From Chthoniobacteraceae bacterium (GTDB lineage Bacteria; Verrucomicrobiota; Verrucomicrobiia; Chthoniobacterales; Chthoniobacteraceae), in NCBI GenBank assembly GCA_947476045.1, contig CANJNZ010000026.1, forward strand, positions 1 through 52,213: 52,213 nucleotides of DNA, in the 5' to 3' direction. This document shows positions 1 to 52,213 of this stretch, in pieces (position 1 is the first letter of the stretch; every line of letters starts with the position of its first letter). Made by a program: the position numbers and the translations under genes. Under the pieces are notes generated by a model that made no database searches, was not told the DNA's origin, and saw nothing but the letters and a program-made list of their open reading frames with translations.

Positions 1-88
1 GCTGCACAGAACTTTGCAACTTCTGAGTGTCCATCCATTTGAGAAAATGCCTCTCCATGAACTACTTGCAAAACATGACTTCAACCCT

Positions 89-118
89 TTGACACCGCAA
101 GATTGCAACCAATTACTA
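89..118 (+). promoter_or_regulatory. Weak candidate promoter upstream of the TPR gene
   Basis: A perfect TTGACA box lies at 89-94. About 17 bases downstream there is only a poor -10 match (TTACTA/TACTGT type), 50-80 bases before the ATG at 168. The -35-like box is visible; promoter function is inferred and weak, since housekeeping promoters of this phylum need not match the E. coli consensus. Confidence 0.22.
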
Positions 119-167
119 CTGTGGTAGTTACTGCCGGACACTCGTGACCCTCAGCCTTAAACTATCT

Positions 168-1187
168 ATGAAACCCCATTTTTTAGTCTTGTTCTGTGTT
201 CAGGCTCTCATTCTCACAACTGGTTTTGGGCAGACTGAGTCTGTAGTGACTTCCGTTCCTGATTCGGAAATTGCAAAGACGCCGGAATATCAGGCCGCCA
301 AAGCTGCTGAAAAGAAAGTTGATGGTGCAGCGATGCTTGTCCAAGCGAAGTTGCTCGTTGAGCGATTTCCAAACAGTGCATTGGCTCACAAAGCGATGTC
401 CGATGCCTACTATTACATGAACTTTCTCGATGAGGCAGCGGCATCAGCAGAAACGGCCATTCGGATTAGCCCCAAGGATCCTATTGCATGGCGTAATCTC
501 GGCCATATTCGGGAGGCGCAGCACAAATCTGTTGACGCAGAGGCAGCGTATAAGAACGCAGTAAATTCAGCAAAAAATGATCCGGCCTTCTGGGCCAATT
601 TAGGTGTATTTTATGCAGCCCATAACAATGAGATTTTTGCGCTCCAATGTGCGACGAGTGCTTCGAAACTTTTGAAATCAACGGCTTTTGATGAACATAA
701 TGGCGAGTCATCTGAGGCAACAACTTGGGCAGAAGTCGGTTTTATCTTCATCCAAATTAAAAAGCCAAATGAAGCTATTTCATACTTGAAACGTTCAATC
801 ACGCTTCAACCAGATGTCTGCGCGACTTGGTATGCTTTGGGAACTGCGCATATTCTTAGCAACGATCGTCCAAATGCTCTTCTGGCAGTTCAGCAGGCAC
901 TCAAAATAAACCCTGATTTTGAAGATGCAAAAACCGCTCTAAAAATGATGACTGTGCAACAAGATCAGACCCAGAAGCCAGCAGTCGGTCAGCAGCAAAC
1001 AGCCAGCCAAATAAACGATCAATTAGAGATGATGAAGAAGTTCCAAGAACTACAAAATTTACAATCGCAACAGCAGGGTGGTGCGTCATCTGCACTCAAG
1101 GAATACAATGATACAGTTGAGCAATTACGCAGGCTCGAACAGTCGGGCACTCCTTCAAGAAATAAGAAGGCAGTTCATTTTAAATAA
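168..1187 (+). CDS. Secreted tetratricopeptide-repeat protein
   Basis: This 339-residue protein starts at ATG 168, because the product then opens with a classical signal peptide (MKPHF, hydrophobic core, cleavage near TTGFGQ). A GTG at 144 would add eight residues before it. Residues 55-165 and 185-265 hold TPR-type helical pairs with typical signatures (ALAHKAMSDAYYYM, AWRNLGHIREAQ, TWYALGTAHIL). The last 70 residues are rich in Gln and probably coiled (QLEMMKKFQELQNLQSQQQ). TPR proteins are scaffolds for protein contacts; this one would act in the periplasm or at the cell surface. No enzyme motif is visible. The gene is clearly AT-richer than its neighbours, which may reflect transfer. It stands alone, followed by a repeat-rich RAYT region. 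Confidence 0.85.
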   Translation: MKPHFLVLFCVQALILTTGFGQTESVVTSVPDSEIAKTPEYQAAKAAEKKVDGAAMLVQAKLLVERFPNSALAHKAMSDAYYYMNFLDEAAASAETAIRISPKDPIAWRNLGHIREAQHKSVDAEAAYKNAVNSAKNDPAFWANLGVFYAAHNNEIFALQCATSASKLLKSTAFDEHNGESSEATTWAEVGFIFIQIKKPNEAISYLKRSITLQPDVCATWYALGTAHILSNDRPNALLAVQQALKINPDFEDAKTALKMMTVQQDQTQKPAVGQQQTASQINDQLEMMKKFQELQNLQSQQQGGASSALKEYNDTVEQLRRLEQSGTPSRNKKAVHFK

Positions 1188-1220
1188 AGGAACTTGTTAA
1201 GAACTGAGGCGGATTCTTTG

Positions 1221-1247
1221 CCCCTTTGCGAAATGGCGCTTGGGGCG
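1221..1247 (+). repeat. Left copy of a 27-bp imperfect direct repeat flanking the RAYT region
   Basis: The 27 bases here (CCCCTTTGCGAAATGGCGC...) match 24 of 27 positions at 2202-2228 in the same orientation, 981 bases away. The pair brackets the RAYT transposase and its palindromes. It may be an older repeat family or the scar of an insertion. Confidence 0.5.
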
Positions 1248-1346
1248 ATCGGAGGAGAGACAAGGCACAGATTTGCGCTTCCAATCGTCTCGCGCCTACG
1301 GAAAACAAACTGCGCGATGAGTCCCGGAGGGACTGCCCGCCCTTAG

Positions 1347-1383
1347 CCGGTGGTTGAGCGAGGAACGAGCGACACCACCGGAT
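1347..1383. repeat. REP-like palindrome, left outer copy
   Basis: CCGGTGGT (1347-1354) pairs with ACCACCGG (1374-1381) around a GAGCGAGGAACGAGCG loop. An inverted, slightly shorter copy lies at 1941-1970 on the other side of the transposase. Bacterial REP elements of this kind are mobilised by RAYT proteins. The adjacent stretch 1321-1333 is a mini hairpin GTCCC-GGA-GGGAC. Confidence 0.6.
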
Positions 1384-1401
1384 CACCGTCCCCACACGAC
1401 A

Positions 1402-1427
1402 CGCATCCCGGAGGGATGCCAGCCCTC
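1402..1427. repeat. REP-like hairpin, left inner copy
   Basis: GCATCCC-GGA-GGGATGC forms a 7-bp stem with a 3-base loop and is followed by CAGCC. Its inverted counterpart (GCATCCC-GTC-GGGATGC preceded by GGCTG) lies at 1898-1921. The two inner and two outer elements are mirror images about the transposase gene. Confidence 0.6.
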
Positions 1428-1440
1428 CATGCACCGCGCA

Positions 1441-1887
1441 TCAATCCAAATATCGATCCTCAAACGCCACCCCCGCCTTCACCAAAAACTCCACCAACTC
1501 CTCGCGAAAGGTCTTCGTGCGATGATGCTCCTCTTGGTTCGCGATGTATCGGCGAACGCTTGCCCGCGCCGTCGGGCTCACCGTGAACGCGCCGTATCCC
1601 TCCTGCCACGCAAACGCACCGAGCTTGATTTCCTCATGCACCCACACCGAGGACGCCTTTTTCAACTCCCGCATGAAATCCGCGAGACAATGCGTCGCCT
1701 TCAACCCCACGAGCAAATGCACATGGTCCGCCACGCCGCCGATGCCTTGGGTGAAACCGCCGAGCCCGTTCACAGTGCCGCCGAGGTATTCGTGAAGCCG
1801 CCCACGCCACGCCGCATCAATCAAAGGCGCGCGTTCCTTGGTGGAAAAGACGATGTGGTAATGTAGGGCGAGAAATGTCGAAGGCAT
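1441..1887 (-). CDS. REP-associated tyrosine transposase (RAYT, IS200-like Y1 family)
   Basis: A 148-residue Y1 transposase-like protein. It starts at ATG 1887 (MPSTFLALHYHIVFSTKER); the open frame continues upstream only through repeat sequence. The HUH metal-binding motif is H55-V-H57 (ADHVHLLVG). The nucleophile is predicted to be Y114 in the YIANQEEHH block typical of the family. Members cut and join single-stranded DNA at hairpins. RAYTs are usually single-copy, domesticated, and flanked by REP palindromes that they recognise, which matches the mirrored hairpins on both sides. The catalytic residues are intact and no frameshift is seen, so the protein is probably functional. Confidence 0.85.
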   Translation of the reverse strand: MPSTFLALHYHIVFSTKERAPLIDAAWRGRLHEYLGGTVNGLGGFTQGIGGVADHVHLLVGLKATHCLADFMRELKKASSVWVHEEIKLGAFAWQEGYGAFTVSPTARASVRRYIANQEEHHRTKTFREELVEFLVKAGVAFEDRYLD

Positions 1888-2264
1888 AACGGTGTGTGGC
1901 TGGCATCCCGTCGGGATGCGTTTGTTTTCGCGCGCATCGTATCCGGTGGTGTCGCTTCGCTCAACCTCCGGCTCGAAACCCTTCGGGTTGATGGGCGGCG
2001 TTCGTTTGCGCAAGATTGCGATGGCGACGGAGCATTTTGAAAAGGAGGAAGTGGGGCGGGCAGATCATTTGCCGTTGGTGTATCAATTTGGAATCCAAGA
2101 AGACAGGAAGGGAGGAATGAATCGGGAGTGCCGCAGGATGTCAGGTTTTAACCTTCCTGGTTTCATGGCTTCCAAATTCAAAATGAGGCAACACCCATTT
2201 ACCCCTTTGCAGAATGGCGCTTGAGGCGGTTGCGCTCTGGAGTGGTTTCGTGAAATATCCCGCC
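1888..2264. repeat. Intergenic region with right-hand REP-like copies and direct repeat
   Basis: This 377-base gap holds no credible gene. From the left it contains GGCTGGCATCCC-GTC-GGGATGC (1898-1921), the inverted outer element ATCCGGTGGTGTCGC...CCTCCGG (1941-1970), a mini hairpin AACCC-TTC-GGGTT (about 1978-1990), and the right copy of the 27-bp direct repeat (2202-2228). Plus-strand open frames here read through repeats and were not called. Confidence 0.6.
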
Positions 2265-3194
2265 ATGATTCTTGCCACCGATCCTGTCTGCAAAACGCAT
2301 AATCCCGGAAGGGGACACCCGGAACAAATCGCGCGGTATGCCGCTGTGTATGACGCTCTGAACGCGGCGGGCATCGTCGCGAAGGCCACAGTGATCGGCC
2401 CGCGCGCGCTCACGCATGAAGACCGGTTGCTCGCTCACGAAGCGCGCTATCTCGAAATCGCCGAACGCGAAATCCGTGGCGGATACGATCATCTCAGCAC
2501 GGGCGACACGAGCATCGGGCCGGAATCCTGGGACGCCGCGAACGCCGCCGCTGGTTGCGCGGTCGCCGCGACGGAGGCTGTGGTGAAAGGCGAAGCGAAG
2601 ACCGCTTTCTGCCTCATCCGCCCACCGGGGCACCATGCGAATGCGGTGAAAGGGATGGGATTTTGCGTGCTGAACAACGTCGCCCTCGCCGCCCGGTTCG
2701 CGCGTCGCCGGCTCGGAATCGAGCGCGTGCTGATTGTGGATTGGGACGTTCACCACGGCAACGGCACGCAGGATATTTTTTACGAGGACGGCAGCGTGTT
2801 CGTTTTCAACACGCACCAGTCGCCGTGGTATCCCGGCACCGGCGCGGCGCATGAAACCGGCGCGGGCGCGGGCAAGGGCACGACGCTGAACTGCCCGTTC
2901 CCCGCCGGGAGCGGACGCGCGGAAATCCTCGGCGCATTTGAAACGAAACTCGTCCCCGCGATGGAAAAGTTCCGCCCCGAGCTGGTGATGATTAGCGCGG
3001 GCTTCGACTCCCGCGAGGGCGACCCTCTCGGAAACTTCCTGCTCACGGACAAAGACTTCGCCGACCTCACAAAAATCGTCCGTGGCATCGCAGCAAAAAC
3101 CGCCGATGGCCGCGTGGTGAGCGTGCTCGAAGGCGGCTACAATCTCGCCGGTCTGGCGAGCGCCGCGACCGCGCACGTCGGCGCGCTGGTTTGA
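2265..3194 (+). CDS. Histone-deacetylase-family (acetylpolyamine/acetoin-utilisation type) deacetylase
   Basis: A 309-residue arginase/HDAC-fold amidohydrolase. ATG 2265 is chosen because the fold begins at once (MILATDPVCKTHNPGRGHPE). Visible catalytic features are the HH pair in RPPGHHA (H123, H124), zinc ligands D161 and H163 in DWDVHHGNGT, the third ligand D248 in SAGFDSREGDPLG, and the transition-state tyrosine Y292 in EGGYN. Bacterial members remove acetyl groups from polyamines, acetyl-lysine or other small amides in the cytoplasm; the substrate cannot be read from sequence. All key residues are present and the length is normal. It sits 57 bases before lpdA on the same strand, with no strong functional tie. 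Confidence 0.9.
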   Translation: MILATDPVCKTHNPGRGHPEQIARYAAVYDALNAAGIVAKATVIGPRALTHEDRLLAHEARYLEIAEREIRGGYDHLSTGDTSIGPESWDAANAAAGCAVAATEAVVKGEAKTAFCLIRPPGHHANAVKGMGFCVLNNVALAARFARRRLGIERVLIVDWDVHHGNGTQDIFYEDGSVFVFNTHQSPWYPGTGAAHETGAGAGKGTTLNCPFPAGSGRAEILGAFETKLVPAMEKFRPELVMISAGFDSREGDPLGNFLLTDKDFADLTKIVRGIAAKTADGRVVSVLEGGYNLAGLASAATAHVGALV

Positions 3195-3251
3195 GAATCC
3201 CTTTGACGCATCGGCGGTCGCGCCCGCATCTTCCGCGCTCACTTTTTTTCT

Positions 3252-4643
3252 ATGGCAAACTACGACCTCATCGTCATCGGTGGCGGGCCTGCGGGCTACG
3301 TCGGCGCAATCAAAGCAGCGCAACTCGGCAAACGCGTCGCGTGCGTGGAGAAGGAACGCGCGGGCGGGACTTGCCTGAACTGGGGCTGCATCCCGACGAA
3401 ATCGCTACTGCGCAACGCGGAGCTGTATCACTTGATGAAACATCGCGCGGCCGAGTTTGGCATGACTTTCACCGGGCTGGAATACGACTGGAGCAAAGTC
3501 ATCGCGCGCTCCCGCGACGTGAGCGACAAGAACGCAGGCGGCATCGAGTTTCTCTTCAAGAAAAACAAGGTGGACTACATTCGCGGCGAGGCCTCGATGG
3601 ACAAGGCGGGCGAGGTTTCCGTGACGGGCGCGGATGGAAAAGTGGAGACGCACACCGCAGCGAAAGTGCTCGTCGCCACCGGCTGCGTGTCGCGCCCGAT
3701 GCCGGGGCTTCCTTTCAACGGAACGACGGTGATTGGCTCGCGTGAGGCGATGGTTCTGCCGAAGCAACCCGGCTCGATGATCGTCATCGGCGCTGGTGCG
3801 ATTGGCGTGGAGTTCGCGTATTTTTACAACGCATTCGGCACGAAAGTGACGATGATCGAAATGGCTCCGAACGCGCTGCCTGTCGAGGACACCGAGGTTT
3901 CGCAGGTCGTGGAGCGGTCGTTTGCGAAGCAAGGAATCAAAGTGCTCACAAACACGAAAACGACGAAGACCGAGACGACCGCGAACGGCGTGCGCGTCAC
4001 CGTCGCAGGCGCAGACGGCAAGGAGCAGGTGCTCGAAGCCGAGGTGTGCCTCGTGGCCATCGGCGTGCAGCCGCTCATGCCCGGCGGGAAAATTTCGCTG
4101 GTGAAGACGGAGCGCGGTTACATCAAGACGAATGACCGCTACGAGACGAGCGTGCCGGGAGTGTTCGCAGCGGGCGACATCATCGGGCCTCCGTGGCTGG
4201 CGCACGTCGCGAGCTACGAAGCCGTGCAGGCGGTCGAGGGGATGTTCGTCGCCGGAGCGAAACCGAAGAAGGTGACAGTGTTTCCGGGCTGCACGTATTG
4301 CCATCCGCAAGTCGCGAGCGTCGGCCTCACCGAGCGCGCGGCGAAGGAGGCGGGGAAGAAATTCAAAGTCGGCAAGTTCCCGTTCATGGCGAGCGGCAAA
4401 GCCCGCGCCATCGGCGAAATCGAGGGCTTCGTGAAGCTCATCTACGGCGAACCGCACGGCGAACTCCTCGGCGCGCACATCGTCGGCCCCGAGGCGACCG
4501 AAATGATCGCCGAACTCGGCCTCGCCATCACCGCCGAGATCACCAAGGACGAAATCGAAGCCACCATCCACGCGCACCCGACGCTCAGCGAAGCCGTGCA
4601 CGAAGCCACCGGAGTCGCCTACGGCCACGCGATCCATATTTAA
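3252..4643 (+). CDS. lpdA: Dihydrolipoyl dehydrogenase (E3)
   Basis: A 463-residue flavin disulfide oxidoreductase. The FAD-binding GGGPAG lies at residues 10-15, and the redox cysteines C41 and C46 in GGTCLNWGCIPTKS have the dihydrolipoamide-dehydrogenase spacing. The NAD-binding GAGAIGVEF is near residue 180, the second FAD motif is TSVPGVFAAGDI, and the catalytic H442/E447 pair lies in HAHPTLSEAVHEA. It reoxidises dihydrolipoamide in 2-oxoacid dehydrogenase complexes or glycine cleavage using NAD+. No E1 or E2 genes are nearby, so it probably serves complexes encoded elsewhere. Length and active site are normal. A small secreted protein follows after 14 bases. Confidence 0.95.
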   Translation: MANYDLIVIGGGPAGYVGAIKAAQLGKRVACVEKERAGGTCLNWGCIPTKSLLRNAELYHLMKHRAAEFGMTFTGLEYDWSKVIARSRDVSDKNAGGIEFLFKKNKVDYIRGEASMDKAGEVSVTGADGKVETHTAAKVLVATGCVSRPMPGLPFNGTTVIGSREAMVLPKQPGSMIVIGAGAIGVEFAYFYNAFGTKVTMIEMAPNALPVEDTEVSQVVERSFAKQGIKVLTNTKTTKTETTANGVRVTVAGADGKEQVLEAEVCLVAIGVQPLMPGGKISLVKTERGYIKTNDRYETSVPGVFAAGDIIGPPWLAHVASYEAVQAVEGMFVAGAKPKKVTVFPGCTYCHPQVASVGLTERAAKEAGKKFKVGKFPFMASGKARAIGEIEGFVKLIYGEPHGELLGAHIVGPEATEMIAELGLAITAEITKDEIEATIHAHPTLSEAVHEATGVAYGHAIHI

Positions 4644-4657
4644 AAACGAAAAACACC

Positions 4658-5158
4658 ATGCGCTCCGCCTTGCTCGCCCTCTTGCTCATCGCCACAGCCG
4701 CATGGGCCGAGCTGGGCCCTTTGCACAAGGAGGACGCCGGGAAGTTTGAGTTCCGACCGCCTGCGGGCTGGAAGGTCATGGAGTTCGGCGGGCTCAAATA
4801 TAAGATCCACCACGCGGCCGCGAAGGACGGCTTTGCGCCAAACATGAATTTCATGGAAGAGGCCTTCGCCGGGGATTTCAAAGACTATCCGCCGCAGGCA
4901 ATGCGCATGGTCGAGACGATGATGAAGGCAAAAATCACAGCGCAGCCAGTTGCTTTCAAACTGGATTCAGGACTTCCCTGCTCGCGCTCTGTCTTCGAGG
5001 CGAATCAACAGGGCAGAGACCTGCGCTTCATCTCATTCCTGAACCGGCTGGATGATAAGAAAGTCGTGATAGCGACTTTCACCTCGCTTCTTGCTGATAG
5101 CGACAAGTGGGACGCCTCAGTGGCGGAAAGCATTCGCACTTTCGCGCAGGCAAAGTAA
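4658..5158 (+). CDS. Secreted protein of unknown function
   Basis: A 166-residue protein that begins at ATG 4658 with a clear signal peptide (MRSALLALLLIATAAWA). The mature part opens with FEFRPPAGWKVMEFGGLKYK. This resembles the start of small PsbP/DUF1795-like periplasmic domains, but the match is only by feel and no function is claimed. It has one cysteine and no lipobox. It lies 14 bases after lpdA, so the two are probably co-transcribed, and a hairpin with a T-rich tail follows at 5166. Confidence 0.75.
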   Translation: MRSALLALLLIATAAWAELGPLHKEDAGKFEFRPPAGWKVMEFGGLKYKIHHAAAKDGFAPNMNFMEEAFAGDFKDYPPQAMRMVETMMKAKITAQPVAFKLDSGLPCSRSVFEANQQGRDLRFISFLNRLDDKKVVIATFTSLLADSDKWDASVAESIRTFAQAK

Positions 5159-5165
5159 TGCCATC

Positions 5166-5194
5166 GCAGCTAAGTGAGCTGCTCGGATCTTTTA
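5166..5194 (+). terminator. Candidate rho-independent terminator after the lpdA operon
   Basis: GCAGCT (5166-5171) and AGCTGC (5177-5182) form a 6-bp stem with a 5-base loop, followed by TCGGATCTTTT. It lies 7 bases after the stop at 5158. A second hairpin, CCGCAC-CAGAA-GTGCGG at 5206-5222, lies in the same convergent gap and could end the opposing lipoprotein gene, though it lacks a good U-tract. Confidence 0.4.
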
Positions 5195-5229
5195 AATGTC
5201 TCTATCCGCACCAGAAGTGCGGGCATTCC

Positions 5230-5421
5230 TTAGCGGGAAGGATTGGCGAGGCGCACGACGTGGCCGCCGGAAGCAAAAGAGTTCTGCTGGAGCATGACGT
5301 GCTTGCCCTTGGCGTTGGAGTCGCAGTGTCCCATTTCGACTTTGCGGCATCCGCTCTGCGAGCTGCAGGCTGCGAAAGCGAGGGTGAGAGCAACGGTGAG
5401 GAGTGACAGTGTTTTGTTCAT
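5230..5421 (-). CDS. Small lipoprotein, 63 residues
   Basis: Starts at ATG 5421 with MNKTLSLLTVALTLAFAAC, a type II signal peptide whose lipobox cysteine is C19. The mature peptide of about 45 residues has two further cysteines (C25, C33) and no recognised domain. It is the last gene of the leftward group SEC-C protein - methyltransferase - LysR regulator - lipoprotein, 58 bases below the LysR stop. Function unknown; the signal peptide is the main evidence that the gene is real. Confidence 0.65.
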   Translation of the reverse strand: MNKTLSLLTVALTLAFAACSSQSGCRKVEMGHCDSNAKGKHVMLQQNSFASGGHVVRLANPSR

Positions 5422-5479
5422 GGTCGGTTTGAGTTGACGGCGCGGAAGTTGGAGGATTTCTCGCCGCGAGGCAAGAAAA

Positions 5480-6391
5480 TCAATGCGCCTGCCAAAGTGC
5501 GCGTGATTTTTCCCACTCGCCGACCAGCGCGCGGAAGGCAGCAGCGGCTGGCGAGGTGTCTTCGGCGGACCACACCATGACCAATTCCACCGCATGTGTG
5601 GGCGTGAGCGGGCGGAAGACGAGCGGCCCGCCCTTCCCGAGCAAGGCCACGCTGTCGGGAATGATGCCGATGCCTTCGCCGGCTTCCACATAGCTAAGCA
5701 CGGTGTGGATTACGCTCGGAGTCTGCGCGAGCTTCGGCGTGAAATGGGCGCTGCGACACGCGGCGAGGATCGCGTCGTGCAAGCCGACGCCTTCGCGCCG
5801 GGCGAGAATCACTAGCGATTCGTCGGCCAAATCGCGCCACGAGACAGAGCGCTTGCGAGCGAGTCGGTGCCCTGCCGGGAACACTCCGAAAAATGGTTCC
5901 TTGCGCAAAAGCATCGTCTTCAAACCATGCGCCTGCCGTGCGAGCACCGGTCGTGTGAGTCCGATTGCCAGTCGTCCGCGGGCCACCATTTCCCAGACAC
6001 GTTCCGGTGTTCTTTCCTCTAAAATGACGGACACACGCGGGTAACGGCGGCGGAACTCCGCTAGCAATCGGCCGAGGAACGCCTGCGTCGGCGGCCCGAT
6101 GTAGCCGACACGCAATTCGCCTTCTTCACCCGATGCCGTCCGCTGAACGCGCCGCACAGCGTCGTCCACCCGCTGGAGAATCAGCCCGATTTCGTGCAGA
6201 AAAACCGCACCCGCTTCGTTCAGCGCCACGCCCCGCCGACTGCGTATGAGCAACTCCGTCCCCACGCGATGCTCCAATTCCTTCACCGCACGACTGAGCG
6301 CCGGCTGCGCGACACGCAGACGGCGTGCGGCCTTGGAAAAACTGAGTTCCTCGGCGACGGCCTGGAAGTAGCGGAGATGACGAAGTTCCAT
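5480..6391 (-). CDS. LysR-family transcriptional regulator
   Basis: A 303-residue LysR regulator. Its N-terminal winged helix-turn-helix (residues 1-60, MELRHLRYFQAVAEELSFSK, then ALSRAVKELE) is followed by a two-lobe periplasmic-binding-like effector domain (about 90-300). The CbnR/BenM/CatM-like N-terminus suggests response to a small organic acid, which is an inference. ATG 6391 gives the family's usual start; ATG 6412 would add seven residues. LysR regulators usually control a divergent gene, but both neighbours point the same way, so its target is not evident. Confidence 0.9.
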   Translation of the reverse strand: MELRHLRYFQAVAEELSFSKAARRLRVAQPALSRAVKELEHRVGTELLIRSRRGVALNEAGAVFLHEIGLILQRVDDAVRRVQRTASGEEGELRVGYIGPPTQAFLGRLLAEFRRRYPRVSVILEERTPERVWEMVARGRLAIGLTRPVLARQAHGLKTMLLRKEPFFGVFPAGHRLARKRSVSWRDLADESLVILARREGVGLHDAILAACRSAHFTPKLAQTPSVIHTVLSYVEAGEGIGIIPDSVALLGKGGPLVFRPLTPTHAVELVMVWSAEDTSPAAAAFRALVGEWEKSRALWQAH

Positions 6392-6507
6392 TGGGTGATA
6401 GCGGCTCGGCATAATACCGATAGCGAGACTCCAATTTCGTTACAAGCCGCATGGCGGGGAAACGGTGTGACTGCAGAGAGCTTACTCATTCGCGAAAAGC
6501 TCTGCGC

Positions 6508-7305
6508 TCAGGCCTTGCGGAAGCACCAGGAGCGGTAGGAAAGTTCATCCGTTTCCAGCGCGACATAGACTCGGGAGCCGGGCACTCCTGCAAAATCACG
6601 CCCGAGCGAATGGAGAAAACGCGGAAGACGTTCGTGGATGAGTGTGAGGCTGCGCGCGGCGTTGCAGCCCATTCCGCGAAGAACTTCGGGGCCGATGTTG
6701 CGCGTCTGCACGATCTCCATCCGCGCGGCGGCGATGGCGGACTCCCATGCGGCGATTTCGTCGCGAAAGCGGAAGTCGGCGTAGAGAAAATGACCGCCGG
6801 GGCGCAACACGCGCGCGACTTCTGCGAGGAAGCCAGGAAAATCCGGGTAGCAGTGTGAGGCCTCGACGTTGATCACTGCATCGAGCGAAGCGTCGGGAAA
6901 AGGGAGCCGCTGGGCGTCGCCTTGTATGAATCGAAGTCCGGCTACGTTGTGACGCTGTTCGCAAAAGCGGATGCCGGTCGGGTTGAGGTCGAGGCCGGTA
7001 TAGCTGGCGGGTTGCATCGTGCGCGTGATCCACGACGCGCCGCCGCCGTGTCCGCAACTCACTTCGAGCACGTTTTTTCCATGCAGTTCCACTTGGGATG
7101 CCACGTGGTGGTAAAGCTGGATGCAGGCGCGGTTCGGTTCGTCTTCCGGCGCGAGCGGCAGCGCGACAGGCGGGTTGGTTTCGAAGGCGTAGTTGAGAAA
7201 AAGCACCTCTTCGCCGCGCAGTCGTCGCGTGAGGAATGGATACCACAGACGCCAGATGGCTTTGCGGACGCAACCGACGGACAAAAGGCGTTCGAGAAGC
7301 GACAT
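6508..7305 (-). CDS. Class I SAM-dependent methyltransferase
   Basis: A 265-residue Rossmann methyltransferase. The SAM-binding motif I is EVSCGHGGGASW (about residues 81-92), a variant typical of enzymes related to mycobacterial phthiotriolone-type lipid methyltransferases. Later motifs are LDLNPTGI (acidic ribose contact), GDAQRLPFPDASLDAVI and VARVLRPGGHFLYADF. The substrate is unknown; a lipid or polyketide-like hydroxyl is a reasonable guess from the family only. It lies 23 bases after the SEC-C gene and 116 bases before the LysR gene. Confidence 0.85.
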   Translation of the reverse strand: MSLLERLLSVGCVRKAIWRLWYPFLTRRLRGEEVLFLNYAFETNPPVALPLAPEDEPNRACIQLYHHVASQVELHGKNVLEVSCGHGGGASWITRTMQPASYTGLDLNPTGIRFCEQRHNVAGLRFIQGDAQRLPFPDASLDAVINVEASHCYPDFPGFLAEVARVLRPGGHFLYADFRFRDEIAAWESAIAAARMEIVQTRNIGPEVLRGMGCNAARSLTLIHERLPRFLHSLGRDFAGVPGSRVYVALETDELSYRSWCFRKA

Positions 7306-7328
7306 GAAAAGTTGCGGGACTGCGCTGA

Positions 7329-7817
7329 CTAATCCTCCGCGAGGCCGTGGCAGATATTGAATGGCAACTCACTGCCGCAATAGCAGGGCGTTTCGCGGAG
7401 CATCAGCCGGCGCGACTCCACATCGCTGCCGTCCCACACCAATCGCGAATCGGGCAGGAAGAGGATCTTTTTCGGGTGCTCCACCCTCGGCGTCACGTCA
7501 ATCAAAACACCGTCCGGGCGACGCCACACCGCACAAAATTCACCCTCGACAAAAGCAGCGGGCTGCTCGCGCATTTTCCAGCCGTGCTGGGCGGAGCCGC
7601 CGTGTCGCTTCACCATTTTGGAGACGTTTTTAAAAGAACAGTCGGGCAGACACTCATCGCCCGGTTTCGCAATGACGTAGGCTGGCGTGGTGGTCGCATC
7701 TATTTGCTTCGAGAGTTTCAGAATTCCCTTCGTAATTGGCGGGGCGCTCGGAGTTTTTTTTACCGCCACCGGCTCGGTGCGTGGACTGTTTTCGTCCTGT
7801 TTTTTAGGTCTGGCCAT
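7329..7817 (-). CDS. Protein with a C-terminal SEC-C-like zinc motif
   Basis: A 162-residue protein. The first 35 residues are charged and Pro-rich, and the middle part (about 35-140) is unrecognised. The C-terminus CYCGSELPFNICHG matches the SEC-C zinc motif (CxCGS...CHG) found at the end of SecA and in many stand-alone proteins, where it binds zinc and often mediates contacts with protein or nucleic acid. It contains two further cysteines (GDECLPDCSF) that might form another metal site. It heads the leftward group and is divergent from the ABC importer at 7957. Confidence 0.75.
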   Translation of the reverse strand: MARPKKQDENSPRTEPVAVKKTPSAPPITKGILKLSKQIDATTTPAYVIAKPGDECLPDCSFKNVSKMVKRHGGSAQHGWKMREQPAAFVEGEFCAVWRRPDGVLIDVTPRVEHPKKILFLPDSRLVWDGSDVESRRLMLRETPCYCGSELPFNICHGLAED

Positions 7818-7848
7818 CTTGGTGTTTTCGCGACTCTACGCACGGATC

Positions 7849-7865
7849 GCGCAACTAGCTTGCGC
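7849..7865. promoter_or_regulatory. Perfect inverted repeat in a divergent promoter region
   Basis: GCGCAA-N5-TTGCGC lies in the 139-base gap between the divergent SEC-C gene (start 7817) and the ABC importer (start 7957). Its size and place suit a dimeric repressor or activator site, but a hairpin in the leader is equally possible. Confidence 0.3.
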
Positions 7866-7956
7866 AAAGTTTCGTGTGATGCCGCGCGGGCATCGCTGAG
7901 ATAGCGAGATTTGATTTCCGCTATTAGCCGCACTCTGGCAGATTCCCGTGCTCTGC

Positions 7957-9003
7957 ATGAAGTTTGGTCGCACAATATTGATCGTCATCTCGCTCTGGAT
8001 CGCCGTGATCACGGTGCTGCATGGCGCGTTGAATCTGCGGTGGTTTGACAAGAAGGCCGAGGTGGGCACGACCAAAACATTTGGCGTCGGCTTTCTTCCG
8101 GTGACGTGCCACCTCACCTGTCCGGTCACGCATTTCATCAACAAGGAAATGGAAGGCCGGGACATGTTTCAGCCGATGCGTTTCAGCGGCTGGCCGGAGT
8201 TAAAGGAGATGTTCATCGGTCGCTCGAAAGACATGCCGGCGTCCTTCATCCTCGCGCCCATGGCCATCGCGCTGCGTGAGCAGGGTGTGAAAATCAAGAT
8301 CGTCCATCTCGGCCATCGTGATGGTTCGGCGGTGGTAGTTCACAAGGACAGCGGGATTTTTCAAACTGCCGATCTGCGCGGAAAAACAATCGCTGTCCCG
8401 GGGCGCTATGCGAACCAGCGGCTCATCATTTTTCGCGAACTGAAAAAAGTCGGGATGAATTTTGACGATGTGAAGATTGTCGAGATGCCGCCGCCGGATA
8501 TGCCTGCGGCATTGCAGTCGCGCGCGGTGGACGCGATTACGAGTGGCGAGCCTTTCATGGGGCAGGCGGAACTGGACGGCTACGGGCGCACGCTTTGGCA
8601 GGCGAAGGATGTGTGGCCGGGCTTCATCTCGTGTGTGCTCGCGGTGCATGAGGATGCGATTCGCGATCATCGCGCGGAAATCCAGCGGCTCGTCAATGGA
8701 ATCGCAGCGAGCGGCAAATGGATTGACCAAAGCATGGCGCACCGGATGGACGCGGCGCAGTTCGTGGCGGCGAACTACTACAACCAAAACCCGCGCCTGC
8801 TCAGCTACGTGCTCGCAAAGCCGCCGGATCGCGTGACGTATTCACGGCTCAAGCCGCTCAGGGCGGAGTTTGAAGAAATAGAACGGCTCGGAAAAGAAGC
8901 GGGCATTCTGCAAGGGACCGCGCACTTCGAGGACTACGTGGACGACACGTTCGCGCCGGATCCGATGGTCGTTCAGGCGCCTCATTTTGAAGTTAAAAAA
9001 TGA
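7957..9003 (+). CDS. ABC importer substrate-binding protein (nitrate/sulfonate/taurine type)
   Basis: A 348-residue NMT1/SsuA-like periplasmic binding protein. ATG 7957 gives a short hydrophobic N-terminus (ILIVISLWIAVITVLHGAL) that works as an uncleaved anchor or signal peptide; no lipobox cysteine follows. The fold begins at TFGVGFLPVTCHLTCP. Other blocks are DLRGKTIAVPGRYANQRLI and AVDAITSGEPFMGQAEL, typical of this family. The ligand is probably a small anion or heterocycle and cannot be assigned. The TCHLTCP cysteine pair (about residues 50-56) is unusual and may bind metal or a thiol ligand. It overlaps the permease by four bases (ATGA). Confidence 0.88.
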   Translation: MKFGRTILIVISLWIAVITVLHGALNLRWFDKKAEVGTTKTFGVGFLPVTCHLTCPVTHFINKEMEGRDMFQPMRFSGWPELKEMFIGRSKDMPASFILAPMAIALREQGVKIKIVHLGHRDGSAVVVHKDSGIFQTADLRGKTIAVPGRYANQRLIIFRELKKVGMNFDDVKIVEMPPPDMPAALQSRAVDAITSGEPFMGQAELDGYGRTLWQAKDVWPGFISCVLAVHEDAIRDHRAEIQRLVNGIAASGKWIDQSMAHRMDAAQFVAANYYNQNPRLLSYVLAKPPDRVTYSRLKPLRAEFEEIERLGKEAGILQGTAHFEDYVDDTFAPDPMVVQAPHFEVKK

Positions 9004-9764
9004 ACCGCAGACTTCTTCACATCATTCTTCCGCTGGCGACCGCCGTGCTCTTTCTCGTCGGCTGGCACACAGCGGTGAAAATGTCAGGCAGCGATATTTT
9101 TCCCACGCCTTACGAAGTATTGCGTGGGCTTGGTGAACTGGCGCGGCAGGGGTTGCTTTTAAAATACATCGTCGCCTCGCTCTTCCGTGTGAGCTGGGGC
9201 TTTGGACTTGCAGTGATTGTGGGCGTTCCGCTCGGGCTGGTGCTCGGCTGGTTCCGTCCGGCCTACGCAGCGCTGAACCCTTTCATCCAAATCCTGCGCC
9301 CGATTTCGCCCATCGCTTGGATTCCTGTGGCGATTCTTTGGTTTGGCGTAAAGGACACCGCGCCGGTGTTTCTCATTTTTCTCGCGAGTGTTTTTCCGAT
9401 CACCGTTTCGGCGATGGCGGCTGTGCAAAACATGCAGCAGGTCTATTTACGTGCGGCGCAAAATTTCGGGCTGAGTGGCTTCCCGCTTTTTCGCCGTGTG
9501 ATTTTTCCTGCTGCGCTGCCGCAGGTCATCACGGGCATCCGCATCGCGCTCGGCGTGGCGTGGCTCGTCGTCGTCGCGGCGGAGATGATCGCGGTGAACA
9601 GCGGGCTTGGCTACCTCATCATTGATGCGCGCAACGCCGGCAAACGCTACGACCTTGTCGTCGCTGGGATGGTCATGATTGGCCTCATTGGTCTCGTTCT
9701 TGATTTACTCGTGAGGCGGCTGGAAAAATTCGACGAAGTGCGATGGGGATATGGACAACGCTGA
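9000..9764 (+). CDS. ABC importer permease (SsuC/TauC type)
   Basis: A 254-residue inner-membrane permease of the BPD_transp_1 family with about six membrane segments. The EAA-loop region lies around residues 145-175 (LRAAQNFGLSGFPLFRRVIFPAALPQ). The first hydrophobic segment is LHIILPLATAVLFLVGW. It forms the channel of the importer together with the flanking binding protein and ATPase. The start overlaps the upstream stop as ATGA, giving translational coupling. Confidence 0.93.
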   Translation: MNRRLLHIILPLATAVLFLVGWHTAVKMSGSDIFPTPYEVLRGLGELARQGLLLKYIVASLFRVSWGFGLAVIVGVPLGLVLGWFRPAYAALNPFIQILRPISPIAWIPVAILWFGVKDTAPVFLIFLASVFPITVSAMAAVQNMQQVYLRAAQNFGLSGFPLFRRVIFPAALPQVITGIRIALGVAWLVVVAAEMIAVNSGLGYLIIDARNAGKRYDLVVAGMVMIGLIGLVLDLLVRRLEKFDEVRWGYGQR

Positions 9765-10536
9765 TATGGAAAAAACCATCACTGTCCGCGACTGCTGGAT
9801 GTCTTTTCCCGGCAAACAATCCGGCTCGGAAATCCACGTTCTCGAACGCGTCAGCCTCGACGTGGCGAAGGGCGAGTTCGTTTGCATCGTCGGCCCGTCC
9901 GGCTGCGGAAAGAGCACGCTGCTCAACATCGTCGGCGGCTTTCTGAAAGAGACGCGTGGCGAAGTCCTCGTCGAGGGCGCGCCGGTGGACGGCCCCGATC
10001 CAGGTCGCATTTTTGTCTTTCAGGAAAACGGCGTTTTTCCGTGGCTTACCGTCGAGCAAAACATCGGCTTCGGCCTGCTCTCGCGGCCAGTCGCCGAGCG
10101 CGAGGAGCGCGTGAAGCACTACATCGCAATGGTTGGTCTCGCCGGTTTTGAAAAGTCGTATCCGCGCGAACTCAGCGGAGGCATGAGGCAGCGCGTCGAG
10201 ATCGCCCGCGCGCTCGCTGCGGATGCGCGTGTGCTTTACATGGACGAGCCATTCGGTGCGCTCGATTTCCTCACGAGGCTCAAGATGCGCGCCGACCTCA
10301 TCCGCATCTGGCAGGCGGAGAAAAAAACCATCCTTTTCGTCACGCACGACATCGAGGAAGCCGTGCAACTCGCCGACCGCGTGCTAGTGATGACCAAGCG
10401 TCCCGCGACCATCGCCGAGGAAGTCCGCATCACTGTCCCGCGTCCGCGCGACCTCGATTCGCCGGACTATCTCGCTGCGCGCGATCGCATCTTCGCCATC
10501 ATGGGCATGGATGCCCACGGCGGCGGAGCAGTGTGA
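9751..10536 (+). CDS. ABC importer ATP-binding protein (SsuB/TauB type)
   Basis: A 261-residue ATPase (256 if the second ATG, at 9766, is used; the first overlaps the permease by 14 bases and has a GGGG just ahead). Walker A is GPSGCGKST, the Q-loop is FQENGVFPWLTV, the signature is LSGGMRQRVEIARAL, Walker B is VLYMDEPFGALD, and the switch His is in FVTHDIEEA. It powers uptake by the operon's binding protein and permease. All motifs are intact. Its last 38 bases overlap the end of a convergent membrane-protein gene. Confidence 0.94.
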   Translation: MDNADMEKTITVRDCWMSFPGKQSGSEIHVLERVSLDVAKGEFVCIVGPSGCGKSTLLNIVGGFLKETRGEVLVEGAPVDGPDPGRIFVFQENGVFPWLTVEQNIGFGLLSRPVAEREERVKHYIAMVGLAGFEKSYPRELSGGMRQRVEIARALAADARVLYMDEPFGALDFLTRLKMRADLIRIWQAEKKTILFVTHDIEEAVQLADRVLVMTKRPATIAEEVRITVPRPRDLDSPDYLAARDRIFAIMGMDAHGGGAV

Positions 10537-10897
10537 CGAGGACGAGAAATGCCGCTATAGCGCCGAGGCCGATTCCATTCTCCCGCAGCGAGGGCGGGAA
10601 AATGAGCACGTAGCCCGCATCTTTCACGAGCGCTGCAAACGACGACACACAGAACGGCATGAGGAAAAGCCGGAATGTCTGCCAGCTATCAAGCGTCGTG
10701 ATGCCGTTGCGCGCCGCCCGCGTGCTCAGCACGAGCGCGATGCCGATGACGCCGCTCAGCCCGAGCGATGTGAGCCACAAGCGCGGGCGCGGATCAAAGT
10801 GCAGCGTCACATTCACCGCATACCAAATCGCGTAACTCCACAGCACGATGCGGCCCGTGGTGAGTGTGGAAAAGTAGCGGAACAGGCGCGTGAACAT
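10499..10897 (-). CDS. Small integral membrane protein of unknown function
   Basis: A 132-residue hydrophobic protein with three to four predicted membrane helices: IVLWSYAIWYAV, LWLTSLGLSGVIGIALVLS, LFLMPFCVSSFAALV and GLGAIAAFLVLVTLL. I chose ATG 10897 (MFTRLFRYFSTLT); the frame extends to a GTG at 10981 through a less protein-like stretch. Its 3' end overlaps the ABC ATPase stop by 38 bases, tail to tail. It looks like a conserved bacterial membrane family, but I cannot assign a role. Confidence 0.6.
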   Translation of the reverse strand: MFTRLFRYFSTLTTGRIVLWSYAIWYAVNVTLHFDPRPRLWLTSLGLSGVIGIALVLSTRAARNGITTLDSWQTFRLFLMPFCVSSFAALVKDAGYVLIFPPSLRENGIGLGAIAAFLVLVTLLRRRGHPCP

Positions 10898-11040
10898 CGG
10901 CTTGCGGATGCTCGTCAGTGGCGGACGGATGCCAAGCGAGAAGATGAACTCCGGGAAGGTCGCAGGAAAAAACGAAAACACGGCCTAACGCGCTTGCCGT
11001 ATCGTGGTTTTTCACCCACACAACGCGCTCCTTTTTCAAC

Positions 11041-14000
11041 ATGAACATCCGCTACCTCGCCCCTTTCGCCCTTGTTGCCACCTGTGCTTTTGCGCAGGCA
11101 CAGCAGAAACTTGAACTGAAACCCAACGACCACATCGCCATCGTCGGCGGCTCGATTGCGGATCGTATGCAGCACACGGGTTATCTCGAAGCGCTCATCC
11201 AGCAGCGCTTCGCGGACAGGGAAATCGTCTTCCGCCATCTCGGCGTGGCGGCGGATGAAGTGGGCACGTGGCACCGCTCACAGAACTTCGGTTCACGCGA
11301 AGAATGGTTCAAGCGCACCGGCGCGACCGTTGTGTTTGCATTCTATGGCTACAACGAGTCGTTCAAGGGCGCGCCCGGTTTGGATGGATTCAAGGGGACG
11401 TTGCAGAAGTTTGTGAAGGACACGCAAGCGACTGGCGCGCGCGTGGTGCTGTTTTCTCCCATCGCTGCCGAGAAAATGAGCGATCCAAATTTTGCCGACC
11501 CGAAGGAGATCAATGAGAACGTGAAGCTCTACGCTGGTGCTGTTGAATCGGTGGCGAAGGAGTCCGGCGCGCAGTTCGTGGATTTGTTTGCACCATCGCA
11601 GGCGGCGTATCAGGCGGCGGCGGCAAAAGGGCAGTCGCTCACGCTCAATGGCTGGTTTCTCAGCGAAGCGGGCGACAAGGCGCTCGCACCTGCGATGTTT
11701 CAGGGGCTCTTCGGCGAGTCGGCTCCGACGCTGAATGAAAAGCTCCGCGTCGCGGTGAATGAAAAGAACTGGCAGTTCCACCAGCGCTACCGGACGGTGG
11801 ACGGCTACAACGTTTATGGCGGTCGTTCTTTTGAAAAGTATCAGCCCCGCGAGCGCGATGAGAAGGATCCGTCGAAAATCATCAACAAGCCGGGTGTAGG
11901 CCCGATTTTAAACAACACGGTCATGCAGCGCGAAATGCAGATTCGCGACGTGATGGCGGCGAACCGCGAGCAGCGCGTATGGGCCATCGCAAAAGGCGGC
12001 GACCTCGTGGTGAAGGATGACAATTTGCCGGAGCCGATTTCCGCTTTCACTAACAAGCCCGGCGACAAGCCCGACCTCTCGCACACTTACCCGAGCGGCG
12101 AGGAAGTGATGGCCAAACTCAAGTTGGCCCCGAATTGCAAAATCAACCTGTTTGCCGACGAGAAGCAGTTTCCCGAACTGGCGAATCCTTTGCAGATGCA
12201 GTGGGACACGAAGGGCCGCCTGTGGGTCGCGGTATGGAAAAATTACCCCGAACGTGAACCCACCAGCAAGGACGGCGACAAGCTGCTGATTCTGGAAGAC
12301 ACGGATGGCGACGGAAAGGCGGACAAGTGCACGACTTTCATGGACAACCTGAATGCGCCGACCGGCTTCACTTTATACAAAGACGGCGTGGCGGTGATGC
12401 AGGCCCCCGATTTGTGGTATGCACGCGATACGAATGGCGACAACAAGGCTGATACGTTTGAGCGGATTGCGATGGGCGTTGATTCGGCGGACTCGCACCA
12501 CTCGACCAACGCGATGGTGCGCGAGCCGGGCGGCGCGACGTTCTTCAGCGACGGCGTGTTTCACCGCACACAGATCGAGACGACCAACGGCCCGATCCGT
12601 CACTCGGACGGCTGCCTCTGGCGCTTTGATTTCAACACGGGCAACACGGAGCTTTACGCTGCCTATGAACTCGTGAACGCGCACGGCAAGGTGTTCGACC
12701 GCTGGGGCAATGACCTCGTGACGAACGCGACGATGAACGAGACCTATTTCGCACCCGCGATCAGCGGACGTCTCGACTCGGGCAAGCATCCCGGCATGCA
12801 GCATTTCTGGAACCGCCCTTCGCGTCCGTGCCCCGGCACCGGCATGGTGAGCAGCGCGCATTTTCCGGAGGACTGGCAGGGTGATTTCTTGAATCTCAAC
12901 GTCATCGGCTTGCAGGCCATCACCCGCGTGCGCGTCACGCAGGACGGTTCGGGACTCAAGGGCATGACCATCGAAAATCTCGTCTCCGGCGATCCCGGCC
13001 AAGTGCCGACTTTCCGCCCCATTTGCGTGAGCAATGGACCCGACGGTGCGATCTATTTCTGCGACTGGTCGCAGACGATCATCGGCCATCTCCAGCATCA
13101 TCTCCGCGATAAGAATCGCGACCACGAACATGGCCGCATCTACCGCATCACCTACGAGGGACGCCCGCTCTCCAAGCCTGCGAAAATTAACGGTCAGCCC
13201 ATCCCGGCGCTGCTCGATTTGCTGAAATCGCCGATTGATGACACGCGGATGCTCGCAAAGGTCGAACTCGAAAAACATCCCGTGAAGGATGTCATCGCTG
13301 CCGCGAAAACGTGGGTCGCCGGGCTCGACAAGACGGACAAGGAATTTGAACACCACCTCACCGAGGCGCTGTGGCTTCACCAATGGCAGAACGTCGTGGA
13401 CGTGGACCTGCTCAAGCGCGTCCTCAAATCCCCAAGCCCGCAGGCCCGCGCCGCCGCGACCCGCGTCCTCTGCTACTGGCGCAACAGCGTGCCGGACGCC
13501 ATTGATTTGCTGAAAGTCGCCGCTGGTGACGAAGACGCACGCGTCCGCCTGCAAGCCGTGCGTGCTGCGAGTTTCTTCGACGGAAAGAATGTCCCCGAGG
13601 CATTTCAAATCACCTACGCATCCCTCGCGCAACGCAACGACTACTACCTCGACTACGTTTATAAAGAAACGATGCGCCAGCTCCGCTCGCTCACGAAAGA
13701 AACCATTCTTCCGAGCGATCCGAAAATCCTCGCCGTCTATGTCTCGAAACTTTCGGACAAAGATCTCAATGGCGCACCCGACTCCGAGCCCGTCTTCATC
13801 GAGCGCATCGAGCGCAAAGGCACCGACCTCGGAAAACGCATGGACGCGCTCACCAAGCTCGCCGCGCTTTGCAAGACCGACAAAGTCACCGAACTCGTCA
13901 CCGCACTCCAGCGCGCCGATGCCAATGGCGGTGGTGCCGCTGATGAACTCGCCAAAATCCTTGCCACCTCCACAGCCGCCGAACTCGGCAAGGCGCGCAC

Positions 14001-14964
14001 CGCTTTGAGCACGCTCGCAGGCGGTGCCCAGCAACCCGGTGTCCGCCGCGCAGCAGTCGGCGCACTCGTCGTTGCCGACGGCCAGCCCGACAAAGTCTGG
14101 GCCGCAGCCAAGGACGACGACACCCGCTCCATCGTCCTCAATTCCATCGCAGGGATCGCCGACCCGGCCTTGCGTGCGAAATACCAGACCATCCTGACCA
14201 AAGCCGTCGCCATCCCCGCACTCCACGCCACGGCATTGCAGCAACTCCCGCTCACCGGTGCAGATTTCGCGAAGCACAACTTCGCCACCCTTGCCGCCGC
14301 AGTCCGCGAGGGTAATGACCGCAACGTCGCCGTGCGCGCCATCCTGCAGCTCCCGCGTGAATCGTGGGACAAAGCAGCCGCCGGCCCCGTCGCCGAAAGC
14401 ATCCTCACATGGGCAAAGACCGTCCCCGCCGGTGATCGCACCAAGCAGGACTACATCGAAACCACGCAGCTCGGAGGCGAATTCGCCGCGCTCATGGTGC
14501 CCGCCGACGCCGCGCGCATCCGCAAGGAACTCCGCGCCCTCAGCGTCAGCGTCTATGTCCTCCACACCGTCCACGAAAAGATGAGCTACGACCAAAAAAC
14601 GCTCGTCGTCGAAGCCGGCAAGCCCTTCGAGATCGTTTTGGAAAATGCCGATACCCAGCCGCACAACCTCGCCGTCGTAAAACCCGGCACGCACGAAAAA
14701 GTCGGCACCGCATCCTCCACGATGACGCCCGACAAGCTCGACAAAGCAGGCCGTCCATTCATCCCACAAAGCGACGACATCCTCGCCGCTACGAAGCTCA
14801 TCGAGCCCGGACAGAAACAGACTCTCAAAGTCGCCGCCATCTACGACGAAGGCGAATTTGAATACGTCTGCACCGTCCCCGGCCACTACATCATCATGTG
14901 GGGCAAACTCATCGTCACCAAAGACGTGGACGCCTATCTGGCAGCACCGCATCCGGCGAAGTAG
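11041..14964 (+). CDS. PVC-type membrane-bound dehydrogenase with SGNH, HEAT and C-terminal cupredoxin domains
   Basis: A 1307-residue exported protein. A signal peptide (1-20, cut after FAQA) is followed by an SGNH-hydrolase-like domain (about 28-235; IVGGSIADRM, FAFYGYNES). A beta-propeller of the PVC 'membrane-bound dehydrogenase' family (about 355-705) contains two EF-hand-like loops (DTDGDGKADK, DTNGDNKAD). A HEAT-repeat region spans about 730-1130, and a cupredoxin domain about 1190-1300. The last carries a full type 1 copper set: H1208 (TQPHNL), C1277, H1282 and M1286 (CTVPGHYIIM, azurin spacing). Many relatives carry a CxxCH haem motif here; none exists in this protein. It is probably an oxidoreductase of sugars or alcohols passing electrons to copper; the substrate is unknown. 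Confidence 0.85.
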   Translation: MNIRYLAPFALVATCAFAQAQQKLELKPNDHIAIVGGSIADRMQHTGYLEALIQQRFADREIVFRHLGVAADEVGTWHRSQNFGSREEWFKRTGATVVFAFYGYNESFKGAPGLDGFKGTLQKFVKDTQATGARVVLFSPIAAEKMSDPNFADPKEINENVKLYAGAVESVAKESGAQFVDLFAPSQAAYQAAAAKGQSLTLNGWFLSEAGDKALAPAMFQGLFGESAPTLNEKLRVAVNEKNWQFHQRYRTVDGYNVYGGRSFEKYQPRERDEKDPSKIINKPGVGPILNNTVMQREMQIRDVMAANREQRVWAIAKGGDLVVKDDNLPEPISAFTNKPGDKPDLSHTYPSGEEVMAKLKLAPNCKINLFADEKQFPELANPLQMQWDTKGRLWVAVWKNYPEREPTSKDGDKLLILEDTDGDGKADKCTTFMDNLNAPTGFTLYKDGVAVMQAPDLWYARDTNGDNKADTFERIAMGVDSADSHHSTNAMVREPGGATFFSDGVFHRTQIETTNGPIRHSDGCLWRFDFNTGNTELYAAYELVNAHGKVFDRWGNDLVTNATMNETYFAPAISGRLDSGKHPGMQHFWNRPSRPCPGTGMVSSAHFPEDWQGDFLNLNVIGLQAITRVRVTQDGSGLKGMTIENLVSGDPGQVPTFRPICVSNGPDGAIYFCDWSQTIIGHLQHHLRDKNRDHEHGRIYRITYEGRPLSKPAKINGQPIPALLDLLKSPIDDTRMLAKVELEKHPVKDVIAAAKTWVAGLDKTDKEFEHHLTEALWLHQWQNVVDVDLLKRVLKSPSPQARAAATRVLCYWRNSVPDAIDLLKVAAGDEDARVRLQAVRAASFFDGKNVPEAFQITYASLAQRNDYYLDYVYKETMRQLRSLTKETILPSDPKILAVYVSKLSDKDLNGAPDSEPVFIERIERKGTDLGKRMDALTKLAALCKTDKVTELVTALQRADANGGGAADELAKILATSTAAELGKARTALSTLAGGAQQPGVRRAAVGALVVADGQPDKVWAAAKDDDTRSIVLNSIAGIADPALRAKYQTILTKAVAIPALHATALQQLPLTGADFAKHNFATLAAAVREGNDRNVAVRAILQLPRESWDKAAAGPVAESILTWAKTVPAGDRTKQDYIETTQLGGEFAALMVPADAARIRKELRALSVSVYVLHTVHEKMSYDQKTLVVEAGKPFEIVLENADTQPHNLAVVKPGTHEKVGTASSTMTPDKLDKAGRPFIPQSDDILAATKLIEPGQKQTLKVAAIYDEGEFEYVCTVPGHYIIMWGKLIVTKDVDAYLAAPHPAK

Positions 14965-14990
14965 GGGAGTGTTTTCAAGCAGCGAACGCC

Positions 14991-15024
14991 TGTTCATGCC
15001 CTGCATGGACAGAATGGACTTTTA
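14991..15024 (+). terminator. Candidate terminator after the dehydrogenase gene
   Basis: TGTTCATGC (14991-14999) pairs with GCATGGACA (15003-15011) as a 9-bp stem with one G-T wobble and a 3-base loop, followed by GAATGGACTTTTAA. It lies 27 bases after the stop. The stem is strong but the T-tract is short and delayed. Confidence 0.4.
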
Positions 15025-15048
15025 AGCTTCGCCGTCTGGCTTGCTGTG

Positions 15049-18000
15049 ATGCTGAGGCTTTGGCACGGTGTAATAGCCGTGTTTTTTTCCCGTCCAACGC
15101 TTGAGGTTTATCGTCAGCCTGTGTGCTGTCGCTGGCTGGGGATTTTTGTCTGTTTGTGGCTGCTTAATGGGCCGGGGTTCGCGGAGAGCCCGCCGATGCC
15201 TTTTGCGAGGAAGGCGTCTTTTTATGTCCGCTCATGGCCGTTGGACGACACGATGACGCCCTATAGTGTGGTGGGTGCGGTGCGGTGGGCGGATGGATAT
15301 CTGTGGGCGGTGACTCGCGAGGGGTTGTTTCGATTTGACGGCGCGAAATACGAAGCCATCCCGAAGATTGGTTCGTCGCCAAAGCAGAATGTGTTTCAGC
15401 CGGTCACACTCATGGACCGGCACAACCGACTGTGGCTGGTCAAGAATGGCGGTTTTGTGGTGTGCGTGGATGGCACGAATGTCCGGACTTTCACCGTCAA
15501 GGACGGGGTGCCGGGGACGCTGCCTGTTTCCATTGCCGAGGATGACGATGGGGGGATCCTGTTTTCGTATTACAACGAAGCGAAGATTTGCAGGATTCAG
15601 AATGACCGAGTGGAAACGATTGGAGCGGGTGGCAGTGTGGAGGGAAAAGGTTCTATGCTGTTGGCGAGTGATCGGGATGGGAAGGTTTGGTATGCACGAG
15701 ATTTTCAACTGGGATTATTCCGTGAGGGTCGGATGGTGCCATTGTTGAAGCATACGAAGATCGTCACCCGCATCATAGGTGCGCGGCAGGGAGGGGTTTG
15801 GTTTTCCGATGTTTCTGAGGTTTTTAGATGCAGGGAGGGCGGGTCTTTGGAAAGTCTGGGAAAAATTCCTGAAGGACTGGTGAAAAGATTGTTTGAGGAT
15901 CGGCGGGGGCGGCTTTGGGTGGTTGCAGCCAGAGATGAAGCGGACAGTGATGACAGTTCCGAGTCAGCGCTGTTCTACTACGACGGTCACGGCTTTATAC
16001 CGGTGCAGGTTCCGTTTGCGGGTATCATGAGCCTGTCCGACGATGCGGATGGGAATCTCTGGCTTGGCACGCGCCGTGGCGGGATCATTCAAGTGCGCGA
16101 GCGGACGGTTGAGTTGTTGCAGCCAGCGGGGGACGTGCCTCCGGGCGTGCAGTCGTTCTGTGAGGGGAGCGATGGTTTTTGCTTTGCGACGGGTGTTTTT
16201 GGGATGCTCTTTAAGGGACTCAAACCAGCTTGGGAAAAGATGACCCCGCAACACGGCTGGCGCGGCGTATGGGCCACAAGCGTGGTGGCCGACCCGCGCG
16301 GGGGAGTCTGGATGGGCACAAAGAACCGCGGGTTGTTCCAGTGGAAGGATCAGAAATTTTCCACAGTCGCCCTGCCCTCCAGGCTGTCCCGGCGGGTGAT
16401 TCAGTCTTTGATGTTGAGTGCGAGCGGCGATTTATGGATCGGGGCGGATTCTGCGGATGCCGTGTTCCGGCTGCGCGATGGGAAGTTTGAATCGCTCCCG
16501 TTGCCGCCTGAACACGGAAATGTGTGCGCACTGGCGGAGGATTCTGCTGGAACGATTTGGGTGGGCACCGATGCCGGTCTGCTCCTGCGCGTCAACGGGG
16601 ATGCCCTGTTGAAAATTAGATCCCCGGAACAGAATCCAATTTGCAGTCTGCATGGCGCGACGGACGGGAGCCTTTGGATTGGCTATGAAAAGCGCGGGTT
16701 GGGACGGCTCAAAGAAGGGAAATTTGTTCTTTTTGGTCCGGCTCAGGGCATTGAGGAACAATCCATTTCGCAAATCCTGCCGGACGAACGCGGCTTGCTG
16801 TGGTGCGCCAGCCGGCATGGTATTTTTTGTGTGAAATTGGCGGAGTTGGAGGCGGTGGTGGCAGGGCGTTTGGCGAAGGTTCAGCCGATTTTCAGCGGGC
16901 GTGGGGAAGGCTGGCCGATGCTGCAGGCCAGCGGGGAATTCTGGCCCCGTGCATTGCGAAGCCGCATCGGGGAGATTTGTATGTCAACTTCCGCAGGGAT
17001 CGCGGTGATTCGCGCGGAGCGCGAAATCGAAAATCCTACGCCACCCGCAGTAGTGATTGAGCGTCTCAGTTTGAATGGCCAGCCCTTCGCCGCCTACGAA
17101 TCCCGCATCATGTCAAATCCTGAGCAAAAGTCCCCGCTGCTGGATTTGCACGGGCTGAAAGAGCGGATTTCGCTGGGTAAGGGAGTCCGCCAGTTGGGTG
17201 TGGAATTCGGCGTCATCAGTTTTTCCGGGCAGGAGAACATGCGCTACCGCTACCGACTGGAGGGGCTGGATGATGCATGGGTGGAGGCCGGGTCGCAGCG
17301 ATCGGCCTATTTCAGTCAGCTACCGCCGGGCAAATATCGATTCCAAGTGAGCGCGTGCAGCAACGAAGGGATTTGGAACGAGGCCGGTGCGGCATTCGCT
17401 TTCAAGGTGGAGCCGTTTTACTGGCAGACGATATGGTTTCGCGTCGGAACAATACTCGCCGCTTTGCTCCTGATCGTCGGCGTGATCTTGTATTTTGCAC
17501 GCCGCAGGTTGCGTGTTCAGGCGGAGCGGCTCAGGCAACAGCAGGCGCTGGTGCGCGAAAGGGCGCGCATCGCCGAGGATCTCCACGACGACCTTGGCGC
17601 GCGGCTCACCGAGGTCGGCTTGATTAGTTCACTGGGCGTCCGGCCGGCGACTTCGCTGGAGAAGGCGCAGGATTATTTGAAAGAAGTAGCCGACAAATCG
17701 CGCGAGATGGTCGAGGCGCTCGATGAAATCGTCTGGGCGGTGAATCCGAAGCGGGACGACATCCCTTCGGTCACGAGCTATCTCATCCACTACGCAGAGC
17801 GTATTTTTGAACCAACGCAGATTCAATGCCGTCTCGATGTGGCGGCGGATATTCCATCCGCGCACATGAGTTCCGAGCAGCGGCACGAGCTTTTCCTCGC
17901 TTTCAAAGAAGCGCTCAGCAACGTGGCGCGGCATTCTTCTGCGAGTGAGGTCCTGCTGCGGGTGTTTGTGTATGACGGGACGTTGCGCGTGGTGATCGAG

Positions 18001-18222
18001 GACAACGGATGCGGCCTTCCCGACAAGCCGGGTGCAAAGAGCGGCGACGGAATTTCCAACATGAGGATGCGCCTGATCCGCATGGGCGGCTGTTGTGATG
18101 TGCAGAGCGCAGACGGGAAGGGGACGAAGGTCGAATTCGCCGTGCCTCTCTCCGATGCAGGCGAAAACGGAAAGGAGACAGCGGCTCATTTAAGTGGTAA
18201 CAATGGCGATGAAGTCCGTTAG
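15049..18222 (+). CDS. Hybrid propeller sensor histidine kinase (Reg_prop / Y_Y_Y / HisKA_3)
   Basis: A 1057-residue transmembrane kinase starting at ATG 15049 (a GTG lies one codon earlier). After a signal segment (WLGIFVCLWLLNGPGFAES) comes a long periplasmic two-component-regulator propeller region (about 50-690) with repeats such as GNLWLGTRRGGI, GGVWMGTKNRGLF, GDLWIGADS and GTIWVGTDAGLL. A Y_Y_Y domain follows (YRYRLEGLDDAWVEAG), then one membrane helix (about 797-820). The cytoplasmic HisKA_3 phospho-acceptor is in RIAEDLHDDLGARL (His near 845), and the ATPase blocks are FKEALSNVARHS, IEDNGCGLP and GDGISNMRMRL. Such kinases sense polysaccharide fragments in Bacteroidota; here the ligand is unknown. 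The cognate regulator starts 9 bases later. Confidence 0.93.
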   Translation: MLRLWHGVIAVFFSRPTLEVYRQPVCCRWLGIFVCLWLLNGPGFAESPPMPFARKASFYVRSWPLDDTMTPYSVVGAVRWADGYLWAVTREGLFRFDGAKYEAIPKIGSSPKQNVFQPVTLMDRHNRLWLVKNGGFVVCVDGTNVRTFTVKDGVPGTLPVSIAEDDDGGILFSYYNEAKICRIQNDRVETIGAGGSVEGKGSMLLASDRDGKVWYARDFQLGLFREGRMVPLLKHTKIVTRIIGARQGGVWFSDVSEVFRCREGGSLESLGKIPEGLVKRLFEDRRGRLWVVAARDEADSDDSSESALFYYDGHGFIPVQVPFAGIMSLSDDADGNLWLGTRRGGIIQVRERTVELLQPAGDVPPGVQSFCEGSDGFCFATGVFGMLFKGLKPAWEKMTPQHGWRGVWATSVVADPRGGVWMGTKNRGLFQWKDQKFSTVALPSRLSRRVIQSLMLSASGDLWIGADSADAVFRLRDGKFESLPLPPEHGNVCALAEDSAGTIWVGTDAGLLLRVNGDALLKIRSPEQNPICSLHGATDGSLWIGYEKRGLGRLKEGKFVLFGPAQGIEEQSISQILPDERGLLWCASRHGIFCVKLAELEAVVAGRLAKVQPIFSGRGEGWPMLQASGEFWPRALRSRIGEICMSTSAGIAVIRAEREIENPTPPAVVIERLSLNGQPFAAYESRIMSNPEQKSPLLDLHGLKERISLGKGVRQLGVEFGVISFSGQENMRYRYRLEGLDDAWVEAGSQRSAYFSQLPPGKYRFQVSACSNEGIWNEAGAAFAFKVEPFYWQTIWFRVGTILAALLLIVGVILYFARRRLRVQAERLRQQQALVRERARIAEDLHDDLGARLTEVGLISSLGVRPATSLEKAQDYLKEVADKSREMVEALDEIVWAVNPKRDDIPSVTSYLIHYAERIFEPTQIQCRLDVAADIPSAHMSSEQRHELFLAFKEALSNVARHSSASEVLLRVFVYDGTLRVVIEDNGCGLPDKPGAKSGDGISNMRMRLIRMGGCCDVQSADGKGTKVEFAVPLSDAGENGKETAAHLSGNNGDEVR

Positions 18223-18231
18223 TAGTTAACC

Positions 18232-18897
18232 ATGCCTTCCGCCGCACCAACTTCTGTGATTTCCGTGGCCCTCGTCGAGGACAACGCCGGCATCCGACGC
18301 GCGTTCCAGCGTCTCATCAACGAAACGCCCGGGTTTTCCTGTATCTGCGTGTGCGATTGCGGCGAGGACGCCATTCGCGAAATCCCGGAAAATCCGCCCG
18401 ACGTGGTGCTCATGGATCTCCATCTGCCGAATATGTCCGGCGTCGAATGCACGGCGCGACTGAAGGAACTTCTGCCGTCGCTGCACGTCATCATCGTCAC
18501 CGTGTATGATGACACCGAAACCGTATTCAAAGCCCTCCGCGCAGGAGCCAGCGGCTATCTTCTGAAACGCGCTGACCCGGAAAAAATCCTCGAAGCCATC
18601 GCAGACGTCAGCAAAGGCGGCGCACCCATGACGAGCGAGATCGCCCGCAAAGTAATCGAGACCTTTCAAGCCCCCGCGCCGCCGACCACCGACGATTTAA
18701 ACCTCACGCGCCGGGAACAGGAAATTCTGGAACTGCTATCGAAGGGCTTTGCGAACAAGGAAATCGCACAGAGGCTGAGCCTGAGTTTCGACACCGTGCG
18801 CTGGCACTTGAAGCAAATCTACGTGAAACTCCACGTCCGCTCGCGCACCGAGGCCGCGAATAAATTTCTCAGAACCCGTGGTTCGTCCACTCCGTGA
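18232..18897 (+). CDS. NarL/FixJ-family response regulator
   Basis: A 221-residue regulator. The receiver domain (about 10-130) has the acidic pair in LVEDNAG, the phospho-acceptor D62 in VVLMDLHLPNMSG, and the conserved Thr and Lys in IVTVYDD and YLLKRA. A LuxR-type helix-turn-helix (about 155-212; LTRREQEILELLSKGFANKE) binds DNA. It is the partner of the propeller kinase ending 9 bases upstream; HisKA_3 kinases characteristically pair with this class. Target genes are not evident; the flanking dehydrogenase is one candidate. Confidence 0.95.
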   Translation: MPSAAPTSVISVALVEDNAGIRRAFQRLINETPGFSCICVCDCGEDAIREIPENPPDVVLMDLHLPNMSGVECTARLKELLPSLHVIIVTVYDDTETVFKALRAGASGYLLKRADPEKILEAIADVSKGGAPMTSEIARKVIETFQAPAPPTTDDLNLTRREQEILELLSKGFANKEIAQRLSLSFDTVRWHLKQIYVKLHVRSRTEAANKFLRTRGSSTP

Positions 18898-19247
18898 ACC
18901 GACGAAGGGTGACAGCCGTTATTTCCCCTCGTTCCAGACCCTGTTCAAAACCACTCTTTTGAGTAGGAGACAGATTTCCAAGGTTTCCCTACAAACAAAT
19001 CACGTGAAACCAAGGCGGAGTAATTCGCCGAGGATGAACATAAAATTTCGCCGTATCTATTGAAGGTGGGTGCGGCGGGAGCGCGAGTTCAGGTTTCTTG
19101 AAGGTGATCTGGATTCCAATAACGAAAGCCGTGCGGTCGTGGGGATCGCGCGGCTTTCCGTTTTTTAGCGATGACTTTTAGTGATCAGCGCTTCGTCGCT
19201 GCTGGATCGGTATTGAAGAGTGCGCGGGGAGCGCCTGCTTATGTGCT
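18898..19247. other. Intergenic region of 350 bp with an isolated terminator
   Basis: No credible coding frame or tRNA was found between the response regulator and the convergent SH3 lipoprotein gene. The only clear element is the strong hairpin at 19124-19166. The distance of 227 bases from the regulator stop leaves room for a long 3' UTR or a small RNA ending at that hairpin. Confidence 0.5.
19124..19166 (+). terminator. Strong rho-independent terminator
   Basis: GAAAGCCGTGCG (19124-19135) pairs with CGCGCGGCTTTC (19147-19158) as a 12-bp stem with one G-U pair and an 11-base loop, followed two bases later by six T residues (19161-19166). It acts on plus-strand transcripts. On the minus strand the flank is CGTTATT, so it is not a good bidirectional terminator. 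Confidence 0.75.
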
Positions 19248-19811
19248 CTAGGGCTTGTCTTCGGGTGCCGCACTGGGCTTTGGATCTGTCACACGAAATC
19301 CCGGCTTTGGCTTGGGATATCGAAACTCCGGCTTTGGGCCGCTTTCCTCGCGCTCGGGCAGGGGAGGCAATTCTCCCGGGCCAAACAGCGGGCCACCTTG
19401 GAGCACGCGGCTATTCGAAGAACTGACACCGCGGCGACTGGTGCCGGTGGAAGGCGTGTTGATGAGCGGAGGAAGTTTTCCAGTGCGCGCGGTGTTGTTG
19501 GGCTTCGACTCCGGCGGCGCTGGCACGATGTCCTCCGTCGCCACGTAGCCGGTCTGTCCACTCTCGGTCATCACGCGGCTGTAACCGAATTCTTTTCGCA
19601 GCATCACCACGCGCTGGCCTTGTTGGAGATTAAAGTCCGCCCCAAAACTCTGCGCCGGGCCGTATCGAAACATCGGCGTCTGCGGCGTATTGACCATGTA
19701 GAGGCCCATATCGCGCGAGCTGTCCATGGAACTGCAGCCGGAAAAAAGCGCTGCGCAGAATGCGAGGGCGACGGTCGCCGCTAGCTTTGTGTCTGGCAGA
19801 TGTTTCTTCAC
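19248..19811 (-). CDS. SH3-domain lipoprotein
   Basis: A 187-residue protein with a GTG start at 19811. The type II signal peptide ends in LFSGC, with C26 as lipobox cysteine. Residues about 55-95 form a bacterial SH3b-like domain (QGQRVVMLRKEFGYSRVMTE, then TGYVATEDIV). The C-terminal half is Pro-rich, low-complexity and probably disordered. SH3b domains often bind peptidoglycan or protein partners in the envelope. It lies 30 bases after leuC on the same strand, with no functional link. Confidence 0.75.
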   Translation of the reverse strand: MKKHLPDTKLAATVALAFCAALFSGCSSMDSSRDMGLYMVNTPQTPMFRYGPAQSFGADFNLQQGQRVVMLRKEFGYSRVMTESGQTGYVATEDIVPAPPESKPNNTARTGKLPPLINTPSTGTSRRGVSSSNSRVLQGGPLFGPGELPPLPEREESGPKPEFRYPKPKPGFRVTDPKPSAAPEDKP

Positions 19812-19841
19812 GCTTGGCGAAGTTATTTTTTACAACAGGAA

Positions 19842-21215
19842 TCAGCTCAAAAACTCCCGTGGGTCGGTGATGTGTCCGGTGAGTGCGCTGGCGGCGACGG
19901 TGTATGGCGAGGCGAGGAAGACCTGCGATTCCTTGTGGCCCATGCGGCCGGGAAAATTGCGGTTCGTCGCGCTGATGCACTTGAGCGCCTTTTCATTCAT
20001 GCGGCCAAATGTATCCTGCGGCCCGCCGAGGCAGGCGGCGCACGAGGCGTTTTCCGTCATCTGCACGCCGGCATTTTCGAGGATGCTCCAGACGCTTTCG
20101 CTGCCCCACATCGTGTCTTTCAATTCACGCACAACCTTGGTGGTTGCGGGCACGCCGAAGGTATGAATCTTCACGCTCTTGCCACGCACGATGCGCGCAA
20201 AGGCGAGGAAATCGCTTGTCTTCCCGCCTGTGCAGGAGCCGATGTAGGCGCGGTCCAGTTGCACGCCGCTCATTTCCTTCGCTGACTTGCGCTGGCCGGG
20301 ATCGGGATGGCAGGCGACGGTCGGTTCGAGTTTCGAGAGATCGTAGGTTTTGTCGAAAACGAACGACTGCTCGCGGTCCACCTCGACCGGCTCGAAGGAC
20401 GACTTCGTGCCGTTCTCGGCGACGCGTTCGCGCACGTATTCGCCGGTCTTTTCGTCGTAGGGAAAAATACCGTTTTTTCCGCCGGCCTCGATGGCCATGT
20501 TGGCGATGGTCATGCGGTCGTCCATGTTCATCGCGTTCACGCCGGGGCCTTCCCACTGCATTGCACGGTAGGTCGCGCCGTCGAAACCGATGTCGCCGAT
20601 GACGTGCAGGATCACGTCCTTCGCCATCACACCCGGAGCGAGTTCGCCTTCGCAATAAAAGCGCATCGTCTCCGGCACCTTCAGCAAAATTTTTCCCGTG
20701 CCGAGCACGAAGCCCGCGTCCGTGTTGCCGATGCCGGTCGCGAACTGATTGAACGCACCCGCCATGCAGGTGTGTGAGTCGGTGCCCACGAGCACTTCGC
20801 CGGGGCGCGTGTGTCCTTTCCACGGGAGCGTGGTGTGACAGACGCCGGCGAAATTTTTGCCATACTGCTGTTTGAGCTGGCCCTTCGAGGCGTCGAATTT
20901 CCAATGGCCGGACGGATCATCAATCACGTCGTAAAAATACGGCAGTCCCTGCTCGCGCACGAAATCGCGCAGGATGTCCACGTTGCGGTTGCTCATCGAG
21001 TCGGCGGTGAAAATGTAGTGGTCAGGGATGATGACCACTTTCTCCCGCGCCCAGACTTTTGCGTCCGCACCAAATTCGCGCTTAAAAACGCCGATGGTGC
21101 CCGGTCCGCACACGTCGTGAGTCATGAGGATGTCCACATTCACCCAGACGTTGTCACCGGGTGAGGTGTGCGCCTTGCCACTGGCGCGAGCGAGTAGTTT
21201 TTCCGTAAGTGTCAT
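19842..21215 (-). CDS. leuC: 3-isopropylmalate dehydratase large subunit (LeuC/HacA family)
   Basis: A 457-residue aconitase-superfamily protein. ATG 21215 gives MTLTEKLLARASGKAHTSPG, the family start. Substrate and cluster motifs are VGTDSHTCMAG, GSCTGGKTSDF and ENASCAACLGG, whose cysteines hold the 4Fe-4S cluster. It dehydrates and rehydrates 2-isopropylmalate in leucine synthesis; the archaeal-like subfamily also contains homoaconitases, so substrate is slightly open. The small subunit LeuD, usually adjacent, is not in this window. The next gene upstream is a glycan acetyltransferase, ending 101 bases before this start. Confidence 0.92.
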   Translation of the reverse strand: MTLTEKLLARASGKAHTSPGDNVWVNVDILMTHDVCGPGTIGVFKREFGADAKVWAREKVVIIPDHYIFTADSMSNRNVDILRDFVREQGLPYFYDVIDDPSGHWKFDASKGQLKQQYGKNFAGVCHTTLPWKGHTRPGEVLVGTDSHTCMAGAFNQFATGIGNTDAGFVLGTGKILLKVPETMRFYCEGELAPGVMAKDVILHVIGDIGFDGATYRAMQWEGPGVNAMNMDDRMTIANMAIEAGGKNGIFPYDEKTGEYVRERVAENGTKSSFEPVEVDREQSFVFDKTYDLSKLEPTVACHPDPGQRKSAKEMSGVQLDRAYIGSCTGGKTSDFLAFARIVRGKSVKIHTFGVPATTKVVRELKDTMWGSESVWSILENAGVQMTENASCAACLGGPQDTFGRMNEKALKCISATNRNFPGRMGHKESQVFLASPYTVAASALTGHITDPREFLS

Positions 21216-21315
21216 ATTGAAAAGGGCGTGCAACATGCCGCTGGCACCGCGCAAGCGCAAATGGAAACTCCCTAGGCGGCAACACGACTGTGTGCCAGCC
21301 AGCCCTCCCAACCCC

Positions 21316-21810
21316 TCAGTTTTGCCGGATCACGCGTGCGGGATTCCCCGCTACCACGGCACCTGCGGGCACGTCCCTGACGACCACACTGCCCGCTCCG
21401 ATGACCGCGCGCGCACCGATTCTCACCGCACCCAGAATCACCACATTGGCGCCCACATCCACGCCCACATCCAGCACCGGGCAGGCGCTTTGCGTTCCGT
21501 CAGCCAGCCGCTTCGCTCCGATGGTCGTGCTTTGCCGCAGGATGCAGCGCGGCCCGATTTGCGTTCCTTCATGCACGACGAGCGCTTGCGCGTGGAAAAG
21601 TCCGAGCCCTGCTCCGACTTTCGTTTTGTAGCGCAACTCGATGCCGAGCGACCAGATGATGGCGACTTCATACCACGCGAGATACGGGATCGTGATCCAC
21701 CAGAAAGGAGCAGGCAGCGAGCGGCACCACGCGGCGAGACGAAAAAGGAACATCACCACGCGGCCCTTGATGTTTCCGCGGTTCGCATCCCAATCGCAAA
21801 AAAGGCTCAT
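21316..21810 (-). CDS. Serine-acetyltransferase-like hexapeptide acyltransferase
   Basis: A 164-residue left-handed beta-helix protein. The N-terminal half has two hydrophobic stretches (LPAPFWWITIPYLAWY, VAIIWSLGI). Hexapeptide repeats follow (VVHEGTQIGPRCILRQSTTIG, VGANVVILGAVRIGARAVIG), ending in the usual VVAGNPARVI cap. It resembles the CysE/WcaB branch but lacks the full CysE N-terminal domain, so it more likely O-acetylates a polysaccharide than serine. It is the last gene of the 24-gene glycan block; its start overlaps the upstream stop (ATGA). Confidence 0.8.
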   Translation of the reverse strand: MSLFCDWDANRGNIKGRVVMFLFRLAAWCRSLPAPFWWITIPYLAWYEVAIIWSLGIELRYKTKVGAGLGLFHAQALVVHEGTQIGPRCILRQSTTIGAKRLADGTQSACPVLDVGVDVGANVVILGAVRIGARAVIGAGSVVVRDVPAGAVVAGNPARVIRQN

Positions 21811-22943
21811 CGTTTTTCGCCCTCCAAATAACGCAGGTAGATCGCCTCCACGCTGCGTGTCATCGCCTGTGCGGAATATCCAGCGCGCACCGTTGCCAGC
21901 GCGGCATCTGCGAGGCGAGTGGCGAGGGCGGGTTGATCGATCAAAGTGCGCACGCCCGCCACGAATGGCGCGCTTTCGCCCGGCGGCACGAGCAGCGCAT
22001 TTTCTCCATCGCGGAGAATTTCACGCATCCCATCGAGATTGCTGGCAACGATTGGCACGCCACACGCCATCGCTTCCAAAATGGTAATCGGCAAGCCTTC
22101 ATAGCGCGAGGTGAGTAAAAGGCAGTCGAGAGCGGGCCACAGCGCGGGCATGTCGCCGACATAGCCGAGGAAACGCAGGCGTTCGCCGAGACCGAGTTGC
22201 GCCGCTTGCGCCCGGAGAGCCGCATCATCCTCCCCGGTGCCGGCCAGCACGAACACAGCACTGGCGTGGGAGCGGGTAATTTCAGCGGCGATTTCGAGGA
22301 AAAGTGGGAAATTTTTCTGAAAAGTGAGTCGCCCAATTCCAGCTACGACAAAAGCGTTTGCAGGCAGACCGAATTTCTCCCGCGCTGCCGCGCGTTGTTC
22401 GGTGCGAGGGCGATACACTTCGAGGTCGATGCCATTATGGATCGTGGTCACCCGGGCTGGCGGCACGCCTTCCTGCTCCACGAGAAATTTACGTGTGCTT
22501 TCCGAGACTGCGATGACGTGAGTCGAGAGGCGGTTTGTGATGCGGTCTGCGGGGAGCGTCCACTTGCGAGGGTCGGCGAGCTTGTCGTTGCAATGGTCGT
22601 GATTGATGCGCACGCGCACGCCGCAAAACGTCGCGACGGGTTTCGCGATGACATTTGCCGCAAGCAGATGTGTGTGGACGACATCGTAGCGTCGTGTGAG
22701 GCAAAGCCACGCTAGTCGTGGAACGTAGAGCGGCACCTTGTGATGAAAGGAAAGCGAGTGCAGCGGCACGCCCAGCGCGCTGAGCCGATCCCAATACACG
22801 CCGCGTCCATGCATCGCCGCCGCCTCGAATTCGAAGTGGTTTCGATCTCCGTGCTGGATCAAATTTTCCAGCACAACTTGCGCGCCACCGAGGTCGAGCG
22901 AATCAATCACGTGCAGCACGCGATATGGCCGGCTCCTGATCAT
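21807..22943 (-). CDS. GT4-family glycosyltransferase
   Basis: A 378-residue GT-B enzyme. ATG 22943 gives the canonical opening MIRSRPYRVLHVIDSLDLGG. The C-terminal donor domain shows IGRLTFQKNFPLFLEIA and TSRYEGLPITILEAMACGVP, the EX7E-type signature of retaining GT4 enzymes. It transfers a sugar from a nucleotide donor at the inner membrane; specificity unknown. ATGA overlaps at both ends show tight coupling. Confidence 0.92.
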   Translation of the reverse strand: MIRSRPYRVLHVIDSLDLGGAQVVLENLIQHGDRNHFEFEAAAMHGRGVYWDRLSALGVPLHSLSFHHKVPLYVPRLAWLCLTRRYDVVHTHLLAANVIAKPVATFCGVRVRINHDHCNDKLADPRKWTLPADRITNRLSTHVIAVSESTRKFLVEQEGVPPARVTTIHNGIDLEVYRPRTEQRAAAREKFGLPANAFVVAGIGRLTFQKNFPLFLEIAAEITRSHASAVFVLAGTGEDDAALRAQAAQLGLGERLRFLGYVGDMPALWPALDCLLLTSRYEGLPITILEAMACGVPIVASNLDGMREILRDGENALLVPPGESAPFVAGVRTLIDQPALATRLADAALATVRAGYSAQAMTRSVEAIYLRYLEGEKR

Positions 22944-23971
22944 TTTCTGGTCCTTTCGTAAACGGCCCTCGCGGAATCTCCAAGAACAGCCAGCGCCACG
23001 ATGCGCCACCATGGCATGGCAAAGATCATCGGCGGCCATGTGCGGAGTGCGCGCAGGATTTCACCGAGGCCAGAGCCACGTGAAAGCGTGAGGAGGTTGT
23101 AGCCGGTGCGTTCGTGGATCAGTGCCAGTGTGCGTCGGAAATCCGGAGTATTTCCGACGCCCGGCCACGCGGCTTCGTAGCTGGCTGTGAGTTCCTTGAT
23201 GAGTGCTCGAAATTCCCTCAGGCGCTCCGGCACGACGCGAGTGCGAAAGAGGGCGATGAGATCGAGATCCGCATCGCTCGCCTTGCGCGCAAAGAGTCGC
23301 TGGTAATGCGCGGCCTGCACGCGCCGGATGAGTTCAGGGCGCTTGTGTGTGCGGGTGATCGAGGCGTTCAAGACGCGGATTGTGACGAGTCGTTGCGGCA
23401 GGTTTGCAAGTGCATGCCGCTCGCTAAGGCGCGACCACAATTCATAATCCTGCGAAGCGGTGAACGTCTCATCGTAGCCTTCCACGGTCGTGCGACGGAA
23501 CATCGCCGCCGAGTGCGCGAGTGCGTTGTCGAAGAGATGTGCAAAACAGATCCCGCGATAGCCGAGCGGAAAATTCTTTTTCCCCAGCGAGCGTCCGCGT
23601 CCATCCACCAGCCATGCCTGCGAGCCGACGACTGCGCACGCCGGGTTCGTTTTCAAAAAACCAAACTGCAATTCCAGCCGGCGCGGCTCAGACAAGTCAT
23701 CCGCATCCTGCCGGGCGATGAATTCACCACGTGATTCGCGCAGGCCGCGATTGAGCGCGACGGTGAGGCCGATGTTTTCCGTGAGCGTGATGACGCGCAC
23801 CCGAGGGTCGCTCAATGCGCGAAGATAGTCCGCCGTGCCGTCGGTCGAAGCATCATCGAGAATCAAAAATTCAAAGTCTCGAAAAGTCTGCGCGAGCACC
23901 GAAGTCACAGCGTCCGCTACAAACGGCATGCCGTTGTGAACCGACATCAGCACAGTAATCGCGTGTGTCAT
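22940..23971 (-). CDS. GT2-family glycosyltransferase
   Basis: A 343-residue GT-A enzyme. The N-terminal nucleotide-binding block is ITVLMSVHNGMPFVADAV, followed by LILDDASTDGTADYL and the metal-binding DADD in ARQDADDLSEPRR. The acceptor region includes SQDYELWSRL. It is an inverting glycosyltransferase with unknown sugar. A hydrophobic C-terminus (about 315-335) may attach it to the membrane. Confidence 0.92.
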   Translation of the reverse strand: MTHAITVLMSVHNGMPFVADAVTSVLAQTFRDFEFLILDDASTDGTADYLRALSDPRVRVITLTENIGLTVALNRGLRESRGEFIARQDADDLSEPRRLELQFGFLKTNPACAVVGSQAWLVDGRGRSLGKKNFPLGYRGICFAHLFDNALAHSAAMFRRTTVEGYDETFTASQDYELWSRLSERHALANLPQRLVTIRVLNASITRTHKRPELIRRVQAAHYQRLFARKASDADLDLIALFRTRVVPERLREFRALIKELTASYEAAWPGVGNTPDFRRTLALIHERTGYNLLTLSRGSGLGEILRALRTWPPMIFAMPWWRIVALAVLGDSARAVYERTRK

Positions 23972-25059
23972 TTCAGAAGTGACTCAAAAATTTGTGCGTG
24001 CGCCTCAACCCACGCTTCCTTCCGGAACAACCGCTCCGCCCTCGCTCGTGCGGCTGTGCTGCGCTGCGGCCATTCGCCCATCACACGGGCGACCGCCGCT
24101 GCGATGCGACGCGGCGGTGGGAAGCTCGCGTTCCACCAATCGTGAGGCACATGCACGAGTTCTCCGCCTTCATCTCCTACGATTTCCGGCATACCGCCGC
24201 TGTGCGACGCAACGACGGGTAAGCCACATGCGAGCGCCTCGACAGCCACGGTCGGGCAGGGGTCGTTGTATTTGAGATGCAGTAAAATGTGCGCGGATTG
24301 GTAGAGCCTCACCGCCTCATCCTGCGTGAAGGCCGGACGAAGTGTGACTAACTCAGCAAGTCGCAGTCGCGTGATGGCGGCATGGACTTCCGCATCGGCT
24401 CCCGGCCAGCGCATTTCGCCGGCGACCGTGAGCGAAGCGCGATGTCCGGCATCGAGAAGTGTGCGGAGCGCTTCCAGCGCGCCAAGGACACGGAATGGCT
24501 GGTAGTGTGTCCCCGCAGCCAGCAGTCGCCAGCCTTCGCGGAGATTCGGAGGCGTTGCTGCGGGTTTGAAAATGGCCGTGTTCGCAGGGTTGATCAGCAC
24601 AGTTGCCGGGCAGTGTGCCTTTCCCAGCCAGCGATTCGCGCTCTCCCTGCAAAACTCACTTTGATACACGACATGATCCGCCAGTCGCAGCAATGCCGCC
24701 ATCGGGAGATTTTTCTCCCATGTCCGCCAGCCCGACCACGCAGGAAAACCGACTCCATTTTGATTCCAAACGAATTTCACACCGCAGCGCTTTGCCCAGC
24801 GCACCAACTCACTGGCGAAACGCGGAGGAGCGCTGCTCACGAGATAGAGAATATTGAAATGTTCTGCTTCCGGCCATCGCTCGCCGAGGTGGAGCAGCTT
24901 CACTTTTCCGCCGGCCACCAGTTCGCCGCCCGCCATCACATCGCCGTAGCAAAGCATCGGCTGCCCGGCCGGTGCCCGGAAGGATCGCGTCGCAAGCGTG
25001 CGACGAAAGCGCAGTCGCTCGGGAATCGAGAGCAGTTCGCGGATGGTGAAGCCGAGCAT
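23968..25059 (-). CDS. GT4-family glycosyltransferase
   Basis: A 363-residue GT-B protein. ATG 25059 (MLGFTIRELLSIPERLRFRR) is chosen because upstream sequence overlaps the next gene. The donor-domain signature is KYNDPCPTVAVEALACGLPV with the following SHSGGMPEIVGDEGG, matching retaining GT4 enzymes. The N-terminal acceptor half is weakly conserved. It starts 13 bases after the upstream gene and overlaps the downstream start (ATGA). Confidence 0.87.
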   Translation of the reverse strand: MLGFTIRELLSIPERLRFRRTLATRSFRAPAGQPMLCYGDVMAGGELVAGGKVKLLHLGERWPEAEHFNILYLVSSAPPRFASELVRWAKRCGVKFVWNQNGVGFPAWSGWRTWEKNLPMAALLRLADHVVYQSEFCRESANRWLGKAHCPATVLINPANTAIFKPAATPPNLREGWRLLAAGTHYQPFRVLGALEALRTLLDAGHRASLTVAGEMRWPGADAEVHAAITRLRLAELVTLRPAFTQDEAVRLYQSAHILLHLKYNDPCPTVAVEALACGLPVVASHSGGMPEIVGDEGGELVHVPHDWWNASFPPPRRIAAAVARVMGEWPQRSTAARARAERLFRKEAWVEAHAQIFESLLK

Positions 25060-25072
25060 GAATTGGTTGGGG

Positions 25073-26101
25073 CTAGTTGCGTTCAGCGAGGACGCGCTGA
25101 ACGATCTCGCGATACGCGATGCACATGGCGTCGCCACTCGGCGGATGTGCCAGCACTTTTTCGCGGAAGCCGTCTTTGCCTGCGTAAGCAGCCATCAGTG
25201 AATGGATCGCACTGGCGATGTTGTCGCGGAAACCGACGCCGTATTTTCGCGCCAGCTCGGGAATGCCGCCGCCGTCTTCGTGAAAGGCGATGGGCAGGCC
25301 GCATTGCAGGCCCTCGATGAAGTGCATTCCGCCCGGCTCCCATCGTGATGCGGTGAGGTAGCCGTGGCATTCGCGCAGCAGGCCCGCGAGCGCAGGGCCG
25401 GCGCATGGAGCAAAAGTGCGCGCCTTTTTCCAAACGATATCCGCAGGCCAGCGCCCGATGATCCACAGCTCGACATTCGGCAGCGTGCCATCGGCGATGA
25501 GCCCATCGAGAGCAGCATATTCGGCAAAGCCCTTCATCGGGTTATCAGCCCAATGATGGGTAACGAGGCGGAATGGCTCGCCGCTTTTCCAAGTGCGCGA
25601 ACCGACTGGATGAAAGACTGCGGGGTCTGCGCCGTTCAGGATGCAGGAGTGAGGGCGTGTCACGTCGAACCACTTTGCGGCGTGATGATCGCGGAGCCAT
25701 TCGCTGATGAAGACGGTGTGGTCTGCGAGCGCATTGTAGCGGGCCATGAGGGCGTCCATTTCGCCGGTGCCTTTGCGGACGTCGTTGTCGTTGATGCGAT
25801 GGACGACACGCACGCTGGGATGCGCTTTTTTATACGCGGCAATATCGCTGTCGCGAAAGCTCATCGCGCCGGTGAGACCGTTGTGCTGGATGATGATGCA
25901 GTCCACTTCGCCGCGCAGGTCGCTCGTCACTTCGTAGCCGCAAAAACCCATGTAGCGCGCAAATTGGAGCAGCCATTGGTTGCCTCCGCCCCAGGGCCCG
26001 AAGATTGCCCGCGTGGAAACTGCGATGCGCGCAACCACCGGCACTGGCGGCCGCACTTTGCGCAGGCGATGTGTGCCAAGGATTTGGGTGAATGGGTTCA
26101 T
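25073..26101 (-). CDS. GT-B glycosyltransferase (GT4-like)
   Basis: A 342-residue protein. The N-terminus GPWGGGNQWLLQFARYM carries a glycine-rich loop. The middle ISEWLRDHHAAKWFD and the C-terminal TASRWEPGGMHFIEGLQCGLP / HEDGGGIPELA give the acidic donor-binding signature of GT4-like enzymes. Sugar and acceptor are unknown. Its start codon abuts a heptamer-repeat stretch (26105-26163) in one of only two gaps over 40 bases in the block. Confidence 0.82.
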   Translation of the reverse strand: MNPFTQILGTHRLRKVRPPVPVVARIAVSTRAIFGPWGGGNQWLLQFARYMGFCGYEVTSDLRGEVDCIIIQHNGLTGAMSFRDSDIAAYKKAHPSVRVVHRINDNDVRKGTGEMDALMARYNALADHTVFISEWLRDHHAAKWFDVTRPHSCILNGADPAVFHPVGSRTWKSGEPFRLVTHHWADNPMKGFAEYAALDGLIADGTLPNVELWIIGRWPADIVWKKARTFAPCAGPALAGLLRECHGYLTASRWEPGGMHFIEGLQCGLPIAFHEDGGGIPELARKYGVGFRDNIASAIHSLMAAYAGKDGFREKVLAHPPSGDAMCIAYREIVQRVLAERN

Positions 26102-26104
26102 TTC

Positions 26105-26163
26105 GAAAATGACGAATGACGTGTGGCGAATGAGGAAGAAAGAACGAATGACAGTTGACGAAC
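26105..26163. repeat. ATGACGR heptamer repeat in an operon gap
   Basis: Directly 5' of the start at 26101 the plus strand reads GAAAATGACGAATGACG, with further degenerate GAATGAC units to 26163. The same family occurs at 28883, 46550, 47101 and, as one unit, at 48030. Confidence 0.55.
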
Positions 26164-26204
26164 GTTACGCCGGACGGGAGGAGCGGTGATGGGGCGCTGA
26201 CACA

Positions 26205-27188
26205 TCATCGTCCGTGCTTGAGTTGTCCTGTCAGGAAAAGCCAGGCGCGCTCTGCTGCCGCCTTCACGCGCCACACGGCATAAGCGGGTGCGCTGAATTT
26301 TCCTTCGTGCCAATACCAGGGCCAGCGAATGCCGAAGTCGTGTGCCGTGAAGTTTTCGCCGCATACTGTATTCGTGCGTTGTAGGGCGGCGGCGAAGGTT
26401 TCGAGGAAAAGCGTGAGCATGTCCCACGACTCGACACGCGGTCGCCATTTGGAAAACGGGCGACCATTTAGCAAAATCTGCTGCCAGCCGGCTTTGTAGT
26501 GGACGACGTGGATTTCGTCCGTGAGCGGTCGCGAATTTGTCTCGTTCAGACGTGCGCATGGCTCTGCGCGCAGACGGATTTCGCGCCCTTCGCACGTGAC
26601 AGTGTAGCGGTCGCGCCCGCGTTCGTAGCCGAGGAGTTGGTGGAGCGACATCTGGTCCGTGCCGCCGTAGGGCTGCGACTGATCGTTTGCCTGCGCAAAA
26701 AGGTCTGGCGTGCGCAGAATGTGCATAGTTGCCTCGCGCCACGCGCGCATGAATGACGCTGCGCCATGCCCGCGTGTGAGCACGACGCCGGAATTCAGCG
26801 GAACGTTCTCCGGCTTCGTGGAGAAAACGACATCCGCAGCGTCATCAAAAAAAACGGCGAGGTCGCGCCGGATGAGAGTGTCTCCATCGGCAAATACGAG
26901 GTCTCTTTCCTTGGAGAAATCCTCCGCCGCGCGTGCCCAGCAGAGAACCTTCGACGAAATGCGCTGGAGCGGGTCGCCGGCAAAATCAAAGGTAGTTTCC
27001 ACGAAGTCCACCGATGGAAACGCCGTTCGAATCGCGCCAATGAGTCTCGCGGGCATATCCTGCCAATACACCGCCACACGCGCCGCCGGATGCGAGAGCG
27101 CGACGGACTCCAGATGCGCAAGCAGCATTCCCGAATGGCGTGAGCCGTAATTGGCGACGATGAATCTCAAGGCCTTATCATTTTCCAT
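26205..27188 (-). CDS. Putative GT-A glycosyltransferase (GT8/nucleotide-sugar-transferase type)
   Basis: A 327-residue protein. ATG 27188 (MENDKALRFIVANYGSRHSG) is chosen; it overlaps the upstream gene by 22 bases. A GT-A metal motif appears as DLVFADGDTLIRRDL, followed by the acceptor-side block VPLNSGVVLTRGHGAAS and GGTDQMSLHQLLGYE. This layout (DGD, 'NSGV' loop, 'DQ') matches galactosyl/glucosyl-transferase-like families. Substrate unknown. Confidence 0.75.
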   Translation of the reverse strand: MENDKALRFIVANYGSRHSGMLLAHLESVALSHPAARVAVYWQDMPARLIGAIRTAFPSVDFVETTFDFAGDPLQRISSKVLCWARAAEDFSKERDLVFADGDTLIRRDLAVFFDDAADVVFSTKPENVPLNSGVVLTRGHGAASFMRAWREATMHILRTPDLFAQANDQSQPYGGTDQMSLHQLLGYERGRDRYTVTCEGREIRLRAEPCARLNETNSRPLTDEIHVVHYKAGWQQILLNGRPFSKWRPRVESWDMLTLFLETFAAALQRTNTVCGENFTAHDFGIRWPWYWHEGKFSAPAYAVWRVKAAAERAWLFLTGQLKHGR

Positions 27189-28264
27189 TTCGCCTCGCCC
27201 GGCGTGAGCAATTCCTGAAGCATCGCCAGCGCCCATACGAGCAGGCACGTTCCTTGGATGTCGCTTTCATCAAGCCCACGACTGACCGGCACGCCGTAGT
27301 AATGCGTTTGCGCCTTTCTCGTAAAAAATGAGAACCCGCCGTCGTCCTGCGCATGTGAGCGGATCATTTCCAGGACGCGACCGCAGAATTCGCTCGTTGC
27401 GCCATCTGCTGGCCGGCCTGCGTGCGCGCGGTGGAGGACATAGATGGCATCCACAAGATGGCAGCCGCTCGGTTCCGGATCTCGTGCAAGTGTAGTGGCG
27501 ATGAGGCGGTCAGCGAAATGCACGGGCACATCGAGCCAGTCGAGAGCCATGAGCACCTTCATCGCACCATTGATGAGTTCACCGTGTGCAGGCACATTTC
27601 CGCGGAAATAAGCGCCTGTCTCTTCGTGGGCGAGGCTGGCGTAGAAGTCGCGACACACATCGAGCAGCTCATCCACATCGCGCTGGGGGAGAAATGCAGG
27701 AGCCTGCGTTTTAATGAATACAACGAGTCCGGCGCTTTGCCCTCCTGCACCCCAGGGTTTTGTCCAGTCCTGCGCGGAGAGCCATGCACGCACGCTTTGT
27801 GGTTTCAGCGGGAAACCACGGAAAGGTCTCCGTGGCTCTGCGCCGACCTCCGCGAGAGTTGCGATGGCCTGTTTTGTCTCGGCGAGTTGAATACTGTGAG
27901 GTTCGGGCCGCCAGGGACCGCGCCCCACGAGTCGCAGGAGCGATGCGACGATGCCCGGCGATTTTCGCAGATGAGCCATTTGCGGTGGATCTTCGAACGG
28001 ACTGTCGCCATCCGTGCGTTGAAAGTCCTGCATGAACTCGACCCACGCTTCGCGTTCCTCCCGCGACAGCGCATCCCAGCGTCCGAGCATCACGAGCGTC
28101 TTCAGCGCAAACGTGCTCCACCCCAGCGCTATCTCCCGCCCTACATCCGTGCCTCCGCGAAGGCACGGCAAATAGCGCCCTACCTGCGAACCGACGCGCA
28201 GCGAGCGAAGAAAAAGCGGCACCCGCTCTTCGAGTTCGCGCAGCCATAGCTGATCGAGAGTCAT
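27167..28264 (-). CDS. Conserved protein of unknown function, alpha/alpha-toroid-like
   Basis: A 365-residue protein starting at ATG 28264 (MTLDQLWLRELEERVPLFLR). It is helical with no signal peptide or membrane helix. The C-terminal part has prenyltransferase/terpene-cyclase-like blocks (DDGGFSFFTRKAQTHYYG, then DIQGTCLLVWALAMLQ) and an Asp-rich patch (QRTDGDSPFEDPP), suggesting an alpha/alpha-barrel such as those that cleave or bind sugars or isoprenoids. No precise family can be named. It lies inside the glycan block, between a methyltransferase and a glycosyltransferase, so a role in glycan assembly or chain-length control is inferred. Confidence 0.6.
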   Translation of the reverse strand: MTLDQLWLRELEERVPLFLRSLRVGSQVGRYLPCLRGGTDVGREIALGWSTFALKTLVMLGRWDALSREEREAWVEFMQDFQRTDGDSPFEDPPQMAHLRKSPGIVASLLRLVGRGPWRPEPHSIQLAETKQAIATLAEVGAEPRRPFRGFPLKPQSVRAWLSAQDWTKPWGAGGQSAGLVVFIKTQAPAFLPQRDVDELLDVCRDFYASLAHEETGAYFRGNVPAHGELINGAMKVLMALDWLDVPVHFADRLIATTLARDPEPSGCHLVDAIYVLHRAHAGRPADGATSEFCGRVLEMIRSHAQDDGGFSFFTRKAQTHYYGVPVSRGLDESDIQGTCLLVWALAMLQELLTPGEAKWKMIRP

Positions 28265-28296
28265 TGAATAGTAAGGTCGAAAATCTCCTCCGTAGT

Positions 28297-28878
28297 CTAA
28301 GCAAACGGGTTCATCTTTCGAAGCAACGCAGTTAGGGTGCTGACTTTTGCAGCCGGCTCCCATTTGCACCAGCCGACGCTACCGCGGCGATGGCGTGCGC
28401 AATGTCCAAAATACTTGCGTGCCATCTCGCGTTCGTGAGGGCGCTGGGCGTCGTGCCAGACAATGAGCGCTCCGGGTGCAGCGTGACGGGTGGCGAAGCG
28501 AAATGTGCCGCTGCGTCCAAAGTTTTGAGGATGCGCGGAGCGCGGACCGTCTAGAAAAAGAAAATCGAACGGCTCGCCATCCCACGGCACAGCGTCTTTT
28601 TCCACTTCGCGCGGACCGTCGGGTGTGACGGAGTAGCTGCGCCACTCGACGCGCGACAACCACGGGGCACCTGCGAACGCCGTCTTTAATTCCGCAATCC
28701 AGTCTGGATAATTATCCCAAGTCACAATGCGGGCATCCGGCGCGTTCTCCGCCCAAAAACGCGTGGTGAGGCCGCTGCCGAATTCAGCGATGCGCTTTGG
28801 TTGTGCGAGGGTGAGCACGCCGCGCAGTTCCGCTTCTTCGATGGCGGACATTTTGAATTGGTTGAGATCAATGGGCAT
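28297..28878 (-). CDS. SAM-dependent methyltransferase-like protein
   Basis: A 193-residue Rossmann protein. Motif I is IAEFGSGLTTRFWAEN with the following acidic TWDNYPDW; the later strand FDFLFLDGPRSAH resembles Methyltransf_24-type enzymes. It is short, so it may act on a small or glycan acceptor. The start abuts a heptamer repeat (28883-28918) that separates it from the upstream GT2 gene by 78 bases. Confidence 0.7.
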   Translation of the reverse strand: MPIDLNQFKMSAIEEAELRGVLTLAQPKRIAEFGSGLTTRFWAENAPDARIVTWDNYPDWIAELKTAFAGAPWLSRVEWRSYSVTPDGPREVEKDAVPWDGEPFDFLFLDGPRSAHPQNFGRSGTFRFATRHAAPGALIVWHDAQRPHEREMARKYFGHCARHRRGSVGWCKWEPAAKVSTLTALLRKMNPFA

Positions 28879-28882
28879 TTTT

Positions 28883-28918
28883 GAAAATGACGGATGTCGG
28901 ATGATGAATGACGAGTGA
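28883..28918. repeat. ATGACGR heptamer repeat in an operon gap
   Basis: The plus strand reads GAAAATGACGG followed by ATGTCGG, ATGATGA and ATGACGA units. It lies 5 bases 5' of the minus-strand start at 28878, in the second of the block's two large gaps. Confidence 0.55.
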
Positions 28919-28956
28919 AAAAGTGAATCGCAACGGTGGATGATGCAGTGCCGCCT

Positions 28957-29742
28957 TTATTTCAGAAACGCACTTGCATCTACAGTCGCGTATTCGCCGC
29001 GTCGGTATTTATCGGCCTTGTAGTAGGACTCGCTCTTTTGTCCGGTCAGCCGGGCAAATGCAGCGCGCAGGCGGTTTCGCAGGCCGAGACTCTCGGTCAC
29101 GTTACGGCGCGAAGTGTTCTCATCGCGCGAACTGCGCGGCATCCAGCATGTATGCAGGCAGCGAAACTCTGATTGCTCCCACGATGTCTCTTTATACATC
29201 TCCCATCTTGATTCATCGGATTTCCATCCGGCATTGAAAACGTTGTTTTTCCCATGGAGGCGGTGCTTGGTTGCGGGGTCGAGTCGCTCGACGGCTGCGA
29301 AATTGTAGAGCTTCGTCATGCTGCGGCACGGCGGTGCAAGCCATCCACTCGCGGTGCATGCGGTTTCATCGAGCGTGTCGCAATTGAGCACATTGCCAAA
29401 CACGACCCACCACTTGTCCCATTCACCCGCATGGAGCCGCGCACGCACGCGCGAGAGGCCGGCGGGGTCGTAAATCTCGTCGCCATCCACACCGAAGACC
29501 CAGGTCTTCGTGTTTGCCAAAGGAACGAGCATCTCATGCGATTCGCGCGGGTCGTTGATCCGATAAATCTCGAACTTCGACGAAGTGCGCGCCAGCTCCT
29601 CGCAAATCTCCGGCGTCCCGTCTTGCGACTGATGGTCCGCGATGAGTATGCGATCGCAAAAGCCAAGGATGTTGAGCGCTGCCCGGAGGAGAAATTTGTC
29701 CTCATTCTGCACAAGCATGATTGCGACGATTTGCGGATTCAT
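28957..29742 (-). CDS. GT2-like glycosyltransferase
   Basis: A 261-residue GT-A protein starting at ATG 29742 (MNPQIVAIMLVQNEDKFLL). The nucleotide block is ILIADHQSQDGTPEICEEL and the acidic metal motif is GVDGDEIYDP. This is the WcaA/'LPS core beta-glucosyltransferase' style of GT2. The C-terminus lacks membrane helices. Its start overlaps the upstream stop (ATGA). Confidence 0.85.
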   Translation of the reverse strand: MNPQIVAIMLVQNEDKFLLRAALNILGFCDRILIADHQSQDGTPEICEELARTSSKFEIYRINDPRESHEMLVPLANTKTWVFGVDGDEIYDPAGLSRVRARLHAGEWDKWWVVFGNVLNCDTLDETACTASGWLAPPCRSMTKLYNFAAVERLDPATKHRLHGKNNVFNAGWKSDESRWEMYKETSWEQSEFRCLHTCWMPRSSRDENTSRRNVTESLGLRNRLRAAFARLTGQKSESYYKADKYRRGEYATVDASAFLK

Positions 29743-30617
29743 CGGGTAGTCAAATTGGTCATCCACCAGCGCGGAGACAGCACGAGCAGCCGGTTTTCTT
29801 CACGTGCTCTGCGTAAAAAAACACGCGCAGCTTCCGGGTTTGTTTTTGCAGCCGATTGCGCGAGGCCGAGCCAGCGGCGGCCCATGCCGATGCCTCGTGC
29901 GCGGCGGTTCGCTATGATGCGCTGTGGTTCGGCGGCGTCGAGCAACGGACCGAAAACACGGGCCTTCTCCTCGTAGATGCGCGGCATGTGTTTGATGGTC
30001 TTCGAGTCCGGCTGGCGCTGCTGGCAGGCAAGAACGCTGTCCACGCGGTGAAACGTATGTCGTTCACTCATCCGCCACCACAGTTCTGTATCCATGACCA
30101 CGTGCAGGTCTTCACGTAGGGGGCCGATTTCATCAAGAAGGCGTCTGCGGAAAAAGACGGCTGGCTGGAGCAGGTCGGTGCGTTTCTCCCACCATACGAG
30201 CATGTCTTCGCGTCGCTCGAACCGCGCTTTGCGGATGCGAGGTGGTTTTCCATCGCAGAAGTCCTCCTCGCAATCACCGAAGATCACATGGACGTCGGGC
30301 TTCGCAAATTCCCGGCGCACGATATCGAACGCGCCGTGCACGTATTGGTCGTCAGCGTTGAGCCAGCAGATGATTTCGCCGCGCGCGAGTCCGAAACCTT
30401 TGTTAAGCGCATTCGATTGGCCCGTGTCCTTCTCCATATGCGTGATGAGATGCGGATGTCGCGCAAGCACCTCTGCTGAGCCGTCGCTGGAACAGTTATC
30501 GAAGACAATGTGCTCAAAGTCTGCGACGCCCTGAGCGAGGACTGACTTGATGCAGCCCTCCAGCCATGCGGCTTGATTCCAAGATGGTGTCACTACGCTA
30601 AAAAAGGGGACATTCAC
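29739..30617 (-). CDS. GT2-family glycosyltransferase
   Basis: A 292-residue GT-A enzyme with a GTG start at 30617 (the GTGA overlap with the upstream stop fixes it). Motifs are FFSVVTPSWNQAAWLEGC, FDNCSSDGSAEVL and the metal site WLNADDQYVHG. It belongs to a set of closely similar GT2 genes at 31528 and 32352 with the same WLNxDD signature, probably from local duplication. Confidence 0.92.
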   Translation of the reverse strand: MNVPFFSVVTPSWNQAAWLEGCIKSVLAQGVADFEHIVFDNCSSDGSAEVLARHPHLITHMEKDTGQSNALNKGFGLARGEIICWLNADDQYVHGAFDIVRREFAKPDVHVIFGDCEEDFCDGKPPRIRKARFERREDMLVWWEKRTDLLQPAVFFRRRLLDEIGPLREDLHVVMDTELWWRMSERHTFHRVDSVLACQQRQPDSKTIKHMPRIYEEKARVFGPLLDAAEPQRIIANRRARGIGMGRRWLGLAQSAAKTNPEAARVFLRRAREENRLLVLSPRWWMTNLTTR

Positions 30618-31528
30618 TTGAATAAACCGCGAATTTTCAACTCCAGATCCCGCGCAAACACCGGCATCGCTGCGAGCCGGTGGGCAAGGGTGAAAGTGTC
30701 GCTTTTGACATTACGTTGTATGGCCTGATCGGAAATCCACACTGCTGCATCAAACGCCCGCTCTTCGAGCGCACGCTCCACGTTGCGCTCGAAAATCTGG
30801 CGTTCGTCTGTCGCGAGAAAAGTGGTGGAGATTCCGCGAGCAGCGCACCATTCGAGAAAATCGAGTTGCACTTCCACGGCCTGGCGGCGGGCGCGGTTCT
30901 TATCGCTCGACATATTCGAGTCGTGAACCCGGCGTTCGACGACGACTCGATCCACAAAGCCAAATTCAGACACCGCGCCAGTGCGGCACCACAAATCACG
31001 ATCTGCACTTGTGTTGAATCGCGGATTCCAGCGACCGGCTTTCTCAAACACCTCGCGTTTTACGATGGCCGCGCCTGGTGTGGCGATGGGCGCTTTCCAA
31101 AAAGCTGCGCCTGCGGCTGCCGGCGGATGTCCCTGCATCTTGTCATTGCCGTGTTCGTCGTATCTTTTCGCATTAGAAAAATCCGCGCTACGTCCGTAAA
31201 CGACCCCGAAATCTCCTTCATCTGCCCGTGCGACAAGCGTCGCGATTGCATGCGGAAGCAATCGGTCGTCGGCATCAAGGAAGAGCAGCCAGTTTGCGGA
31301 GATTTGCGATGCGCCGAAATTTCTCGCAGTGGAAACACCCGAATTATTTTGACGCAAAAGCGTCACTGAATCCGCGAAATTTTCGGCGACAGCGGCTGTG
31401 GCGTCGGTGCTGCCGTCATCCACGACGATGATGGATGATGCGGCATGCGTTTGAGAGAGCGCGCTCTCGATGGCTTCCGCGAGATAAGCAGCCGCATTGA
31501 AAGCAGGGATGATGACGGAGACGGACAT
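30614..31528 (-). CDS. GT2-family glycosyltransferase
   Basis: A 304-residue GT-A enzyme. ATG 31528 gives MSVSVIIPAFNAAAYLAEAI; the frame runs upstream but overlaps the next gene. Further motifs are IIVVDDGSTDATAAV and LLFLDADDRLLPHA (DAD metal site), with SADRDLWCRTG as the acceptor block. It overlaps its neighbours by four bases on each side. Confidence 0.93.
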   Translation of the reverse strand: MSVSVIIPAFNAAAYLAEAIESALSQTHAASSIIVVDDGSTDATAAVAENFADSVTLLRQNNSGVSTARNFGASQISANWLLFLDADDRLLPHAIATLVARADEGDFGVVYGRSADFSNAKRYDEHGNDKMQGHPPAAAGAAFWKAPIATPGAAIVKREVFEKAGRWNPRFNTSADRDLWCRTGAVSEFGFVDRVVVERRVHDSNMSSDKNRARRQAVEVQLDFLEWCAARGISTTFLATDERQIFERNVERALEERAFDAAVWISDQAIQRNVKSDTFTLAHRLAAMPVFARDLELKIRGLFK

Positions 31529-32355
31529 CAGACAAATACACGCTTCATTTCCCACTTTCCGCTGTGCCGGTTGTGCCGGAGGACTTTCGCAGCACTGGTG
31601 GAAAAGCGGTGACGGCGTAGCCATTGGGAGAGCGGCCCCTGTCGGTGGCCGCCGTGTTCCGAGAGGGCTCGCTCCGCCTCTGCCATGTAGGCGGGACGAC
31701 CTGCGCCGGTTTTTTGCTCGCCGTGAAAACGGAAGCCGCCGAGTGGCGTTTCCACGGCAAAAAGTTCGGCATGCTGGAAAAAGCGTGCCCACAATTCAAA
31801 GTCACCTGCGAGCGGGTAACCGTTGCCGATTTGTGCACCAGCCTTCTCCCACAAGGAACGACGCCAGAACGTGCTCTCCTGTTGAATCCAGCCTAGCGAG
31901 AACTGTCCGCTGACAGGCAGGTGTTCCCCTCGCAGAAAACCAGCGCGAGTGTAGCCGGGGACATGCAGGGTCCGCACCGGCCGACCGTCGGCGTCCCAGC
32001 GGATTTGCATCGTTGTGGTGAGCCATTCAACTTCGGGGTAATTCACAAAAACGTCCGTTACTATGGAGAATGCCCACGGCGTATAAATGTCGTCGCTATT
32101 TAACCACGCCATGATGTCGCCTGTGGAGCGATTGAGTCCGCGGGTGATGGCGTCGTATTGCCCGCCATCGCGTTCGCACTGCCAGTGTGCGAGGCGCGAT
32201 GCGTGGCGCTCGATGATTTCACGACTGCCATCCGTGCTGCCGCCGTCCATTACGATATATTCGATGTCCGCACCACGCTGGTCGAGCACGCTCAGCATCG
32301 CGGCTTCCAGATAGCGCGCTTGATTGAAACTTGGAGTGATAATTGAGAACTTCAT
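31528..32355 (-). CDS. GT2-family glycosyltransferase
   Basis: A 275-residue GT-A enzyme starting at ATG 32355 (MKFSIITPSFNQARYLEAAM). Motifs are YIVMDGGSTDGSREII, GGQYDAITRGLNRSTGDIMA and WLNSDDIYTPWA. The inverting-type fold and high similarity to the gene at 32352 suggest duplication with altered acceptor or sugar use. Confidence 0.93.
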   Translation of the reverse strand: MKFSIITPSFNQARYLEAAMLSVLDQRGADIEYIVMDGGSTDGSREIIERHASRLAHWQCERDGGQYDAITRGLNRSTGDIMAWLNSDDIYTPWAFSIVTDVFVNYPEVEWLTTTMQIRWDADGRPVRTLHVPGYTRAGFLRGEHLPVSGQFSLGWIQQESTFWRRSLWEKAGAQIGNGYPLAGDFELWARFFQHAELFAVETPLGGFRFHGEQKTGAGRPAYMAEAERALSEHGGHRQGPLSQWLRRHRFSTSAAKVLRHNRHSGKWEMKRVFV

Positions 32356-33197
32356 ACGCGGAGTTGTGAGAGCGCGACTTTCACCCTTGCGCCATGCTGT
32401 TTGTAAAGACGGCGGTAGAAAAGTGTCCGCAATCGGAAAAGCCCAAATCTTTTCAGCCGGTCCAGACCGGGACCAAGTGTGGAAAGTTGCGCGGCTACGT
32501 CGCGGAATGCCGAACCCCACTTGGGGCCCGCGTGATTTTCGACGAAGGCGCAAATCTCTTCGTTGCGGCGTGGATTTCCACTGCCGGTTTTGTGCGCGTC
32601 GTGAAAGCGATAAACAGACAGTGCTTCATGCACGCGTTGAAAGTCACAGTGCGCGCTGGCGCGGAGGAACCAGTCCCAGTCTAGCGTGAAATGCTGTGTG
32701 ATATCCAGTTCCCCGGTCTTTTCCCATAGTGCGCGGGTCCAAAACGCACTTGGCTGGTAAATGAGCGCGCGGGTTTTCAACGCTTCACGGTCGAAAGTTG
32801 GCGCAGCCCAAAGTTTCTTTTCACCTGTATTTTCAAAGAGCGCGGTGGTTCCGCCGTATGCGAGCCGCATTTCGCAGCCATCGCCGAGCAGCGGTGCGAT
32901 TCTTGCAAAGGTGCCGGGAAGGTAGCAGTCATCGCTATTGAGCCACGCGAGCAGGTTTCCCTTCGCAAACCGCATTCCCTTGTTTATGGCATCGGCCTGG
33001 CCGCGATCGGGCTCGGAGATGAAATGACTCACCGCGCCGCCAAAGCCGTGCACCACATCTGCCGTGCCATCGCTGCTCCCGCCATCGACCACGATAATCT
33101 CCGTGTCGGGCCATCTCTGCTCGACGATGGAGGTGAGAGTCTGTCCGATGAATCGTGACTGATTTAATGTGGGAACGATGATGGAGAAGATGGGCAT
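32352..33197 (-). CDS. GT2-family glycosyltransferase
   Basis: A 281-residue GT-A enzyme. ATG 33197 (MPIFSIIVPTLNQSRFIGQT) is used; a TTG lies one codon upstream. Motifs are IIVVDGGSSDGTADVV, DRGQADAINKGMRFAKGNLL and WLNSDDCYLPGT. It follows the GT4 gene after 33 bases and overlaps the next GT2 gene by ATGA. Confidence 0.93.
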   Translation of the reverse strand: MPIFSIIVPTLNQSRFIGQTLTSIVEQRWPDTEIIVVDGGSSDGTADVVHGFGGAVSHFISEPDRGQADAINKGMRFAKGNLLAWLNSDDCYLPGTFARIAPLLGDGCEMRLAYGGTTALFENTGEKKLWAAPTFDREALKTRALIYQPSAFWTRALWEKTGELDITQHFTLDWDWFLRASAHCDFQRVHEALSVYRFHDAHKTGSGNPRRNEEICAFVENHAGPKWGSAFRDVAAQLSTLGPGLDRLKRFGLFRLRTLFYRRLYKQHGARVKVALSQLRV

Positions 33198-33230
33198 CAA
33201 ACGAAAATGCGTAGTGTCACGGTCCGGAAT

Positions 33231-34382
33231 TTACGCCTGCGCGATTTTTAGAAATTCCAGTCCGACTTGTTTGATTCTGGCGGCAGCCGCATCGCGAGCT
33301 GTCTTTTCTGCATTTGAATCCGGACCGGGAGAAAGATTTGCCCATGAGGCAGCCATTAAATCAGCGAGGATTTCCGGGTTCGCTCCGGGAAAGAATTGTG
33401 AGCCCGGTGGATTCTGTTCCTTGTGGACAGCGAGGTCGCTGAGGAGCGTTGGCTTCCCGAGGACGCGCGCATCTTCCACCACGGTGCTCCATCCCTCAAA
33501 CAAGGATGGCTGCACGACGGCGATGCTGCGACGAACAATTTCGATTTGGAGGCGCCTGGGCACCAGACCGAGCAGCATCACTTGTGCGCCAATGCCTGCA
33601 CGATGAACTTGCTGGAGCAGACGCTCCGTATGATCCGGCTGGCGAAAATCCACAAGCGCTCCAGTGCAAACAATCACGGGACGGATTCCGCGGGCTGCGA
33701 GGATTTCCAGCGCTTTGAAAACAAGCGCATGATTTTTGTGCGACCAGAACTGGTTGCAGACGGCGAAGTAACGGGGTGGAAGCCAGTCGAGATTTTCGCC
33801 GGAAAATGGCTCATACCAGCTCTCATCCGGAAATGTTGCGAATCGAAGGACGGCCGACTTTCCGGAATGTTGGGGATAAAACTCACGAAAATCCGCAGCG
33901 GCGCTTTCACTGCTCAGCACAACATTTGGCGCCTCCGCAACCACTGTAGCGATGCCCCGGTCGCGCTTGGCGATTTCCTTTTGTGTGAACAATTGAGGCA
34001 GATGCCGGTGCTGAAAATCCGGCACCCATGCGGCCCATCGGCACGCTATTCCGCCCACTGGGAGGCTCACGCCCACGTTGTATTGGTTGTCGTAGGTGAA
34101 AGGATACAGGAACTCCACGCCACTGCGCCGCACCATTTGCGTGAAGTCACGATTGCTGGCCCGGAAACGATTTAGAAAACCCCGCGATTTGCGGACCGGC
34201 ACAGAAACTACCGCATCGAAAAGCCCGCTGTGCGGCTCCCATTCAGCGCGCTGTGGTTCTCCGCAAATGAGCGTCACTTTTGCCGGCTGGCCGGTCGCCC
34301 GGATCGCCTTCGAGAGATTGCGCACGTATTCCGAGCCGCCCGCCCAGCCTGCGCCACCCTGTGCTATGAGGCCGATGTGCAT
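33231..34382 (-). CDS. GT4-family glycosyltransferase
   Basis: A 383-residue GT-B enzyme. ATG 34382 gives MHIGLIAQGGAGWAGGSEYV, with the acceptor-domain glycine loop. The donor domain shows FAVCNQFWSHKNHALVFKAL and VQPSLFEGWSTVVEDARVLG, the EX7E region (E..D variant), then PTLLSDLAVHKEQ. Retaining mechanism and sugar are inferred from family only. The start shares one base with the epimerase stop. Confidence 0.92.
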   Translation of the reverse strand: MHIGLIAQGGAGWAGGSEYVRNLSKAIRATGQPAKVTLICGEPQRAEWEPHSGLFDAVVSVPVRKSRGFLNRFRASNRDFTQMVRRSGVEFLYPFTYDNQYNVGVSLPVGGIACRWAAWVPDFQHRHLPQLFTQKEIAKRDRGIATVVAEAPNVVLSSESAAADFREFYPQHSGKSAVLRFATFPDESWYEPFSGENLDWLPPRYFAVCNQFWSHKNHALVFKALEILAARGIRPVIVCTGALVDFRQPDHTERLLQQVHRAGIGAQVMLLGLVPRRLQIEIVRRSIAVVQPSLFEGWSTVVEDARVLGKPTLLSDLAVHKEQNPPGSQFFPGANPEILADLMAASWANLSPGPDSNAEKTARDAAAARIKQVGLEFLKIAQA

Positions 34383-35305
34383 TACGAAAGTGCCAGTTCT
34401 GCGCGAGCCCATGCTGCGACTTGTGCGAGACCCTGCTCCAGTGTGATCTCGGGACGAAAGCCGAGCGCCGAGAGTTTGCCGACATCGGCCTGCCAGTTCA
34501 GCGGGTCGCCTGCGCGATTCCTGCCGTCAAAGACAGGTTCCGCATTTTTGCCGAGGTGTGAGATGAGTTTTTCAGCAAGTTCGCGGATGCTGGTTTCGCG
34601 TCCGGTAGAGAGGTTGTAAATTTCTCCGTCAGCCGGTGCTTTTTCCGAGAGAAGCGCCAGTGCACGCGCGATGTCTGTGGCATGAATAAAGTCACGGCTT
34701 TCCTGTCCTGTTCCGCTGAGTGAGAGCGAGCCGCTTTTGATCAATCGTTCGCAAATGTCCCAGACGACCTGACGGCGGAGACCGGGGCCGTAAGCGGAGA
34801 AAATCCTCACTGCAAGTGTGGGCAAAGAATATATCCGGGCGAACTCCTGGCAGAGTAATTCGCATTGGCGCTTGTGAAATCCGTAGGGGGAAAGCGGAGC
34901 GACGTGGGTATTTTCGCTGACAGGAAGCGACTTCGGATTGCCATACACCGCCGCGCTGGAGAGCAGGATGAAACGGCAGCGAGGAGCTGCGAGGCGGAGT
35001 GCATCGAGCAGTTCAAAAGTGAGGACGGTGTTGCTGTGAAAATCCGCGGCAGGCTCTGACATCGAGAGCGGCACGGACGCGCGTCCTGCGCAGTGGATGC
35101 AGGCGTCGGGTGCAGTCTCGCGAAGCAGCGCCGAAAACTCAGGCGATGGCAGTTGCATCCTTGCGTAGCGGGCTTTTGGGCCGAGCTGGACTTTCTCAGG
35201 CGCGAGCAGATCCACTCCAATTACCTGCCAGCCGAGTTCGGAAAAATGTTGTGAAATATGGCACCCCAGAAAACCGGCGCTGCCTGTGATGAGGACGGTT
35301 TTCAT
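34382..35305 (-). CDS. NAD-dependent sugar epimerase/dehydratase (extended SDR)
   Basis: A 307-residue extended short-chain dehydrogenase. The NAD motif is TGSAGFLG (residues 7-14), the structural block is LLSSAAVYGNP, and the catalytic pair is Y/K in SPYGFHKRQ. The C-terminal GRNRAGDPLNWQADVGKL block is shared with UDP-glucose 4-epimerases and GDP-mannose dehydratases. It probably makes a nucleotide sugar for this cluster; which one is unclear. It starts with MKTVLITG at 35305 inside an ATGA overlap. Confidence 0.9.
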   Translation of the reverse strand: MKTVLITGSAGFLGCHISQHFSELGWQVIGVDLLAPEKVQLGPKARYARMQLPSPEFSALLRETAPDACIHCAGRASVPLSMSEPAADFHSNTVLTFELLDALRLAAPRCRFILLSSAAVYGNPKSLPVSENTHVAPLSPYGFHKRQCELLCQEFARIYSLPTLAVRIFSAYGPGLRRQVVWDICERLIKSGSLSLSGTGQESRDFIHATDIARALALLSEKAPADGEIYNLSTGRETSIRELAEKLISHLGKNAEPVFDGRNRAGDPLNWQADVGKLSALGFRPEITLEQGLAQVAAWARAELALS

Positions 35306-36129
35306 GGATGTCTCCATAGGAAGGAGTAGATGCGGCCGGGCGTTTTGTCCGTGGCAGCTACGCGAGCCAAGGATCGGCGCTGCAACGCAGGGAGGAAGGA
35401 GAGGAGGCCGAATGAGCCGAGGTGCCGACGTGTGAGTTTTTGCACAAGAGCGTGACGCTGGGCCTCAGTGCCGGGAGAGAAATTGAGGATGCTGGCGAGG
35501 GGTGGATACACCGCCACTTCGATGAAGCCGGCCTCGCGCGCTGCGTTGCGATATTGTTCGAGTGAATGTGCATTTTCGCCGCCGTAAAGATGATGCAGCG
35601 GATGGCACTTCCGAAATTCAGCCAGCTGAGCGGCATCATCCGCGACATGCTCGCGGGTGGCGAGAACGAGCGCGCCGGGCCGTGTCACTCGGAAAAGTTC
35701 GCGCATAGTTTGCCCGAGATCGGGAACATGGTGGAGCACTTGGCGCGCATGGACTGCGTCAAAGAATGCATCGGTAAATGGAAGGCGTTCGCCGACCTCG
35801 GTGCTGACTTCAATGGGCAGTCCGGTTGCGGCGGCGAGATTGCGGACCGCGGCAGCACCGACCTCTGAGCTTTCATCCGGTTCGAGTGCAAAGACGCGCC
35901 AGCCTTTCGCTGCGAGAGCGTAGCTGGCGATACCGTTTCCCGCGCCCAGATCGAGAATCCGGCCACCGGAACGGTTGCCAAGCAGGCGGGCGACTTCGCC
36001 GAATTCTTCGCTGGCTGCATAGCGCTCCGCAGCGCGCTGGACGGGCAGGTCAAAGTAGTTTGCCCGAATCGCATCGTCATTGCCGGGTTGTGCGCGATAC
36101 CAGCGCACCGCTTCCTCCCAAGTGGTCAT
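35302..36129 (-). CDS. SAM-dependent methyltransferase (class I)
   Basis: A 275-residue methyltransferase. ATG 36129 gives [20 protein letters not shown]. Motif I is ILDLGAGNGIASYALAAKGW with E in ALEPDESS, then LPFTDAFFDAVHARQVLHHV and LFRVTRPGALVL. The C-terminus is hydrophobic and basic. It probably methylates a sugar or lipid carrier intermediate. ATGA overlaps on both sides. Confidence 0.88.
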   Translation of the reverse strand: MTTWEEAVRWYRAQPGNDDAIRANYFDLPVQRAAERYAASEEFGEVARLLGNRSGGRILDLGAGNGIASYALAAKGWRVFALEPDESSEVGAAAVRNLAAATGLPIEVSTEVGERLPFTDAFFDAVHARQVLHHVPDLGQTMRELFRVTRPGALVLATREHVADDAAQLAEFRKCHPLHHLYGGENAHSLEQYRNAAREAGFIEVAVYPPLASILNFSPGTEAQRHALVQKLTRRHLGSFGLLSFLPALQRRSLARVAATDKTPGRIYSFLWRHP

Positions 36130-36899
36130 GAGCGCGTGCAAAGGAAATAATAGCCTGCTCCGGCATCGGGTTCAGTGGTCCAGACGAGACGGGAGAATTG
36201 GAAACGCGTCCACCAGCGGAAGAAAGCCGAGCGCTGGTAGCGGGTGACAAGTTCGCTCGGGCGTTTCTTGATGAAATAGCCGCTGAATTCGCTGTCGAAA
36301 CGAGCGAGCGTCCTTGCCGCGTGTCGATCAAAGTATCCGTGAACTTTGCTCACGTGAAATCCTGCTGATTCCAGGCGGCGTGTCCATTCAGCGAGATCGA
36401 AGGCGTGAATAAACGGCTGCCATTCCCGGTAGTCGCGCGCTGGAGCGGCATTTTCCGGCCACCACTCAAAATAGCGGTGGTTTAAAACATTGAAGGCAAA
36501 TGTGCCTGCGGGACGGGTGACGCGTGCGATTTCGCGGAGCGTGGCATCGATATCCGGGATGTGTTCGAGGGCGCTGTTGTTGAAAACGAGATCGAAGCTC
36601 GCGTCTTCGTATGGCAGCCGGACGGCGGCATCGCACACGTCGGCGCGCAAGTGGCGTCCGCGTTTCCGGGCATCGTCTATCGAGGGAGCGCTCAGGTCGC
36701 AACCGGCGGTGAATGTTTCTCCCGGCCACGCGAGTTCTGCAAAAATGCCGTCACCACAGCAATGGTCCAGCGTTGCGCGACCGGAGAGGGGCAGGCTTGC
36801 TGCGAATTCAAGTTCCGGCACGCGGCAGAGTGCGATGCTTGGCGCATGAATGTATTTTTTCCACAGTGCGGAGAAGAAGCGGCTTTGGCGAAGGGTCAT
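36126..36899 (-). CDS. SAM-dependent methyltransferase (class I)
   Basis: A 257-residue methyltransferase starting at ATG 36899 ([20 protein letters not shown]). Motif I is [14 protein letters not shown], with [15 protein letters not shown], then [20 protein letters not shown] and [20 protein letters not shown]. The C-terminal part has an aromatic-rich tail ([18 protein letters not shown]). It differs clearly from the methyltransferase just downstream, so they are not recent duplicates. Confidence 0.88.
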
Positions 36900-37471
36900 T
36901 GAGTGAGTTGTCGGATTACCTGTGCCGGGTTGCCCGCGACAAGAGTGAAAGGCGGGACATCTTTTGTGACCACGGCACCCGCTGCGACCACGGCGCCGCG
37001 ACCGATGGTCACGCCTTTGAGCACGATGGCTTTGGCGCCGATCCACACATCGTCCTCGATAACGACCGGGCGCGTGCCGATGTTGCGTTCCATTTTTGGC
37101 TCAACTCCGCCAAGAACTTTGCGGATATCCTCGCGGCGTTGCTGCCAGTCGAGCGGATGGCCGTCCGTGTCATGGATGTCCACGAGATGTGAAATCAGAA
37201 CGTAGTTGCCGATGCGGACGCTGGCGCGCGACCAGATGCGCGAGCCGTGTCCGATGTAACTCCATTCGCCAATCCGGATTTCGCCGCTTTCCCAAAACAA
37301 AAGAAGTTGCCCGCGCACGTGCGAATGCTCGCCGACACTGATATTTGCAGGGACGCCGAGGAGGTTGGCGATTTCACTGCCGGGATGCAGCACGGCAGTC
37401 GGTGCAATGTGTGCCGCGACCTGTTTTGACACAGGGCGGCGTCCGAAGATGCGGTTCAAAAGTTTTTTCAT
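36896..37471 (-). CDS. Hexapeptide-repeat acyltransferase
   Basis: A 191-residue left-handed beta-helix acetyltransferase of the WbbJ/maa type, starting at ATG 37471 ([19 protein letters not shown]). Repeats include [48 protein letters not shown] and [15 protein letters not shown], with the [10 protein letters not shown] end cap. It likely O-acetylates a glycan residue with acetyl-CoA. It overlaps its neighbours by ATGA. Confidence 0.9.
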
Positions 37472-38373
37472 GCGTTTCGGAATATCCGGCGCCACCACGG
37501 AATACCCGGCTTCTGCGTGCGAAGGGAGAAAATATAACTGCAAACACGAGTCAGCGCGGCGTTATCGACAGTCAGTTCGGCGGGAAAATCGATCATCGGC
37601 CCGGCGTCCGGCGGCACTTCATTGGAGCCCGGGACTACGGAGTCCGCACGGCAATGGGTGCCGCTTCCATCATACCCGCTGACCCCCACAAGCGAAATAC
37701 GTGGATGAAGAACGAGTCCGCCGGAACGGAACACCGCCCACCACCAAAGAATGCCCCAAGAATCGTTGCGACCACGCAGTCGGTTTTCCAACAGCTCGGT
37801 GTATGGATAAGCATCGTCCAAATCGAACGCCCGACGCACAGCAGGATCATCCAGCGCGGAAATATCCGGCTTCCATTCAAAGCATTGCCATGCGCGCGCC
37901 CATGTGGCCCATCCCCAGGTTGTCGTCTGCGGGAGGAAAAAAGCGTCTGGTTTGGGCGGATTTTTTACCGGGAACATGAACGCTGAAACCTGCATGATCC
38001 GTTTTTCATCCGCGTAGCGGTCGAGTGCTGTCAGGAGAAAATCGAGGCAACGTTCTGCCGGGAGCAGGTCGTCTTCGAGAACGATGGCCCGCCCGCTTTC
38101 CGCGCACAATCGCGTGACGCCGGCGACAATCGAACGCGCCAGACCAAGATTCTCGGCTTGCTCCACAACTTCCGCACCGTGTGCGTTCGCCCAATCGCGT
38201 GCCAGACGGCGGGTTTCCGCTACGGGCTCCAAGTCGGAGGGTTGTCTGACACCGTCACAAAAGATCACCACCCGGCACTCGTTTAGGCGGCTGCATCGCT
38301 GCAAGGCGGCGAGCATCCGGGATAGATGCGCGGGGCGGCGGAAGGCGAAAACTGCGACCGGTGTGGCGGGCAT
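37468..38373 (-). CDS. GNT-I/GT2-like glycosyltransferase
   Basis: A 301-residue protein. The N-terminus [20 protein letters not shown] and [14 protein letters not shown] resemble GNT-I/POMGNT-type glycosyltransferases. The metal-binding motif is [18 protein letters not shown], followed by the acceptor block [18 protein letters not shown]. Bacterial members are found in O-antigen and surface-glycan loci. Substrate unknown; ATG 38373 starts it 19 bases after the upstream fusion gene. Confidence 0.8.
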
Positions 38374-38392
38374 GAAAGGTGAAAACAGGACG

Positions 38393-40522
38393 TCAGGCGG
38401 GCTTTATCCCATCTACAATTAGCGATGTGTATTGGAGCCGGCCATTTTGATTGCGTGGGTCGTATTTCTTGGATCGAAGGATGTGCCCGTCCGCGCTCGA
38501 CCAATTGACTGCATGAAATTCGCCATTGGCATCCCAGTATTCCAACAGCTCCACGCGGAAACCGGACTTTGAAAGCAAGGCGCTGAGACTTTCCAGTGTC
38601 CACAGCATCTTGTGATCATCCGCTCCCGGGCCGCTTCCTCCGGGGCGCACATGCTCGCGATACTGTGGATCGGGATTATGTCCGTCTGGCACTGCGATGC
38701 GCAGCCGTCCGCCGGGGCGGAGAAACTCGAATACATTGCGCACAGCGATGGCCGCGTCTTCGGCACTCAAGTGTTCCCACACGTGCTCGGCGAGGAATGC
38801 GTGCCGGGTGGATGGCTTCCAATAGCGAAGGAAGTCTTCCTGCTTCAGCAGGTCGAGAGTCTCGCGATCCGTTTCAAACCATCCGTGAAATGTCGTGTTC
38901 CCTGCGCCCACGACGACTTTTTTTGCACGCCTGCAACGCAAGCGACGGAGCCAGTCCGGATCCTTGGGGGTGAAATTTGCGCGGCCAAACAGCAGCGCGC
39001 AGGATGCCGAGCAGGCCACAAAATAGAGCGGCAGGATGGGATAGCAGTAGCGCGCACTGCCGAGCGGCGTGGCACCCATTACGAGAAAATTGCCCGCAAT
39101 CGGCGCTGCGAGGACGAGGCCCAGAACCGGCCGGTGCCAGCAGCAAAACGCGATCGTAAGCCAGCCGAGCAACGCCCAAAAATCCAAAGGAAGCCTGCCG
39201 ATTTGAAGCGGATCACGCAGGGTGGTGCCCGTGTCGCTGAGGTGAGGTTCGAGGGCAGCCCAGAGATCGCGCTGCGTGCGTGCGGCTCCAGTCACGAGCG
39301 TGGTCTGATTTAAAAAGAACTGCTTTCCCGATGCACGATAACTGGCCTGCTCCAGCCACGAGAGCCACGAATAGAACCAGCGCTGGTGACGGCGTTCTTC
39401 AGCAAGCGTGAAATGTTGATATACCGGCTCCACGCTTGTTCCCGCATACGCGAGCGAAATCATTCCCGATGCTGCAAGTGCGCAGCGGGCTTGTATCAAT
39501 GTGGCGCCGGGCCGGTCCGCCATCACTGCAGCACTCATCGCGTTGATGCGGCGGACGATTTCCTCAAAAGAAACGCCGTCCTTCTGCCATGCGATACCCG
39601 CATCGCGCGCTTTTTCGTAATTGAAACCTTTGGTGAAAATAGCGGCCGGATCGCCCGGCCATCCCATCGCCGCAATTTTTTCCAGCAACGCGGGGCTGGG
39701 TTGCGGGTTCGCCCATGCGGCGAGGACGAGGCGGTTGGTTCCTAGACCCGGTGAAAAAAGTTGCCCGGTGAATGCCCAGCGGTAAACCGGATAGAAGGCG
39801 ATGGCGGCACCGCTCACCGAGAGCAGCGCGAGCCATGCAGGCCAGCGCTTCAAATCAGTCCGCCAGAGCAGCACGACGGAAGCGGCTCCTGCGAGGAGGG
39901 CTCCGAGGTAACCTCGAAACAGAGTGCCGATAAAGATGGTCGTGAGTAGAATCAGCCAGTCACGTCCCGATGGTTTTCGATTGTGCGCGACCCGCACGAT
40001 TACCGTGACCCCGACCAGCAGCAATGAACTGCTTACCGACTCGGTGAGCAGGGCGTTGTGAAGGGACTGGTAAAGCGGAAAGAGGCTGAGCAGCACTGCG
40101 CAGGCAATATTCCAGATTCCCGGAAGCAGACGTTGTAAATTGCCGAATGCAAAAATAGTGGCCGCAGCCGCGAGTGCGTGCTGTATGAGCGCGAGCACGG
40201 GCCACTGTGCGTTGACGGGAAACAGCCGTGCAAACGCCCACAACGCCGGCTCCCCGGGGCTGATGTGCGAATACATCAATCGCCCCGTGGCGTCGTAGTA
40301 GGCGCGCATTTTTTCCGGCGAAAAAAGACAATCGCCCAAGCTGGCGTAAATCGCCGAGTCCACCCAGAAAGTCGCCCCGAAAGTCAGAAACGCCATCGCG
40401 TGGAGCGCCACGACGACAAGCGTGAGGCAAAGCCAGTGGCGGCGCTGCAGCAGGTCTGCCATTTGTCGAATCGTCATCGGCATGAGTTGATGAGCACGTT
40501 CCCAGAGCGGTCGTTGTTGCAT
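38393..40522 (-). CDS. Membrane GT-C-like protein fused to a methyltransferase-like domain
   Basis: A 709-residue protein. Residues about 28-520 hold roughly nine to ten membrane helices with an early acidic loop (WVDSAIYASLGD) typical of PMT/ArnT-like GT-C enzymes, which use polyprenyl-phosphate sugars. Residues 534-709 form a separate methyltransferase-like domain: KKVVVGAGNTTFHGW, the LAEHVWEHLS block and EFLRPGGRLRIAVPDGHNPDP. The SAM glycine motif is reduced (GAGNT). The frame is open across the joint with no stop or frameshift. A fusion suggests the sugar or carrier is modified as it is transferred, an inference. ATG 40522 is the likely start (40483 is possible). Confidence 0.78.
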   Translation of the reverse strand: MQQRPLWERAHQLMPMTIRQMADLLQRRHWLCLTLVVVALHAMAFLTFGATFWVDSAIYASLGDCLFSPEKMRAYYDATGRLMYSHISPGEPALWAFARLFPVNAQWPVLALIQHALAAAATIFAFGNLQRLLPGIWNIACAVLLSLFPLYQSLHNALLTESVSSSLLLVGVTVIVRVAHNRKPSGRDWLILLTTIFIGTLFRGYLGALLAGAASVVLLWRTDLKRWPAWLALLSVSGAAIAFYPVYRWAFTGQLFSPGLGTNRLVLAAWANPQPSPALLEKIAAMGWPGDPAAIFTKGFNYEKARDAGIAWQKDGVSFEEIVRRINAMSAAVMADRPGATLIQARCALAASGMISLAYAGTSVEPVYQHFTLAEERRHQRWFYSWLSWLEQASYRASGKQFFLNQTTLVTGAARTQRDLWAALEPHLSDTGTTLRDPLQIGRLPLDFWALLGWLTIAFCCWHRPVLGLVLAAPIAGNFLVMGATPLGSARYCYPILPLYFVACSASCALLFGRANFTPKDPDWLRRLRCRRAKKVVVGAGNTTFHGWFETDRETLDLLKQEDFLRYWKPSTRHAFLAEHVWEHLSAEDAAIAVRNVFEFLRPGGRLRIAVPDGHNPDPQYREHVRPGGSGPGADDHKMLWTLESLSALLSKSGFRVELLEYWDANGEFHAVNWSSADGHILRSKKYDPRNQNGRLQYTSLIVDGIKPA

Positions 40523-40561
40523 CCCGCAGTGACAATAGATGCCCCCGTATCGATTGCGGGT

Positions 40562-41329
40562 TTAGTCCCGGGTAGCATGGAGATTGGTGAATTTTTTGGA
40601 GCCGTTGTCCCAGCGGGCTGCGTCTTGCTCCGTGAAAGGCCGCCCATCTGCCGTGGAGATGCGGAATTTGTTTTTTTGAAGAAAGGTAATCAAGTCCACC
40701 GGAGTGCATCCTGCGCGGCGCAGGCCGTAGGGCCAGAATTCGACGAACAATTGCACCTTTGGATTTTCTGTCAGGATACGGCTCATCCCGCTGAGCGCCT
40801 CCAGTTCCCAGCCCTGCACATCCAGTTTCACAAAGTCGACACGTTCGCCCGCAAGCGCGTCGTCCATGGTCACCACATCCACCGGAATCGCCCCCGCCTC
40901 GGTTGGGTCATCGCAAATCCGGTTGTCCCCGCTGTTCAGGCCGAAAGTTTTCAAAGAAAGCCGGGCGGAGCGGGCTCCGAGTGCGCGCGGAATTGGCACC
41001 ACATTCAACGCCGCATTGTGCTTCAGATTTTCCAGCAGTGATGCGTGCAGTGCGGCATCGGGCTCGAAAGCAAAGATCCTTCCTTCTTCGCCGACCAGTT
41101 TCGATAGCAGCATTGTAAAAACTCCGAGGTTGGCGCCTGCCTCGACGACTCGCATGCCGGGCCGCACCAGACGGGTGAAAAATGCGCGCTCATCGGCTCC
41201 CATCAAGCCCAGTTTTTGCAGGGCAAGATACACGAGCCGGTCGAGCGACGTCGCCCTGAATGCCGCGCTACCGACATGGACGCGTCGGCGCCACAGTGGC
41301 AGCCGGTTGATGGCGGATAGCAGTCCCAT
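40562..41329 (-). CDS. FkbM-family methyltransferase
   Basis: A 255-residue FkbM-type SAM methyltransferase; ATG 41329 (MGLLSAINRLPLWRRRVHVG) overlaps the upstream stop. The SAM motif is VVEAGANLGVFTMLLSKL, with FAFEPDAALHASLLENLKHN, and the FkbM hallmark is DFVKLDVQGWELEAL. These enzymes O-methylate sugars or polyketides. A second FkbM gene lies at 43501, making the pair unusual within one cluster. Confidence 0.92.
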   Translation of the reverse strand: MGLLSAINRLPLWRRRVHVGSAAFRATSLDRLVYLALQKLGLMGADERAFFTRLVRPGMRVVEAGANLGVFTMLLSKLVGEEGRIFAFEPDAALHASLLENLKHNAALNVVPIPRALGARSARLSLKTFGLNSGDNRICDDPTEAGAIPVDVVTMDDALAGERVDFVKLDVQGWELEALSGMSRILTENPKVQLFVEFWPYGLRRAGCTPVDLITFLQKNKFRISTADGRPFTEQDAARWDNGSKKFTNLHATRD

Positions 41330-42762
41330 CAAGTGAAGCGAAGTTTGCGCGCTGCAAACAGAACCATGCGCAGCAGAAGCCAGCCGTGTCGCCAGCGGTT
41401 GATGTTTGTGCTGCCGTAGGTGCGGTCACGGTAGCGCACCGGGATGTCTGCGATTTTCAAATTCAGTTTGTCCGCGCCAAATAGCAGATCGAAATCACCG
41501 AACGGATCGAACTCTCCAAAAAAGGCGCGATTTTTTGCGATGCGATCGTAGTCCGCTCGAAAGAGCACTTTCGTTCCGCAAAGTGTGTCTTTGACGGGCT
41601 GGAGCAGCAGCCAGGTGAAGATGACGCTGAATGCCTTGTTCGCCAGCAGATTCAGGAACTGCATCGCCTCGCTTTCCATTGGATAAACCAGCCGCACTCC
41701 ATTCGCGAACTCACCGTGCCGCGAGGCTACTGCTTCATAAAATTTCGGCAGTTCCTCGGGCGGAACGGTCAGGTCCGCGTCCAGAATCATCAGGATTTCG
41801 CCTTCGCTGACAGCGAAGCCCTCCCGCACGGCGTTGCCTTTGCCGCGGCCTGTCTGCTGGAGGATCTTCAGTTTGCGGCCATGGTTGGTGGCCGCCACGG
41901 CCTTGATTTTCTCCCACGTATCGTCGGTCGAGTTGCCTTCAATGAGAACTATCTCCGTGCCGAGTCCCATCTCCGGAATGCGGCGCATGATCGCCTCGAT
42001 ATTGCCCGATTCGTTCCGCGCGGGAACGACGACGGACACCGTGTATTCCCTCTCGCGTTTGAGTGGCGGACGCGGGCGCGCGACACTAAAGCAGGTGAGG
42101 CAAAACCACGGAAGCAGAGGCGCAAGGAACCGGTTCAGCAGCGTGCCGAGCAATGGAACATTCACCGGGAGCAGGATGCGCGGCTGCACCTCGAGCGGTT
42201 GCCAGCCTGCGAGTTCGAGCATGTTGCGCACATCGGGAAGGCTCAGCCAGTTGCTCGTTGGCGTCCGCCCGCGCAGACCGAGCGCAGTGGCTGCGGTCAG
42301 GATCGGGCTCCACAGGGAACTGTAGAAATTCAGGATCAAACGCGTGCCGGGATGCGCGACCTTCAACGCCTCGTCGAACAAGCGCTGCACGTCGGCAGCC
42401 AGATTCACGGTCTCAGAGATGATGATGTAGTCGAAAGTGCCCTCTATCGAAAGAGCCTCGCCGGCTTGCTCGAAGAAGCGTCCATGCGGGACGCGCTCTT
42501 TTGCTTTCGCTATGTGCTTCGCCGAAAGATCCACGCCGGTGACGATGCGGCCGGGCAGTTGTGCGAGCAGTCCGCCGTCTCCGCATCCGATCTCGAGCAC
42601 GGTCACGCCATCCGGGATCATCTGCGCGTAGTAACGGCCCAGCAGCGAGTGAAACTGCCGGCTAGACGCTGGTTTTTCGTCGCGCTCAGCGGCGTAAAAG
42701 TCGCGCACTTTTTCCAGTTGAATCCGGGTTAATTCGGGGACTTTGGTGAGATCAAGAGGCAT
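41329..42762 (-). CDS. Methyltransferase-GT2 glycosyltransferase fusion
   Basis: A 477-residue two-domain protein. Residues 1-190 are a class I methyltransferase (VTVLEIGCGDGGLLAQL, VTGVDLSAKHIAKAKERV, LKVAHPGTRLILNFYSS). Residues about 240-477 are a DPM1-like GT2 domain (YTVSVVVPARNESGNIEAIM, IEGNSTDDTWEKI, metal site LILDADLTVPPEEL, and TLCGTKVLFRADYDR). The C-terminal HGWLLLRMVLFAARK may attach to the membrane. DPM1-like enzymes make polyprenyl-phosphate sugars; such a donor would suit the GT-C enzyme encoded two genes downstream, an inference. Confidence 0.88.
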   Translation of the reverse strand: MPLDLTKVPELTRIQLEKVRDFYAAERDEKPASSRQFHSLLGRYYAQMIPDGVTVLEIGCGDGGLLAQLPGRIVTGVDLSAKHIAKAKERVPHGRFFEQAGEALSIEGTFDYIIISETVNLAADVQRLFDEALKVAHPGTRLILNFYSSLWSPILTAATALGLRGRTPTSNWLSLPDVRNMLELAGWQPLEVQPRILLPVNVPLLGTLLNRFLAPLLPWFCLTCFSVARPRPPLKREREYTVSVVVPARNESGNIEAIMRRIPEMGLGTEIVLIEGNSTDDTWEKIKAVAATNHGRKLKILQQTGRGKGNAVREGFAVSEGEILMILDADLTVPPEELPKFYEAVASRHGEFANGVRLVYPMESEAMQFLNLLANKAFSVIFTWLLLQPVKDTLCGTKVLFRADYDRIAKNRAFFGEFDPFGDFDLLFGADKLNLKIADIPVRYRDRTYGSTNINRWRHGWLLLRMVLFAARKLRFT

Positions 42763-43504
42763 TTTTTTCGAGCACCACGAGCAGGCGCGTAGAGAAGAGT
42801 CCCGGTAGGAACCTTAAGATTGAGTCGATGATTTTAAACAAGGGCAGGAGAAAGCGTGGATAAAGCTGCGGACCTCCAAAGCCGCCCGATGCGACGTAGC
42901 CAAGCGCCGGGTATCGCTTCACGCGCAGCACCGAAAATCCCTCCAGCGAACCCGGTCTTTCGCCACGCACAAAAATACGGTGGGCGTTGCCCTGCGCGGC
43001 GTAGTAGCCGTGATTTTCAGGTTTGAAATCGGCGGGTGCATCCCACGCGATCGGGTCGCGGAGCAAGAGCGGTTCATGGTGAAACATGCCGTAGATGAAG
43101 CGCCCAAGGAGCCCCATGTCCGGTTCGAAAAGAATGACACGGCCATGCTCGCGGAGTGTCCGGTGTAATTCGCTCAAAACCGCTCCCGGGTGCCTGAGAT
43201 GATGAAAGACATCGAAAAGCACAAATGCTCCCACGGAATCATTTGAAAACGTAAGTGCGTAGGCATTTTCCTGCCGGTCCAGCCATGCATTTGGGAAGAG
43301 ATCCGTAGTGATGCTTTGCGGCAGGCAGCGCTTGATGTTGCCCATGCCTGAGCCGAGTTCCACCACGGGTCCCATGTCATCGGGCGGCAGCTCGGTTGAG
43401 ATCAGTTTGTAGAATTCATCGTAAATGTCCCTCAGCAATGGCTTCCGTCGCCATACTTCTGCATTCGCATGAATTTCGAAATTGTGCTGCTCAATCGCTG
43501 TCAT
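42752..43504 (-). CDS. SAM-dependent methyltransferase
   Basis: A 250-residue class I methyltransferase. Motif I is VVELGSGMGNIKRCL, with TTDLFPNAWLDRQ, AFVLFDVFHHLRHPG and LHRTLREHGRVILFEPDMG. The C-terminal half has a hydrophobic region (RFLLPLFKIIDSILRFLPG) that may bind membranes. It overlaps the next gene by 11 bases and the previous by ATGA. Confidence 0.85.
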   Translation of the reverse strand: MTAIEQHNFEIHANAEVWRRKPLLRDIYDEFYKLISTELPPDDMGPVVELGSGMGNIKRCLPQSITTDLFPNAWLDRQENAYALTFSNDSVGAFVLFDVFHHLRHPGAVLSELHRTLREHGRVILFEPDMGLLGRFIYGMFHHEPLLLRDPIAWDAPADFKPENHGYYAAQGNAHRIFVRGERPGSLEGFSVLRVKRYPALGYVASGGFGGPQLYPRFLLPLFKIIDSILRFLPGLFSTRLLVVLEKNAS

Positions 43505-44349
43505 CGGGGAAGTGCCAGGACGTTGATTCCACCTTTTACGGGGATGAGTTTTTCCAAAGCCGTCGCATCGTCCGGCAGTTTACGGCCATCGAGGCTTTCA
43601 AAGCGGTATCCCAGTTCCAGCAGGCACCCCATGAGCTTGCTGAACGGGTAGCCATGCTCCACGCAAACGTGCGGGCAAAGTTCGATCAATATCGGCGGGC
43701 GGGAGGCACGCAGCGTCTTTGTCGCGCCGTGCAGCACGGAAAGCTCATGGCCATCCACATCGAGTTTCACGAAAGCGACACGCTCCACTCCCGCAGCAGC
43801 CATCGCTTCATCGAGTGTGGAACATCCCGCGCCCTCCGTGCTGTGAGGTTTGCCGAGGTGCTCCGGGTGCAGTCCTTCCTCGTGGGCAAGCGGCCAGCTC
43901 GAGCAGATCGTCTCGGGGACTGCCGCACCGGGAGTGTCCATGAGGAGGGTCTGCCTTAGTGTCACCTGTGGCTCCAACTCTGGATTCAACGCGAGGTTTG
44001 CGCGAAGTTTGGCATGTGCGTAAGCGGTCGGCTCAAATGCAAACACCCTGCCTTTTGCCCCCACTGAGCGGGCGAAATGCAGCGTGTGTGCGCCAATATT
44101 GGCGCCGATATCCAGCACTACATCACCCGGGCGTATCCGTTTTTCGTAATAACGAACCACGTCGGATTCAAACGAACCGAGAAGATAAATCGAAAAATCG
44201 ATGCCTTCATTTAAATCCAGCATCCAGCGCAGGCCGCTCCGCGTAAATTCCGCCCGGGCCGGTAAGCCACGCAGGCGTCGCCATCCCTTGACGAACCAAT
44301 GAGCGAACCGGGCGACGATGATCTTTTGGCGGGTATTCAGGAAATTCAC
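43501..44349 (-). CDS. FkbM-family methyltransferase, first gene of the glycan block
   Basis: A 282-residue FkbM enzyme. It starts at GTG 44349 (VNFLNTRQ...); no in-frame ATG lies nearby. The SAM motif is VVLDIGANIGAHTLHFAR, with FAFEPTAYAHAKLRANLALN and the FkbM hallmark FVKLDVDGHELSVL. The N-terminus is basic and hydrophobic. It opens the 24-gene leftward block and is divergent from the sulfotransferase gene at 44549, so its promoter should lie in the 199-base gap. Confidence 0.92.
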   Translation of the reverse strand: MNFLNTRQKIIVARFAHWFVKGWRRLRGLPARAEFTRSGLRWMLDLNEGIDFSIYLLGSFESDVVRYYEKRIRPGDVVLDIGANIGAHTLHFARSVGAKGRVFAFEPTAYAHAKLRANLALNPELEPQVTLRQTLLMDTPGAAVPETICSSWPLAHEEGLHPEHLGKPHSTEGAGCSTLDEAMAAAGVERVAFVKLDVDGHELSVLHGATKTLRASRPPILIELCPHVCVEHGYPFSKLMGCLLELGYRFESLDGRKLPDDATALEKLIPVKGGINVLALPR

Positions 44350-44548
44350 AGAAGCACCGGGTTTCTAAAAGTATGCCGTGTTTTCAAGTTTCCTACGAAC
44401 CGATTGTTCCAATTCATTTTGGCGAGTAAGAGCGAAGTTGAATCGGGATGCCATAAGAAATTGGAAAGTCCCTGCGCCCGGATGTTGGAGAGCCAAACGC
44501 AATACCTCTCACTCGACAGTTGAGCGCCCCGGCGCTTAGTGTCCGCGC
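44350..44548. promoter_or_regulatory. Divergent promoter region of the glycan block and sulfotransferase
   Basis: The 199-base gap is AT-richer than the surrounding genes and must hold promoters for both directions. No consensus boxes stand out. A palindrome AGCGCC-CC-GGCGCT at 44523-44536 lies 12 bases before the sulfotransferase ATG and could be an operator or a leader hairpin. Confidence 0.45.
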
Positions 44549-45295
44549 ATGTTTGGTCTTCTGAAAAGCCTTAGGTTCCCGATGCTGTTGCATATCACCC
44601 ATGCGAAGGCGGGTTCCACTTGGGTGGAGGGAATTATGCGGGCGCTTTTCAAGAAGCGCATGGTCGAACGTGGTTACAAGCTGCCGGTTTTTGAGCGCGG
44701 GCGCGTCTATTCGATCTTTATGGCGCGTGAAGACTTTGCAAAGCATCCCGAACTGGCGACTTCGCGGCGTTTTATCGTGCTGCGCGACCTGCGCGATACT
44801 CTCATCTCGCGCTATTTCAGTATTCGAAATTCCCACAAACCCGACCCGGCGGGGAAAATCGCGGCGATTCGTTCGCGACTGCTTGAAATGAACGAAGAGG
44901 ACGGGCTGATGGAGATCATGGGCGATGCCGGCATGGAGGCGACGGCGCGCATTCAGCGTTCGTGGATGGGGTCGGGCGAGATTGTTTTGCGATACGAAGA
45001 TTTGATCGCCAACGATGTGCAGCTCTTTACGGAGTTGTTTGTAGAAAAGCTCGGGCTTCCAGTGAAGGCGGCTGACGTTGAGCGCGCTGTTATTTCTCAG
45101 AGATTCGACACGCTGTATGGGCGCAAACCCGGTGAGGAGGATGTGATGTCGCACGGGCGCAAGGGCATTGCCGGGGATTGGAAAAATCATTTTACGCGAA
45201 GGCTGGCCGAGCATTTCCACTCGCGATACGGCGAATTGCTGAAGGGTGCGGACTACGAGCGCGATGCGAAATGGGTGCTGGCCCTGAAGGACTGA
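44549..45295 (+). CDS. PAPS-dependent sulfotransferase
   Basis: A 248-residue sulfotransferase. The 5'-phosphosulfate loop is HAKAGSTWVEGIM (about residues 18-30), the 3'-phosphate motif is FIVLRDLRDTLISRYFS (about 75-91), and the C-terminal RKGIAGDWKNHFT block matches the RKGxxGDWKNxFT signature of cytosolic aryl/alcohol sulfotransferases. It moves sulfate from PAPS to an acceptor hydroxyl. Its place between the glycan block and the ABC exporter suggests the glycan is sulfated, an inference. It is the only rightward gene in this half of the window, ending 1 base before the convergent Wzt stop. Confidence 0.92.
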   Translation: MFGLLKSLRFPMLLHITHAKAGSTWVEGIMRALFKKRMVERGYKLPVFERGRVYSIFMAREDFAKHPELATSRRFIVLRDLRDTLISRYFSIRNSHKPDPAGKIAAIRSRLLEMNEEDGLMEIMGDAGMEATARIQRSWMGSGEIVLRYEDLIANDVQLFTELFVEKLGLPVKAADVERAVISQRFDTLYGRKPGEEDVMSHGRKGIAGDWKNHFTRRLAEHFHSRYGELLKGADYERDAKWVLALKD

Positions 45296-45296
45296 G

Positions 45297-46544
45297 TCAG
45301 GCCGCGGAGGATTCGACACGCCACATGCCGCGCACGAGCATGGGACCGTCGCCGGCAGGAGTGTGGGGCATTTTTCCTCCGCCGAAAAAATTACCGGCCA
45401 TGACTTGCAGTTCGGCGGCATTTTTCAGCTCGTCGAGGGGCACGCGGAGGCGGAAGTGCGGGTAGAGGCCGATATCGAAACGATAGGTGCCTTCGATGAG
45501 CGGGAGCGTGTCGAGGCGGCAGACGAGCGCGCCACGCAGAGGCGGGTTTTCCAGTGGTTGCGCGGTGAAGTTGTTCGATTGCGTGATGAGCGCTGCGCCG
45601 ACGGGTGTGGTGATGGTCAAATTTGCCGTGAGCTTCGGCAATTGCGCGGCGCATTCGTAGTGAATCCACACTTCGACGGGATCGGCGCTGGTGATGGCTT
45701 TTGTGGGACTTCCCTGAGCGTCTCTAAACTCGACGGCTGTGATGCGCGCCTCGCCGCTTCCCGTGCGGTCCGTGCGTTTGCGGAGATCGCCATCGGCGTT
45801 TGCAAAATGGCTCGCGTAGTGCCGGAGCGCTTCGGTCTGCGTGCCGTCGAAATCCATGCGTCCGTGATGCAGCACGATGCCGCGTGTGCAGAGATTTTCG
45901 ACCGCAGCGGCGTTGTGGCTGACGAAGAGCACGGTGCGTCCGCTGCGTGAAACCTCGCCCATTTTTCCCACGCACCGCTGCTGGAAGGCTGCGTCACCAA
46001 CGGCCAGCACTTCATCCACGATCAAAATCTCCGGCTCCAGATGCGCGGCCACGGCGAAGGCGAGGCGCACGCGCATCCCGCTGCTGTAGCGTTTCACCGG
46101 CGTGTCTATGAAATCTGCGATTTCGGAAAAGGCCACGATATCGTCGAACTTTTTGGCGACTTCGCGCGTGGTCATGCCGAGGATCGCGCCGTTGAGGAAG
46201 ACGTTGTCGCGCCCGGTGAGTTCATTGTGAAAGCCGGTGCCCACTTCGAGCAGCGATGCGACGCGACCGCGCAGTTTCACCGAGCCCCGCGTGGGGGATG
46301 TGATGGAACTGAGGATTTTCAGCAAAGTGGATTTGCCTGCGCCATTGTGCCCGATGACCGCGACGACCTGTCCTTGTTCGATGTCGAAATTGATGTCGCG
46401 CAATGCCCAGAAATTTCCCGGCGCATCATCCGGCTCCGCGATGCGCAGCAGCTTGTTTTTCCAGTCGTGCAAAAACGAGCGCCGCCCCAGCTCGCCGAGG
46501 CGGTAGAGCTTGCTGAGGGATTCGACTTTAATGGCGAGACTCAT
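45297..46544 (-). CDS. ABC polysaccharide exporter ATPase with a C-terminal Wzt-like domain
   Basis: A 415-residue ATPase of the O-antigen/teichoic-acid export family. Walker A is GHNGAGKST, the signature is YSSGMRVRLAF, and Walker B is ILIVDEVLAVGD. The extension of about 150 residues (260-410) resembles the carbohydrate-binding Wzt C-domain that recognises chain-terminal modifications, which fits the methyl- and sulfo-transferases here. The start abuts a heptamer-repeat tract at 46550. It pairs with the permease at 47157 but is separated from it by an inserted gene. Confidence 0.93.
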   Translation of the reverse strand: MSLAIKVESLSKLYRLGELGRRSFLHDWKNKLLRIAEPDDAPGNFWALRDINFDIEQGQVVAVIGHNGAGKSTLLKILSSITSPTRGSVKLRGRVASLLEVGTGFHNELTGRDNVFLNGAILGMTTREVAKKFDDIVAFSEIADFIDTPVKRYSSGMRVRLAFAVAAHLEPEILIVDEVLAVGDAAFQQRCVGKMGEVSRSGRTVLFVSHNAAAVENLCTRGIVLHHGRMDFDGTQTEALRHYASHFANADGDLRKRTDRTGSGEARITAVEFRDAQGSPTKAITSADPVEVWIHYECAAQLPKLTANLTITTPVGAALITQSNNFTAQPLENPPLRGALVCRLDTLPLIEGTYRFDIGLYPHFRLRVPLDELKNAAELQVMAGNFFGGGKMPHTPAGDGPMLVRGMWRVESSAA

Positions 46545-46549
46545 TGGGA

Positions 46550-46645
46550 AATGACGGATGACGGGTGAATGACGGATGACGGATGAATGACGGATGACGA
46601 ATGACGGATTCCGAATGAATGACGGATGACGGATGACGAATGAAA
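46550..46645. repeat. ATGACGR heptamer tract between the inserted gene and wzt
   Basis: About twelve ATGACGG/ATGACGA units occur head to tail with occasional 4-base ATGA/GTGA breaks and one ATTCCGA. It ends at the four-helix-bundle stop and begins 5 bases from the Wzt start. The unit is a heptamer, so its frame shifts along the tract and it has no obvious coding role. Confidence 0.75.
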
Positions 46646-46650
46646 TAGCT

Positions 46651-47127
46651 TCATTTGCGTTCGAGGGTGGTGCGGCGGATTCGGGAGAAGATGAGGTGGA
46701 GGGCGCGGGCTTCCTCCCACAGGATGCGGGCTTCGGGTTTCAAGTCGGGAACTGCACGGGCGAGCATTCGGATGAAGAATTTTGCTTCACGCGCCTCTTT
46801 GCGGCAGGTGTTGATTTTCAGGACGAACTCTTTTCGCGACACAGCATCGTCAGCCTCACAATAGTTGCCGCCGATGCTCGTGCCGCAGCCGGTGAGTTGA
46901 TCGATGAGCCGATACGTGTGAGGGCCTCGCGGGATTTTTTTCAGGAAATCAATCACCGCCTCCCCAAACTTCGCAGTCCGTTCCTCCAAATCGTATCCAT
47001 CACGCGAACCAGCAGCATCCTCACGAATAACGCAGCTTTCCTCCGCGTCGAGTTCGTCATCAGGCCAGTCCTTTTCCCAAGGCTCGATAGTATCGTAAAA
47101 ATTCGTCATGCGATATTCGTCATTCAT
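46651..47127 (-). CDS. Four-helix-bundle (23S rRNA intervening-sequence type) protein
   Basis: A 158-residue protein. The core (about residues 45-140) matches the family: YDLEERTAKFGEAVIDFLKK, GCGTSIGGNYCEADDAVSRK and INTCRKEAREAKFFIRML. Proteins of this fold are encoded by 23S rRNA intervening sequences and as free-standing genes in PVC and other bacteria; they bind nucleic acid and are related to diversity-generating-retroelement Avd proteins. The N-terminal MNDEYRMTN is encoded by heptamer repeat, so a start at 47109 (MTNFYDTIEPW) is an alternative. The gene lies between wzm and wzt with heptamer tracts on both sides, as if inserted. Function is not known. Confidence 0.85.
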   Translation of the reverse strand: MNDEYRMTNFYDTIEPWEKDWPDDELDAEESCVIREDAAGSRDGYDLEERTAKFGEAVIDFLKKIPRGPHTYRLIDQLTGCGTSIGGNYCEADDAVSRKEFVLKINTCRKEAREAKFFIRMLARAVPDLKPEARILWEEARALHLIFSRIRRTTLERK

Positions 47128-47158
47128 TCAGAATTCGTCATGCGTCATTCGTCATTTC
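47101..47158. repeat. Inverted ATGACGR heptamer tract between wzm and the inserted gene
   Basis: The minus strand reads GAAATGACGAATGACGC then ATGACGA and GAATGAATGACGA units. It overlaps the N-terminus of the four-helix-bundle gene and touches the wzm stop at 47157. The unit runs in the opposite orientation to the tract at 46550, so the two tracts form an inverted frame around the gene. Confidence 0.7.
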
Positions 47159-48032
47159 AAACCGTATCCATCACCGTCTGCTCTGTTTTGCAGAACATCA
47201 TCAGCCCGACGAAGAATACCGCCACGCAGGTCGCGGCGCTGACGAAGAGGTCGCTTTGCGTGACAACGCCTTCGCCGAGGAAGGCGTAGCGGAATGATTC
47301 GATGATGGGCACCATAGGGTTCAGTTTCAGCACTGCGACATAGGTGGGGTCTTTGATTTTTGAGAGCGGAAAGACGACGCTGCTTGCATACATCCAGAGT
47401 TGCACACCGAAGCCCACTGCCATTTGCAGATCGCGGTAGCGCGTGGTGAGCGCGGCGACGATGAAGCCAACGCCGAGGCCGAGCAGCGCGGTTTGAAAAA
47501 GGAGCGCGGGGAGCAGCGCAATGCGCCAGTTCGGGTCGAGGTGGATGGTGTGTTGCGGGTCGGGGAACCAGTGCATTTTGGCCCAGTAATATGCGAGGCC
47601 GATCAGGAACACGGCAAACTGCACGCCGAAGCCGGCGAGGTTCGTGAGCATCTGCGAGAGCGGTGCGGCGAGGCGGGGAAAATAGACTTTTCCAAAAAGC
47701 GCCGCATTGCGCGTGAAGGTGAGGGCGGTCTTGTTCACGCACTCGCCGAGGAAGCCGAAGACGACGAGCCCGCTCATGTAGAAAAGGAAGTGCGGGATGT
47801 GGTCGGTGCCCATGCCGGCGACACGGCCAAAGAGGAAGCTGAAGACGACCGTTGTGAGCAGCGGCTGGATGATGAACCAAGCGGGACCGAGGACCGTCTG
47901 CTTGTATTGCGCGGTGAGATTGCGCTTCGCCATCAGCCACACGAGGTCGCGGTATTGCCAGAGCTCGCGCAACGGGATGTCCAGCAGACTACGGCGGGGG
48001 AGGATGGTTTTACTCCAGGGTATTTCGGGCAT
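47157..48032 (-). CDS. ABC polysaccharide exporter permease (Wzm-like)
   Basis: A 291-residue ABC-2-type membrane protein with about six helices (for example GPAWFIIQPLLTTVVFSFLF and FGFLGECVNKTALTFTR). The N-terminal RDLVWLMAKRNLTAQYKQT is characteristic of the O-antigen/teichoic-acid export family. ATG 48032 (MPEIPWSKTILPRRSLLD) is chosen; more upstream frame exists but overlaps the methyltransferase gene. It should form the export channel with the ATPase at 45297. One heptamer-like unit (CATTTCGGAAATGACGG) covers the start codon. Confidence 0.93.
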   Translation of the reverse strand: MPEIPWSKTILPRRSLLDIPLRELWQYRDLVWLMAKRNLTAQYKQTVLGPAWFIIQPLLTTVVFSFLFGRVAGMGTDHIPHFLFYMSGLVVFGFLGECVNKTALTFTRNAALFGKVYFPRLAAPLSQMLTNLAGFGVQFAVFLIGLAYYWAKMHWFPDPQHTIHLDPNWRIALLPALLFQTALLGLGVGFIVAALTTRYRDLQMAVGFGVQLWMYASSVVFPLSKIKDPTYVAVLKLNPMVPIIESFRYAFLGEGVVTQSDLFVSAATCVAVFFVGLMMFCKTEQTVMDTV

Positions 48033-48076
48033 TTCGGAAATGACGGTCGCGTGGCGTTCCGGGCAAACGTTTGGTT

Positions 48077-48829
48077 TCAGCTCTTCTGCCAGTGCTTGTG
48101 CGCACCGCCCACCCAATAGTGCTGCGGGTGTTCGGCGGCGAGGGCGCTGTCTTTTGTGCAAAGGAATGTCCCGCGGATAATTTCGCCGTCGGTGCGCTTG
48201 CGATCCTTGTCGCTCTTGTAGTCCACCGCATCCACTCGCAGGCCAAATGTTTTCAGCGAATCCACCATCCCTTTGCGATTGTAAAAAGTGACGCTCGACG
48301 GCTCGTAGGGGCTTTCCTTTCCCACTGGGCAGAAGAGCAGCGCGCGCTTGTCTTCATCGGCAAAAATTCCCGTCTCGATAATCATCCGCCCGCCATCCGG
48401 CAGCAGATCGGCGAGCGTCTTCAGAGCCGTGAACGGATAGCGCAAGTGGTAGAGCACGCCGGGGAAGAGCACGATGTCGAATTGCCCGTGCTCCGCCACA
48501 TTCAGGTCGTAAAGCCCCATCTCAAGCATCCGCACCTTGCTTTTAAAAAACGGAATCAACAGCTCCACCGCACCGAGCGACAGCGAAGTATCAACGCCCA
48601 GCACCTCCGCTGCCCCGCGTTTTTCCGCCTCGAAGCAAAACTTCCCGTCCCGGCAGCCGATGTCCACCACACGCTTCCCCCGGAAGTCCACCGCATCCAT
48701 CTGCCGCAGCACCGGCGCGTGATGGCTGGCAAAATCCGCGCGCCCCGGTGTGGAGACGGCGGGCGTGAGCGGGATGATGTGATACCACTTGTAGCGTTCG
48801 AGCTGTGCTGTGAGTTCGGAGTTAGTCAT
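48077..48829 (-). CDS. CmoB-like/class I methyltransferase
   Basis: A 250-residue SAM-dependent enzyme starting at ATG 48829 (MTNSELTAQLERYKWYHIIP). Motif I is VVDIGCRDGKFCFEAEKRG with LGVDTSLSLGAVELL, then FDIVLFPGVLYHLRYP and LADLLPDGGRMIIETG. The opening ERYKWYHIIPL and the 'GVLYHLRYP' block recall tRNA-wobble-uridine CmoB relatives, but such sequences are widespread in glycan clusters. It stands at the head of the exporter group, 44 bases before wzm. Confidence 0.85.
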   Translation of the reverse strand: MTNSELTAQLERYKWYHIIPLTPAVSTPGRADFASHHAPVLRQMDAVDFRGKRVVDIGCRDGKFCFEAEKRGAAEVLGVDTSLSLGAVELLIPFFKSKVRMLEMGLYDLNVAEHGQFDIVLFPGVLYHLRYPFTALKTLADLLPDGGRMIIETGIFADEDKRALLFCPVGKESPYEPSSVTFYNRKGMVDSLKTFGLRVDAVDYKSDKDRKRTDGEIIRGTFLCTKDSALAAEHPQHYWVGGAHKHWQKS

Positions 48830-49025
48830 TGGAAAAGTGGTGCAACTTGTGCCTGCACAAACCGGGGAACGCACGAAAAAGTCGCCGGACCAGCCTTTTT
48901 AAAAAGCGATGTGCCGGATGAAAACTCTGCTCCAGCAGGAAATTGCTGCTGCTGCGATGCCGACCAAAGTCACGGGAGCCGCCCGCGTTACTCCGAAAGC
49001 TTTCGGGTTTCGCAGCGGCGCGCGG

Positions 49026-49370
49026 TTATGTATTTCCGGGTTCATCGGAATTCACTGTAGAGACGGTGCGAAGCGCTCCACAATTCCAGCACGAATCGAA
49101 ATTACCAGGCACCTCTTCGTTGCAACATGGGCAGCGCCATTCTGCTGCCTGCGACGGCGGCGCGTAGTAAATCTCGCCGAGAATGTGCATCGCACGGTCA
49201 TAGTCGTCATCGTTGACGACACAGAGCGCCGGAAAAAACACCGCCGATGGCATCTCGGTGATGTTGTTCGCATATTGGTTGCGGATGAAGTTCGGGATGC
49301 CGGCATCATCAAGGACGGATTTATAAAAGCCGACTCGTGCGTGGTCCTGATTGACGAAAACCTCTCGCAT
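49026..49370 (-). CDS. DUF2007-type protein with a C-terminal zinc ribbon
   Basis: A 114-residue protein starting at ATG 49370 (MREVFVNQDHARVGFYKSVL). The N-terminal part (1-70) has the 'signal-transducing' DUF2007 fold signature: short beta-alpha unit, ILDDAGIPNFI-like region and NDDDYDRAMHIL. The C-terminus has a CxxC...CxxC zinc ribbon (WRCPCCNEEV and SCWNCG). Such proteins are small and cytoplasmic with no firm role. Gap 48830-49025 (196 bases) upstream of the methyltransferase holds nothing I recognise. Confidence 0.75.
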   Translation of the reverse strand: MREVFVNQDHARVGFYKSVLDDAGIPNFIRNQYANNITEMPSAVFFPALCVVNDDDYDRAMHILGEIYYAPPSQAAEWRCPCCNEEVPGNFDSCWNCGALRTVSTVNSDEPGNT

Positions 49371-49414
49371 TGGATTGAGTATTTTTAGGTCGTTTACAGA
49401 AAAGGTGGGAAAAA

Positions 49415-49496
49415 GCCTACGACCCCAGACTCAGCCAATCGGAACGCTCCTGCAAGTGAGTCCACCCGAACCCATTCGTGGCTGCAGCGCATGGGC
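49415..49496 (-). repeat. attC-like site 1 (degenerate left end)
   Basis: In the gene direction it starts GCCCATGCGC and ends GTCGTAGGC. The core GTTAGGC has become CGTAGGC, so recombination here may be weak. The inner block with GACTCACTTGCAG is shared by all four sites. It follows the stop of the membrane-protein cassette at 49507 by 10 bases. Confidence 0.7.
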
Positions 49497-49506
49497 GATT
49501 CCGGGC

Positions 49507-49935
49507 TCATGGAGTTGAATCCCATAGAGCGGAATCGCGCCATGTGACGAACACAAACCACGGCGTGCCACCGGGGTTGAGAGCAACGACCAACAATGCC
49601 AGTGCTGCAGTGCCGATGGCGCCAAAACCGAAGAGCGCACTCAAGACGGCGAGAATGTCTCCGAATATCGGAACTGGTGATGGGCCGCTATACTCTGCCT
49701 CGGGGCCATGCCGACGCCGAAACAGCGATGGACGGATGACGCACCAGTAAATATTGAGGGCTGCGAAAGAGGCTGCCGCTACGACGAAACCCACCGCTGA
49801 AAAGTAATTCGCCTGGTGACGAACCAAGCCCGCAAGCAACGATGCCAGCGGAACCAGCACGGGAAGGAAGCAGAGAAAAACGCCGATGGTGCGTCGGAGA
49901 TAGTTCTTAGGCGGATGCTGGTTTGGTTGAACCAT
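49507..49935 (-). CDS. Small membrane protein (integron cassette)
   Basis: A 142-residue protein with four predicted membrane helices (RTIGVFLCFLPVLVPLASLL, FSAVGFVVAAASFAALN, then two in DILAVLSALFGFGAIG and AALALLVVAL). Start ATG 49935, with a cytoplasmic basic tail in front (PKNYLRRT). It resembles unassigned membrane proteins often found as cassette cargo. No function is known. Confidence 0.7.
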   Translation of the reverse strand: MVQPNQHPPKNYLRRTIGVFLCFLPVLVPLASLLAGLVRHQANYFSAVGFVVAAASFAALNIYWCVIRPSLFRRRHGPEAEYSGPSPVPIFGDILAVLSALFGFGAIGTAALALLVVALNPGGTPWFVFVTWRDSALWDSTP

Positions 49936-49959
49936 CGTTCACAGGACGAACGCATAAGC

Positions 49960-50047
49960 GCCTGACGACCCCAAGCTCAGCGACGCGGAGCGCTTCTGCA
50001 AGTGAGTCCACCCCGAAATCATTCGGAGATGCGGTGCATGGTCAGGC
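49960..50047 (-). repeat. attC-like site 2
   Basis: The clearest site. In the gene direction R'' is GCCTGAC (50047-50041) and R' is GTCAGGC (49966-49960), which pair perfectly. The toxin stop codon at 50042-50044 lies inside R''. The shared inner block and the CCGAA...TTCGG arm are present. Confidence 0.85.
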
Positions 50048-50347
50048 GTTTTCAATTTCGGGGTTGCCACGTGCGCCGTGCCAGAATCGAGCAACGTCCA
50101 CACGGCAGTCCCCGTGATCGAGACGGTAAATAACGCGGTATGAGCGAACGATAATCTCGCGGATGAGTGGATCGTCGAACTCAGGAACAACGCGACCCAT
50201 CTCCGGGAAGTCCGCAAGTCGTTTGGTGCTGATGATGAGAAACTGGCCGAATGTGACCGCACGCTCCGGCGAATCCAAAGAGATGTAGCGAACGATGTCG
50301 CGGAGGTCACGGCGGGCAGTCGGTGAGAGAGCTACCTGATAACCCAT
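50042..50347 (-). CDS. ParE/RelE-family toxin (cassette)
   Basis: A 101-residue ParE/RelE toxin starting at ATG 50347 (MGYQVALSPTARRDLRDIVR). Hallmarks are the first helix with RRDLRDIVRYI, RLADFPEMGRVVPEFDDP, and VRSYRVIYRLDHGDCRV with the conserved Arg and Tyr. It should poison gyrase or mRNA translation. Its start overlaps the antitoxin by 16 bases, a normal antitoxin-first operon. Confidence 0.9.
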   Translation of the reverse strand: MGYQVALSPTARRDLRDIVRYISLDSPERAVTFGQFLIISTKRLADFPEMGRVVPEFDDPLIREIIVRSYRVIYRLDHGDCRVDVARFWHGARGNPEIENA

Positions 50348-50517
50348 GACGGCAGTTCGCGCTCGATATCCTCGATGGGGATGCGCTCACCGCGCTCGAT
50401 CTCGGCAAGACCCTGACGAACTCCGGCCACAAACTCGATCTCTTGGGCGATATCGTGCAAAGAGACGTTTTCTGGGAGCTTTTGCAGGAGGTCTTGGACG
50501 ATTTGCTTGGTGCTCAT
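50332..50517 (-). CDS. Antitoxin partner of the ParE/RelE toxin
   Basis: A 61-residue acidic protein (MSTKQIVQDLLQKLPENVSL) encoded upstream of and overlapping the toxin. The GVRQGLAEIERGERIPIEDIE segment is typical of small antitoxins that neutralise ParE-like toxins. It lacks an obvious long DNA-binding domain, so autoregulation may rest on its N-terminal helix. Confidence 0.8.
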   Translation of the reverse strand: MSTKQIVQDLLQKLPENVSLHDIAQEIEFVAGVRQGLAEIERGERIPIEDIERELPSWVIR

Positions 50518-50580
50518 GGAGAGAGTGTGCTCGTTCGGCGCAGAAACTCAAGCCTTCGATACAAGGGAGGCGCAGAGGAC

Positions 50581-50670
50581 GCTAGACGACCCCAGACTCA
50601 GCCAATCGGAACGCTCCTGCAAGTGAGTCTACCCGAACCCATTCGGGGCTGCAGCGCATAGGGGTTAGGA
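50581..50670 (-). repeat. attC-like site 3
   Basis: In the gene direction it begins TCCTAACCCCTATGCGC and ends GGGGTCGTCTAGC; the toxin stop (TAA, 50667-50665) overlaps its first bases. The core is degenerate (GTCTAGC for GTTAGGC). The CCCCGAA...TTCGGG arm and the shared GACTCACTTGCAG block are intact. Confidence 0.75.
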
Positions 50671-50967
50671 GCTTTTGCGTCGTAATCGCCGTCGAATCCA
50701 TGTCGGATTGCGGCGACAATCAATGACGGCACGGACACGAATGACATCTGTCTCGACGCGGTAGTAGATCGCGAAAGGGAACCGGCTCGCGACACAGCGG
50801 TGCGAGCCATAGACGATGCGGTGAGTGCCAGCGTAGAGAAGCAATGAATCAATGTCGGCGAAAAGAGAATCGAGGAAATAGGAACCAAGTCCCGGTGACT
50901 GCTCCTCGTAGAAGTGAAAGCCGACAACCAGATCATCCTTCGCGTCGTCTAGAATCTCGATCCTCAT
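50665..50967 (-). CDS. ParE/RelE-family toxin, second type (cassette)
   Basis: A 100-residue toxin starting at ATG 50967 (MRIEILDDAKDDLVVGFHFY). Blocks EEQSPGLGSYFLDSLFADID, SRFPFAIYYRVETDVIRVRA and VIDCRRNPTWI fit the ParE-like group paired with 'addiction module' antitoxins. It differs from the toxin at 50042. The start overlaps the antitoxin stop (ATGA). Confidence 0.9.
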   Translation of the reverse strand: MRIEILDDAKDDLVVGFHFYEEQSPGLGSYFLDSLFADIDSLLLYAGTHRIVYGSHRCVASRFPFAIYYRVETDVIRVRAVIDCRRNPTWIRRRLRRKSS

Positions 50968-51182
50968 GACACCCGCTTGCGGATGTCGGCCTTGGCCTCC
51001 TCCCAGTCAGAAAAACGCGCCTCGCCTGAGGCGATACGGCGCTCGCGCTCCTCCAGCACATCGCGGTGCCACTCGGGAGATTCGAGCGCATCGGCGTTGC
51101 GACTCAAGTCCTCCCAGAGCGTTTCCATGAGTTGAAGTTTCTCTGAAACGGTCATGTCGTTTAGTGGCAGTGTCACAGGCAT
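50964..51182 (-). CDS. Addiction-module antitoxin (Unstab_antitox-like)
   Basis: A 72-residue protein. ATG 51182 (MPVTLPLNDMTVSEKLQLME) is chosen; a frame extends further upstream into the attC. The segment METLWEDLSRN...PEWHRDVLEERERRIASGE is the hallmark of the addiction-module antitoxin family. It pairs with the overlapping toxin. Confidence 0.88.
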   Translation of the reverse strand: MPVTLPLNDMTVSEKLQLMETLWEDLSRNADALESPEWHRDVLEERERRIASGEARFSDWEEAKADIRKRVS

Positions 51183-51226
51183 GGAAAAACGATAGTGGAA
51201 ATCGAATGGAAGGCGAGCGTTTTGGC

Positions 51227-51310
51227 GCCTAACGACCCCAAGTCCAGCGACCCGGAGCGCATCTGCAAGTGAGTCCACCCCGAACTCATTCGGGGCTGCA
51301 GCGCATAGGC
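51227..51310 (-). repeat. attC-like site 4
   Basis: The most canonical site. In the gene direction it starts GCCTATGCGCTGCAG and ends GGGGTCGTTAGGC, with a perfect GTTRRRY core (51233-51227). The arm CCCCGAA-TGAG-TTCGGGG and a GCGC-TGCA / TGCA-GAT-GCGC pairing with three extrahelical bases are visible. It follows the VIT-family stop at 51336 by 25 bases. Confidence 0.85.
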
Positions 51311-51335
51311 TTTGTGGCCATTGCGGAAAAGCGTC

Positions 51336-52025
51336 TCATAAAGTCGCTCCAAACAAAGCGCCGACTCCCGCCGTGAGCGCCATCGCAAGTGCGCCCCAAA
51401 AGGTGACGCGCACGGTGGCGCGCAACACGGATGAACCGCCTGCGCGAGCCGCTAGCGAACCTAACAGCGCGAGAAAAAACAACGAACTGGCCGTAACCGT
51501 CCAAACAAGCGCGTAGGTAGGAACCACGACGACGAGTAGAAGTGGCATGGCCGCACCGACCGCAAAGGTAGCAGCGGAAGCCAGTGCCGCCTGCACGGGC
51601 CGCGCACTGAGAGTGTCGGAAATGCCCAACTCGTCACGGGCATGAGCGCCCAAGGCGTCCTTCGCCATGAGTTGCGTGGCGACCTGGTCTGCCAGCGCGG
51701 CGTCCAGTCCGCGCCCGACATAGATGGCGGCCAGTTCGGCGTGTTCGTGTGGCCCGTCGGTGGCCAGTTCGTCACGCTCTCGCTCCAAGTCCGCGCTCTC
51801 CGTATCGGATTGCGAACTGACAGAGACATACTCGCCTGCGGCCATCGACATCGCACCGGCCACCAAGCCGGCAATGCCAGCGACCAAAATGCTGCCGCGG
51901 CTGGACTCGGCGGCGGCGACACCGACGATCAAACTGGCCGTGGAAACGATGCCGTCGTTGGCGCCGAGGACGGCGGCGCGTAGCCAGCCAATGCGGTGAG
52001 TGCGATGGCGTTCAGTGTGTCTCAT
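51336..52025 (-). CDS. VIT/CCC1-family metal transporter (cassette)
   Basis: A 229-residue membrane protein starting at ATG 52025 (MRHTERHRTHRIGWLRAAVL). The first membrane segment carries the family signature GANDGIVSTASLIVGVAAAE. It is followed by AGAMSMAAGEYVSVSSQSDT, which holds the conserved residues, then a cytoplasmic acidic region and three more helices. VIT/CCC1 proteins move Fe2+/Mn2+ out of the cytoplasm. An AKDALGAHARDELGI domain is present, as in bacterial members. Such a long transporter is uncommon as cassette cargo. Confidence 0.92.
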   Translation of the reverse strand: MRHTERHRTHRIGWLRAAVLGANDGIVSTASLIVGVAAAESSRGSILVAGIAGLVAGAMSMAAGEYVSVSSQSDTESADLERERDELATDGPHEHAELAAIYVGRGLDAALADQVATQLMAKDALGAHARDELGISDTLSARPVQAALASAATFAVGAAMPLLLVVVVPTYALVWTVTASSLFFLALLGSLAARAGGSSVLRATVRVTFWGALAMALTAGVGALFGATL

Positions 52026-52044
52026 AGAAGATGCGTGAAGAATC

Positions 52045-52069
52045 GCCTAACGACCCAAAGCTCATATAG
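52045..52069 (-). repeat. Half-site: attC core or attI candidate
   Basis: GCCTAACGACCCAAAGCTCA on the plus strand equals the right half of sites 2 and 4 (GCCTRACGACCCMAAGCTCA), then the sequence diverges into TATAGATGACATGAGAGG. No second half (R''-L'') is seen within 90 bases. This could be a truncated attC or an attI-like insertion site next to an integrase. Confidence 0.5.
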
Positions 52070-52110
52070 ATGACATGAGAGGGATCCGGTGGGCGTGGTT
52101 CACTGGGTCT

Positions 52111-52213
52111 ATGGTTGAAGAAAAACAACATCAGCAAAGGGGCGGCGCTTTGGCGACCGACGGGAACAGCACAGCAACAAACGTCGGTGCGCGCAAGCGT
52201 GGCGTCATCAAGC
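52111..52213 (+). CDS. Partial plus-strand ORF at the window edge, not recognised
   Basis: ATG 52111 opens a frame of 34 codons (MVEEKQHQQRGGALATDGNS...) that runs off the right end. It faces away from the cassettes, as intI does next to attI. It has no recognisable IntI N-terminus, so only the position suggests this. It may be a chance frame. Confidence 0.25.
   Translation, partial: MVEEKQHQQRGGALATDGNSTATNVGARKRGVIK

Follow-up and report, generated by a model that had tools for sequence, protein, structure and literature searches.

An earlier note, made from sequence alone, remarked that the genes wzm and wzt, which are normally adjacent, are separated in a Chthoniobacteraceae bacterium (GenBank assembly GCA_947476045.1) by a gene for a four-helix-bundle protein framed by heptamer tracts, and proposed that the tracts and the gene form a mobile or actively copied unit. 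How did this gene come to lie there, and does it travel with the tracts around it? We analyzed a stretch of 52,213 nucleotides (contig CANJNZ010000026.1, positions 1 to 52,213), here called the window, together with related and more distant genomes. With a probability of roughly 0.7, we favor the explanation that the insert is a mobile IVP element of small size, with one S23/IVP gene between inverted tandem-heptamer arms; it would have entered the wzm-wzt junction after the split from the nearest relatives, and would move, or be copied, as a whole.

The wzm-wzt junction with and without the insert

Read on the minus strand, the locus runs from wzm through the first arm, the IVP ORF and the second, inverted arm to wzt; wzm and wzt serve in the export of sugars. 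The features of the window are as follows:

46550..47158, minus strand: complete IVP element, a four-helix-bundle gene between two mutually inverted arms, lying between wzm and wzt
47101..47158, minus strand: 5' arm on the wzm side, reading AAATGACGAATGACGCATGACGAATTCTGAATGAATGACGAATATCGCATGACGAAT on the minus strand; it holds the IVP start codon and lies directly 3' of the wzm stop
46651..47127, minus strand: gene for the IVP (four helix bundle protein), 158 aa; family match over residues 49-153, N-terminus coded by the tract
46550..46645, plus strand: 3' arm on the wzt side, with ATGACGR-type units on the plus strand, opposite in orientation to the 5' arm; the wzt start codon is 5 nt away
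47157..48032, minus strand: wzm-like ABC export permease, 291 aa; C-terminal end KTEQTVMDTV, the same as in the empty-site relatives
45297..46544, minus strand: wzt, ABC ATPase with a Wzt_C domain (domain matches ABC_tran and Wzt_C)
26109..26122, plus strand: gene-less ATGACGR tract immediately 5' of a glycosyltransferase start
28887..28914, plus strand: gene-less ATGACGR tract immediately 5' of a methyltransferase start

The protein encoded between the arms matches PF05635 (23S_rRNA_IVP; 35.0 bits compared to a cut-off of 33.8, E = 1.8e-8) and TIGR02436, four helix bundle protein (50 bits compared to a cut-off of 24, E = 2.9e-13); a solved structure exists for a relative in the family (2rld, E = 4e-32 with an alignment profile), and 2gsc matches weakly. 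Coordinates and family matches agree with the earlier description of an IVP-type gene framed by ATGACGR tracts in opposite orientations, and TRF calls tandem arrays with a period of 7 at 46550-46644 and 47101-47156. The proposal that the N-terminus, MNDEYRMTN, is made of the tract also holds: the start ATG and the first codons of the ORF lie inside the 47101-47158 arm, and the heptamers encode these residues. On the other side of this arm, the TGA stop of the Wzm/KpsM-like permease adjoins it directly. Allowing up to two mismatches, ATGACGRATGACGR has 17 matches in the window compared to 1.6 expected, a count reached in 0 of 100 shuffles; across the whole genome there are 45 exact matches to ATGACGR 14-mers and none to the reversed control.

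The two arms align over 73 nt, and their flank-inversion score of 37.0 is the joint fourth highest among the 73 IVP genes of the order-level set described below. As to the hairpin formation that the earlier note had suggested checking, the predicted RNA fold pairs both arms into a long stem (z = -2.7). The IVP is the only coding-strand ORF between the arms, and no transposase, recombinase or reverse transcriptase is found inside the element.

Inspection of the same junction in related genomes revealed empty sites. G001, the nearest relative, whose Wzm is 90% identical, has GATACGGTG-TAA-20 nt-ATG there, and G006 (Wzm 84% identical) has GATACGGTG-TAG-21 nt-ATG; neither has an insert. The distance from the wzm stop to the wzt start is about 610 nt in the window genome compared to 20-21 nt in these two. 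That wzm and wzt are normally adjacent is borne out as well: wzt lies directly 3' of wzm in most relatives whose junction was read, including more distant ones, and the nearest and most other relatives carry no IVP gene at this place. The condition that the earlier note had named as refuting its claim, an IVP gene here in every relative, thus does not hold. Wzm ends at the identical residue with and without the insert. The junction in G001 is ...ATGGATACGGTGTAA-20 nt-ATGTCACTGGCAATCAAAGTCGAA, and the filled junction, with its left edge aligned to the empty site, is ...ATGGATACGGTTTGA-AATGACG...CGTCATTTCCCA-ATGAGTCTCGCCATTAAAGTCGAA. No target-site duplication is legible between the filled and empty wzm-wzt junctions; the original 20-nt gap has been replaced. 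The simplest history suggested by these alignments is that about 590 nt were gained in the window species as the short gap was replaced.

Inverted heptamer arms across the IVP family

To score inverted arms, we took 300 nt on each side of the IVP domain and aligned the 5' segment with the reverse complement of the 3' segment, using a threshold of at least 16 for the order-level and plasmid sets and at least 15 for the cross-phylum set and the other-gene control. Among 73 IVP genes in 38 same-order relatives, 71% have inverted flanks; for 3008 control positions within these loci the figure is 0.27%. The cross-phylum set spans more than 12 phyla (Verrucomicrobiota, Planctomycetota, Bacteroidota, Acidobacteriota, Thermodesulfobacteriota, Chloroflexota, Patescibacteria and others); here 65% of 75 IVP genes pass compared to 0.6% of 5953 control positions, in a set that was collected with a single protein query and is therefore biased towards that part of the family to which the window gene belongs. 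Other genes rarely pass (12 of 909, 1.3%), and two of those 12 are unmasked IVP genes. On named plasmids of Gloeocapsa, Chlorohelix, Planktothrix, Nostoc, Anabaena, Pseudanabaena, Bernardetia and Treponema, 10 of 12 IVP genes reach the threshold. The inverted-arm architecture is the rule for the IVP family in many phyla; about one-third of IVP loci score below the threshold, and the long IVP variants G000:C6 and G000:C8, from the window's own genome, are without arms.

Long variants of 190-260 aa also occur at G009:C33, G002:C35 and G022:C12. Some of the long variants have a C-terminal topoisomerase-like zinc ribbon (CPQCG...CTKYPDCKGT), and others have internal in-frame 9-nt repeats (NGLNGLNGL).

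The arms are phased at seven nucleotides. Over 94 loci, their autocorrelation stands out at lags 7 and 14 (0.62 and 0.60, respectively), compared to 0.30 for shuffled arms and 0.22-0.32 at the remaining lags; the best period is 7 nt in 79 of the 94, with a minority of 6-, 8-, 9- or 11-nt units. The unit itself varies by locus (ATGACGR, GGATTGC, GTTGAGA, GTGACTG, GAGTTCG, TAACGGG, GATTTAC, GAATTAC and TATTGAC are examples), while the units on the two sides of any given IVP gene match. Pooled and read towards the gene, the arms give the profile A-T-T-G/T-N-N-G. An origin of the arms by chance, or as generic terminators or palindromes, was rejected on the basis of the specificity for period 7 together with the gene and position controls. 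Arms can reach into the coding sequence at its other end, too: at G000:C60, G001:C130, G003:C366 and G012:C529 the IVP C-terminus is coded by the arm, as in NPKSEIRNPQ from GGATTGC-type heptamers, in three frames.

The upstream neighbor is co-directional at 72 of 85 IVP loci. In 60 of these 72 the arm edge falls between -17 and +15 nt of the upstream stop, a closeness that is partly built in because the heptamers themselves carry stop codons. On plasmids, IVP elements split the operon partners DUF1156|Swt1, drmD|pglX and cas2|cas1. The first two pairs are separated on cyanobacterial and Chloroflexota plasmids; on plasmids of Nostoc (L264), Pseudanabaena (L265) and Anabaena (L266), the elements lie between CRISPR adaptation genes (cas2|cas1, csx2|cas1).

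Relocation of the unit, gene-less tracts and the search for a mover

Direct comparison of copies argues that tract, gene and tract behave and relocate as a single unit. Between G000:C60 and G001:C130, 85% identity extends over 515 nt, which is exactly the arm-gene-arm segment, and the flanks have no homology; G003:C366 shares this unit at 71% identity. Within one genome, G036, two copies of an element occupy different sites (78% over 446 nt). The mobile half of the earlier claim is upheld by the empty sites and by near-identical units at unrelated sites; "actively copied" says more than can be taken from mobility that rests on comparison. The protein codons of C60 and C130 differ by 37 synonymous and 12 non-synonymous changes, which points to purifying selection on the IVP protein in this pair. 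In the IVP protein tree there are 29 phylum changes, compared to a minimum of 13 and a shuffled mean of 50.6, and several of them are forced by well-supported branches; this mixing is suggestive of transfer between phyla, though not proof of it.

Other IVP copies have been inherited in place with conserved flanks, an observation that fits a quite different account, in which the IVP gene is a resident regulator whose product binds a hairpin of the mRNA that encodes it, for autoregulation or processing of the operon mRNA, and selection on the stem instead of mobility keeps the arms. The frequent co-direction of IVP genes with their upstream neighbors would suit such a role, and so would the way that arms co-vary at one orthologous site: they are GTGACTG in G001 (C126), GTGACTT in G007 (C4) and GTGATTG/GTGAAAG-like in G020 (C134), and the match within a genome is about equal to or better than the match between genomes. 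A resident regulator is hard to reconcile with close relatives that have empty sites and with one element at unrelated sites; moreover, its partner genes are not constant (wzm/wzt, cas1/cas2, drmD/pglX and many others). We regard this account as improbable.

Heptamer tracts also occur on their own. In 0.84 Mb sampled from the window's genome (G000), we counted 17 strict tandem tracts with period 7, none with periods 4, 5, 8, 10 or 13, and up to 5 with periods 6, 9, 11 or 12; the period-14 count is merely period 7 repeated. Many of the tracts form close inverted pairs, that is, short-loop hairpins, and 21 of 36 tract clusters are intergenic, where intergenic DNA makes up 12% of the sample. The ATGACGR, GGATTGC and GAGTGKC tandem families each match the arms of one IVP gene in this genome; the IVP genes matched by the main families are at C26, C60 and C19. 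A 168-nt unbroken GGATTGC/GGAGGGC array (L245:990-1157, on G000:C6) is much longer than the other tracts in this genome. Among the 38 genomes, the GTGACTT tandem (GTGACTTGTGACTT) is found only in G007, around the IVP gene and at three other sites; G001, which has GTGACTG arms at the orthologous gene, has dispersed GTGACTG elsewhere. GTGACTGGTGACTG is confined to G000, G001, G003, G004, G005 and G006 in this set.

Are the tracts, then, an independent REP-like repeat family, with an IVP gene that landed in or was captured by the loop of a hairpin and a protein that has nothing to do with them? Most ATGACGR tracts carry no gene, and several members of the genus are rich in ATGACGR but lack an IVP gene framed by it. 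G035 has 39 ATGACGR tandem matches and no IVP gene detected by PF05635 or by an alignment profile, a profile search that had no positive control; either the gene was lost or missed there, or tracts can spread without it. A strict rule of one IVP gene per heptamer family had to be discarded, as ATGACGR, GTTGAGA and GATTGCG tandems are all present in some genomes that lack an IVP gene with the corresponding unit. The linkage of tracts to four-helix-bundle genes that the earlier note proposed to check is therefore one-sided: IVP genes are framed by tracts far above control, but most ATGACGR tracts are gene-less, and they occur in G035, where no IVP gene was detected. Against independent repeats stand the frequency of inverted arms at IVP genes in many phyla (65-71%, compared to about 1% of other genes), a unit that is specific to the locus and yet identical on both sides, and a period of 7 that is specific to the arms. 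Nor did the relatives offer a tract to land in, as the wzm-wzt gap of G001 and G006 holds none. The histories of arms alone and gene alone are not fully separable, because the gene could have come into a hairpin that was already present. On balance, we consider an independent repeat family unlikely.

A third account gives the work of moving hairpins to a RAYT (Y1 transposase) of the host or to a retroelement, as in REPINs or DGR-like systems. The genome does encode two Y1_Tnp (RAYT-like) proteins, one inside the window at about 1534-1869, in the stretch 1441-2013 on the minus strand, and one at L257 (G000:C85). Both genes are flanked by their own G+C-rich palindromes of the CATCCCGGAGGGATG / CACCCCGGAGGGGTGCC type, not by heptamers, in the classic REP-RAYT arrangement; RAYTs are present, but with different repeats, and we rejected them as movers of the heptamer hairpins. 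Avd, a component of diversity-generating retroelements, is a small four-helix bundle, and one IVP protein (L184) weakly matches the bAvd model (24 bits compared to a cut-off of 40). However, a search with RVT_1 (PF00078) found no reverse transcriptase in the window's own assembly, which is 96.8% complete; the reverse transcriptase partner that the earlier note had suggested is absent from this assembly, and no DGR-type template or variable repeats are seen around the IVP gene. A RAYT or retroelement as the mover is very unlikely.

A putative mechanism and the place of the element among known systems

The comparisons described above establish, at the level of sequence, the insertion, the mobility of the unit, the inverted heptamer architecture, its spread across phyla and purifying selection in one pair. 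For a mobile IVP element, we propose the following course of events. The element would settle mostly in narrow gaps between co-directional genes, at operon junctions. Its arms would be terminal inverted repeats, in which the 7-nt phasing is kept and the unit sequence drifts, with both arms of a copy staying matched; the same unit would also spread in the genome as gene-less hairpins. Once transcribed, the arms may form a long stem that RNase III could cut, by analogy with the 23S rRNA IVS, and such a cut would free the flanking messages and make the insertion tolerable. The protein, as an oligomer of four-helix bundles, may bind the heptamer hairpin as RNA or single-stranded DNA, and might help copy the hairpin to new sites with host enzymes. 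Against this course of events, matched arms could arise by template-switch correction of quasi-palindromes, without a role for the protein.

The closest known system is the 23S rRNA IVS with an S23/IVP ORF, known from Leptospira and Coxiella, processed by RNase III and already suspected to be mobile (PMC4990558). It shares with the window element the PF05635 family, a patchy distribution and a layout in which inverted repeats, 28 bp long in Coxiella, enclose a loop with one short ORF; the IVS measures about 430 nt in total (PMC4990558). In contrast, the window element lies between the protein-coding genes wzm and wzt, its arms are locus-specific tandem heptamers, and gene-less copies are dispersed; because it is not located in rRNA, it is not itself a 23S rRNA IVS. 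The best reading is an IVS-like mobile hairpin element that lives at operon junctions. Many genes are annotated as "four helix bundle protein", a label for which no function is known according to PMC4990558. The earlier view that the unit is not a named mobile element stands in so far as we found no paper in the open-licence literature linking PF05635 genes to heptamer arms; it is weakened by the suspected mobility of the IVS in 23S rRNA.

Tandem heptamers have their own literature. In cyanobacteria they are known as STRR. In the trnL group I intron of Nostoc, the P6b stems are built of Class I (TDNGATT) and Class II (NNTGAGT) heptamers (PMC4476775); these stems resemble IVP arms in their inverted tandem structure, in the repeated swapping of units and in a GATTNNN make-up found in many IVP arms. 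No protein is linked to them or to the cyanobacterial heptamers in the papers we found, whereas here IVP genes on Nostoc, Anabaena and Planktothrix plasmids sit inside such arms. The TAACTGA repeats of Beggiatoaceae, Cyanobacteria and Bacteroidetes are likewise 7-base intergenic tandems, patchy across distant phyla, for which transmission by mobile elements has been considered, but they are direct and almost never inverted, have one fixed unit and have no stated link to IVP (PMC4679880).

REP/REPIN-RAYT systems (PMC3116915, PMC2817692) also combine, in one genome, dispersed gene-less palindromes with a gene flanked by related palindromes; they differ in having a Y1 transposase and fixed palindromes of 20-40 nt, where the IVP element has tandem-heptamer arms and a four-helix bundle for which no catalytic site is known. 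Diversity-generating retroelements are set apart by the reverse transcriptase and the template and variable repeats, and insertion sequences and DNA transposons by the transposase gene between their ends. There is a fair chance that the IVP element merits a class of its own.

Taken across genomes, the sequences point to a widespread and little-recognized kind of small mobile element. More tentatively, and less probably than not, PF05635 genes and inverted heptamer hairpins may form one phylum-crossing mobile class without a recognizable transposase, in which the protein acts on 7-nt-phased hairpins and not on a fixed sequence; gene-less hairpins, among them the P6b stems of Nostoc trnL and the tandem heptamers of cyanobacteria, would be its non-autonomous products. 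Tandem heptamers have been noted separately in several groups; their association with IVP genes in many phyla provides a testable role for the two. On this view, the protein should bind heptamer hairpins, RNase III should trim inserts from messages and new insertions should appear at operon junctions. If movement truly proceeds without a conventional transposase, the mechanism would be new.

One further locus in the window's own genome has a similar layout. At L221:9132-9533 (G000:C1), a gene for a GxxExxY / PDDEXK_3 nuclease lies within inverted arms of tandem GAACCGCAGATGAACGCGGATGAACGCAGAT, with a phasing of about 10 nt; this nuclease is possibly a second gene family of like architecture.
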